DNA of 45,956 nucleotides from Akkermansia muciniphila (GTDB taxonomy: Bacteria; Verrucomicrobiota; Verrucomicrobiia; Verrucomicrobiales; Akkermansiaceae), in the NCBI GenBank assembly GCA_945873305.1, contig CAMCCX010000013.1, positions 1 to 45,956 of the forward strand. Direction: 5' to 3'. Position numbers and translations under genes: made by a program. Each line of letters opens with the position of its first letter. The stretch's first letter is position 1. The notes below the pieces were generated by a model. It made no database searches. It saw only the letters and a list, made by a program, of their open reading frames with translations, and was not told the DNA's origin. Of the stretch, positions 1 through 45,956 are shown piece after piece.

Positions 1-100
1 GCGGTGGAACCACCCGGTCCCATTCCGAACCCGGAAGTGAAACGCTGCAGCGCCAATGGTAGTGAGACGATAGGTCTTGTGAGAGTAGGTCGTCGCCAGG
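1..100 (+). rRNA. rrf: 5S ribosomal RNA, 3' part
   Basis: The first 100 bases carry conserved 5S landmarks: the CCATTCCGAACCCGG loop B/C stretch, GAAACGCTGCAGCGCC, and a 3' segment ending GTAGGTCGTCGCCAGG. The last bases would pair with the 5' end of the molecule, which lies before the window, so about 10-15 bases are missing. It is followed at once by a strong terminator, so it is the last gene of an rRNA operon running into the window. Confidence 0.95.
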
Positions 101-105
101 TATAT

Positions 106-142
106 GCCCGGCTCCAAGCAATTGGAGCCGGGCTCTTTTTTT
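106..142 (+). terminator. Intrinsic terminator of the rRNA operon
   Basis: A perfect 12-bp stem (GCCCGGCTCCAA at 106-117 with TTGGAGCCGGGC at 122-133) closes a GCAA tetraloop and is followed by TC and seven T residues. It sits five bases after the 5S end. This is a textbook Rho-independent terminator. Confidence 0.95.
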
Positions 143-190
143 GGGCACGGCTGAACATTTATTGGGTTGGGGCTGGACGGTCTTCTGTGG

Positions 191-293
191 TTAGGCCGCC
201 TGCAATCCAGTCATAGCTTGGAAGTTACGGAATGTGCGGTAGCCTCTGTCTCTTCGGCGGGCGAGTTGCAGCAGCCCGTTGACCGCTTCGATC
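191..293 (-). pseudogene. ISL3-type transposase, detached C-terminal piece
   Basis: Reading the minus strand from 293 to the TAA at 191-193 gives IEAVNGLLQLARRR followed by DRGYRTFRNFQAMTGLQAA. This matches the end of ISL3-family DDE transposases, where an E-x-x-N-x-x-(I/L)-Q...A(R/K)GYR block carries the last catalytic Glu. The rest of the gene lies at 1974-2308 on the same strand. The two pieces are separated by IS66-type sequence that begins with a terminal repeat at 294, so the gene was split by insertion. The fragment has no start codon and is dead. Family assignment comes from motif memory, not a search. Confidence 0.7.
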
Positions 294-601
294 GTAAGCG
301 GTCAACAGAACCCTTCTATCCGGCGGCGGTTGTTATGGCGTGGGATGCCCGCCCTATGGAAACCAACATCGACCAGGCCGCCGGCGTCATCGTGGAATCC
401 GGTCAAACCGGACGCACCCGATACACTCCCGAACACAAGTGCGAGGTTCTCGCCACTTTTGAATCCAGCAGCTTGAGCGTCCCGGTCTTCGCGCGGCAAT
501 GCGGAATCAAGTATCCCACCCTGGCGGCTTGGATCCGGGTGCGGAAACGTGGTGATCAAACCACACCCCGCGGGAACCCCTCTACTTCGACGGCACCGTA
601 A
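294..601 (+). mobile_element. IS66-type remnant A, left end only
   Basis: The segment opens with GTAAGCGGTCAAC (294-306), the terminal-repeat type of IS66-family elements, and contains a truncated tnpA-like frame. At 598 the same 13 bases recur exactly, so a second IS66-like element (remnant B) starts there and remnant A has lost everything to the right of it. Only about 304 bp of what is normally a roughly 2.5-kb element remain. Confidence 0.65.
356..601 (+). pseudogene. Truncated IS66 TnpA-like protein
   Basis: This 81-residue frame starts METNIDQAAG and contains a helix-turn-helix of the IS66 accessory protein type: RTRYTPEHKCEVLATFE, then VPVFARQCGIKYPTLAAWIRVRKRG. An alternative in-frame ATG lies at 335. 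IS66 TnpA proteins are usually 100-140 residues with a beta-rich C-terminal half. That half is missing here, because the frame runs into the terminal repeat of the next element at 598. It resembles the neighbouring frame at 659 in the HTH region but is clearly a diverged copy rather than a recent duplicate. It is unlikely to function. Confidence 0.6.
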
Positions 602-658
602 GCGGTCAACCGACGTCCTTTAGCCACTCGGCCTCATAAAGGGCATAAATCCCTGTGT

Positions 659-1072
659 ATGCAATCCATGCCAACCGATCACCCATCCGCCCAATCTCCG
701 ATCATACGCACCGGTAAGGGCGGTCGCCTGCGATACGCTCCAGACCAGCGCCAGGCACTGCTTGTAGTCTTTGACCGCAGCGGCATGAGCGAGCGGAGTT
801 TCACGCGCCAGCACGGCATCCAATACCAGACATTCATCGCCTGCGTTCGCAAGCGGCGAGAGGCTGTGTCAACGCGTCCTTTATCGGAACCCGCTTTTGC
901 CGAAGTCCTCTTGGAGACTCCGACGAACGCATCCGCAGCCCCGCTTCGCATCGTCCTGCCCTGTGGCACCGCCATTGAAATCGCTTCCCGGGCCGCCCTC
1001 CCACTCGCGGCCGACCTTCTATCAACTCATCGCCACCCGCATGCGCGAGGCCGACTACATCAAGGTCGATGA
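659..1072 (+). pseudogene. IS66 TnpA-like protein fused to foreign tail
   Basis: Residues 1-120 match the full length of IS66 accessory TnpA: an N-terminal HTH (GGRLRYAPDQRQALL to FTRQHGIQYQTFIACVRKRR) and a C-terminal block PLRIVLPCGTAIEIASRAAL ending AADLL. After about base 1018 the frame enters tnpC sequence in the wrong frame and ends with a meaningless STHRHPHARGRLHQGR tail. The deletion joining tnpA to tnpC removed tnpB and the first half of tnpC. The TnpA domain itself looks intact, but without TnpB and TnpC no transposition is expected. Confidence 0.6.
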
Positions 1073-1915
1073 AACCCCGGTGCGATGTTTGGAGCCCGGC
1101 GCCGGAAAGACCGCGTCGGGGTAGTTCTGGGTCTATCACCACGCCGAACACGGAGTCCTTTTCGACTGGCACAAAAGCCGCGCCAACACCTGCCTCGACC
1201 ACATCCTCATCGGAGGGGATGGAAAACCGTCATTCAACGGCCATCTGCAGAGCGACGGCCTGCGTGCTTACCGCACCTTCATCGAGCGTCACCCGAAATT
1301 ACAGATTGCCCCGGTCTCCTGCCTCACCCACATCACTCGGAAATTCAAGGAAGCCCGTGACGAGCATCCACGCATCGCCGCGCGCATCCTGCTTCTGACC
1401 GGCAGCATCTACCAGGTCGAGAAACGGTTGCGTGAAGGAAACGCCGGTCCCCTCGACCGGCAGCGCACCCGCTGGCTCGAATCCAGGAAATCCTATGATC
1501 ACCTGCCAAACTGATCCGCAGGCTCGGTCGCTTCCGCGGGATCACGCCCCGAAGCAAGCTGGGCAACGCCCAGGCGTATGCCGCCAACCAATGGTCGCAC
1601 CTCGAAGCCTGCTTCATGGACGGCCAGGTCGAGTTTGACAACAATCTCACAGAAAGCGCCATCCGCCCCACCAAGCTCGGTCACAAGAACTGGATGTTTA
1701 TCGGCGGCGAGCACACCGGCTGGCGCAGCGCGGGCATCTACACATTCGTCGAGCAAGTGCGCCGCCACGGAGCGGATCCTTTCGCCCACTTCGAGTGGGT
1801 CTTCGAAAAGCTGATGCACAACCCCGCCCCGGAAGAACTTCAAGCTCTGCTGCCGGTCAACTGGATTAAAGCCCGACCGGCCGCCTGTCAGACCATCGAG
1901 AGCCGGGTTGCATAG
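1017..1915 (+). pseudogene. IS66 TnpC transposase, broken in three ways
   Basis: The remnant covers the DDE half of an IS66 transposase: FYQLIATRM then DYIKVDETPVR (first Asp), SDGLRAYRTF (second Asp) and FDNNLTESAIRPTKLGHKNW (catalytic Glu). Three lesions are visible. The N-terminal half is deleted at about 1017. A TAG stop at 1122-1124 lies where relatives have Tyr (TASG-stop-FWVYHH against the usual G-Y-L-W-V-Y). A frameshift near 1505-1512 follows SYDHLPN, with the frame resuming at KLIRRLGRFRG. The natural stop is TAG at 1913-1915. It is a dead gene. Confidence 0.8.
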
Positions 1916-1973
1916 ATGCCATGGCCGCCAGAAATCTGGCTAAAATGCGAGAGGTGCTCTGCTGAGCGCTTAC

Positions 1974-2308
1974 TGAAGTTGTTGAAGTATCCAAGGATGC
2001 CGTCCATGTGCCTGTTTAGTTTCTTGCCGAGTTTTACAAAAGGCTGCATCCGCGCCCGGCGGCACCAGGACATGACCGACTCAAGGTGTTGCTCGGCATC
2101 CTCGCGCAACTGATAGTTCCACGGGGCGGCCAGGAACTCGCGTATCGAGACAGCGCGCGCGATTTTGCCGTGTTCCTTGCAGATCTGCTCCTGAAGTTGT
2201 CGCTGCTCCTCCCCGCTCGAAATCGATGACGAGTTCCAGCGTCTTGGCGACAGGGTCGAAGTCGCAAGGCCTGACCCGCCGCCATCCGGAAAGCCGCCTG
2301 CTCCTCAT
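1974..2308 (-). pseudogene. ISL3-type transposase, N-terminal and central pieces
   Basis: On the minus strand two ISL3 blocks occur in different frames. The first (about 2290-2220) reads CDFDPVAKTLELVIDFERG, like the WxVxxxxFDxxxxxLxLxIDFxRG start of ISL3 transposases. The second (about 2215-1974) reads SIREFLAAPWNYQLREDAEQ, then SWCRRARMQPFVKLGKKLNR and HMDGILGYFNNF, the pre-C-terminal helical part. The middle, with two catalytic Asp residues, is deleted at about 2220. The sequence stops abruptly at 1974, where the IS66 right end begins, and the missing C-terminus is found at 191-293. It was therefore an ISL3 element broken by IS66-type insertion. Confidence 0.7.
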
Positions 2309-3032
2309 GCCCGGCTACGATGCCTTCAACGATCTGATCAACGCCATCGATCCCGTCTCCCTGGCCGAGGCACTCAAGGACAACCCGTCCACTCTCTATC
2401 AGCCCGCTAAAGACAGACTCGATTCGCGTCCCGCCGACTCGACCTCCGGGATCGAGACCGGCCACGGGCGCATCGAATGGCGCTATCTGCGTGTCTGCGA
2501 ATGGGACCTTGATGCCGCCCTGTTCCCCGGAGCGCGGCAATTGGTGAGCATCACCCGCCATCACTGCGAGAAGAAGAGCGCCGGAGACTTCAAGAACGAG
2601 ACCCGCCACTTCCTCACCACCCTGCGCGAAAGCGATGCAAGCCATGCCCGGCTCGTCGAGATCGGCTGCAAGCACTGGTCGGTGGAAAACAAAAACCACT
2701 GGCGCAAGGATGCCACCGTCTGGCGCGAAGACCGCGGCGGGCGGCGCACAACCCGTGGAGCGAAGAACCTCGCGCTGCTGCGCAATGCGATTCTTGCGCT
2801 CATCGAACCCGGTCGCCATGCATCGCTCAACCAGGCCTTCCTCCACTACGCCGACCACCGCGCCGAAGCCCTCCGTCTCATCACAAAGCCACCCCGCTCA
2901 ATCCCTAGCCAACCAATCGCCCTGATCCGCCGGACAGGGCCGGTTTGGGCGGTGGAATTTTGGGTTGGTGTGAGCGGGCGACATGGATTAGCTTGCCGCT
3001 CCCCGAGGGGAAATTATGGCGATACAAGGTGA
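2307..3032 (+). pseudogene. ISAs1-type transposase remnant
   Basis: The frame contains GYDAFNDLINAIDPVSLAEAL, equivalent to the SHDTFNxVxxxLDP block near the start of ISAs1 (H-repeat) transposases. It then jumps to the C-terminal part: GHGRIEWRYLRV, HFLTTLRESDASHARLVEIG, CKHWSVENKNHWRKDATVW and RGAKNLALLRNAILALI. The central region with the iDGKxxRGS and NE(I/L)-type blocks is missing, so it is internally deleted. Recognisable homology ends near 2930. The frame stays open to 3032, overlapping the start of rsfS by chance. An upstream ATG at 2226 reads antisense ISL3 sequence and is not meaningful. Confidence 0.7.
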
Positions 3033-3381
3033 AGAACTGGCTCTGGCTTGCGCGAAGGCGGCCGATGAAGTGAAGGCGGAAAACATCCGCGTGTGGGACA
3101 TGCGCGGGGTTTCGAGCCTGACGGACTACATGGTGGTGTGTTCGGGCTCGTCGATGCCGCAGCTGCGGGCGATTTTGCGCGACGTGGCCGGCAAGGTGGA
3201 GGAGCTTCACGGCGTCAAGCCGACGATGACCGAGGGCAAGGCCGACACCAAGTGGGTGGTCCTCGATTACATCGATGTGATGGTCCACGTGATGAGCGAC
3301 GAGCTGCGCGAATACTACGGATTGGAAGATCTGTGGAAGGACGCGAAGGAAGTGGAGTGGCAGCCGGCGGATAGGAGCTGA
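3016..3381 (+). CDS. rsfS: Ribosomal silencing factor RsfS
   Basis: A 121-residue protein of the RsfS/YbeB/Iojap family. Members bind ribosomal protein uL14 and block joining of the 30S and 50S subunits when nutrients are short. The family signature is plain: DMRGVSSLTDYMVVCSG near residue 28, then SMPQLRAILRDVAGKVEE, DTKWVVLDYIDVMVHVMSDELREYYGLEDLWKDA. Length is normal. The start is supported by GAGGGG five to six bases before the ATG. It lies directly downstream of the IS graveyard, so its original upstream neighbours (often nadD in other bacteria) may have been displaced. It is separated from the sigma-factor gene by 73 bases. Confidence 0.95.
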   Translation: MAIQGEELALACAKAADEVKAENIRVWDMRGVSSLTDYMVVCSGSSMPQLRAILRDVAGKVEELHGVKPTMTEGKADTKWVVLDYIDVMVHVMSDELREYYGLEDLWKDAKEVEWQPADRS

Positions 3382-3454
3382 ACCGGCGGGCGTCCTGCGG
3401 AGGGTGGAAATTTTTCGGAATAGAAGTCGATTTCCAAAGCTCCCATGACCGCCG

Positions 3455-3997
3455 ATGAGTGAGTTCGCAGAGTTAGTCGATGCCCATTACCAAGCGTTGT
3501 TTCGCTTTGGGATGTCGCTGACGCGCGATGTGGACCGGGCGTCCGATCTGGTGCAGGAAACGTTCTGCATTTGGGCCGCCAAGAACAGCCAACTACGCGA
3601 CCGCTCGAAGGCGAAGACGTGGCTCTTCACCACCCTGCACCGGGAGTTCCTGAGCCAACGCAGGCGGGCGGCGAAATTTTCCGATGAGCCGCTGGACGAG
3701 GAAAAAAGCGCGGCGGTGTTTGCGCCTGAAGAAGACGCGGAGCGCCAGATGGACGGGCAGCGCGCGCTGGAGCTGCTAGGGGCGCTGGACGAATCCTACC
3801 GCGCGCCGCTGGCGCTTTTCTATCTGCAACAGCACAGCTACAAGGAAATCGCTGAGATTTTGGATATCCCGATCGGCACGGTGATGTCGCGGCTGTCGCG
3901 CGGGAAGGAAATCCTCCGCCAGCGGATGAGCGCCGAGCCTTCGAGCGCGCCGAGAAACATTCTTCAAATCCAACGGGAGGAAGTGCGCCATGGATAA
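3455..3997 (+). CDS. ECF-type RNA polymerase sigma factor
   Basis: A 180-residue sigma-70 family protein with only regions 2 and 4, as in extracytoplasmic-function sigma factors. Region 2 covers residues about 8-75 (HYQALFRFGMSLTRD, DLVQETFCIWAAK, KAKTWLFTTLHREFLSQRRR). Region 4 covers about 110-165 with the HTH YKEIAEILDIPIGTVMSRLSRGK. It would direct polymerase to a small stress- or envelope-related regulon. Its last 8 bases overlap the start of the next gene, a membrane protein that looks like its anti-sigma factor, so the pair is translationally coupled. No clear GGAAC/GTC-type ECF promoter was recognised upstream. Confidence 0.93.
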   Translation: MSEFAELVDAHYQALFRFGMSLTRDVDRASDLVQETFCIWAAKNSQLRDRSKAKTWLFTTLHREFLSQRRRAAKFSDEPLDEEKSAAVFAPEEDAERQMDGQRALELLGALDESYRAPLALFYLQQHSYKEIAEILDIPIGTVMSRLSRGKEILRQRMSAEPSSAPRNILQIQREEVRHG

Positions 3998-4877
3998 GGA
4001 ACAGGCACGCTTCGTGTTGCAAAGCTTCCGGCCCGACGGCGCGGACGCGGGAGATCCGGATTTCGCGGAAGCGCTCAAGTTGGCGCTGGAAAACCGCGAG
4101 CTCGGCGAGTGGCTGGCTAGCGAGCGGGCGTTCGACGCGCACTTCGCGGTCGCGCTGGGGTCGGTGGATCTGCCGGGCCATCTGCAAGAAGATATTTTCG
4201 CCTGTCTGGCCGGTGAGCGCGGCGATTTCCCGCAGGCGGAGGACATGAACGACTCGGCTTGGATCGGCGCGCTGGCATCGCTCCAGCCGCCGGCATTTCT
4301 CCGCGACCAGGTGATCGCCGCGATGGAGCGGACAGAAACCCGCGAGGTCGTTAGGGTTTCGTTTTTCAGGCGGGCGGCGATTCCGTTAGCCGCTGCGGCG
4401 GGCATCGCGCTGGCGTTTTTCATCACCCGTCCGGCGAGTCCGACGACGGTGGCGACATCCTCAAGCGTTCCGATTGAGGCGGTCCAGGCGGGTTTCATCC
4501 GGACTTTTGAATCGCCCTTGTTTAACTTGGACGAGAAGCGGGAGGATCACCGGTTGCTGGTTCAAAATTTGCAGGAGCGCCAGTTGCCTTGCCCCTGCTG
4601 CCTGCCGCCGGGACTCGAGAACGTCAAGGGAATCGGCTGCCGCGAGCTGGTGATCGACGGCAAACGCGGTTCACTGATTTGCTTCGACGAGCGTGAAACC
4701 GGAGTCGTCCATGTGGTGATTTTCCGCCGCGAAGACGTGAGCGGCGAGTTTCCGGACAAGGCGCGCCCCGCGTTTTCCCAATCCGGACACTGGGCGACCG
4801 CGCGCTGGCAGGAGGGGGAAAACGTCTTCCTGTTGATGAGCCACACGGAGGTTGGCAAACTAACGGCCTTGTTCTGA
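3990..4877 (+). CDS. Putative membrane anti-sigma factor
   Basis: A 295-residue protein whose ATG overlaps the sigma-factor stop by 8 bases; GGGAGG lies about 11 bases upstream. Residues 1-120 are acidic and helical and probably cytoplasmic. One membrane helix follows at about 127-146 (RAAIPLAAAAGIALAFFIT), then an outer domain of about 150 residues containing LPCPCCLPPGL and a later Cys in KGIGCREL, which could bind a metal or sense redox state. No HxxxCxxC zinc anti-sigma motif is seen, so the class is not the common ZAS type. The role is inferred from the overlap and topology. It could equally be a sigma-regulated envelope protein. Confidence 0.7.
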   Translation: MDKEQARFVLQSFRPDGADAGDPDFAEALKLALENRELGEWLASERAFDAHFAVALGSVDLPGHLQEDIFACLAGERGDFPQAEDMNDSAWIGALASLQPPAFLRDQVIAAMERTETREVVRVSFFRRAAIPLAAAAGIALAFFITRPASPTTVATSSSVPIEAVQAGFIRTFESPLFNLDEKREDHRLLVQNLQERQLPCPCCLPPGLENVKGIGCRELVIDGKRGSLICFDERETGVVHVVIFRREDVSGEFPDKARPAFSQSGHWATARWQEGENVFLLMSHTEVGKLTALF

Positions 4878-4904
4878 GACGAAGTCCCGTAGTTGCCTCG
4901 GACG

Positions 4905-6044
4905 ATGAGTTTTGAAATCGATACACCGCCTCTTCTCGCGCCCTTGCAGCGGGTGATGTTGCGGGATTCGCTCGCCGAGCCCGACGCCGGGCACCATGTC
5001 GAGCAGGTGGAAATTCTCTTCGCCAGCGGCCCGGCGCGTGGCCGCGTGGCGGCGGCGTGGGAGGAAACCGTGGCGAGCACCGAGGCGCTGCGCGTCGCTT
5101 TCGTGACGGCTAACGGAAATGCCTCGGGCCGGGAATTCGTGACTCCGCGGAATTTTCTGAACCCGCATGAACCGCTGCCGTCATCGTGGGAAAGCTGGCG
5201 GGAGGCGGATCGCCGCCGCCCACTGCTCGCTCCGCATGAAGGGCCATGGCGGGCGGCGTATTGGCCGGAAGAGGGGCGGCTCATCTGGACCTTCCACCAT
5301 GCGCTGCTAGACGGGAGGTCCCTAACGCGGATGCTGCGGGATTTCCTCGAACGGCTTGCAGGCGGAAATCCGCCGCCGTTAGCGATCGCCAAGTGGCCCG
5401 CTCCCACGGCGGAAGCGCTGGCGCTGGCGGAGCGGATCCTCCGCGACGGCGCGGTGGATTCGCTGGAAATGGATTTCCCTGCTGACGCCGCGGGTCCGGC
5501 GGTGCGTTTGATGGGAGATGAGTTCGCGCGGAACTTGGAGTCGCTGGCGGCGGTGATCGGGGTGACCGCCGCGACCCTTCTCATCTGGGCCTGGGGTCAG
5601 GCGCTGCTAGAAATTTCCGGGGCCGATGCGGTCATCGTCGAGCAACTGCGCGCAGGCGCGCCGCAGCCGGGGACCGCGGGATTTACCATGAACACCTTGC
5701 CCGTGACGGTGCGCCGCGCGGGCGGTGACGTGGCGCGGAGCTTGCGGGAGTTCCGCGCCCGGCTGCTGGCGCTGCGGGACATCGAGTCGGTGGCGCCGGG
5801 GGATTTCGCGCCCGGAGTTTTCCCGGATCTGGACGGACCTTCCAGCAGTATGATCATGGTCGAGCGCGGCACGTTGCGCCACATGGCGGGCCGGGAATGC
5901 GTCGAATCGCTGGTGCTTCACGAGGCCAAAGGCGAGACTTTGATGGCCACCGCGCATGTTCTGCCAGACTTGCGGCTGGAGGTGGAAGGCCCCGGACGGC
6001 ACGCGCTGCTGGCCGGCTGGGTCCACGTATTGGAGCGGTTGTGA
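4905..6044 (+). CDS. Stand-alone NRPS-type condensation domain protein
   Basis: About 379 residues. The condensation-domain catalytic signature HHxxxDG is seen as FHHALLDGRSLTRMLRDF near residue 130. The rest fits a lone condensation/acyltransferase fold: PLQRVMLRDSLAEPDAGHHVEQ at the start and an NTLPV motif near residue 262, the usual mid-domain block before the second half. No adenylation, carrier or thioesterase domain is fused to it or present nearby. It could be a free-standing acyl or aminoacyl transferase acting on a carrier protein elsewhere. It follows the anti-sigma-like gene by 27 bases and may be in the same operon. ATG 4905 is chosen; TTG at 4893 is an in-frame alternative. Confidence 0.8.
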   Translation: MSFEIDTPPLLAPLQRVMLRDSLAEPDAGHHVEQVEILFASGPARGRVAAAWEETVASTEALRVAFVTANGNASGREFVTPRNFLNPHEPLPSSWESWREADRRRPLLAPHEGPWRAAYWPEEGRLIWTFHHALLDGRSLTRMLRDFLERLAGGNPPPLAIAKWPAPTAEALALAERILRDGAVDSLEMDFPADAAGPAVRLMGDEFARNLESLAAVIGVTAATLLIWAWGQALLEISGADAVIVEQLRAGAPQPGTAGFTMNTLPVTVRRAGGDVARSLREFRARLLALRDIESVAPGDFAPGVFPDLDGPSSSMIMVERGTLRHMAGRECVESLVLHEAKGETLMATAHVLPDLRLEVEGPGRHALLAGWVHVLERL

Positions 6045-6120
6045 AATACTGTCCCGCCCAATTCAGGCGAAGTGCGCCATCACACTTGCCGGCTGCCCGC
6101 GCTCTCGACTAAAAACGCGC

Positions 6121-6687
6121 GTGGCCGGCAAAAACATCGTTTATTTCGACTTGGAAACCCAACGCAGCTTCGGCGACGTCGGCGGCTCCATGCACAAGGA
6201 CAAGATGCAGGTCTCCGTCGGCGTGACCTACAGCACCGCCCGCGGAACTTACGAGATTTACGCGGAAAACGAGATGGAGAAGCTCGGCGAGGAGCTCGTC
6301 CGCGCGGATCTCGTCGTCGGTTGGAACCACTTGCAGTTCGATTATCCGGTCCTCCAGCCCTACGTTTTCCACACGCTCGCCGAGCAAACGCTCAACCTCG
6401 ACATGATGCTCGAGCTCGAAAAAATCGTCGGTTTCCGCCTCAAACTCGACTCCGTGGCCTCCGCCTCGCTCGGCACCGGCAAGACCGCCGACGGCCTCGA
6501 CGCGCTGCGCTGGTGGCAGGAACACAAGAAATCCGGCGAGTTCGCACCGCTCAAGAAAATCGCCGAATACTGCGCCTTCGACGTGAAGGTCACCAAATGC
6601 GTCCACGAATACGCCCTCGAACACGGGCTGCTCAAATACGACGACAAGAGCGGCCGGCCCGCCGAAGTCGCCGTGGACTGGAAATAA
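6121..6687 (+). CDS. DEDD-family 3'-5' exonuclease (RNase H-like)
   Basis: A 188-residue protein starting at GTG (VAGKNIVYFDLETQRSF). The DnaQ/RNase_H_2 exonuclease motifs are in order: FDLET (ExoI, first Asp and Glu), VVGWNHLQFDYPVL (ExoII Asp) and YCAFDVKVTKCVHEYA (ExoIII-like Asp with Y four residues upstream). It probably trims single-stranded DNA or RNA 3' ends. Relatives in Verrucomicrobiota and other phyla are single-domain proteins of this size. An upstream in-frame ATG at 5956 lies inside the condensation gene and is unlikely. The stop at 6685-6687 directly abuts the end of a convergent small gene. Confidence 0.8.
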   Translation: MAGKNIVYFDLETQRSFGDVGGSMHKDKMQVSVGVTYSTARGTYEIYAENEMEKLGEELVRADLVVGWNHLQFDYPVLQPYVFHTLAEQTLNLDMMLELEKIVGFRLKLDSVASASLGTGKTADGLDALRWWQEHKKSGEFAPLKKIAEYCAFDVKVTKCVHEYALEHGLLKYDDKSGRPAEVAVDWK

Positions 6688-6795
6688 TCACATCCAGCCG
6701 AGCTGCTCCAAAACCTTGGTCACCGTCCAAATAAAGACGACGGTCAAAGCGACGATGTAAATCTTCGCGGCGAATTCAATGGAGGAGCGGGTCAT
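6688..6795 (-). CDS. Predicted 35-residue single-span membrane protein
   Basis: The minus strand encodes MTRSSIEFAAKIY, then IVALTVVFIWTVTKVLE and QLGWM with a TGA stop that touches the stop codon of the convergent exonuclease gene. The centre is a clear hydrophobic helix of about 18 residues with a short basic N-terminal side, typical of tiny single-span proteins. No good ribosome-binding site was seen. No family is recognised. The evidence for a real gene is the membrane-helix pattern, the exact packing against the neighbour and the lack of any other gene in this gap. Confidence 0.4.
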   Translation of the reverse strand: MTRSSIEFAAKIYIVALTVVFIWTVTKVLEQLGWM

Positions 6796-6901
6796 GGCGC
6801 CGGTCTTTTAGGGCGGCGGCCGGATTTCGCCAAGGGAAATGGTCGGCAGCTTAAAATTTGCTCTTGCAGTTTTTGTGCGTTTAATCGCAGATCCCGCAGC
6901 C

Positions 6902-8899
6902 ATGAAATTCCGCCCGCTCTTCGCACTCCTGCTCGTCACGCCCGCGTGGGCTCAATCCACCGACCTCCTGCCGAAGCGGCTCGACGAGCTCGTCGTCACC
7001 GCCAGCCCGCTCGACCGCACGCTTTTCGAGCTGGTCCAGCCGGCCGCCGTCCTCAAGGAAAAGGAGCTCATGCGCAACCTCGCCCCCACGCTCGGCGAAA
7101 CCTTGGGCAAGCAAGCGGGCGTCAGTTCCACCTCGTTCGGCCCCGGTGCCAGCCGCCCGATCATCCGCGGCCTCGGCGACGACCGGCTGCGCGTGCTCCA
7201 GAACGGCACCTCCGTGCTCGACGTCTCCAACGTCAGTCCCGACCACGCCGTCGCCGCCGACCCGCTAACGGTGCGCTCGGTCGAAATCGTGCGCGGGCCG
7301 GCCACCCTGCTCTACGGCCCTAACGCCGTGGGCGGCGTCGTCAACGTCATCGACGACCGCATCCCCGAGGAGCGCGTCAGCGGCATCGACGGCTCGCTCG
7401 ACACCCGCTACGGCTCGGCGGAAAACCTCCGCTCTCTATCAGGCGCGGTGAACTTCGGCGCGGGCCCCTTCGCCTTCCACCTCGACGCCTTCACCCGCGA
7501 ATCCGACGACCTCGAAATCCCCGGTTACGCCCGCTCCGAGCGGCTCCGCGCCGCAGACCCGCAGCCGCACGAGGCCCGCGGCACGCTGCCCAACAGCTTC
7601 ACCGACTCCGACGGCGCGGCCATCGGCGGCTCCTACATTTGGGACCACGGCTTCGTCGGCGTTTCCTACTCCGGCATCGATTCGCTCTACGGCACGGTGG
7701 CGGAAGAGGACGTCACCATCGACCTCCGCCAACGCCGCTGGGACCTGCGCGGCGCGTTTTACGAGCCGGCTAACGGAATTAAGGAAATCAACTACAAATT
7801 CGGTTACTCGGATTACGAGCACACCGAGTTCGAGGGCGCGGAAACCGGCACCCGGTTCCTCATCGACGGCTTCAACACCCGCGCGGAGATCCTTCACGAA
7901 AAGCTCCACGGCTTCGAAGGCGCGGTCGGCGTGGAAATCCAACGCAGCGATTTCTCCGCGCTCGGCGAGGAGGCGTTTCTCCCGCCCGTCGAAAACCAGG
8001 TGAACTCGCTGTTCGCCTTCGAGGAAATCGAACTCGACCGTTATACCTTCCAGTTCGGCGGCCGCTACGACTATCAGGCTAACGAAACCGACGCCTTCGA
8101 TCGCGACTTCAACGCCTTCAGCGCCTCCGCCGGCGTGATTTACAATCCCACCGAAGACTACGCCGTGGCGATGACGGTTGGCTACTCGCAGCGCCCGCCG
8201 AACTACGTCGAGCTCTTCGCCGACGGCCCGCACGCCGCGACCGGCACCTATGAAATCGGTGATCCGGACCTCGGCACCGAGGATTCGCTCTCGCTCGACC
8301 TCTCGCTCCGGAAAAAGACCGGCCGCGTGACCGGCAGCGTCAGCGGCTTCTATTACCGCTTCAACGACTTCATCGCGAACCAACCCGCCGGCATCAACGA
8401 CCCCGTCGATGACCTGCCGGTTTATCGTTACGAAGCCATCGGCGCGAACTTCTATGGCGGCGAACTCGAGGCCACCGTCCACTTGCTAGAGCCCGCGGAA
8501 GCTCCCGCCACCGGGAAATCCCAACAGCTCGACCTGATCTTCCTCGCCGACTACGTCCGCGCCGAGGACCGCGACAGCGGCGAGTCCGTCCCGCGCATCC
8601 CGCCGTTCCGCTCGACCGTCGCGCTCGACTATCAGATCGATAGGGTCGGCGCCCGCCTCGAAGCGCAGTGGTGCGCCCACCAGGGCGACACCGCGGAAAA
8701 CGAACCGCCCAGCGACAGCTACGTCCTGCTCAGCGCCGGGCTCGACTACACCTTCACCACCGGCGATGTGACCACCACCGTGTTCCTGAAAGGCGTCAAC
8801 CTGCTCAACGAGGAAGCCCGCCCGAGCACTTCGTATCTCAAGGAAATCGCCCCGCTCGCCGCGCGCGGAATCGTCGTCGGCCTGCGCGCCGATTTCTAA
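6902..8899 (+). CDS. TonB-dependent receptor, ZnuD-like
   Basis: A 665-residue outer-membrane receptor. The signal peptide is MKFRPLFALLLVTPAWA; the TonB box region is LDELVVTASPL. The plug domain (residues about 35-160) has RPIIRGLGDDRLRVLQNG, SPDHAVAADPL and VRGPATLLYGPNAVGGVVNVID, which is the pattern of ZnuD-type metal receptors. The remainder is a 22-strand beta barrel ending in GLRADF with the terminal aromatic residue expected for BAM recognition. The substrate is not shown by the sequence; zinc or another metal chelate is a guess from the plug motif. ATG 6902 is chosen because it starts the signal peptide; ATG 6839 is possible. It converges on rph. Confidence 0.9.
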   Translation: MKFRPLFALLLVTPAWAQSTDLLPKRLDELVVTASPLDRTLFELVQPAAVLKEKELMRNLAPTLGETLGKQAGVSSTSFGPGASRPIIRGLGDDRLRVLQNGTSVLDVSNVSPDHAVAADPLTVRSVEIVRGPATLLYGPNAVGGVVNVIDDRIPEERVSGIDGSLDTRYGSAENLRSLSGAVNFGAGPFAFHLDAFTRESDDLEIPGYARSERLRAADPQPHEARGTLPNSFTDSDGAAIGGSYIWDHGFVGVSYSGIDSLYGTVAEEDVTIDLRQRRWDLRGAFYEPANGIKEINYKFGYSDYEHTEFEGAETGTRFLIDGFNTRAEILHEKLHGFEGAVGVEIQRSDFSALGEEAFLPPVENQVNSLFAFEEIELDRYTFQFGGRYDYQANETDAFDRDFNAFSASAGVIYNPTEDYAVAMTVGYSQRPPNYVELFADGPHAATGTYEIGDPDLGTEDSLSLDLSLRKKTGRVTGSVSGFYYRFNDFIANQPAGINDPVDDLPVYRYEAIGANFYGGELEATVHLLEPAEAPATGKSQQLDLIFLADYVRAEDRDSGESVPRIPPFRSTVALDYQIDRVGARLEAQWCAHQGDTAENEPPSDSYVLLSAGLDYTFTTGDVTTTVFLKGVNLLNEEARPSTSYLKEIAPLAARGIVVGLRADF

Positions 8900-8902
8900 T
8901 TT

Positions 8903-9682
8903 CTAGCGGGAAAACGCCGCCGCCAGCGACGACAGGTCCGCCGGACCCGCGCGGTCGGCGGTGAGGATCGCCGCCTTCTGGAGCGAGATGATTTCCGAAA
9001 CTCCCTTGCGCGAGAGGTCGAGCATCGCGGTCATTTCCTCCGAGGAAAACACCGCCTCCTCGCCGCTGCCCTGGATTTCCACGAACTCCAGCGTCTCGGT
9101 CATCACCACGTTGAAATCGACCGAAGCCGCCTTGTCCTCCGGGTAGTTCAAGTCGAGCACCGGCACGCCTTGATAGACGCCGGCGGAGACTGCGGCGACG
9201 AGTTTTTTGATGGGGAAATCCCTGAGCTTGCCCTGTGACATCAGCTTGTTGAGCGCGATCGCCATCGCCACGCAGCCGCCGGTGATCGAGGCGGTGCGCG
9301 TGCCGCCGTCGGCTTGCAGGACGTCGCAATCGATCCAGATCGTGCGTTGGCCGACTTTTTTCAAATCCACGCATGCTCGCAGCGCGCGGCCGATGAGGCG
9401 CTGGATTTCCGACGAGCGGCCGTCGATTTTCCCGCGGGAAATGTCGCGCGATTTCCGCTCCAGCGTCGAGTAAGGCAGCATCGAATATTCCGCGGTGAGC
9501 CAGCCGCCTTCCACCCGCTGCGCGCGCATCCAGCGCGGCACGTCCTCCTCGATGCTCGCCGAGCAAATCACCCGGGTGTCGCCGAAGGACACGAGCACCG
9601 AGCCGCTGGCGTAAGGAGCCACGTTGGGGATGAAGGAAATCGGGCGGAGTTGGTCATTCTGGCGGCCGTCGGGACGAGTCAT
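8903..9682 (-). CDS. rph: Ribonuclease PH
   Basis: A 259-residue phosphorolytic 3'-5' exoribonuclease that trims tRNA 3' ends. Characteristic blocks: MTRPDGRQNDQLRPISF at the N-terminus, GDTRVICSASIEEDVPRW, GWLTAEYSMLPYSTLERKSRD, EIQRLIGRALRACVDL, WIDCDVLQADGGTRTASITGG and LDLNYPEDKAASVDFNVVMT. ATG 9682 gives the normal family start; the frame remains open to 9769 but the extra residues are not conserved. The stop is TAG (8903-8905), which matters because it shows amber is used as an ordinary stop in this genome. It is convergent with the TonB receptor, with three bases between stops. Confidence 0.96.
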   Translation of the reverse strand: MTRPDGRQNDQLRPISFIPNVAPYASGSVLVSFGDTRVICSASIEEDVPRWMRAQRVEGGWLTAEYSMLPYSTLERKSRDISRGKIDGRSSEIQRLIGRALRACVDLKKVGQRTIWIDCDVLQADGGTRTASITGGCVAMAIALNKLMSQGKLRDFPIKKLVAAVSAGVYQGVPVLDLNYPEDKAASVDFNVVMTETLEFVEIQGSGEEAVFSSEEMTAMLDLSRKGVSEIISLQKAAILTADRAGPADLSSLAAAFSR

Positions 9683-9797
9683 GCGCGGAGTGAAATCCAA
9701 CGCCACGGTCGCCGCAAGCGTGAAGCTCAAGCGAGCGTCCTGCCAAATACGAAACCTGATCCCATTCACGAGCTTGAGTCAACGGGTGGAATTCAAT

Positions 9798-9815
9798 TTG
9801 ACAGTCATCCGTCAA
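9798..9815 (+). promoter_or_regulatory. Candidate operator of the toxin-antitoxin pair
   Basis: TTGAC (9798-9802) and GTCAA (9811-9815) form an inverted repeat directly over the start codon of the toxin gene. Autoregulated toxin-antitoxin operons commonly have such operators. The arms are short (5 bp), so chance is possible. Confidence 0.3.
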
Positions 9816-10156
9816 TGACGGACCTTCGCGGCGTGCGTCTCACTTTCAAGGAAACCTCGTTCTTCACCCGACAGATCACCGAACTGCTGTCCGACGAAGA
9901 ACTGAACGCCCTCCAATGGGCTCTCATGGCCAGTCCTGAAAGTGGCGATCTCATCCGTGGTTCCGGCGGGCTTCGGAAGCTGCGCTGGGCGGGATCGGGT
10001 CGCGGCAAACGAGGCGGTTTGCGTGTAATCTATTACTGGCACGTCCCGGGAAGCATGATCCTTCTTCTCCTCGCCTACCCCAAGAACGAGCAGGGAAACC
10101 TCACTCCGGCACAAATCAAAGTCCTCAAATCCATCATCGAAAACGAATTCCCATGA
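9815..10156 (+). CDS. RelE/HigB-like toxin
   Basis: A 113-residue basic protein that looks like the type II RelE/ParE-superfamily toxins of the HigB/NadS-partner branch: LTFKETSFFTRQITELLSDEEL near the start, GDLIRGSGGLRKLRWAGSGRGKRGGLRVIYYW in the middle, and LLLLAYPKNEQGNLTPAQIKVLKSIIENE at the end. Such toxins are usually ribosome-dependent mRNA endonucleases. The IPGSGGLRKxR...GKxGGxRVIYY pattern is the diagnostic part. The gene overlaps the following antitoxin gene by 4 bases (ATGA). ATG 9815 is chosen; the frame is open far upstream on the antisense of rph. Toxin before antitoxin is the HigBA order. Confidence 0.88.
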   Translation: MTDLRGVRLTFKETSFFTRQITELLSDEELNALQWALMASPESGDLIRGSGGLRKLRWAGSGRGKRGGLRVIYYWHVPGSMILLLLAYPKNEQGNLTPAQIKVLKSIIENEFP

Positions 10157-10443
10157 AAGACGAACTCTTCCAACAACTCGCCGCCAGCCTCAAGGAAGGC
10201 GGCTCCATCTTGCGCGGCAAAAAGAAAGCGGCGCGCAGCACCACCCTGCAATCGCCGGATGCCAAAGCCGTGCGTGAAAAACTCGGCCTGAGCCAGAGCC
10301 AGTTCGCCGCCCTCATCGGCATCAGCCCGCGCACCCTCCAGAACTGGGAGCAAGGTCACCGCCGTCCCGAAGGCACCGCCCGCGCGCTTCTACGCGTCGC
10401 CGAATCCCACCCCGAAGCCGTGCTGGAGGCTCTTCATCGCTGA
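10153..10443 (+). CDS. Xre-family antitoxin (HigA/NadS-like)
   Basis: A 96-residue protein with a C-terminal Xre helix-turn-helix at about residues 38-75: VREKLGLSQSQFAALIGISP then RTLQNWEQGHRRPEG. This is the layout of NadS/HigA-type antitoxins partnered with RelE-like toxins. The N-terminal half (LFQQLAASLKEGGSILRGKK) is where toxin contact is expected. Its ATG overlaps the toxin stop, so the two are co-translated. It probably binds and silences the toxin and represses the operon through the site near 9798-9815. Confidence 0.9.
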   Translation: MKDELFQQLAASLKEGGSILRGKKKAARSTTLQSPDAKAVREKLGLSQSQFAALIGISPRTLQNWEQGHRRPEGTARALLRVAESHPEAVLEALHR

Positions 10444-10447
10444 GAGC

Positions 10448-12069
10448 TTATTGCGCGCGCAGATCCTGGATTTTCCGGTCGGTCTCGGCGGCTTCCTTGG
10501 GGAGGTTGGCCTTCTCGTAGGAGGTCTTCAGGCCGAGGAGCGCGTTCATGTCGTTAGGGAATGCGGTGAGCGCGCGCTGATAGGCCTCGATCGCTTCCTT
10601 GGGTTGGTTGACGGCGAGGTAGTATTCGCCGAGGCGGATGGCCATGGGGGTGAGGATCATGGGCGGGAACATCATGGGCGCGGGCCGCTGGCGGTCGGCC
10701 GCCGAGGCGAACCAGTTATAGGCGGTGCCGGTCCCGACTTTGGGACCTGCTAGGGCGAGCCGGCCGCGCAAATCACTGGCGAGGACTTCGAGCGCGCGGA
10801 AGGCGCGGGTCCAGGCGGAGCGCTCGCCGATGGCGGCCGCCTCGGCCTGGGTCTTGCTCATGGCCTCGCCGTGGAGGGTGAACGCGGCGACGACCTGCTG
10901 GGCTTCGCCGAATTTCCCGTCATCCAGCAGGCGGCGGGCTTCGAGGGCGAAGCGCAGCCCGTCGATCCACCAGTAGGCGAGGGACTTCTCGTGGGTGGCT
11001 TTGATGTTAGGTGGCTTGGGCAGCGAGTGGAGCGCCTCGGCGGCGTTGCCGCGCAGGCCGCGGTGGAGGAGGATGCGGGCGGGCAATGTTTCCGCCTCCC
11101 ACAGCAGGAAGCGGACTCCGGGCGAGGCGTTGCGCTTTTCGGGGAACGGGGTGGCGGCGATCTGGCGGGCGGCGGCGTAGGCGGTGGCGAAGTCGCCTTT
11201 CGACGCGAGCGCGACGATGCGGTAGCACTCGGCTTTCACCCACTCGGGGCAGTCGGCGACCCCGGCTTTGTTGTCCTTCATCCAGCTCTCGAAACGGGAC
11301 GAGGCGCGGCCGAAGGCGGAGGCGGCCTTGCCGTGCTGGCCGCAGCGCCATTCATAGTGGCCTAGCAGATGGAAATACGGGCTGTAGTCCGGGGACATCT
11401 GGCAGAGCTTGCGGGCGTGGCGGTGCCGGACTCGTCGTAATCGCCACGGCTGAAGAGGGCGGCGAAGATGCCGGCCTGGAGTTCGTTAGGAAATCTAGCG
11501 GCCACCTTGCGAAACGCCGCGGCAGCTCGGGCCGGGCCTTCCTCCAGGTATTTGACCAATCCGAAAGCATAGCCGCGCTCGAGCTCGCTGCCTTTTCCAC
11601 GGCCTATCAGGTTGAGCAGGCGCTGGGTCGCGGCATTGCGCGCGGCGCTGGTTTCCGGCGACGGGCTGAGCAGCGACATGACCATCCCCCAATGGGCGAG
11701 GAGGCATTCCGGATCCTCGCGCATCGCGGCGGCGAAGTGGCGGCTGGCCTCAAATTCCCATCCGCCGTGCAGGTGGTTGAGGCCTTGGTTGACGTGGGCC
11801 TGGGCGTTTTCGGTGGCTGCGGTCACGGCGCTTTGGATCCCGCCGGGGAAGGTGGCCATCGCGGGTGCGGCGAGCGCTTTGACGGAATCGGGAATGGCCG
11901 TCTCCACGTCCGGAATTTCTTTGGCTGTCGGGATTTGCTCGGCCTCCGCTGCCGGGGCGGCTGCGATCTTGGTTTTCACCGCGGCCTTGGCGGCTGGTTT
12001 CTCCTTGGCCTCCTCGCATGCCGCAAAGGCACAAGTGAGGTAAAGCAGCGCAATCAACCGTGTTTTCAT
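10448..12069 (-). pseudogene. TPR lipoprotein gene with internal frameshift
   Basis: Two minus-strand frames together make one gene of about 540 codons. The first begins MKTRLIALLYLTCAFAACEE at 12069, a lipoprotein signal with lipobox FAAC, and continues with tetratricopeptide-like helices (VNQGLNHLHGGWEFEASRHF, ELERGYAFGLVKYLEEG) to FSRGDYDESG. The second carries on with ARKLCQMSPDYSPYFHLLGH and ends with TPR repeats (RLGEYYLAVNQPKEAIEAYQ). The switch falls near 11410-11425. A single-base indel or a small deletion explains it. A true break would cut the protein in half; a sequencing error would restore a normal secreted TPR protein. The function is unknown. It diverges from proC. Confidence 0.75.
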
Positions 12070-12153
12070 GCCCGGAAGATGGCCATGCGCGGCACGTGCC
12101 ACCAAGCAAAATGACGCTGGCGTGCGCCGCCGCGGCCCGCTTAGTCTCCGGCC

Positions 12154-12957
<804 letters not shown>

Positions 12958-13004
12958 GCTATTTTGCGCTTCCCCAGTCCCGCCGGCCTCCTATGCTCCG
13001 CGCC

Positions 13005-13940
13005 ATGACACCCCGGCTTATCGCCTGCGCGCTGCTTTCGGCCTCTGTTTTTCTCCTCTCTTCCTGCGGCTCGGATTCCGACATGCCGATCATGGCGGGA
13101 AACACCCAGGCCGCCGCGAGCGAGGGCGAGTCTCTCTATCAAAAAGCAAAGCAGGCCGACGACGCCGGCAACACCGGAAAGGCGATCAAGCTCTACGAAC
13201 AGACCGCGACTCGTTTTCCGTTTGCCCCCTCCGCCCCGCAGGCCCGTTTCCGTCAGGCCCAGTTGCTGGAGCAACAGGGCGAGGTCGTGAAAGCCTTCAA
13301 GGCTTACGATCAGTTTCTCGAACGCTTCCAAGGCAGCGGCCTCTACACCACCGCCCTCAACCGCCAGGCCGCGATGGCCCAGTCCGCCGCGGACGGCGAT
13401 GTGAAATCCAGCATGCTCGGGATCAAAACCAAGCTCTCGCTCGATAAGACCGTCGAGATGTTGGAAAAAGTCCGCGACAACGCGCCCAAGTCCACCACCG
13501 CCGCCAAGGCGCAGTTCACCATCGGCCAACTTTACGAAACGAAGAAGAAGTCCCGGGAAGCAATCGCCGCCTACCGCCAGCTCGTCCGCGACCAACCGGG
13601 AAGCGCCCAGGCTCCGGAAGCGCTTTTCCGGGTCGGCGTGATCATGACCGCAGAGGCGGACCGCGGCAACCAGAACCAGGCAAACCTCGATCTCGCCCGC
13701 GAGGCCTTCAACGACTATCTGATTCAATATCCCGGCGACTCCCGCAACGCCGAGGCCCGCAGGCTGATCGACAGTCTCGGTGGCCGCGATCTCCAGCGCT
13801 CTTATGACATCGCCGAGTTCTATCAAAAAACCGGCAAGACCGAGTCCGCCAAGGTTTACTACCGCGACATCCTGAGCCGCGCGAAGTCCGGCCCCTATCA
13901 CGACAAGGCCCGCGCGCGGCTCAAGGAGCTCGGTGAATAA
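13005..13940 (+). CDS. BamD-like TPR lipoprotein
   Basis: A 311-residue lipoprotein: MTPRLIACALLSASVFLLSSCGSD has a clear lipobox (LSSC). The mature part is a row of TPR repeats, including SLYQKAKQADDAGNTGKAIKLYEQ, FRQAQLLEQQGEVVKAFKAY, AQFTIGQLYETKKKSREAIAAY and YDIAEFYQKTGKTESAKVYY. The arrangement resembles BamD/YfiO-type outer-membrane assembly lipoproteins but is longer, so it may be a BamD equivalent or a general TPR scaffold. It directly precedes lptE, which fits an envelope-assembly role. ATG 12993 is an alternative start four codons upstream. Its stop is 22 bases before the lptE start. Confidence 0.82.
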   Translation: MTPRLIACALLSASVFLLSSCGSDSDMPIMAGNTQAAASEGESLYQKAKQADDAGNTGKAIKLYEQTATRFPFAPSAPQARFRQAQLLEQQGEVVKAFKAYDQFLERFQGSGLYTTALNRQAAMAQSAADGDVKSSMLGIKTKLSLDKTVEMLEKVRDNAPKSTTAAKAQFTIGQLYETKKKSREAIAAYRQLVRDQPGSAQAPEALFRVGVIMTAEADRGNQNQANLDLAREAFNDYLIQYPGDSRNAEARRLIDSLGGRDLQRSYDIAEFYQKTGKTESAKVYYRDILSRAKSGPYHDKARARLKELGE

Positions 13941-13962
13941 GCTCCGCAAGATTCCCGGAACC

Positions 13963-14469
13963 ATGAAATTTTCCATCCTGCTTGCTCCCGTGCTGCTGCT
14001 GGTTTCCTGCGCCGGCTATCAACTTGGCGAGACCAAGCCGAGGTCCATGGCGCGGGTGAAAACCATCGCCGTGCCGATGTTTTCCAACTCCACCTTGTTT
14101 CCGCGGGCCGAGGCCGTCGCCACCTCCGCCGTCGCCGCGGCCTTCGTGCAGGACGGCACCTATCGGGTCGCGAAATCCGACAACGCCGACGCGATTCTCA
14201 AAGGCAATATCCGAAGGATCACATACAAGAATCTCCGCGGCAGCAGATTCGACGTCTTCCGGCCGGAAGATCTTGGAAACACCGTGTCGATTGATTGGGA
14301 GCTCCTCGATGCGAAAGACCCGACCAAGGTGCTCGCCTCGGGGAGGTCCGAGGGGCGCAGCGAGTTTTTCGCCTCGTCCAACCTCCAGACCGCCCGCAAC
14401 AACGCGTTACCCGATGCTTTCCAAGGTGCAGGCACCGCCTTGGTTGCACGTCTGGCCGACGGCTATTAA
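13963..14469 (+). CDS. lptE: LPS assembly lipoprotein LptE
   Basis: A 168-residue lipoprotein with lipobox LVSC in MKFSILLAPVLLLVSCAGYQL. The family pattern is present: AGYQLGETKP, VKTIAVPMFSNSTLFPRAEA, TSAVAAAFVQDGTYRVAKSDNADAILKGNIRRI. LptE plugs the LptD barrel, which delivers lipopolysaccharide to the outer leaflet, so the host makes LPS or a similar glycolipid. A GTG at 13933 overlapping the previous stop is an alternative start, but ATG 13963 gives a compact signal peptide. LptE families are divergent; the lipoprotein nature and the TIAVP-F-N-T motif make the call good. Confidence 0.85.
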   Translation: MKFSILLAPVLLLVSCAGYQLGETKPRSMARVKTIAVPMFSNSTLFPRAEAVATSAVAAAFVQDGTYRVAKSDNADAILKGNIRRITYKNLRGSRFDVFRPEDLGNTVSIDWELLDAKDPTKVLASGRSEGRSEFFASSNLQTARNNALPDAFQGAGTALVARLADGY

Positions 14470-14516
14470 GCGGCAAGCCGCGTCTGGAGAAATCCGGCCA
14501 ATCTTTGCTTGATTGC

Positions 14517-14534
14517 ATACCATTTGGTTGGTAT
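14517..14534 (+). promoter_or_regulatory. Palindromic operator upstream of the TetR gene
   Basis: ATACCA (14517-14522) and TGGTAT (14529-14534) form a perfect inverted repeat with a 6-base spacer, 10 bases before the regulator's ATG. Size and place fit a TetR-family dimer site that blocks transcription of its own gene. Confidence 0.6.
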
Positions 14535-14543
14535 CGCTATTTC

Positions 14544-15149
14544 ATGACGCAACGCAAGAAGCAACCCGCGCAAACCCGGCAAGCCATTTTGGACGCGGCA
14601 GACGCGGATTTCTCCCTACACGGCTATTGCGCCACCGGTATCGGCGGCATTGTCATCCGGGCGGAGCTGACCAAGGGCGCGCTGTTCCACCATTTCCCGG
14701 ACAAGCGGGCTCTCGCCGTCGCGTGGGTCGGCGAGCGGCTGGGCGCGGGGATCGACCGGGATTGGATCGCGCCGCTGGAAGGAGCCGCTTCGCTCGACGC
14801 GCTGCGGGACCTCTGCCGGCTGCGCTGCAAGGAGCTCCGGGCGGATGACGCGACCTCGGCGCTGGTCGCCGTCGCAGCGGAGACCGCAGCGGGGGACGAA
14901 CCGCTGGCGGAAGCGTTGGAAGCGGTTTTCAGCGCGTGGCGCGGCGGCCTCGCCGGGTTTTTCGAGCGCGGCAAGGCGGCGGGCTGGATCTATCCGGCCA
15001 TCAACCCCGAGGCTGAGGCCGTGATGTTCGTGTCGGCCTTTGCGGGCTTTACCGTGTCCGTGAAAACATCGCGCAACCCGCAGGCGCGTCAGCTTTTCCT
15101 CACCGCTTTCGAAGGCTATCTGGAAACGCTGCGCGCCCAGCAAGGGTGA
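14544..15149 (+). CDS. TetR-family transcriptional regulator
   Basis: A 201-residue one-component repressor. The N-terminal HTH (residues about 10-57) reads TRQAILDAADADFSLHGYCA then GIGGIVIRAELTKGALFHHFPDKRALAVAW, the classic TetR block. The C-terminal ligand domain (RELRADDATSALVAVAAETAAGDEPLAEAL, FFERGKAAGWIYPAINPEAEAVMFVSAFAG) resembles the AcrR/NemR-like group with a TetR_C tail. No efflux or reductase gene is adjacent on the same strand, so its targets beyond itself are not shown. The palindrome at 14517-14534 probably gives autorepression. It converges on the secreted-nuclease gene, with 9 bases between stops. Confidence 0.92.
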   Translation: MTQRKKQPAQTRQAILDAADADFSLHGYCATGIGGIVIRAELTKGALFHHFPDKRALAVAWVGERLGAGIDRDWIAPLEGAASLDALRDLCRLRCKELRADDATSALVAVAAETAAGDEPLAEALEAVFSAWRGGLAGFFERGKAAGWIYPAINPEAEAVMFVSAFAGFTVSVKTSRNPQARQLFLTAFEGYLETLRAQQG

Positions 15150-15158
15150 GCGCACGGC

Positions 15159-17480
15159 TCATGGCAGCGTGACCCGGATCCGATAGAACCGCGCCGTTTC
15201 CAGCGGCGAACCCGGCAGGTCCGCGACTTGCTCGACCCCGGTTCCAGGATACACCGCGAGACCTTGCCACCCGGATAGATCCGCGCTGGTCTCCACCGTG
15301 TAGCTGCGGCCTGGCAGCGTCGGGAACGAAAGCCGCGCGGGCTCCTTCGAGAAGCTCATGGAAAACCGCGAGTGCGCGTCGAGCGGGTCCGTGCCGAAGA
15401 CGAGTTCGTCCGCGTCGGTGAAGCCGTCGCCGTCCGAGTCGGCGATGAACGTGACTATCAGGTTGTCGAACGCGATGCCCTGCGGCTGCGACGGAATGGT
15501 GAAGCTCTGATCCGGATTCGCCTGGCCGGGCGAATGCGGAAGGCCGCTGAATTTCGTCCAGCTGAAACTGGAGGACGTGCCGCCGCTTCCTGTCAAACCG
15601 AGTGACGCCCGGCCGCTTGTCTCGGTGGTTGTCTGCCTCACTCCGATGTCGGTGGAAGTCATTCCGCCCGCGTTGAAGGACCCTTCATAGGAAATGAAAC
15701 TCGTAACGACGCCATGGACCACGAGGGCGAATCCATCGGGTCCGTTTTGAATGCCCGGGATCCATTTCGAGTAAATCCGGTGTCCGGATGGAGTCACCAC
15801 TCCGGCGGTGAAAGTGGATAACGAATGGGTTCCGTAAGTCGCGCCGTCCTCTCCGTTTTGGAGCAGGAGGTTTACATCGGATAGGCCTCCGGTGAAGCCC
15901 GGTCCTAACACGACTTCGGCGAATTCTCCGGTGTCGGTGCCGTCGTTGTCGTAGTGGAACTCGTTGATGAAAACCTCGGAAGGCGCGGCACCGCCGCCGG
16001 TTCCGGGCGTGAACGTGAAGCGGAGTTCGAAGGTCGCGCCCGGTGCCACGGCCAGTCCGCTAACGGTTGTGCTTTTCAATGTCGATGTGCCTTCGGCGAT
16101 CGGCCCGGTGGGGAGATTCACGGCCGCATCAAACGTGAGCTGGGGCAGGGGACTTGCCGCGCCATCGGTAAGAATTTCAACGCTCAGCGTGTCCGCGGTG
16201 CCGCCGGAGACCGCCCGCCATTGCTCGGCGGCGTAGGAAATCTTCAGTGTCGTTAGGACTGCCGGAGTTTGGTTGACGAAAGCCGCCGTCGCGCTGCCGC
16301 CCGCCCCCGCGTGGAGAAATCCGAGGGAAGGATCGGCCGCGGAACCGTAGGCGCGGAATCCTGTGATAGCGGCCGCTCCGGCGTCGGTTCCCTGCCAGGT
16401 TCCGCCGAGGGTCGCCCACGGCGAAGGAGCGTAAGTTCCGGGAAATCCCGCGAAATCCTCGGTCACGGATTGGCCGGCGGCGGTGAACGCGTAGGGAAGC
16501 GCGGGGTCGAGCTCGTAGTCGCCGAAGAGCGCGAGATGGTCGGACGCCGTTGCGCTGGTTTCCGCGGCGAGGGGGGCTCCGGATTTCGGGAGTCCCGCGG
16601 AGTTTGAAACGTCTAACGATGAGTTGTAAATTTCCGTTCCCAAGGGCCGCGCGGCGATGGCGGGAGACGCAAGTAACAGGTCGATGGTGGAGCCACTCGA
16701 GGGAAAGGTCACCGCGGAGTTGTCGAGCTGGCGCGGATCGAGCCGAACGATGCCCGGAGCGCTGAAGTAGCTGGCGGGCTCCGTGAAGTAGTTGATAGGC
16801 AGAATGATGTCCGCTCCGAGAGCGAAACTGCCCGGCAGTCCTGTCGCCGGGATCGTGCTGAAAGTCCGGCTGTTTCCTGATAAGTTGAAATCACCCATGA
16901 TGAGGAAGTTGTCGTCCGCGGTGAGGCCGGCCAGGTAGCCGGTGAGGCGCCGCATTTCCACGGTCCGCTGGAAGAGGTCCGACGCCTCGCCGCCGGATTT
17001 CAAGTGCGCCGCGATGAGCACGGGATCGCGCGTCGTGCCCGGCACATCGACTCTCACCGCGGGGATGAGCCGGGTCATTTCCTTGGCGCCCGCCGGCGAA
17101 CCGATCGAAAGCTGTGAGAGGAATGGAAAGCGCGAGAGGAAGGCTACGTGCAGCGTGTTGTCGAACGTGTTGGTCGCGGGGGCGATGTAAACGTAAGGAT
17201 AGCCGAGGCTCGCCGCGAGCGAGGCCAAGTTGTTCGCGGAGATGTCCGCCGAGTGGGTTTCCTGGAGCGCGACCACGTCGGCATCGATCCGCGCGAGGAT
17301 TTGGCGGACGCTGTCGTGGTCCGGAGTGCCGGGAGCGCCGAGGCTGTAGTCCGGGTAATAGACGCCGCCGGAGCTGATGGTGAAGTGCGCGCCGATGTTG
17401 AAGGTGGCGGCGCGGAACTCCACGGCGTGCAGCAGTTGCATGCAGGCGAGACCCAGAAAAGCGGAGGCCTTCGGTGACAT
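15159..17480 (-). CDS. Secreted endonuclease/exonuclease/phosphatase-fold protein
   Basis: A 773-residue multidomain protein with a signal peptide (MSPKASAFLGLACMQLLHA). Residues about 20-330 are an EEP domain (DNase I/sphingomyelinase fold): FRAATFNIGAHF, VVALQETHSAD, PVLIAAHLKSGGEA, FLIMGDFNLSG and the terminal catalytic ATASDHLALFGDYEL. A jelly-roll-like region follows, then a lamin-tail-type block (EVFINEFHYDNDGTDTGEFA) near residue 510. The end has DSDGDGFTDADELVFGTDPL, a calcium-binding thrombospondin-3-like repeat, and a beta-rich tail (LPGRSYTVETSADLSGWQG) seen in many Verrucomicrobiota exoproteins. It probably cleaves extracellular nucleic acid or a phosphodiester. Paired CTAGC/GCTAG repeats touch the ATG. 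Confidence 0.85.
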   Translation of the reverse strand: MSPKASAFLGLACMQLLHAVEFRAATFNIGAHFTISSGGVYYPDYSLGAPGTPDHDSVRQILARIDADVVALQETHSADISANNLASLAASLGYPYVYIAPATNTFDNTLHVAFLSRFPFLSQLSIGSPAGAKEMTRLIPAVRVDVPGTTRDPVLIAAHLKSGGEASDLFQRTVEMRRLTGYLAGLTADDNFLIMGDFNLSGNSRTFSTIPATGLPGSFALGADIILPINYFTEPASYFSAPGIVRLDPRQLDNSAVTFPSSGSTIDLLLASPAIAARPLGTEIYNSSLDVSNSAGLPKSGAPLAAETSATASDHLALFGDYELDPALPYAFTAAGQSVTEDFAGFPGTYAPSPWATLGGTWQGTDAGAAAITGFRAYGSAADPSLGFLHAGAGGSATAAFVNQTPAVLTTLKISYAAEQWRAVSGGTADTLSVEILTDGAASPLPQLTFDAAVNLPTGPIAEGTSTLKSTTVSGLAVAPGATFELRFTFTPGTGGGAAPSEVFINEFHYDNDGTDTGEFAEVVLGPGFTGGLSDVNLLLQNGEDGATYGTHSLSTFTAGVVTPSGHRIYSKWIPGIQNGPDGFALVVHGVVTSFISYEGSFNAGGMTSTDIGVRQTTTETSGRASLGLTGSGGTSSSFSWTKFSGLPHSPGQANPDQSFTIPSQPQGIAFDNLIVTFIADSDGDGFTDADELVFGTDPLDAHSRFSMSFSKEPARLSFPTLPGRSYTVETSADLSGWQGLAVYPGTGVEQVADLPGSPLETARFYRIRVTLP

Positions 17481-17495
17481 CTAGCAAAAAGCTAG
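17481..17495 (-). promoter_or_regulatory. Small hairpin directly before the nuclease start codon
   Basis: CTAGC (17481-17485) and GCTAG (17491-17495) flank five A/T bases and end immediately before the ATG of the secreted nuclease. In the mRNA a 5-bp stem with a U5 loop would occupy the ribosome-binding region. No Shine-Dalgarno sequence is seen there. It may dampen translation, but a stem this short could be chance. Confidence 0.25.
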
Positions 17496-17601
17496 CAGGC
17501 GAGGGTGCCTTGTCGATCCTGGAAAGCGCGCGGTGTTTGCGCTCTTCCGCTTGAAATATTGGCGGTTTGGCGACGTAGTGGTCTTCTCGACCCATCCTGT
17601 C

Positions 17602-18537
17602 ATGCCCGCACTTCCTCAAATTTCCCGTCCTCTGATTCTTCCGCTCGTCTGTGTGTTCGGCGTCATTGCCGGCCTGATGACGCTCTCGCGTGGCGAGCCG
17701 AAATCCGCTGCTTTTCCGAAAAAGAAAATCGTCTTCGTCGCCGGCAAGCCAAGCCACGCACCGGGCCAGCACGAGCACCGCGCCGGCTGCATGTTACTCG
17801 CCGACCAGTTGAATAAAAGCGGCTTGCCGATCGAGGCCGTGGTCACCACCAACGGCTGGCCGCAGGACAAATCGGTCTTCGACGGGGCCTCGGCGGTGGT
17901 CATTTACTCGGATGGCGGTGGGGGGCATCCGGCGATCAGCCAGCTCGCGGATTTGAAGAAAATGGCGGATTCCGGCGTCGGGATCGGCTGCATTCATTAC
18001 GCCGTGGAAATTCCCAAGGGGCCGCCGGGGAACGCGTTTCTCGATCTCATCGGCGGGTATTTCGAAACCGACTGGTCGGTAAATCCACATTGGGACGCCT
18101 CGTTCAAACTGCCCAAGCACGCCATCACCCGCGGCGTGCGGGATTTCCAGATGCGCGACGAGTGGTATTATCACATGCGTTTCCGCGAGAAGATGGAAGG
18201 CGTCACCCCGATCCTGAGCGACCTGCCGCCTGCGGAAACCCTGTCGCGCAAAGACGGTCCTCACGAGGGAAATCCCGCGGTTCGCGCCGCCGTTTTGGAA
18301 CGCAAGGAGCCCCAGCACATGATGTGGGCTTACGAGCGTCCCGCGACTCTCGGCGGCGGGCGCGCCTTCGGATTCACCGGCGGCCATTTCCACAAGAACT
18401 GGCAACATGACGACCACCGCCGCGTGGTGCTCAACGCCGTTGCTTGGATCGCCAATTTCAACGTCCCGGAAACCGGCGTGCCGTCCCCGACCCCGACCGA
18501 GGAGGAAATGGCGGCGAATCTGGATGAAAAACGCTGA
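17602..18537 (+). CDS. ThuA-domain protein, exported
   Basis: A 311-residue protein beginning MPALPQISRPLILPLVCVFG, a signal or anchor segment. The ThuA fold (glutamine-amidotransferase-like) is seen in KKIVFVAGKPSHAPGQHEHR, VVIYSDGGGGHPAI, VGIGCIHYAVEIP, GGYFETDWSVNPHWDASFKLPKHAITRGV, DEWYYHMRF and FGFTGGHFHKNWQHDDHRRV. ThuA-like proteins are abundant in Verrucomicrobiota and Planctomycetota and are tied to sugar use, but the reaction is not established. Start 17602 places the hydrophobic segment at residue 8; an upstream in-frame ATG at 17533 is possible. It converges on a small Cys-rich gene. Confidence 0.88.
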   Translation: MPALPQISRPLILPLVCVFGVIAGLMTLSRGEPKSAAFPKKKIVFVAGKPSHAPGQHEHRAGCMLLADQLNKSGLPIEAVVTTNGWPQDKSVFDGASAVVIYSDGGGGHPAISQLADLKKMADSGVGIGCIHYAVEIPKGPPGNAFLDLIGGYFETDWSVNPHWDASFKLPKHAITRGVRDFQMRDEWYYHMRFREKMEGVTPILSDLPPAETLSRKDGPHEGNPAVRAAVLERKEPQHMMWAYERPATLGGGRAFGFTGGHFHKNWQHDDHRRVVLNAVAWIANFNVPETGVPSPTPTEEEMAANLDEKR

Positions 18538-18553
18538 AAAGCGGCCCGCGCCG

Positions 18554-18688
18554 TCACTCGCCGGAGCAGCAGGACCCGCATTCGTGGAAGCAATCCACGC
18601 ACCAGCCTTTGCCGTCGATCACCGTCACGGCCTCCCGCCCGCAGCCCTCGCAAGCCGGGGGATCTATCAAAATTTCAGGGGCGCTCAT
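18554..18688 (-). CDS. 44-residue Cys-rich zinc-ribbon-like protein
   Basis: The minus strand encodes MSAPEILIDPPACEGCGREA, then VTVIDGKGWCVDCFHECGSC and CSGE. Eight Cys plus one His are arranged as CEGC...CVDCFHEC..CC, which would hold one or two zinc ions. It begins 43 bases after the recJ stop on the same strand and ends just before the convergent ThuA gene, so it probably lies in the recJ transcript. It is too short to appear in ordinary gene calls. No named family is recognised. Regular Cys spacing and a clean ATG-to-TGA frame argue that it is real. Confidence 0.6.
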   Translation of the reverse strand: MSAPEILIDPPACEGCGREAVTVIDGKGWCVDCFHECGSCCSGE

Positions 18689-18731
18689 GCGTGGAGCATG
18701 TCCGGTCTTTGGGGATGGGGCAACCCGCGGG

Positions 18732-20432
18732 TCAGCCGTCCTGCGTCGCCCGCACGTCCTGGATGATCAATTGCAGCGTCGTCCGCCCGCGGAAGGTGTT
18801 TCGATCAATCGTGAACGCGATGTCCCACGGCGGGTCGGGCAGGGGATGCTCGCCGCCGCCGAAAAAGACGGCGTCCTGTTCGTGATAGCCCTGACGCAGC
18901 ATGAAGCGCAGGTGGTTGTTCTTCATGTGCAGCGGCGAGCGGCTCAGGCCGACCTCGCGGGAAATGAACACGGGCTGCGGATTCCCGCTGCCGAAGGGCT
19001 GGAGCAAATCGTAGCTGGATAGAAATTCCAGCGAGAGCTGGTCGAAGGAAATCTCCGCGTCATACATCAGCTTCGGCCGGCGTTGATCCTCGTTGCTGTG
19101 ACTCAGAACGTAGTCGGTGAAATTTTTGCGGAAGCCGTCGAGATTGTCCTCGTGGATCGAAAGCCCGGCCGCCATCGCATGGCCGCCGCCGGCGATGAGA
19201 TCGCCCTCGCAGGCGCGGATCGCCTCGACCAGGGAAATCCCCTCGATGCTGCGGCCCGAGCCTTTTCCGACGCCGTTTTCATCGATGGCGATGACGAATG
19301 TCGGCTTGTGGTATTGCCGCATCAGCCGCGAGGCGACGATGCCGACCACGCCGTGATGCCACGAGCGCGAGCCGAGCACGATCACCGGGTCCCGCAGCGG
19401 ATCGAAATCGCGGGTGAGCATTTCCACCGCCTCGCGGCGGATCAGTCCTTCGTGGGTTTGGCGCTCCTTGTTATAAGCGTCGAGTTTCTGCGCGAGTTCG
19501 TGGGCGAGGCGGCGGCAATCCGTCGTCAATGTCGCCAGCGCGTCCTCCGGCGCGTCCATCCGGCCGGCGGCGTTGAGGCGCGGACCGATGCGAAAACCCA
19601 CGTCCATCGACGTCGCGGCACCACTCATGCCGGTGACTTCCTGGAGCGCGCGCAGACCGGGATTGAGCGTGCTCGGCAAGTGCTTGAGTCCATGGCGCAC
19701 CATCAGGCGGTTTTCCCCGATCATGGGGACGATGTCGGAAATGGTCGCAACTGCCACGAGATCAATAAGTTCCTTGAGGTCCAAATCCACCGTTCGGGTT
19801 TTTAGCAGGGCGTGGCCGAGTTTGAAAACGACTCCCGCAGCGCAGAGATAGGTGAATTCGGTGCCGCACTTCGGGTTCACCAGCGCGCAGCAATCCGGTT
19901 TTCCGTCCAGTTCGGGTTCGTGGTGATCGACGATCAAAACATCGATCCCGTCCGCCCGCAGCGCCGCGACTTCGTTGATCGAGACCGTCCCGCAATCCAC
20001 CGTGATCAGCAAATCCGGCTTCGGCCCTTCCGCCATGCAGCGGGCCAGCGCGGCGGTGCTGAGGCCGTATCCTTCCGGTCCGCGGCGTGGGATGAAATAG
20101 CGCGGCGTCAGGCCGTAAGCCATCAGGATCCGCCGCATCAGCGTGATCGAGGTGACGCCATCGACGTCGTAATCGCCGTAAATACAGACTTTTTCGCCCT
20201 TGTCGATGGCCGCCAACACTCGCTCGACGGCGGGTTTCATGTCGGGAATGAGGAACGGATCAGCCAAATCCCGCAGCCGGGGGCGCAGATAGCCCTCCAG
20301 ATCCACGCCTGCGGGAAGTCCCCGCTGGCGGATCAAGTGCTCGAGAATCGGCGGAAATGTGCCCGACGAACCATTTGTCTGTTTTTCAAACGGTTCACCG
20401 CGCGCAATCCATTTGAACGGCTGGGCTCGCAT
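18732..20432 (-). CDS. recJ: Single-stranded-DNA exonuclease RecJ
   Basis: A 566-residue DHH-family 5'-3' exonuclease used in recombination and mismatch or base-excision repair. The DHH phosphoesterase motifs are clear: VCIYGDYDVDGVTSITLM (motif I), LLITVDCGTVS (II), VLIVDHHEPE (III, the DHH) and ALVNPKC. The DHHA1 part contains RIGPRLNAAGRMDAPEDAL, SWHHGVVGIVASRLMRQYHKPTFV and the glycine-rich GSGRSIEGISLVEAI with CEGDLIAGGGHAMAAGLS. The OB-like C-terminus ends IDRNTFRGRTTLQLIIQDVR. Length is normal. The upstream 273 bases are shared divergently with dnaK. Confidence 0.96.
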   Translation of the reverse strand: MRAQPFKWIARGEPFEKQTNGSSGTFPPILEHLIRQRGLPAGVDLEGYLRPRLRDLADPFLIPDMKPAVERVLAAIDKGEKVCIYGDYDVDGVTSITLMRRILMAYGLTPRYFIPRRGPEGYGLSTAALARCMAEGPKPDLLITVDCGTVSINEVAALRADGIDVLIVDHHEPELDGKPDCCALVNPKCGTEFTYLCAAGVVFKLGHALLKTRTVDLDLKELIDLVAVATISDIVPMIGENRLMVRHGLKHLPSTLNPGLRALQEVTGMSGAATSMDVGFRIGPRLNAAGRMDAPEDALATLTTDCRRLAHELAQKLDAYNKERQTHEGLIRREAVEMLTRDFDPLRDPVIVLGSRSWHHGVVGIVASRLMRQYHKPTFVIAIDENGVGKGSGRSIEGISLVEAIRACEGDLIAGGGHAMAAGLSIHEDNLDGFRKNFTDYVLSHSNEDQRRPKLMYDAEISFDQLSLEFLSSYDLLQPFGSGNPQPVFISREVGLSRSPLHMKNNHLRFMLRQGYHEQDAVFFGGGEHPLPDPPWDIAFTIDRNTFRGRTTLQLIIQDVRATQDG

Positions 20433-22616
<2,184 letters not shown>

Positions 22617-22622
22617 TCCACC

Positions 22623-22656
22623 GTGGCGGCGCCCGCAATGCGCCGCCACTTTTTTT
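22623..22656 (+). terminator. Intrinsic terminator after dnaK
   Basis: GTGGCGGCGC (22623-22632) pairs perfectly with GCGCCGCCAC (22640-22649) across a 7-base loop and is followed by seven T residues. It lies 6 bases after the dnaK stop. Confidence 0.92.
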
Positions 22657-22756
22657 GCCTAAAATCTCTTCCACTGATCCCCGATCACTGATTACTTTCC
22701 ACTCTGCGTTCGCAGCGTGGCTTCTCACAGAAACCAAACCAAACACACATATTATT

Positions 22757-23047
22757 ATGGCTAACATCAAACCACTCGGACAACGCGTCCTCGTCAAACG
22801 TCTCGAAGCCGACGCCATCAGCGCCGGCGGCATCGTCCTTCCGGACACCGCCAAGGAAAAGCCTCAGGAAGCTGAAGTGCTCAGCCTCGGCACCGGCGGC
22901 AAGGACGACAATGGCAAGGCCATCGAGTTCACCGTCAAGGTCGGCGACAAGGTCCTCATCTCCAAATACGGCGGCACCGAAGTCAAACTCGACGGACAAG
23001 AAGTCCTCATCCTCAACGAATCCGATATCCTCGGCATCGTCGGCTGA
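22757..23047 (+). CDS. groES: Co-chaperonin GroES
   Basis: A 96-residue 10-kDa chaperonin lid. Family blocks: [20 protein letters not shown], the mobile loop [22 protein letters not shown], then [38 protein letters not shown]. It caps the GroEL ring. The 140-base region before it holds the dnaK terminator and an AT-rich leader with two CACTGAT repeats (22671-22692) but no CIRCE element. It is followed after 47 bases by groL, so the two form the usual groESL operon. Confidence 0.97.
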
Positions 23048-23056
23048 TCACCCGAT

Positions 23057-24732
<1,676 letters not shown>

Positions 24733-24778
24733 CCCGCGTAGCGGCGATCACCGGTCGCTGCGAATTCATTCATCTATC

Positions 24779-24812
24779 AAAAAGCCGGACAGGGAAACCT
24801 GCCCGGCTTTTT
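24779..24812 (+). terminator. Intrinsic terminator after groL
   Basis: AAAAAGCCGG (24779-24788) pairs with CCGGCTTTTT (24803-24812), and an inner CAGG/CCTG stem closes a GAAA loop. The A-run and T-run arms make the structure usable in both directions. Confidence 0.92.
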
Positions 24813-24819
24813 CGCGTCA

Positions 24820-24856
24820 TTGACAAATCCCCGATGTGGACACAATTTGTCCACAT
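24820..24856 (+). promoter_or_regulatory. Promoter with perfect palindromic operator over the antitoxin start
   Basis: TTGACA at 24820-24825 is a consensus -35 box. ATGTGGACA (24834-24842) and TGTCCACAT (24848-24856) are a perfect 9-bp inverted repeat with a CAATT centre. At the usual 17-base spacing the -10 position falls on CAATTT (24843-24848), a weak match inside the palindrome, and would place the transcript start at or next to the ATG at 24855. The layout fits an operator that shuts its own promoter. Confidence 0.65.
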
Positions 24857-25112
24857 GAAAACCGTGACCGTCCGCGACCTCCGGAACAACTTCTCCAAAG
24901 TGGAAACCTGGCTCGGCGAGGGCGAGGAGATCCGCATTGAAAAACGGGGAAAGCCGATTGGATTCCTCTCGGCCACTCCGAAGTCGGCAAAAGCCGTGAA
25001 GCCGAAAGTCGATTTCATGGCAAGGCTCGATGAAATCTGGGGCGAGCGGGTCTTCACCGAAGAAGAAGTCCGGGCGATGCGGGAAGCGGAACTCGAGGGT
25101 GATCTGGGATGA
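24855..25112 (+). CDS. Phd/YefM-family antitoxin
   Basis: An 85-residue protein with the Phd/YefM DNA-binding N-terminus: MKTVTVRDLRNNFSKVETWL, then GEGEEIRIEKRGKPIGFLSA. The acidic C-terminal tail (FTEEEVRAMREAELEGDLG) is the part expected to wrap and inhibit the toxin. It overlaps the toxin gene by 4 bases (ATGA) and is preceded by the palindrome at 24834-24856, so it very likely autorepresses. No Shine-Dalgarno sequence precedes ATG 24855. An in-frame ATG at 24834 (MWTQFVHM...) is an alternative start but would sit inside the operator. Confidence 0.9.
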   Translation: MKTVTVRDLRNNFSKVETWLGEGEEIRIEKRGKPIGFLSATPKSAKAVKPKVDFMARLDEIWGERVFTEEEVRAMREAELEGDLG

Positions 25113-25561
25113 ATGTCTATCCCGACACTTCCTTCCTCTGCTCGCTCTACCGCAAGCAGCACACTTCACCGCGGGCGGTGGCCTATCAGAAAATGTTGGC
25201 GGAGCCGCTGCCAGTTTCCACCTTTCTGCTGCTCGAATTCCGCCAGTCCGTCCGTTTCCAAGCCCGCCTGTTTGAAAAGGACCGCAGCAAGGGTTTTTCC
25301 AAAACCGAAGGTGCCGCCATGCTCCGAGCGTTGCAGTCCGATCTCGCAGGCGGCATTTTGGAAATGGTCGCCCCGGACTGGGCGGACGTGCACCGGATCG
25401 CCGAGGAACTCAGCGCGAAACACACGGAAGCCGGCGGCCACCGCCTCGCCGACATCCTCCACGTCGCCACCGCCGTCCACCTCGGTGCGGCCCAATTTCT
25501 AACTTTCGACACCAACCAGGAGAAACTCGCCGAAGCCGAAGGCATGGTGGTGCCGCTCTGA
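25109..25561 (+). CDS. PIN-domain toxin (VapC-like)
   Basis: A 150-residue PIN-domain ribonuclease. The four acidic positions are seen: Asp in MNVYPDTSFLCSLY, Glu in STFLLLEFRQSV, Asp in GHRLADILHVATAVHLGA and Asp in QFLTFDTNQEKLAEAEG. VapC-type toxins cleave tRNA or rRNA when their antitoxin is lost. The ATG overlaps the antitoxin stop, so the two are translationally coupled. The length is slightly above the common 130-140 residues. Confidence 0.92.
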   Translation: MNVYPDTSFLCSLYRKQHTSPRAVAYQKMLAEPLPVSTFLLLEFRQSVRFQARLFEKDRSKGFSKTEGAAMLRALQSDLAGGILEMVAPDWADVHRIAEELSAKHTEAGGHRLADILHVATAVHLGAAQFLTFDTNQEKLAEAEGMVVPL

Positions 25562-25619
25562 AGGCTCGAAACCGCTCACAACCGAAACGGATTTCCCCCG
25601 TGGATCCCGAACTCAGGCT

Positions 25620-27071
25620 TTATTTCCCGGCCGGCACGATCCGCACCAGGCGGTCGGGGCCGTTGAGAATCACGTAGATCAATCCGTCCGGGCCCATGGC
25701 GACGTCGCGCACGCGGCCGATGTCCTTGAGGATGATTTCCTGAGAGACCACCTTCTTGTCCTCGATGCGGAGCCGGCGGATTTCCTGCTGGGCGAGCGCG
25801 CCTACCAGCAGGTCGTTCTTCCACTTCGAAAACTTGTCACCCGTGTAGAAATCCAAGCCGCAAACCGCGATGGATGGCAGCCAAAAGGCGACCGGTTCTT
25901 CCATGCCCTCCTTTTCGGTGACGGACAATATTTCCTTTCCATCAGGACCGCGATAGCTCATCGGCATGCCGTCGTAGTTCATGCCGAGGGTGACGATCGG
26001 CCAGCCGTAATTGGCGCCGGGCTTGATGAGGTTCAGCTCGTCGCCGCCGCGGGGGCCGTGCTCGGTGCTGTAAAGCGTGCCGTCGCGCGCGTCCATCGCG
26101 AGGCCTTGCGGGTTGCGGTGGCCGTAGGACCAGATGCCGGGAATCGCGTCCTTGGTTTTCACAAAAGGATTGTCGGCGGGCACCCGACCGTCGTCATGAA
26201 GGCGGTGGATTTTGCCGTTAGGCAGTGAGAGGTCTTGCACTTCCATCAAGCCGCCGCGCTCGCCGATGACGAAATAGATGTAGCCCTTGTCGAAGACAAA
26301 GCGGGTCCCGAAGTGGACACCCGCGCCGGATCTGAATTTGGGATCCGGCCGATAGATCCATTCTTGCTCGGTCCACTTATGGCCCTTGATTTTGCCGCGG
26401 ACGACGGCGGTGATGCAGCGGACTTCATCCTTGCCGCCTTCGCGCTTTTCGCGGGTGCCGTCCGACAAGCCGAGGTAAACCCAGCCGTTTTTCGCATAGT
26501 CCGGATGCACCGCCACTTCCATCAGACCGCCTTGGCCGTGCTCGATGACCGCTGGAATTCCTTCGATTTCCTTGGGGTCGAGTTTCCCGTCGGCGGTGAT
26601 GAAGCGTAGCCTGCCGGACTTTTCCGTGAGGAGCTTGCGGCCATCGGGCAAGAAGGCGATCGCCCACGGATCTTTGATTCCGCTCTCCACGAGTGTCTCG
26701 ATGCGGTAGTCGTGCAGCTCGGTCTTGGTGACTTTGTCGGGCGATGGTTTCGGGAAGCTCATTCCTTTGGCGAGCGTCTGCTTTTCCTTTTCGCGGAGGA
26801 AAATCACCAACGAGCGGATTTGGTCACCGGTAAGAATGCCTTCCCAAGGAACCATTCCTAACTGGAGGTTGCCCTTGGTGATGGTCTTGGCGATTTCCGC
26901 ATCGGTGCTCCCGTGTTTCCACACGCCATCGACGAGTATGCCGCCTTGGCCGCCCTCGAATTTCGCGCCGTGGCACCCTGAGCAGTATTTGGCGTAGATG
27001 TCCTCCACTTTGATTTGCTGGGCGGAAGCGATGCCGGAAAGGCAAAGGAGCATGGGTAAGAACTTGCGCAT
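25620..27071 (-). CDS. Cytochrome c-PQQ sugar dehydrogenase fusion
   Basis: A 483-residue exported protein. The signal is MRKFLPMLLCLSGIASAQQ. A monoheme cytochrome c domain follows (residues about 20-100): IYAKYCSGCHGAKFEGGQGG with distal Met in LQLGMVPWEGILTGDQIRSL. The rest is a glucose/sorbosone dehydrogenase beta-propeller: IKDPWAIAFLPDGRKLLTEK, VIEHGQGGLMEVAVHPDYAKNGWVYL, VHFGTRFVFDKGYIYFVIGE, HRNPQGLAMDARDGTLYSTEHGPRGGDELN and NYGWPIVTLGMNYDG. Soluble PQQ-dependent aldose dehydrogenases oxidise sugars and pass electrons on; the fused heme is the likely acceptor. In-frame ATGs at 27086 and 27131 precede the chosen start. It is followed upstream by a TonB receptor on the same strand. Confidence 0.88.
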   Translation of the reverse strand: MRKFLPMLLCLSGIASAQQIKVEDIYAKYCSGCHGAKFEGGQGGILVDGVWKHGSTDAEIAKTITKGNLQLGMVPWEGILTGDQIRSLVIFLREKEKQTLAKGMSFPKPSPDKVTKTELHDYRIETLVESGIKDPWAIAFLPDGRKLLTEKSGRLRFITADGKLDPKEIEGIPAVIEHGQGGLMEVAVHPDYAKNGWVYLGLSDGTREKREGGKDEVRCITAVVRGKIKGHKWTEQEWIYRPDPKFRSGAGVHFGTRFVFDKGYIYFVIGERGGLMEVQDLSLPNGKIHRLHDDGRVPADNPFVKTKDAIPGIWSYGHRNPQGLAMDARDGTLYSTEHGPRGGDELNLIKPGANYGWPIVTLGMNYDGMPMSYRGPDGKEILSVTEKEGMEEPVAFWLPSIAVCGLDFYTGDKFSKWKNDLLVGALAQQEIRRLRIEDKKVVSQEIILKDIGRVRDVAMGPDGLIYVILNGPDRLVRIVPAGK

Positions 27072-27134
27072 GGTGGGAAGAGTCATGAATTCGCAGTGAA
27101 ACGCAACCTGGGAATGGATTCTGTCGCGCATGAC

Positions 27135-29195
27135 CTAAAATTCCCACTCCGCGCCGATCCACAACGAGCGCGGCGCGGCCAACGTGCGGATCCCGTCGCT
27201 GCTCAGGCCGGTCTGGATCGCCTCGTCGAGCAGGTTCTCGATCCGGATCTGATAGGTCGCGCCCGCCATCTGCCACCTCGCGCCGATCCTCACGCTGGTG
27301 AAGTCCGAAATCTCGCGGCTGGCCAGCGCGTCGTCGTATTGCGAGGCGCCGTATTCACAGCCCGCGAAAAGGGAAATCCCCTCCGTCGCCCGCCACTCGG
27401 CGCTGGCGATCAAGCGCAGGTCGGGCGCTTGCGGGAAGGGCTTGCCGTCCAGCAGCGGCTGGTCCGGCGACTCGCTGAACTCGGTGTGTGACCACAGGGC
27501 GTCGAGCCCGAGCGTCACCGCGTCCGTCGGCAGCCATTCGATTTTCCCCTCGATCCCGGTCACCTGCGCCTGCTTCACATTTTGCCGCTGCGAGCCACTG
27601 CCGCCCGGCGGAATGGTTCCGAAAATCTCCGTGATTTGCGCGGGATCGGTCACCGGCACGTTGGCGATGGCGTCGGAAATCCAGTGATGGAAAACCGCGG
27701 CGCTCATTTTCAGGCTCTCCGCCGGTTTCCAATCCAGTCCCGCCTCGATGCTGAAAAACCGCTCCGCGTCCAGTTCCGGATTCGCCTCGACGATGTCATT
27801 GCGGACGCGAAACGGGCGGTGCAGCTCGTTCAAGGTCGGCAGCCGGAACGCCGTGCCTGCGGAAATTTTTCCTGCCAGATCGTCGTGGAGCTGGCGGGTC
27901 AGCTCGACCGATGCCGATGGTTCGACGCCGTCGCGATCGTCTTGTTCGTCCGTCCGCAGCGCTGCTCCGGTCGCGAGCGAAGTCTCGATCCTACGGCCGT
28001 CCGTTAGCTGCCAGCCGTCGAGCCGGGCGCTCGCATCGACGCGGGTTTGCTCGTCCGCCTGATAGCCCGCCGCGGCGAAAATTCCCGCGAACGCCTGGTC
28101 GCCGCCGGCTTCCCGCGTGCGGAAGGTGCCGACGGTTTCATTCGTCTCGCCGGATAGAAACCGGGTGTCCGCGCCGCTGCTGAAAGTCCACGCGCCGCCG
28201 CCGTCCCACAGCGTCGTGAACGCCGCGCCGGTGCCGCGACCGGGCACGTCGAACTGGTCGAGCGCCAGCGTTTCCGCCGTCCGGTCCGCGTTCACCGAGC
28301 TGAACACGGACTCGAACTCCCGCCGCTGGTGCCAGCCGATCGCCTGCCAGGAAAAATCCCCGTCATCCGAGGTGACGCGCAGCGCGAGGTCCAGCGCCTC
28401 GGTGGAATTGCCGGTTAGGGGCGTGCCGTTGCCGCGGTTTTCCTGATACCACGAGACCATCGGCTCGATGGTTAGGCCCGGCGCGGCGAGCCAGGCGAAT
28501 TTCAAATCCGCGCCCGCCAGCTCGGTGTCCAGCTTGCGGTCAATCGGGCCGCGCTGCGAGGAATCGACCGCGAAAAATCCGTCGCTGTGCAGGCCGAAGG
28601 AGGAAAACGACACCGCCTGCGTTTTGTCCGCGTTGGTCATCTGATGGGACGTCGAGCCGCTGAACGTCCCCTGGCTGCCGCCGCCGGTTTTGAGCGAGTG
28701 GCGGTTTTCAAACGGCGCGGGTCCGTTCATCTGGATCACTCCCGCCGGGCTTTGGTTGCCCCAAACCGCCGCGCGGGCCGCGGGCACGATGCGGATCGAT
28801 TCGAGCGCCGCCGCGTCGTAGCGAGCCCAGTAAACCCAGCCGCCGAACGGATCATTCTGCGGGATTCCGTCCAACAGAACCAAGGTCCGCGAGGCGGCGG
28901 TCGCGCCCGTGTTGCGGAGGCTCACCCCGGCCGAGGTCGGGTTGCCGAACACCGACGACTGCCGCCGATAGAGCGAGAACGAAGGCTCCTTCGCCAGCAT
29001 TTCGTCGATCGTCCGCGGCGCGGCTTGCCGCAAATCCTCACGGCTCCACTCTGCCAGCCGTGCGGCCGGCTCCTCACCAAGCCGCCGCTCCGCGAGCACG
29101 ACCATCGCGGGCAGAAGTTCCGCCGCTTGAGCGCAGGTTTGAAGCACTGCCAGCACGGCGAGGCTCTTGATGTGGGAGAAACGATGGGCGCGCAT
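27135..29195 (-). CDS. TonB-dependent receptor
   Basis: A 686-residue outer-membrane receptor. A signal segment ends in QTCAQA. The plug contains TIDEMLAKEPSFSLYRRQSS, VSLRNTGATAASRTLVLLDGIPQNDPFGGWVYWARYDAAALESIRIV and WGNQSPAGVIQMNGPAPF. The barrel has a FRLPTLNELHRPFRV-type strand and ends SLWIGAEWEF with an aromatic last residue. It resembles receptors of the BtuB/vitamin or catecholate type but the ligand is not shown; no cobalamin riboswitch-like leader was recognised in the 60 bases upstream. Its stop is 63 bases from the sugar-dehydrogenase start, so co-transcription is possible. Confidence 0.9.
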   Translation of the reverse strand: MRAHRFSHIKSLAVLAVLQTCAQAAELLPAMVVLAERRLGEEPAARLAEWSREDLRQAAPRTIDEMLAKEPSFSLYRRQSSVFGNPTSAGVSLRNTGATAASRTLVLLDGIPQNDPFGGWVYWARYDAAALESIRIVPAARAAVWGNQSPAGVIQMNGPAPFENRHSLKTGGGSQGTFSGSTSHQMTNADKTQAVSFSSFGLHSDGFFAVDSSQRGPIDRKLDTELAGADLKFAWLAAPGLTIEPMVSWYQENRGNGTPLTGNSTEALDLALRVTSDDGDFSWQAIGWHQRREFESVFSSVNADRTAETLALDQFDVPGRGTGAAFTTLWDGGGAWTFSSGADTRFLSGETNETVGTFRTREAGGDQAFAGIFAAAGYQADEQTRVDASARLDGWQLTDGRRIETSLATGAALRTDEQDDRDGVEPSASVELTRQLHDDLAGKISAGTAFRLPTLNELHRPFRVRNDIVEANPELDAERFFSIEAGLDWKPAESLKMSAAVFHHWISDAIANVPVTDPAQITEIFGTIPPGGSGSQRQNVKQAQVTGIEGKIEWLPTDAVTLGLDALWSHTEFSESPDQPLLDGKPFPQAPDLRLIASAEWRATEGISLFAGCEYGASQYDDALASREISDFTSVRIGARWQMAGATYQIRIENLLDEAIQTGLSSDGIRTLAAPRSLWIGAEWEF

Positions 29196-29255
29196 GGATC
29201 AACAGGCTACGCGCGGAACCATCGTTTGTTTCACCGGGAACCCAAGCATTGTTTG

Positions 29256-30947
29256 CTAGAAATAGGCGCTCAGCACGTACTGAAGCAACATCCGCTGGGT
29301 GGTGAAATACGCGCCGTTGAGCGCGATGGCGTGGCGCATGACGTCGAGAAAACGGTCGCGCTCGTTGTAATAAAGCGGAATCACCACCTGCTCGATTTTG
29401 TCATAGAGCGACGCGGCGTCGAGAGGCGTGGTTTGTGCCGGATCGGTCGATCGCGACAAGCTCCCGATGGCCCAGCCGGTGGTGCCCTCGATGCAGCCTT
29501 CGATCCACCAGCCGTCAAGGATGCTGAGGCTGGGCACCCCGTTGACCGCGGCCTTCATGCCGCTGGTGCCGGAGGCTTCCAGCGGCGGGAGCGGGGTGTT
29601 CAGCCAGACGTCCACGCCCGCGGTGATCAAGCGGCCGAGCTCCCAGTTGTAGTCCGTTAGGTAGGCGATCCGGACATGGCCTTTGAGCGCTTCGATGGCT
29701 TGGAAAATCTTGCGGATGGTTTCCTTGCCGACGTCGTCACCGGGATGGGCCTTGCCGGCATACACCACCTGGAACACGCCGGTTTGACGGGCGATGGACT
29801 TGAGCCGTTCGAGATCGTGGAGGAACAAGTCGGCCCTTTTGTAGTCGGCGACGCGGCGCGCGAAGCCGAAGGTGAGGACGTTGGCCTCCATGCCGGCGTT
29901 GGTCTCGCGGTTCACGCGGTCGAGAAGGTCGGCTTTGGCCTCGGCGTGGGCTTCCCAAACTTCCGAAGCGGGGAGGCTCAGCGCGTGGCGCAGGTTGAAA
30001 TTGTCCTCCCGCCAGCCGGGGCTGTAGCGGTCGTAAAGCCGCTGGAACGGGGGCGCGACCCAAGTGGGGACATGCACGCCATTGGTGATGTCGTGGATCT
30101 GATAGCCCGCGAACATGCGCTGGGAAACCTCCGTGTGCTTCTTGGCGACGCCGTTGACGTAGTGGCTGAGATTGAGCGCGAGGTAGGTCATGTTCAGGTT
30201 GCCGCCGCAGCAGAAAATCTCGCGCATTTCACAGACTTCGGTGCGGCCGAGAGCGGCGGCGACCATGTCGAGAGGGAACATGTCGTGACCGGCGGGGACG
30301 GCGGTGTGGGTGGTGAAAACGCATTTCCGGCGGACCGACTCCACGTCGTCGTGGTTGAAGTTTTCCCGGCCGGCCGCGCGCGCCTCCTCGTCTAGCAATT
30401 CCATGGCCAGCAGGCTGGCGTGGCCCTCGTTCATGTGGAAGCGCGTGAGGTTGCGATGGCCGAGCTCCCGCAACATTCGCACGCCGCCGATGCCCATGAC
30501 GATTTCCTGGCACAGCCGGTACCAGCTATCCCCGCCATAGAGATGGTCGGTGAGGCGGCGGTCCCATTCGGTGTTTTCCGGCAGGTCGGTATCGAGCAGA
30601 TAGACCGGGACGATGGCGCCCTTCGCTCCCTTCACGTGGTATTCCCAAGCCCGGAGATAGACCGTGCGGCCGCTGATGACGACCGAGGCGCGGGAAGGAA
30701 GTTCCCTCAGGAAGTCCTCGATGGGCCACTCGCAGGATTGTTCGGTTTGCGAGCCGTCGGCTGCGAGGCGTTGGCAGAAATAGCCTTTGCGGTGCAGCAG
30801 GGAAATGGCGGCGACGGGCAACTGGCTGTCCGCTGCGGCGCGCAAGGTGTCGCCTGCTAGAATGCCGAGCCCGCCACAGTAGGTGGGCATTTCCAGTTCC
30901 AGCGCGATTTCCATCGAGAAATACGCGATCAGGCGGTCGGTGTTCAT
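29256..30947 (-). CDS. glgP: Alpha-glucan (glycogen) phosphorylase
   Basis: A 563-residue protein of the short alpha-glucan phosphorylase family (TIGR02094 type), releasing glucose-1-phosphate from glycogen or maltodextrin. Blocks: [161 protein letters not shown] and LDGWWIEGC. The SGTSGMK motif binds pyridoxal phosphate. The stop is TAG. It lies between phoU and the TonB receptor; the 63-base gap from phoU leaves open whether it belongs to the phosphate operon, which would make sense since it consumes phosphate. Confidence 0.94.
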
Positions 30948-31010
30948 GCGCGGCGGGGGAGGTTGAACCTACACCCGATTCCGCGGATTTTCAAGCAGCC
31001 GGAGGCCGGC

Positions 31011-31715
31011 TCAGCTTGGCGCGTCGCTGCCGTCGGCAGGAGATTTCCGGTGTTCATGCCGGATGTCGCGGGCCTCGCCGAGGAAGACGGCGTCCTCGCC
31101 GATGTTGACGGCGAGGTCGCCGATGCGCTCGATCGAGCGGGCGACGAAGATGAGGTGCAGCAGGTTTTCCGCGCGACCGGCGGAGGTTTCCAAGCGACCG
31201 CTGAGCGAGGCGATCATCTGTTTGTGCAGGCGGTCGAGTTCCTTGTCGCGGGCTTTGAGGCTTTCGCCGAGTTCGGCGTTCGCGTCGGTGTAGGCCGTCA
31301 GCGCGTCTCGCAGGAGTTTGTCAGCCAAGGTGTAGAGCGGCTCGGTTAGGGCGGCTTCTTCAAGCGGGGCGGCCTTGCAGATTTTCTTGGCGCGCTTGGC
31401 GATGTTCACCGCGTGGTCGGAAATCCGCTCGAGGTTGTGGGCCATTTTCATCGAGGTGATGACGAGCCGCAGGTCGGAGGCCACCGGATGGAAGCGCACG
31501 AGGATGTCCATGCCGCCTTGGTCGATCTTGCGCTCGAGGTCGTCGACGTCGGCGTCGTCGGCGATGACGGAGCGGGCGAGGTCGATGTCGCGCTCCAGCA
31601 AGGCGCGCATGGCGCGTTCGAGGTTTTGGCGGGTCAGGCTGGCCATCAACAGGACGTCCGCCTTGAGTGATTCCATCCCTTTGTCGAATTCGCGTAATAT
31701 GTGCTGGCTGCTCAT
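31011..31715 (-). CDS. phoU: Phosphate-signalling regulator PhoU
   Basis: A 234-residue protein with two PhoU three-helix bundles. Typical stretches: MSSQHILREFDKGMESLKAD, VIADDADVDDLERKIDQGGM, HPVASDLRLVITSMKMAHNLERISDHAVNIAKRA and IFVARSIERIGDLAVNIGED. The E(R/L)-x-x-D motifs bind metal clusters. PhoU links the state of the Pst transporter to the PhoR/PhoB two-component system, which is not in this window. It is the last gene of the pst operon, 29 bases after pstB1. The length includes a short extra C-terminal tail (REARDIRHEHRKSPADGSDA). Confidence 0.95.
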   Translation of the reverse strand: MSSQHILREFDKGMESLKADVLLMASLTRQNLERAMRALLERDIDLARSVIADDADVDDLERKIDQGGMDILVRFHPVASDLRLVITSMKMAHNLERISDHAVNIAKRAKKICKAAPLEEAALTEPLYTLADKLLRDALTAYTDANAELGESLKARDKELDRLHKQMIASLSGRLETSAGRAENLLHLIFVARSIERIGDLAVNIGEDAVFLGEARDIRHEHRKSPADGSDAPS

Positions 31716-31744
31716 GGGAGTATGTTGGTGGTTGGTGAATGGAA

Positions 31745-32545
31745 TCAGCCGAATCGGCCGCTGATGTATTCCTCGGTTTTCTTGATGCTCGGATTGCTGA
31801 ATATTTTCGAGGTGGCGGCGTACTCGACGAGCTCGCCCATGTAGAAGAAAGCGGTGGTGTCCGAGACGCGCGCGGCTTGCTGCATGTTATGGGTGACGAT
31901 GACGAAGGTATAGTCGGTTTTCAGGTCCCAGATGAGGTCCTCGACCTTGGCGGTGGCGATGGGGTCGAGGGCGCTGCACGGCTCGTCCATCAGGATGACC
32001 TGGGGCTTCACGGCGATGGTGCGGGCGATGCACAGACGCTGCTGTTGTCCGCCGGACAGGCCGAGGGCGGATTCCTGGAGGCGGTCCTTGACCTCGTCCC
32101 ACAAGGCGGATGCCTGGAGGGCGTCCTCGACGGCGTGGTCGATCACCGACTTGTCGCGCTCGCCCCGCAGCCGCAGGCCGAAGGCGACGTTTTCGTAGAT
32201 GCTGCGCGGGAAGGGGTTGGATTTCTGGAACACCATGCCGACGTCGCGGCGGAGTTTCACCACGTCCACGGAGGGGTCGTAAATGTCGATGCCGTTGATC
32301 TGGATGCCGCCGCGGGTGATGCGGGCTGCCGGGATTTCATCGTTCATCCGGTTGATGCAGCGCAGCAAGGTGGACTTGCCGCAGCCGGAGGGACCGATGA
32401 AGGCGGTGACGCTGTTAGCCGGGATTTCCAGATTGATGCCCGTGAGCGCCTGCGACGCGCCATAACAGAAGTCAAGGTCGTGCACGGCGACGGAGGTGCC
32501 TGCCTCTTGGAGGCTTGCCGGCGGGTGATGCATGGTGTCGTGCAT
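31745..32545 (-). CDS. pstB: Phosphate ABC transporter ATPase PstB (copy 1)
   Basis: A 266-residue ATP-binding subunit of the high-affinity phosphate importer. Walker A is GPSGCGKST, the signature is [16 protein letters not shown], Walker B is [13 protein letters not shown], with the H-loop in [15 protein letters not shown]. The end, [23 protein letters not shown], is the PstB-typical tail. A second, clearly different PstB is encoded just upstream (32560-33318). The two share core motifs but differ in most other positions, so this is an old duplication or separate acquisition rather than a recent copy. Confidence 0.95.
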
Positions 32546-32559
32546 GGCGTTTGATAGGA

Positions 32560-33318
32560 TCAGCCGAAGGTTCCGGTGATGTAGGCCTCGGTCTGGGGGT
32601 CCTTCGGGGTTTCGAAAATCTGCATGGTGGGTCCGAACTCGACGAGCTTGCCCAGATACATGAAGGCGGTCTGGTCGGAACAGCGGGTGGCCTGCGCCAT
32701 GTTATGGGTGACGATGACGATGGTGTATTGTTGTTTCAACTCGCGGATCAGCTCCTCGATTTTGAGGGTGGCGAGGGGATCGAGCGCGGCGCACGGTTCG
32801 TCCATCAGGAGGATTTCCGGTTGGTTGGCGATGGCGCGGGCGATGCAAAGCCGTTGCTGCTGGCCGCCGGAGAGGCCGAAGGCGCTGGCGTGGAGGCGGT
32901 CTTTCACCTCGTCCCAGAGCGCGGCGCTGCGCAGGGCGTTTTCGACGATGTCGTCGAGCTCGGCGCGCTTGGTCTGGCCGGCGACGCGCAGGCTGAAGGC
33001 GACGTTTTCATAAATCGACTTGGCGAACGGGTTATACTTTTGAAACACCATGCCGATGCGGCGGCGGAGTTCCTGGAGGTCGATGTCGCGGCGGTTGATG
33101 TCGATGTCGTGGACCAGGATGGATCCGTCAGTGAGGTGGGCGCCGGGGATGCGGTCGTTGATGCGGTTGAAGCAGCGGAGGAGGGTGGATTTGCCGCAGC
33201 CGGAGGGTCCGATGAAGGCGGTGACCTGGCGGGCGGGGATGTCCATGGTGACATCGTGGAGGACCTGTTTGCTGTTATAAGCAAACGACAGGTTCTTGAT
33301 TTGAATGGCGGTGTTCAT
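32560..33318 (-). CDS. pstB: Phosphate ABC transporter ATPase PstB (copy 2)
   Basis: A 252-residue PstB with Walker [10 protein letters not shown], signature [16 protein letters not shown], Walker [14 protein letters not shown] and the tail [21 protein letters not shown]. The start at 33318 ([20 protein letters not shown]) lies two bases after the pstA stop; a longer frame to 33789 is antisense-like overlap with pstA and is not used. Both PstB copies are in line with a single pstC and a single pstA, so either two ATPases form a heterodimer or they substitute for one another under different conditions. Confidence 0.94.
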
Positions 33319-33320
33319 GC

Positions 33321-34448
33321 TTACCATTTGAGTTTGGCCCGGAGTTTGGCGCGCAGGATCATGGAGCCGAGGGAGAGGACGGCGACGAGCATGAGGAAGA
33401 CGAAGACGGAGCCGTATTGGGCGCGCTGGGTGTATTCGGAGCTCGGGATGCGGGCGGCGAGGGTGTAGATGTGATAGGGCAGCGCCTGGACTTGCGAGGA
33501 GAGGAGGTCGAACGGGCTTTTGAGTCCCTGCCACGGCAGGTCGTCCTTGGCGGCGACGGCGGCGGTGAACATGATGGGCGCGGTTTCCCCGGCGACGCGG
33601 GTGATGGCGAGCAGCGAGGAAGTGAGAATGCCGGGCAGGGAAAACGGCAGCACGCATTTGCGGATGGTCTGCCAGCGGGTGGCTCCCATGGCGAGCGAGG
33701 CGTCGCGGAATCCTTGGGGAACGGCGCGCAGCGATTCCTCGGAGGCGGTGATGATGACCGGCAGGATCATGCAGGCGAGGGTGGCGCAACCGGCCATGAG
33801 CGAGGAGTTCCAGCCTTGGAAACTCATCACGTAGTCGCCGATGAAAAGCGGCAGGGTGAGCAGCGAGCGGTCGGACGGAGTGGCGGTGATAACTGGCACG
33901 GCGAGCACGAAGACGGAGAAGCCGAACAGTCCGAAGACGATGGAGGGAATGCCGGCGAGGTTGAGGATGGCGAGGCGGACCGCGTGGATGAACGGGCTTT
34001 GCTTGGCATACTCCGACAGATAAATGGCGGCGCTGACTCCGAAGAACAGCGCGAGGATCATCGAGCCGAGAGTGAGCAGCGCGGTGCCGGCGATGGGGCC
34101 GGCGATGCCGCCGCCGGAGTAGGAGTAGGTTTGCTCGTTATAAATCGGCACGCCTTCGTGTTTGGCGAGGTAGGCGCTGTATTCCGAGGCGGGAAGCTGG
34201 TGGCGGGTGCCTTGGGCGTCGTCGAAGACGTGGAGCGTCTGGTTTTTCGCGGTGAGGAATTCGAAATCGACAAACGGGGCCTCCGCCTTGAACAGGACGG
34301 GGGCGCCGTCGATGATGATTTTTCCAAACAGCAAGGCCGCGATGATGACGACGAGATAGGTCGTCCCGCCGAGCAGGGAGCGGACCACGAGGTCCTTGAA
34401 GTGCCCTTTGGGGAGGCCTTTGCGGATCAGTTTTTCCGGGTCGAACAT
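33321..34448 (-). CDS. pstA: Phosphate ABC transporter permease PstA, extended
   Basis: A 375-residue permease; E. coli PstA is about 296. After the first membrane helix ([20 protein letters not shown]) there is an insertion of about 70 residues ([20 protein letters not shown] through [11 protein letters not shown]) facing the periplasm. Then come the usual helices ([40 protein letters not shown]) and the permease EAA-like loop [31 protein letters not shown]. It ends [11 protein letters not shown]. It is followed immediately by pstB copy 2 and preceded by pstC with a 13-base gap. Confidence 0.93.
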
Positions 34449-34461
34449 GGGGTGGGGAAAG

Positions 34462-36369
34462 TTAGTGCTTCATCTTGTTCACGAAGCGATGCGCGGTGGC
34501 GTTGATCGCGAGGACGACGGCGAAGAGCAGGATGCCGACGACGAACAGCGCGCGGTAGTGGACGCTGCCGAGCGGGACTTCTCCCAGCTCCTGGGCGATG
34601 ATGCCGGTGAGGGTGTGGGCCGGTTGGAAAAAGCTGCCGAGACCGGAGGTGAAATCGGGGATTTTGATCCGGTTGCCGGCGACGAGCAGGACGACCATGG
34701 TTTCTCCGATGACGCGGCCAAGTCCGAGCAGGACGGCGGCGAGGATCCCGGAAAACGCGGCGGGGATGACGACGCGGAAGGTGGTCTGGACCCGCGACGC
34801 GCCGAGGGCTTCGGAGGCTTCCGCGTAGGCGGAGGGCACGTTGTTGATCGCGTCCTCGGCGAGCGAGAAAATGGTGGGGATGCTCATGAGCGCGAGCAGG
34901 CAGCCGGCGGTGAAAATATTGAGTCGCTCCTCGATGGGGAATCCGGGAATCCACTGCAGGGAATCCAGCATGGATAGATCGCGGAGCACCGTGCCGAAAA
35001 CGAGGATGCCGATGAAGCCGAGGACGACCGAGGGAATCGCCTGGATGAACTCGATGACCGGCTTGATGAGTGCTTGCTCGCGGCTGGAGGCGAATTGGTT
35101 GACGTAAACCGCCGCGCCGATGCCGCTGGGAATGGCGATGGTGAGCGCGACGATGGAGATCATCAGCGAGCCGATGGCGAGCGGTAAAATTCCGTAGAAG
35201 TCCTGCCACTCGCCGCCGGTGACCCAGTCCTTGCCGGTGAGAAACGAGGAGATGGCGGCGGACAAGGGGACGGGGGCGTCGTGTTTCCAGGCGGTGATTT
35301 CCGCAGGGGCATTTTGGAGGTCGGCGATGAACAAGGGCCAGTTGTTGCGGGCGACTGATAGCAGGCGGGCGGCCTCGGGCTGGGAGAGCGTGGCGGGGAG
35401 TTGGCTGACGATGCCGGCGGCGGCTTGCTGGAGAGCGGTGTGGGTTTTGACGCAGTCCGGGCGACGCTCCAGCAGGATTTGGATCGGGCCTTCGACGTCG
35501 GGTTTGTCGGCGAGGGAGGCTTGTGCTTCGGAGACGAGTTTTTCGCGTTCGGCGGGGTCTTTGGCGCTGGCGGCGGCGGCGAGCAGGGTTTTGCGGTCTT
35601 TTTCGAGGATGTCGGCGCTCTGGATCTTTTCCTTGGTGGCGGTGACGGACTCGGTCATTTCCGAGATCAGCGAGCTGAGGTCCGCGCCGGCGGCTTCGAA
35701 GGTGTCGATGGTGGCGCGCATTTCCAGCAGCGGCTGCGCTTGTTTTTCGCGGGCGGCGGCGAATTCCTCGGCAAGCGCGGTGACGAGGGCGGGGTCGTCG
35801 GTCGAGTCGATGGGCCGGGTGTGGATGGATTCGATCAGCTCGCGGCGCTCGTCTGCGGTGAGGTGCGGGGTGGCGGGCAGCGAGGCGAGGGCCTTGAGTT
35901 TTTGTTGGTCGAAATTGGCGCGGAGTGCGCCGAGCATTTCCGGGTTGGGGGTGATCTCGGCCTGAGAGTTGCTGAGGACGAGGTCGCGGGTGGGTCCGGT
36001 CTGGTCGGTGTAGGCGTTGAAGAGCGCGCTGGCTTCCTGCGAGCGGCGCATCTGGTGGGCGCACTTGCCGTTGATTTCGGCGTAATAAGCGCGGTTGAGG
36101 ACGCTGGCGAGCTGTTCGTGGGCGGTCAGGTTTTTCCGGGAGATGTCAACGAACTCCAGGCCGGCGATCCGGTAAACCTGTAATTCCCGCTGATAGCCGG
36201 GGAAAAAGCCGAGGCCTTCCTTGAGCAGGAAAATGATGATGAGCGCCAGGATGACGATGGTCAGCCCGGCATTGGACGCGAAGAAAAACCGGATCGCCTT
36301 CTCGAAGGAGAAACCTTGTCGCTGGAAACGATGAGGGGCTTGGGGCGATGAGCTTTCTTGCTGGGGCAT
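34462..36369 (-). CDS. pstC: Phosphate ABC transporter permease PstC with giant insertion
   Basis: A 635-residue permease; PstC is normally about 310-320. Helix 1 is at residues about 36-55 (LTIVILALIIIFLLKEGLGF). About 340 residues then intervene before the usual core starts at DFYGILPLAIGSLMISIVAL. The insertion is rich in Ala, Glu, Lys and Gln (AEEFAAAREKQAQPLLEMRA, EKDRKTLLAAAASAKDPAER) and looks like a long alpha-helical or coiled-coil domain in the periplasm. The core ends with the EAA-type loop EASEALGASRVQTTFRVVIPAAFSGI. ATG 36369 (MPQQESSSPQ) is chosen; the frame is open to 36447. It precedes pstA by 13 bases. Confidence 0.9.
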   Translation of the reverse strand: MPQQESSSPQAPHRFQRQGFSFEKAIRFFFASNAGLTIVILALIIIFLLKEGLGFFPGYQRELQVYRIAGLEFVDISRKNLTAHEQLASVLNRAYYAEINGKCAHQMRRSQEASALFNAYTDQTGPTRDLVLSNSQAEITPNPEMLGALRANFDQQKLKALASLPATPHLTADERRELIESIHTRPIDSTDDPALVTALAEEFAAAREKQAQPLLEMRATIDTFEAAGADLSSLISEMTESVTATKEKIQSADILEKDRKTLLAAAASAKDPAEREKLVSEAQASLADKPDVEGPIQILLERRPDCVKTHTALQQAAAGIVSQLPATLSQPEAARLLSVARNNWPLFIADLQNAPAEITAWKHDAPVPLSAAISSFLTGKDWVTGGEWQDFYGILPLAIGSLMISIVALTIAIPSGIGAAVYVNQFASSREQALIKPVIEFIQAIPSVVLGFIGILVFGTVLRDLSMLDSLQWIPGFPIEERLNIFTAGCLLALMSIPTIFSLAEDAINNVPSAYAEASEALGASRVQTTFRVVIPAAFSGILAAVLLGLGRVIGETMVVLLVAGNRIKIPDFTSGLGSFFQPAHTLTGIIAQELGEVPLGSVHYRALFVVGILLFAVVLAINATAHRFVNKMKH

Positions 36370-36480
36370 GCGCGATGGAAGGGTGATAAGTGGCCATTTC
36401 GGAATAGACAAGAAAATGAGCACCGCCGGCGAGCCCGCGATGCCCATCTCCTAGCAACCGAAACAACAGGGTGGAGACGT

Positions 36481-37290
36481 TTACAGATCCTTGACCGGGA
36501 TGAAACCGACCTTGCGGACGATGTCTTGGCCGGCGGACGACTCGATGTAATCCATGAAGGCTTGGGCCTCGGCGGTCGGCTTGTCCGGCGCGTAGAGGTA
36601 GCAAAGGCGGGCGTAAACGTATTTCTTGGCGTTTTGAGCGACGGGTTCGACGCCGTCGATGACGATCGTCTTGGTGCCGGCGGTCTTGGAATAGGCGAGG
36701 CCGACGTAGCCGATGCCGTTTTTGTTCTTGGCCACTTCCTGGGCGATCTGCTCGTTACCGGCCATTTTCAGGGAGCTGGACGGGTAGTCGCGGCCGCCCA
36801 TGGCGAGCTTCTGCCAGTCCTTGTAGGTGCCGGAGGAGGTGTTGCGGGTGTAGATGGAGATCTTGCCGGGAGCGCCGCCGATTTCCGACCAGTCCTTGAT
36901 TTGACCGGTGAAAATCTTGGCGACCTGGTCCTTGGTCAGCTTGGCCAAGGGCGAGTTCTTGTTCACGATGACCACGAGCATGTCGTGGCAGATGCCGTGC
37001 TCCTTGAGGTAAACGCCCTTGGTGCGGCAGAAGGTGCGCTCCTCGTCCTTGACCTTGCGGGAGGACATGCCGATCTGGGCGGTGCCGTTGGCAAGTGCGG
37101 GGAAGGCGGTGGTGGAACCTTCCGCGGCGATCTCGAATTTCACGCCCGTGTTGCCGGCGGCCTTGAAGCCTTCGGCTAACTGGGGGATGAGCTTGGCGCC
37201 GAGGGTGTCGCTGCCTTTGATGCTGAGGGTTTGCGCGCCGGCCATGGAGAGCAGGGCGGCTGTTGCGAATAGCGTGCTGATGATTTTCAT
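36481..37290 (-). CDS. pstS: Phosphate-binding protein PstS
   Basis: A 269-residue periplasmic solute-binding protein. Signal MKIISTLFATAALLSMAGAQ. The phosphate-binding landmarks of PstS-like proteins are present: LSIKGSDTLGAKLIPQLAEG, EIAAEGSTTAFPALANGTAQIGMSSR, VVIVNKNSPLAKLTKDQVAKIFTGQIKDWSEIGG and YTRNTSSGTYKDWQKLAMGG. This is the shorter PstS subtype. It lies between the porin gene (38-base gap) and pstC (111-base gap), in the usual place for the pst operon. Confidence 0.94.
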   Translation of the reverse strand: MKIISTLFATAALLSMAGAQTLSIKGSDTLGAKLIPQLAEGFKAAGNTGVKFEIAAEGSTTAFPALANGTAQIGMSSRKVKDEERTFCRTKGVYLKEHGICHDMLVVIVNKNSPLAKLTKDQVAKIFTGQIKDWSEIGGAPGKISIYTRNTSSGTYKDWQKLAMGGRDYPSSSLKMAGNEQIAQEVAKNKNGIGYVGLAYSKTAGTKTIVIDGVEPVAQNAKKYVYARLCYLYAPDKPTAEAQAFMDYIESSAGQDIVRKVGFIPVKDL

Positions 37291-37328
37291 CTGATGTTGG
37301 TATTGGTGATTTGGATCAATGAGAATTT

Positions 37329-38645
37329 TTAGAATGAGAAACGGAGGCCGCTCATGAAGGTGTAGCCGTCGTAGTCGCCGCCGCCGAGGGTGGAGTATTC
37401 GAGGCCGTTCATGAGCTTGAGCTTGTGGCCGTAGAGGTAGTAGTTGAGGCCGACGTAGGCGGAGGTGTAGGTGTTGCCTTTTTCGTCGTCGCCGGAGACA
37501 AGGCGCTCATAGCGGGATGGGACGCGCAGACCATCGGGATCGGAGGAGCTTGCCACTTGCAGGCGACCGACCAATTGGAGGCCATCGGCGATGAAGTAGG
37601 ACGGGATGATGCTCAGGGCGAGCACGTCCGATTGATTGATGGTTTGAGGGCCGTATTTGCCTTTGCTGCTGTAGCGATCCTCGGTTCCTTCAAAGCCGAA
37701 TCCGTAGAGCAGTTCGGTGGTCAAACCGAAACGGCCGCTGGTGATGTCGTTGGTCAGGGCGATGGAATCCGTGAAGTCGGGAGAGGTGCTGGGAGTGTAA
37801 GCCTCGTCCTTGAGGTCGGCGAATCCTGGCGCGCTGTTGTGCATGTAGTGGAAGGAGGCCACGGCGGTGTCCAACCCGGCTTGTGCGGAGTAGTCGTAAC
37901 CGATTTTTCCGAGCACGACGACACCCTGATCGAAGCTGGAGAACTCGCGGACGCGGTCGCTGCCGTAAATTCCGAGTTCATAGAGCCAGTGTTCCTGGAT
38001 GCCTTTTCCGGAGACCCATGCGCCGGTCAACTCGCCGGGGAAGAGGGTGTTGGAGATCAGGCTGCGCTCGATGGTGAGGATTTCCTTGGAGGAGATTTCC
38101 TGTTCGCGGCTGAATTTCACTTTGGTCTTGCCTGCGGAGATGTTGAGGGCGTCCGAAGGGGCGTAGGTGATGAAGAGGTCGTAGATGTCCTTGTAGAACG
38201 TGTTGTCGCCCGAGTTGTCTTGGCCGTCGTTATCGACGTTGATCTGGCCTTCGAACTTCCAGTTTTGGAACCACTTGGATTTGAAACCGATGCGGGCGCG
38301 ACGGGCTTCGATGTCGTTGCCCCAGACATTTTCGTCGTTGCCGGCGTCCTTGTAGTCGGAGGTGTTGAAGCTGTCGTCGTTCGACTCGCCGTAAATCGAC
38401 TGCACCTGCAAGCGGCCTTGGAGGGAGAATTCCTGGAGGATCGGGTTGCTGTCGTCTTTATAGAGCGTGAAGGCGGACCAGGCGCGGTCCCAAGCGGTGT
38501 CGCCGGGGAATTTGCCGACCAGCAGGCCGGTGGCGGTGCTTGGGGAAGCGGGCGCTTCGGTGGTGGCGGCGGTGTCGGTGCCGGCTTGGGCAGCGAGGCA
38601 GCCAAGCAGGCTGGTGGCGAGCAGGGTGCGTTGGATTGATTTCAT
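37329..38645 (-). CDS. OprP/OprO-like porin, phosphate-operon associated
   Basis: A 438-residue outer-membrane porin with signal MKSIQRTLLATSLLGCLAAQA. Characteristic OprP/O features: IEARRARIGFKSKWFQNWKFEGQIN, DIYDLFITYAPSDALNISAGKTKVKFSREQEISSKEILTIERS and the terminal strand YTFMSGLRFSF ending in Phe. OprP-type channels pass phosphate or polyphosphate. Its place as first gene of the pst operon and the Pho-box-like sites upstream support that role. The substrate is inferred. ATG 38645 is used; ATG 38654 is three codons further. Confidence 0.88.
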   Translation of the reverse strand: MKSIQRTLLATSLLGCLAAQAGTDTAATTEAPASPSTATGLLVGKFPGDTAWDRAWSAFTLYKDDSNPILQEFSLQGRLQVQSIYGESNDDSFNTSDYKDAGNDENVWGNDIEARRARIGFKSKWFQNWKFEGQINVDNDGQDNSGDNTFYKDIYDLFITYAPSDALNISAGKTKVKFSREQEISSKEILTIERSLISNTLFPGELTGAWVSGKGIQEHWLYELGIYGSDRVREFSSFDQGVVVLGKIGYDYSAQAGLDTAVASFHYMHNSAPGFADLKDEAYTPSTSPDFTDSIALTNDITSGRFGLTTELLYGFGFEGTEDRYSSKGKYGPQTINQSDVLALSIIPSYFIADGLQLVGRLQVASSSDPDGLRVPSRYERLVSGDDEKGNTYTSAYVGLNYYLYGHKLKLMNGLEYSTLGGGDYDGYTFMSGLRFSF

Positions 38646-38670
38646 GGATTGCATTTGTTTTTAGTGGCTT

Positions 38671-38873
38671 GTGTGACGAAATCGCACGGATTCCGCCACA
38701 CACGGACGCTAGGTAATGATTTGGCGGGGATTTCCCAAGGCGGCCTTTGTGACAAAGTTGTCACAAAGCGCCCCGGGGCCCCCGGTTCGCGCATGAAATG
38801 GGTGGTGAAGCCGTTCACTGGGGCCTTTCTGCGTGGCCGGGCATCGGCTGGATAGGGAGAAAGTGTGACGAAA
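38671..38873 (-). promoter_or_regulatory. Cluster of Pho-box-like sites upstream of the porin
   Basis: Three related sites lie within 203 bases. GTGTGACGAAA occurs exactly at 38671-38681 and 38863-38873. Between them, CTTTGTGACA (38745-38754) and TGTCACAAAG (38759-38768) form a 10-bp perfect inverted repeat; read on the minus strand the same stretch is two 11-base tandem units, CTTTGTGACAA then CTTTGTCACAA. Eleven-base direct repeats of a TGTCA-like core are the known layout of PhoB boxes. They probably control the phosphate operon. The regulator is not in the window. Confidence 0.55.
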
Positions 38874-39068
38874 CCGCCATGATCGGACATTGGCGGACCG
38901 GCTCTGGAGCGGCGGGCACTGCTGGGCCCGCTGTTTCCTAGCCGCTGCCGGTGCTTTCAGCTCGCTTGATGAGCAAAGGAATATGGATTCCGCCGGCTGT
39001 TTCACAACCTTTTGGGTTGCCGGGGCCGCGGGCTTTGCTAGCGTGCCGCCGATTGATTGGGAAAGGTA
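38874..39068. other. Upper part of the porin-HNH divergent region
   Basis: No gene is seen. GGAAAGGT just before 39069 is a good ribosome-binding site for the HNH gene. No convincing -35/-10 pair was found. Confidence 0.4.
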
Positions 39069-39680
39069 ATGACTGCCATACTCGAACATCCCGTGCTCGT
39101 CTTGAATCGGTTCTGGCAACCGATCCACACCTGTTCCGTCCGCCGCTCGCTGCATTTGCTCTGCATCGGCCATGCACAAGTCGTGCAGGTGGAGGGCGAC
39201 GAGCGCTTCAACTCCCATGATCTCTCGTCGTGGATTTCCTACTCGGTCGGAAATGCCAGCGATGAAATGATCCACGGCGCGAGGATCGCCATCCGCGTTC
39301 CCAAGATCGTCGTGCTGTCGCTCTACGACCGCTTGCCGCGGCTGGAGGTGAAATTCACCCGCCGCAATGTTTTCCTGCGGGACAAGTTCACCTGCCAGTA
39401 TTGCACCAAGGTGTTGCCCGAGACCCAGCTCAATCTTGACCATGTCACGCCGCGCGACAAAGGCGGGCGCACCACTTGGGACAACATTGTCACCTCCTGT
39501 TTCCGCTGCAACACGCGCAAGGGCAACAAGCTGCCGCACGAGGCTAACATGCACCCGCAGAGCAAGCCGCTCGCCCCGCGCTGGCGGCCGCTTTTCGGCA
39601 TGCACGAGAACGGCCTCGCCGACGAGAGCTGGAACCATTTCCTCCATCAGGACCGGGCCGAGACACGCCGCTCGGCTTGA
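39069..39680 (+). CDS. HNH endonuclease family protein
   Basis: A 203-residue protein with a C-terminal HNH nuclease domain (about residues 95-150): FLRDKFTCQYCTKVLPETQL, NLDHVTPRDKGGRTTWDNIV, TSCFRCNTRKGNK. The CxxC...CxxC pairs bind zinc and DHV-N-N form the bba-metal active site. The N-terminal half (VLVLNRFWQPIHTCSVRRSL, RVPKIVVLSLYDRLP) is the usual partner in this widespread family of stand-alone HNH proteins, which is common in many phyla and whose role is not known; it is not a homing enzyme here. The ATG is supported by GGAAAGGT. Confidence 0.9.
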   Translation: MTAILEHPVLVLNRFWQPIHTCSVRRSLHLLCIGHAQVVQVEGDERFNSHDLSSWISYSVGNASDEMIHGARIAIRVPKIVVLSLYDRLPRLEVKFTRRNVFLRDKFTCQYCTKVLPETQLNLDHVTPRDKGGRTTWDNIVTSCFRCNTRKGNKLPHEANMHPQSKPLAPRWRPLFGMHENGLADESWNHFLHQDRAETRRSA

Positions 39681-40073
39681 ATGTCCGCCTGCTTGCGGAT
39701 TGATAGAAAAGACGGGCGGTGGGCATGGCTGGCAGCATGCGGGCGTTCGAATGGCATGGCTCGGCCGAGCGCGAGAGCTTGCTTCCGGATCAGGTAATTA
39801 CGGAGAATTCGAGCGGGCTATAAGAGGATATGCGTAGCGAATATGGCTGGACTCCTCATCTTTCATAACCATGAAGCCCAAGCAAGCATCCTGGAAGGCG
39901 CGCCTTTCGGATGGATTTGAAAAGCCCTCAACGAAGGTGTCACGGGAGCAAGCATGGGCCCGCGCGGTCGCTCTTTCAGCATTGACACCACTGCGCATTT
40001 CTTGCTAACGCTAATAAGTTCAATCAGATTTTAACTGTCGAAAGCGCTATTTACCCCGCAAAAACCAACATCA
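39681..40073. other. 393-base gap before the cytochrome cluster
   Basis: No recognisable gene. A minus-strand frame at 39798-39998 (66 residues) has no known features. The DNA is visibly richer in A+T near its right end. TTGACA at 39982-39987 followed after 18 bases by TAACGC (40006-40011) is a possible promoter about 65 bases before the first cytochrome gene; the -10 match is poor. No tRNA or terminator was recognised. Confidence 0.35.
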
Positions 40074-40952
40074 ATGAAGACCTTCTGGAAACTTACCCGG
40101 CCCGCGGCCCTGAGCTGCTGGATTCGCAACCTGCGCAAAAACCTGTTGTGGATCGCGGGAGGAGGAGCGTCCACGGCGTTGATCCTGATTTCCTGCGGGA
40201 CTACCGGCCGCACAATGATGGCTCCGCCAAGCATCGCCGGAGCCGAGTTCATCGGCTCGGAGGCCTGTTCGGAGTGCCACGAGAAAATCAACCGCGACTT
40301 CCGCACCGCGGACCACGCCAAGCTCCAGGCCAAGGGCGACAACGCCAAGGACATGGGCTGCGAGTCCTGCCATGGACCCGGCAGCAAGCACAAGGAGTCG
40401 GGTGGCGAAGCCGGCACTATCGTCAATCCCCACAAATCTCCCGAAACCTGCTTCCAGTGCCACCTCGACAAAAAAGCCGAGTTCAGCCTGCCCTACAGCC
40501 ACCCCGTGCTCGCCGGCAAGATGACCTGCTCGGACTGCCACGACCCGCACAAGGGCAACGCCGTCAAAGGCGGCGGCACCCAGCTCCACGGCAATAACGA
40601 AACCTGCGCCGAGTGCCACAAGGCCCAGACCCAGCATTTCATCTTCTCGCACGATGCGGTGAAGGAGGGATGCTCGACCTGCCATAATCCGCACGGATCG
40701 GTGAACCAGAAGATGCTCACCGAACGCAACGCCACGCTCTGCCTCAAGTGCCACTTCGACAGCCACACTGGCCTCGGCACGAACAAGAACTCATCCACTA
40801 TCATCAATGGACAGATGGGGCCGTCCGGCAGCCACGGTCCTACCAACGCGACCAGTGGCGCCATCAACCGCTTCAACCAAGGCACCTGCTGGAGCGCCGG
40901 TTGCCACGAGGCAGTCCACGGCTCCAACACCAACGTCGAACTGCGTTTCTAA
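40074..40952 (+). CDS. Octaheme MtrA/DmsE-like cytochrome c with lipobox
   Basis: A 292-residue cytochrome with seven CxxCH motifs (Cys 65, 96, 126, 152, 178, 200, 223) and an eighth of unusual spacing, CWSAGCH (272-278). The spacing and His distribution (SHPVLAGKMTCSDCHDPH, FSHDAVKEGCSTCHNPHGSV) match the MtrA/PioA/DmsE family, normally decaheme, which carries electrons across the periplasm into an MtrB barrel. The N-terminus (NLLWIAGGGASTALILISCG) has a lipobox at Cys41, so it may be lipid-anchored. The long basic segment before it could mean the true start is further in. It is the first gene of the cluster, 21 bases before the barrel gene. Confidence 0.9.
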   Translation: MKTFWKLTRPAALSCWIRNLRKNLLWIAGGGASTALILISCGTTGRTMMAPPSIAGAEFIGSEACSECHEKINRDFRTADHAKLQAKGDNAKDMGCESCHGPGSKHKESGGEAGTIVNPHKSPETCFQCHLDKKAEFSLPYSHPVLAGKMTCSDCHDPHKGNAVKGGGTQLHGNNETCAECHKAQTQHFIFSHDAVKEGCSTCHNPHGSVNQKMLTERNATLCLKCHFDSHTGLGTNKNSSTIINGQMGPSGSHGPTNATSGAINRFNQGTCWSAGCHEAVHGSNTNVELRF

Positions 40953-40973
40953 TCCCCAAATCCCACCCACACT

Positions 40974-43184
40974 ATGAAACCGATTCTTTTCTCGAATATC
41001 CTGGGGCGTTCCAAAACCATGCGCCTGTTCCGTCACGCGCTCGTTGCTCCGGCACTTATGATCACGGTCAGTGTCTCACAGGCCGGCACCACCGCCGCGC
41101 CGGCTCAAGCTGAGGAACCAACACCCGCGGCCAACTGGATCAACTTCACCATCGGCGGTGCCTTTGTCAGCGGCGATGACGCCCACTTCATGCAGCGCAC
41201 GCGGTCCCGTGACTTCTAGGGTGGCATTGAGGACGTGATGTTTTCACATGAGCTCAACGACTCGACGACCTTCACCCTCGACGGCCACGCGTTGCCGGGT
41301 AACGAGGACTACGAGATCAACATGGACCTTGAGAACACCGACCTTGGATACGTCAAGTTCGGATTCAAGCAGTTCCGCACGTGGTATGACGCCAGTGGCG
41401 GATATCTCCAAGGATCCAACATGGATGCCAGCTTGGTGAATGACATTCTTGACGACGAACGCTCGATCGACCGTGGCGAAATCTATTTCGAGGCTGGTCT
41501 GCGCAAGGAAGATTTTCCGGAAATCACCTTCTCCTACCGTCACCTTTATCGGAACGGCGATAAGGACACCTTATGCTGGGGTGACAGCCGCACTAATAGC
41601 AGCTGGGGCGGCGTCACCGGCAGCAACACGGCATTCAAGTTCATGCCAGGCTTGTGGGATATTGATGAAACCACCGATATTTTCGAACTCGATGCCGATC
41701 ACACCGTCGGCAACACGGATCTCGGAATGGGCCTGGTATACGAGAATTACAGCATCGACAACACCCGCACCATGAATCGCTGGGGGAGCCGCACGAGTCC
41801 GTCTCCGACAACATTCGGCATTAACGAAGTCATTCAGAATGAAAAAACTGAGGCGGATATGTTCGCGGGTAACATTCATTCAGTGACACGCTTCAACGAC
41901 AAGGCATGGCTGTCCTTCGCCGCTTCGTATAGTAACTTGGACACCGACATCGACGGTGGCTCCCGGCGTTTCATTTACAGCCCGCAGACCCTGCCCGCCA
42001 CCACCCCGCAGCGCGACTATAGCTATGACCAGATGAGCGGAGGAAGCAGTGTGGACCAGTTCATCACCAATCTCAACTTTATGTGGGTGCCGGTGCAGGA
42101 CCTGACCGTGACTCCGTCCTTGCGCTATGAGCACGAGAACGTCGACACGATCAGCAAGTTCAATGCTTACAACGGCTCCGCTTCTTGGCTCGGGCTTGAG
42201 TCGCTGTCATCCAATACCGATATGGACTCCACCACCGGAGCCATTGATATCCGCTACACCGGACTAGACAACATCGTCCTTTATGCCAAGGGCGAGTGGG
42301 GTAATGAGAGCGAGAGCCTGCACCGCGTGGACAACTATTTGCCCGGAGAGCTTCTCGACACCGATGTGGACATTGACGAGCAGGAATACACCCTTGGTGC
42401 CAACTGGTATGCCCTTAGCAACCTGAGTTTCTCCGTCCAAGGTCTTCATATGAGCCGGGACCAATCATTGGATCATGAGGTTGGGAACCAGACCAATTCT
42501 CCTGTCAGCGCAAACGGTGGTTCCAACAACTTCCGTCCGATCATGATGGAGCACAACTCCGAGATTGATGATTTGAACCTGCGGATGACCTGGCGGCCAA
42601 TGTCCAACGTCTCGTTGGTGACACGCTATGACTACGTCCACGCAGAGTATGAAAATCGCGGGTTGGACGAGCAAAATAATGCAACAGGTGGTGCGATTGC
42701 GGGAACGCTGGATCCGCTCAATTTGATCGAAAGCGGCGACGTCGCTTCGCATATACTCAGCCAAAGCGTGACTTGGAATCCATTTGCCTCGATGTATGTG
42801 CAAGGCACAATCAGCTGGATCAGCTCGGAAACCGACACTCCGGAAGACTACACCGGTGATGCCGACAACGACTGCCTTGTAGGCAGCTTGACCGCCGGTT
42901 ACGCGATTGACGCCCGCACTGAATTGACCGCTACCTACTCCTACTATCAGTCTAACAACTATGTGGCCAGCCGGAGTTACAATGGAACGCCAACCATGGG
43001 ATACGGTTATGAGACCGAGGAGCACATGATCGCCCTGACCCTGTCTCGGGTGATCACTGAGAACATGGTCTGGAACCTGCGCTACGGGTTCATCACCAAC
43101 AACACCACCGACACCGACCAAAGCGGCGGCTACGACGATTTCGACGCGCACATGGTGTCAACGGGCTTGCAAGTGCGCTTTTGA
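40974..43184 (+). pseudogene. MtrB/PioB-like outer-membrane barrel with in-frame amber codon
   Basis: One continuous frame of 736 codons, broken only by TAG at 41217-41219 (codon 82), encodes a decaheme-associated outer-membrane beta barrel of the MtrB/PioB family. The N-terminal part has a signal (MRLFRHALVAPALMITVSVSQA). The region around the stop, SGDDAHFMQRTRSRDF-stop-GGIED, matches the family pattern where Tyr or Phe precedes GGIE. The remainder is a run of amphipathic strands (YVKFGFKQFRTWYDASGGYL, ATYSYYQSNNYVASRSYNG) ending MVSTGLQVRF. Restart at ATG 41235, with GAGG upstream, would lack the signal. The gene is otherwise intact, so the stop is recent, suppressed or an error. Confidence 0.85.
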
Positions 43185-43221
43185 TCTGCCAGAACATTAT
43201 CGATACTTCCTTAAATCATAA

Positions 43222-43560
43222 ATGACCAATACCATGAAACTCCAGATGTCACTCCTCTCGATCGCCCTGTTGCTGGGAACCCCCGCAGCCTTCGGCGATG
43301 CCGCGGCGCTTTACGCCAAGAATTGCGCCTCCTGCCACGCCAAAGACGGTAGCGGCGATACCAAGATGGGCAAGAAGGCCGGTGCTCGGGATTACCGGGA
43401 CGCCACGGTTCAGGCCTCGTTCAGTGATGCCGAAGGCCTCAAGGCCATCAAGGAAGGTGTAACCAAGGACGGTAAGGAAAAAATGAAGGCATACGGGTCC
43501 AAGGTTTCCGATGCGGAGGCCAAGGAGTTGCTCGCCTACATTCGCACCTTCAAGAAGTAA
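43222..43560 (+). CDS. Small monoheme c-type cytochrome
   Basis: A 112-residue exported cytochrome. Signal: MKLQMSLLSIALLLGTPAAFG. One heme site, YAKNCASCHAKDGSGDTKMG, with a likely distal Met in KEKMKAYGSKVSDAEAKEL. The fold is the ordinary class I cytochrome c, soluble in the periplasm. Located between the barrel gene (37-base gap) and the NapC-like gene, it is a candidate shuttle between the inner- and outer-membrane parts of the electron chain. ATG 43234 is an alternative start that gives the same signal. Confidence 0.92.
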   Translation: MTNTMKLQMSLLSIALLLGTPAAFGDAAALYAKNCASCHAKDGSGDTKMGKKAGARDYRDATVQASFSDAEGLKAIKEGVTKDGKEKMKAYGSKVSDAEAKELLAYIRTFKK

Positions 43561-43610
43561 CAATTCATGAAATCCGGTGCCGGTCATCCGCGGCCGGAAC
43601 GGTTCCAGTC

Positions 43611-43642
43611 GCGGAGTCTCGGTCACGGGACTCCGCTTTTTT
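43611..43642 (+). terminator. Intrinsic terminator after the monoheme cytochrome
   Basis: GCGGAGTC (43611-43618) pairs with GACTCCGC (43629-43636) across a 10-base loop, followed by six T residues. It would reduce read-through into the NapC-like gene, so that gene may have lower or separate expression. Confidence 0.85.
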
Positions 43643-43674
43643 AAAGTCAGTAACAACCCAAACGCCCATCGATC

Positions 43675-45171
43675 ATGTCAGAAGAAATTTCGCCGACTCC
43701 GACCGCCAGTCGTCTCAACCGCTTGCGCAACTGGCTCAGCTTGGCCGGGATGGTGCTCGCTATAGCCGCGTTTTTCGCGTTTATCCTGCTATTTGCCGTG
43801 GACTTGATGGCCGCCCATGCGAACCCGTACATGGGCATTCTCGCATACGTGGTCGCGCCCATGTTTCTGTTGATGGGCCTCGCTTTGATCCTGCTGGGAT
43901 ACGCTCTGGAAACCCGCAGAATCCGCAAAGGGCTTCCCGAAAAGGATTCCGCGTTTGTCCTGAACATCAACCTGTCCCGCCCGCGGGACCGCCGCCTGAT
44001 GGTCGCCTTCGTCGGTGGCAGCCTCGGGTTCCTGTTCCTGACCGCGTTCGGCAGCTACGAGACCTATCACCTGATGGAGACGAATTCGTTCTGCGGCGAG
44101 ACCTGCCACACGCCGATGGAACCCGAGTACAAGGCATATCAGCATTCCGCTCACGCCCAAGTGGATTGCGTCGCCTGTCACATCGGCCCCGGCACGACTG
44201 CTTACATCAAGACGAAAATCAACGGAGTGAAGCAGATGTATCATCAAATTCTCGGGGATTTCGACCGTCCTATCAAGATTCTCAATCCGAACCTGCGGCT
44301 GGCCCAGGAAACCTGTCAGACCTGTCACTGGTCGCAGAAACATTTCGGGGATGTGCACAAGACCTATCGACATTTCCTCGCGGACGAGACGAACACGCCG
44401 TTCACCGTGCAAATGATCCTCAAGGTGGGCGGCAGTGACCCGGTGCATGGTCCCGTCGAGGGCATCCACTCGCACATGAACGTCTCCAACAAGATCGAGT
44501 TCATCGCGCTTGATGAAGAGCGCCTGAATATCCCTTGGGTGCGCGTGACCGATGCCAATGGCAAGGTGACGGAATACCGGACCGAGGAATTCAGGGACGA
44601 CATTTCGAAACATCCGATCCGCAACATGGATTGCATGGATTGCCACAACCGGCCCGCCCACAACTTCGCCTCCCCGAACGATGCGGTGGACCAGTCCATT
44701 GCGATGGGCCGCATCGATCCCGCCATTCCGTGGGCCAAGGCCAAGGTGGTCAAGGTTCTGGCAGCTTCATATTCTACCCGCGAGGAGGCTCACGAGAAGA
44801 TCGCGGCTTCGCTCCGCGCCGAATATCCGGAGGACCAACGGGTGGACGCGCTGATCAAGGAAACCCTGGCCATCTATAAAAACAACTTCTTTCCCGAGAT
44901 GAAAGCCGATTGGCGCGCCCACCCGAATTTCATCGGGCACAAGGACTCCAACGGCTGCTTCCGCTGCCATGATGGAAAGCACATGGCGGCGAACGGCACC
45001 GATTCGATCAAGGGTAGCGATTGCAACGCCTGCCACCTCATCGTCGCCCAAGGTGCGGGCCAGGAACTCGAAAAGGTGAATCCGAAGGGCTTCGAGTTTT
45101 TCCACGTGGACTCGGAATACACCGAACCCAACTGCGCCGAGTGCCACAACGGGCAGATTCAAGAGGAGTAA
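43675..45171 (+). CDS. NapC/NirT-like heptaheme inner-membrane cytochrome
   Basis: A 498-residue protein with three membrane helices (about 22-44, 53-75 and 109-125) followed by a periplasmic multiheme domain. Heme motifs: CGETCH (Cys140, the CX3CH form with TPMEPE after it), CVACH, CQTCH, CMDCH, CFRCH, CNACH and CAECH, seven in all. The first two lie in the NapC/NrfH-type block NSFCGETCHTPMEPEYKAYQHSAHAQVDCVACHIGPG. Such proteins exchange electrons with membrane quinol. Three helices and seven hemes are more than the one helix and four hemes of classical NapC, so it is a distant relative. It would be the inner-membrane end of the chain. Confidence 0.92.
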   Translation: MSEEISPTPTASRLNRLRNWLSLAGMVLAIAAFFAFILLFAVDLMAAHANPYMGILAYVVAPMFLLMGLALILLGYALETRRIRKGLPEKDSAFVLNINLSRPRDRRLMVAFVGGSLGFLFLTAFGSYETYHLMETNSFCGETCHTPMEPEYKAYQHSAHAQVDCVACHIGPGTTAYIKTKINGVKQMYHQILGDFDRPIKILNPNLRLAQETCQTCHWSQKHFGDVHKTYRHFLADETNTPFTVQMILKVGGSDPVHGPVEGIHSHMNVSNKIEFIALDEERLNIPWVRVTDANGKVTEYRTEEFRDDISKHPIRNMDCMDCHNRPAHNFASPNDAVDQSIAMGRIDPAIPWAKAKVVKVLAASYSTREEAHEKIAASLRAEYPEDQRVDALIKETLAIYKNNFFPEMKADWRAHPNFIGHKDSNGCFRCHDGKHMAANGTDSIKGSDCNACHLIVAQGAGQELEKVNPKGFEFFHVDSEYTEPNCAECHNGQIQEE

Positions 45172-45257
45172 TCGTCTGATTTTCCGCTCCTTTCTTGCTC
45201 ATGAATTGACGCTTTCATCTGCGCGGTGAAGCTTCGTTTCGTAAGCATTCATTGCCC

Positions 45258-45956
45258 ATGAAATTATCTAACTTATGCCTGGGATTGCTCGTGCTGTCCG
45301 CCGCCGCTTGCAAACAGGATCGCGAGATCAAGGTTTACCGCGTCGCCAAGGAAACCTCGCCAGCCCCCGCTCAGTCCGCCACTCCAGTGGATCCCCACGC
45401 CGGCGTTCCCGGCATGATGCCGGGCGGTGTCATGCCTTCCGGTCCGGCGGGCGATCCCCACGCGGGCCTAACGGCAAGTCAGTTGGCCGGCACGGGTTCG
45501 GGCGGCGGCCCGCAAGTCACGGACGCTCCTCCGGCGCATTGGAAGAAAATGCCTGCAACTTCCATGCGGCAGGCCAGCTATCTCGTGGAAGGGGAGGGCG
45601 GGGCTGTTACTGACATCTCCCTGGTGGTTCTTCGCGGGGCGGCCGGCGGCACCCTCGACAATGTCAACCGCTGGCGTGGCCAACTCGCCCAGCCAGCGAT
45701 TGACGAAGCCACTCTCAAGCAGACTTCGAAGACCGTGGTTACGCCCTTGGGTGAGGCGGTGGTAGTGGAAATCCAAGGCCTGGCTCCCGGTGCGGATGCC
45801 TTGAAGGACGGAGGCATGACGGGTGCCGTTGCTAACCGAGGCGCGGACGCGTGGTTCTACAAGATGCGGGGTAATTCCGCTCTAACGTCCGCCGAGAAGG
45901 ACAATTTCATCAAGTGGATGCAATCTGTGAAGCCCGCGGCTGAGACCCCGGCCGCT
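45258..45956 (+). CDS. Lipoprotein of unknown function, cut by window end
   Basis: The frame starts MKLSNLCLGLLVLSAAACKQ, a lipoprotein signal with lipobox AAAC, and runs open to the end of the window (233 codons, no stop). Residues 40-75 are Pro/Gly/Met-rich and contain DPHAG twice. The later part (GGAAGGTLDNVNRWRGQLAQ and PLGEAVVVEIQGLAPG, FYKMRGNSALTSAEKDNFIKW) resembles proteins of unknown function found beside cytochrome genes in Verrucomicrobiota and Planctomycetota (recalled, not searched). Its position after the heptaheme gene suggests a link with the electron-transfer cluster. The 3' end is missing. Confidence 0.8.
   Translation, partial: MKLSNLCLGLLVLSAAACKQDREIKVYRVAKETSPAPAQSATPVDPHAGVPGMMPGGVMPSGPAGDPHAGLTASQLAGTGSGGGPQVTDAPPAHWKKMPATSMRQASYLVEGEGGAVTDISLVVLRGAAGGTLDNVNRWRGQLAQPAIDEATLKQTSKTVVTPLGEAVVVEIQGLAPGADALKDGGMTGAVANRGADAWFYKMRGNSALTSAEKDNFIKWMQSVKPAAETPAA

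Follow-up and report, generated by a model that had tools for sequence, protein, structure and literature searches.

A gene cluster at the end of a contig from a freshwater bacterium of the Verrucomicrobiota probably (at a rough probability of 0.7) encodes a shortened Mtr-type conduit across the cell envelope, in which electrons would run from an ImcH-type inner-membrane cytochrome to a small monoheme cytochrome, then to an octaheme cytochrome seated in an outer-membrane barrel, and from there to an acceptor outside the cell. Clusters of this kind are already known. In 2017, He et al. described verrucomicrobial clusters in which a porin predicted to have 20 or more transmembrane motifs is accompanied by an eight-heme cytochrome and sometimes by an extracellular cytochrome; they reported homologues in the cultured Opitutus terrae and suggested that humics receive the electrons (PMC5615132). 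The present locus agrees with that account of porin and eight-heme cytochrome, and it is by description that the two are likened. He et al. regarded the system as non-homologous to the conduits of Geobacter and Shewanella (PMC5615132), whereas it is placed here as a derived relative of MtrA and MtrB, and its ImcH, ResB/ResC, lipobox and CX4CH features are described. As far as the literature searched shows, this evolutionary placement and the linkage to ImcH are what is added. A 2022 survey of MtrCAB systems reported three phyla, and the word Verrucomicrobi- is absent from it (PMC8805035).

Layout of the locus and the interrupted barrel frame

The window, that is the whole stretch of DNA analysed, is one entire contig of 45956 bp, from an assembly of 3.06 Mb in 171 contigs, and its 3' end lies at 45956. 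Genes for the octaheme cytochrome, the barrel, the monoheme cytochrome and a heptaheme membrane cytochrome follow one another on the + strand, with the start of a lipoprotein gene behind them (Table 1). The four genes named in an earlier note on this DNA do exist, and its counts of 7, 1 and 8 hemes for the three cytochromes were confirmed by the motif positions.

Table 1. Features of the cluster, in positions of the window.
Feature	Position	Strand	Remarks
Octaheme MtrA/DmsE-type cytochrome, lipoprotein-like	40074-40952	+	292 aa; 7 CXXCH and 1 CX4CH
Codon of Cys41, predicted lipidated Cys of the octaheme (lipobox L-I-S-C)	40194-40196	+	Cys41 invariant
Heme motifs of the octaheme	CXXCH 40266, 40359, 40449, 40527, 40605, 40671, 40740; CX4CH 40887-40907	+	
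MtrB-like outer-membrane barrel frame	40974-43184	+	736 residues counting one in-frame TAG; 26 predicted strands
In-frame TAG of the barrel gene	41217-41219	+	start of predicted strand 2; congeners have intact copies
Small class-I monoheme cytochrome c	43222-43560	+	112 aa; PF13442 E 1e-12
Heme motif of the monoheme cytochrome	43324-43338	+	protein has a signal-like N-terminus
ImcH-type inner-membrane heptaheme cytochrome	43675-45171	+	498 aa; 3 TM; PF03264 E 3e-13
Heme motifs of the ImcH-type protein	CX3CH 44092-44109, plus six CXXCH	+	
Conserved lipoprotein gene, cut by the contig end	45252-45956	+	first 705 bp

The same gene order was found in congeners, at 38-78% identity, and the four-gene set is therefore not a product of chance. 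The nearest named loci belong to Verrucomicrobia and Akkermansiaceae MAGs, and the monoheme gene is kept beside the barrel in relatives. The truncated lipoprotein gene had no match in Pfam or NCBIfam; in congeners the cluster is followed by this lipoprotein, then ResB, then ResC, and lipoprotein homologues with a downstream ResB (PF05140) and a cytochrome c assembly protein (PF01578) were identified at five loci (L015, L016, L018, L021 and L067). ResB and ResC belong to System II of cytochrome c biogenesis.

The barrel gene is not the single open frame for which it had been taken, since an in-frame TAG, missed on the first reading, cuts it after 81 codons. A sense codon occupies this position in 11 of the 11 relatives checked, and the stop falls inside a conserved motif at the start of predicted strand 2, so that the product up to the TAG could not form a barrel. 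This position, together with the patchy occurrence of the cluster in the genus, where the barrel is carried by 9 of 37 genomes including that of the window, would be expected if the stop were real and the locus were decaying in the host organism, leaving a conduit that does not work there. Such decay, which is compatible with the family having the function proposed above, is a serious possibility, although well short of even odds: the remaining 654 codons are open, show no further lesion and reach 61% identity with a congener, and all three cytochrome genes are intact. A frame so clean beside three intact genes implies that the mutation is very recent, or that the stop stems from an assembly error or a mixture of strains. 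The TAG was read as a residue in the barrel alignment and fold prediction reported below.

Further upstream, the window carries other genes. A set resembling a phosphate-uptake system lies on the - strand (34462-38654) and comprises an ABC permease, a PstS-type binding protein and an OprO/P-type porin. An HNH endonuclease is encoded at 39057-39680, its best NCBIfam match being the HNH part of IscB, well below the cut-off, and a condensation-domain protein is followed by a TonB-dependent receptor at 4893-8899.

The octaheme cytochrome and its barrel

The octaheme cytochrome matches the models NF041028 (E 3e-48) and TIGR03508 (E 8e-45) for decahemes of the GSU2203 and DmsE types, in both cases below the cut-off. 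On TIGR03508 it reached 153 bits against a cut-off of 192, and the decahemes of loci L114 and L117 pass with 270 and 256 bits; the family trait of ten CXXCH hemes is replaced in the window protein by seven CXXCH and one CX4CH. It also matches the MtrA chain of the Mtr complex in the PDB (6r2q_A, which bears another molecule name in the PDB copy) with E 1e-25. By sequence it is thus a clear homologue of MtrA/DmsE that falls outside the curated TIGR03508 subfamily. The suggestion of the earlier note that a Verrucomicrobiota genome combines an MtrA/DmsE-type cytochrome, an MtrB-type barrel and a cytochrome on the quinol side was supported.

In the alignment with decahemes, hemes 3 and 4 are missing from the octaheme as a block, and its last heme is a CX4CH where decahemes have CXXCH. 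The CX4CH motif occurs in 40 of 42 octahemes and in only 1 of 39 decahemes. By a simple motif test, in which some of the decaheme matches may be due to chance, 40/42 octahemes versus 12/39 decahemes have a lipobox ahead of heme 1, and Cys41 is invariant in 14 aligned relatives. Among the matches listed in a scan of genome contigs, octaheme and barrel occurred together in several verrucomicrobial orders and in a single Omnitrophota MAG; nearly all the other matches listed were decahemes, at most 37% identical. The CX4CH octahemes form one group in the tree, with support of 99/99. They are read as derivatives of the decaheme MtrA/DmsE type, probably through loss of the two hemes. An AlphaFold model of the octaheme was poor (pLDDT 60.6) and was discarded. 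OmaB of the Geobacter OmaB/OmbB complex is an octaheme as well, and the shared count of eight is not taken as a sign of relation. In the same tree, the decaheme of a MAG titled Bordetella parapertussis (L112) groups tightly with Bryobacterales (Acidobacteriota), and the name of that record looks wrong.

The good score on the DmsE model, albeit below the cut-off, is what might be expected if the conduit supplied a soluble acceptor through a reductase of its own, secreted or on the cell surface, in the way that DmsEF serves DmsAB. This is very unlikely here, given that the neighbourhoods, scanned by cluster homology and heme motifs, recur with cytochromes, the lipoprotein and ResB/ResC, and with no recurring reductase.

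A barrel gene lies downstream of the octaheme gene in every octaheme locus with enough sequence. Neither PF11854 nor TIGR03509 matched the window barrel, and only 2 of 31 of its relatives matched PF11854 (best E 2e-7). To conclude from these curated models alone that the barrel is unrelated to MtrB would be wrong, as profile comparison and structure both place MtrB nearest. A comparison set was made of the barrels from 16 decaheme MtrA-type loci of other phyla, seven of which match PF11854, and the profile of these 16 finds the solved MtrB (6r2q_B) with E 2.9e-36. Alignment of the verrucomicrobial barrel profile to this set by hhalign gave a probability of 99.85% and E 1.2e-30 over 613 columns. 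LptD, named in the MtrB paper as another 26-strand barrel (PMC7198977), served as negative control (congeners and one relative) and gave E 0.0025 over 98 columns. A sequence search of the PDB with the barrel profile returned no match.

The AlphaFold model of the barrel (pLDDT 80.1, pTM 0.76) has 26 strands, the first four of them short, with a helix at residues 69-76 between strands 1 and 2. The published description of the solved MtrB gives 26 strands, the first ones short, and a helix between the first two (PMC7198977), and the model of the window barrel resembles it in each of these points. In a Foldseek search with the model, MtrB came out on top with E 4.3e-17, nearly seven orders of magnitude ahead of the next hit (2.6e-10); VIA ranked MtrB highest as well, with Z 23.5 and an rmsd of 3.8 over 570 residues, the next chain having Z 17.7. 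By profile comparison and predicted fold, the barrel is thus a remote homologue of MtrB with the same architecture, outside the curated PF11854/TIGR03509 family. The MtrB/PioB-like label of the earlier note holds by hhalign, Foldseek and VIA and fails by the two curated models, and a placement of the barrel outside the MtrB lineage, which would have undone the conduit reading, was not what these three comparisons returned.

The pair therefore shares with Shewanella MtrAB (6r2q) and the MtrA/DmsE/GSU2203 group a homologous cytochrome, a 26-strand barrel and the same adjacency. It differs from Shewanella MtrAB in its eight hemes instead of ten, the CX4CH last heme, the lipobox, the lack of a linked MtrC gene within the window, the presence of ImcH in place of CymA, and a barrel too diverged for PF11854/TIGR03509. 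Placed in the MtrA/MtrB lineage, the "novel porin" pair of 2017 becomes a naturally occurring form of the solved Mtr wire that lacks two of its hemes and is open to experiment.

The ImcH-type protein and the possible monoheme partner

ImcH proteins of the Geobacter group are 495-519 aa long, with three N-terminal transmembrane helices, an adjoining CX3CH and six CX2CH motifs (PMC6295460). The heptaheme protein of the window shows this architecture in every respect, having hydropathy segments at residues 19-50, 51-81 and 107-127, a CX3CH (CGETCH) at residue 140 and six CXXCH. It is 38.7% identical to a homologue from a Geobacter MAG (L117) and 42% identical to an acidobacterial one, and in a quick tree the verrucomicrobial ImcH-type sequences group together (SH-aLRT 89). 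The protein thus matches ImcH by sequence, and a role in menaquinol oxidation may be assigned to it by analogy. Three helices and seven hemes in a NapC-like protein had been read as signs of a distinct version of the conduit; these are the very traits that define ImcH (PMC6295460).

The window protein resembles ImcH of Geobacter sulfurreducens in length, helices and heme motifs and differs in being encoded beside an MtrAB-type pair. A survey from 2018 reported one verrucomicrobial ImcH and found no mtrAB or mtoAB adjacent to imcH (PMC6295460). In contrast to that absence, an ImcH-type gene adjoins or nearly adjoins the MtrAB-type pair repeatedly in Verrucomicrobiota, in a family with the cultured Opitutus terrae among its members according to He et al. 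(2017), and also at two acidobacterial loci. The acidobacterial decaheme clusters L114 and L135 have cytochrome, barrel, monoheme and ImcH-type genes on the same strand and in the same order, with an 11-heme gene in between at L114; unlike the window locus, they encode a decaheme cytochrome and a barrel unmatched by the verrucomicrobial profile HMM.

Co-occurrence was analysed in a sample of 289 genomes of Verrucomicrobiota. The octaheme was found in 16 genomes, and the barrel in the same 16 and in one further, weak case. ImcH occurred in 26 genomes, among them 14 of the 16 with the octaheme versus 12 of the 273 others (Fisher p about 5e-15, with genomes treated as independent and shared ancestry ignored). 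Within the genus, where 25 genomes were compared, ImcH was present in 6/6 with the barrel versus 1/19 without it (p 4e-5, genomes again treated as independent). The association of the genes across genomes, proposed earlier as a check, thus holds for octaheme, barrel and ImcH. The one genome of the genus with ImcH and without the barrel (G016) has, on contig C55 (L067/L100), a paralogous pair that has diverged and that lies next to an imcH-like gene and the lipoprotein-ResB-ResC genes; the cytochrome of this pair has eight CXXCH and no CX4CH, and its 724-aa barrel was missed by the profile.

The monoheme cytochrome may be a periplasmic partner of the barrel. In a barrel with an even number of strands both termini face the periplasm, which makes such a partner reasonable. 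At nine loci (L091, L093, L096-L099, L101, L104 and L105) the barrel protein carries a fused heme motif at its N-terminal end while a separate monoheme gene is absent nearby, a substitution that links the monoheme to the barrel. The fused-heme barrels are mostly of the Limisphaerales side, and a PSCyt1 match was obtained in six members of the alignment.

Proposed electron path, direction and candidate surface cytochromes

In the proposed path, ImcH would take electrons from menaquinol at the inner membrane, the small monoheme cytochrome would ferry them across the periplasm, and the lipid-anchored octaheme, sheathed by the 26-strand barrel, would hand them from heme to heme through the outer membrane. 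The extracellular acceptor would most plausibly be humic substances or Fe(III), reached directly or by way of an unlinked surface cytochrome. Freshwater and soil Verrucomicrobiota are widespread degraders of polysaccharides. With a conserved conduit they could use humics or iron for respiration and would not depend on fermentation alone, which bears on carbon flow in anoxic lakes, as hypothesised by He et al. (2017; PMC5615132).

The heme chain of MtrA spans 80 Å across a 40 Å membrane; heme 1 lies about 20 Å into the periplasm, and the N-terminus points to that side too (PMC7198977). Hemes 3 and 4, which the octaheme lacks, lie in the periplasm-facing N-terminal half of MtrA, and their loss would shorten the periplasmic reach of the wire. 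Lipid anchoring through Cys41 would suit a cytochrome that stays at the membrane, and anchor and shorter wire together would bring heme 1 near the membrane. A broader proposal can be put forward only tentatively: that shortened MtrA wires with a lipid anchor form a clade at the level of the phylum, that they have lost hemes 3 and 4 and have a CX4CH as exit heme, and that they are encoded in one transcription unit with ImcH, with ResB/ResC perhaps serving the CX3CH and CX4CH sites. If true, the shortened wire and ImcH in one unit would constitute a short path by which electrons from menaquinol leave the cell.

Both metal reduction and Fe(II) oxidation had been considered in the earlier note. 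Outward reduction is favoured, by analogy, because ImcH homologues have so far been reported only from Fe(III) reducers (PMC6295460), and Fe(II) oxidation is less favoured. Heme wires are able to conduct both ways, and the same conduit might run in reverse, with Fe(II) or some other external donor supplying the electrons, as for PioAB and MtoAB. These two are MtrAB-type systems without an extracellular cytochrome (PMC6344600), and the window has no linked MtrC-like gene either, as would suit reverse flow; the partner ImcH, for which quinol oxidation is the one role implicated so far, makes it unlikely. CbcL-like cytochromes (multiheme proteins with a b561 domain) lie beside the octaheme-barrel pair in Opitutaceae, and they do not decide the direction, since the CbcL family occurs in both. 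Some Opitutaceae have a tetraheme gene near the pair, with neighbours that are FeS- and NrfD-like by sequence appearance.

No MtrC/OmcA-type gene is linked to the conduit in the window, as had been noted before, and 785 bp of contig follow the imcH-like gene. Several candidates from relatives were set aside. Of the 13- and 11-heme proteins beside the pair in Opitutaceae, the two scanned, from L054, have C-terminal cytochrome b561 domains and are read as CbcL-like inner-membrane proteins, and PF22113, the MtrC/MtrF domain, is unspecific as a marker, for it touches the octaheme and the ImcH-type protein too. A 9-heme protein of L022 had no match in the window's own genome, and all the matches listed for it in relatives fall in its C-terminal third, a stretch common to other proteins. 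Heme motifs numbered 211 across the genome of the window, against 98 in a reversed control. On contig C22 of this genome (L172:7980-10229), unlinked to the conduit, a gene beside a two-component system encodes a candidate surface cytochrome, a protein of 749 aa that looks secreted and has nine CXXCH together with a bacterial Ig domain.
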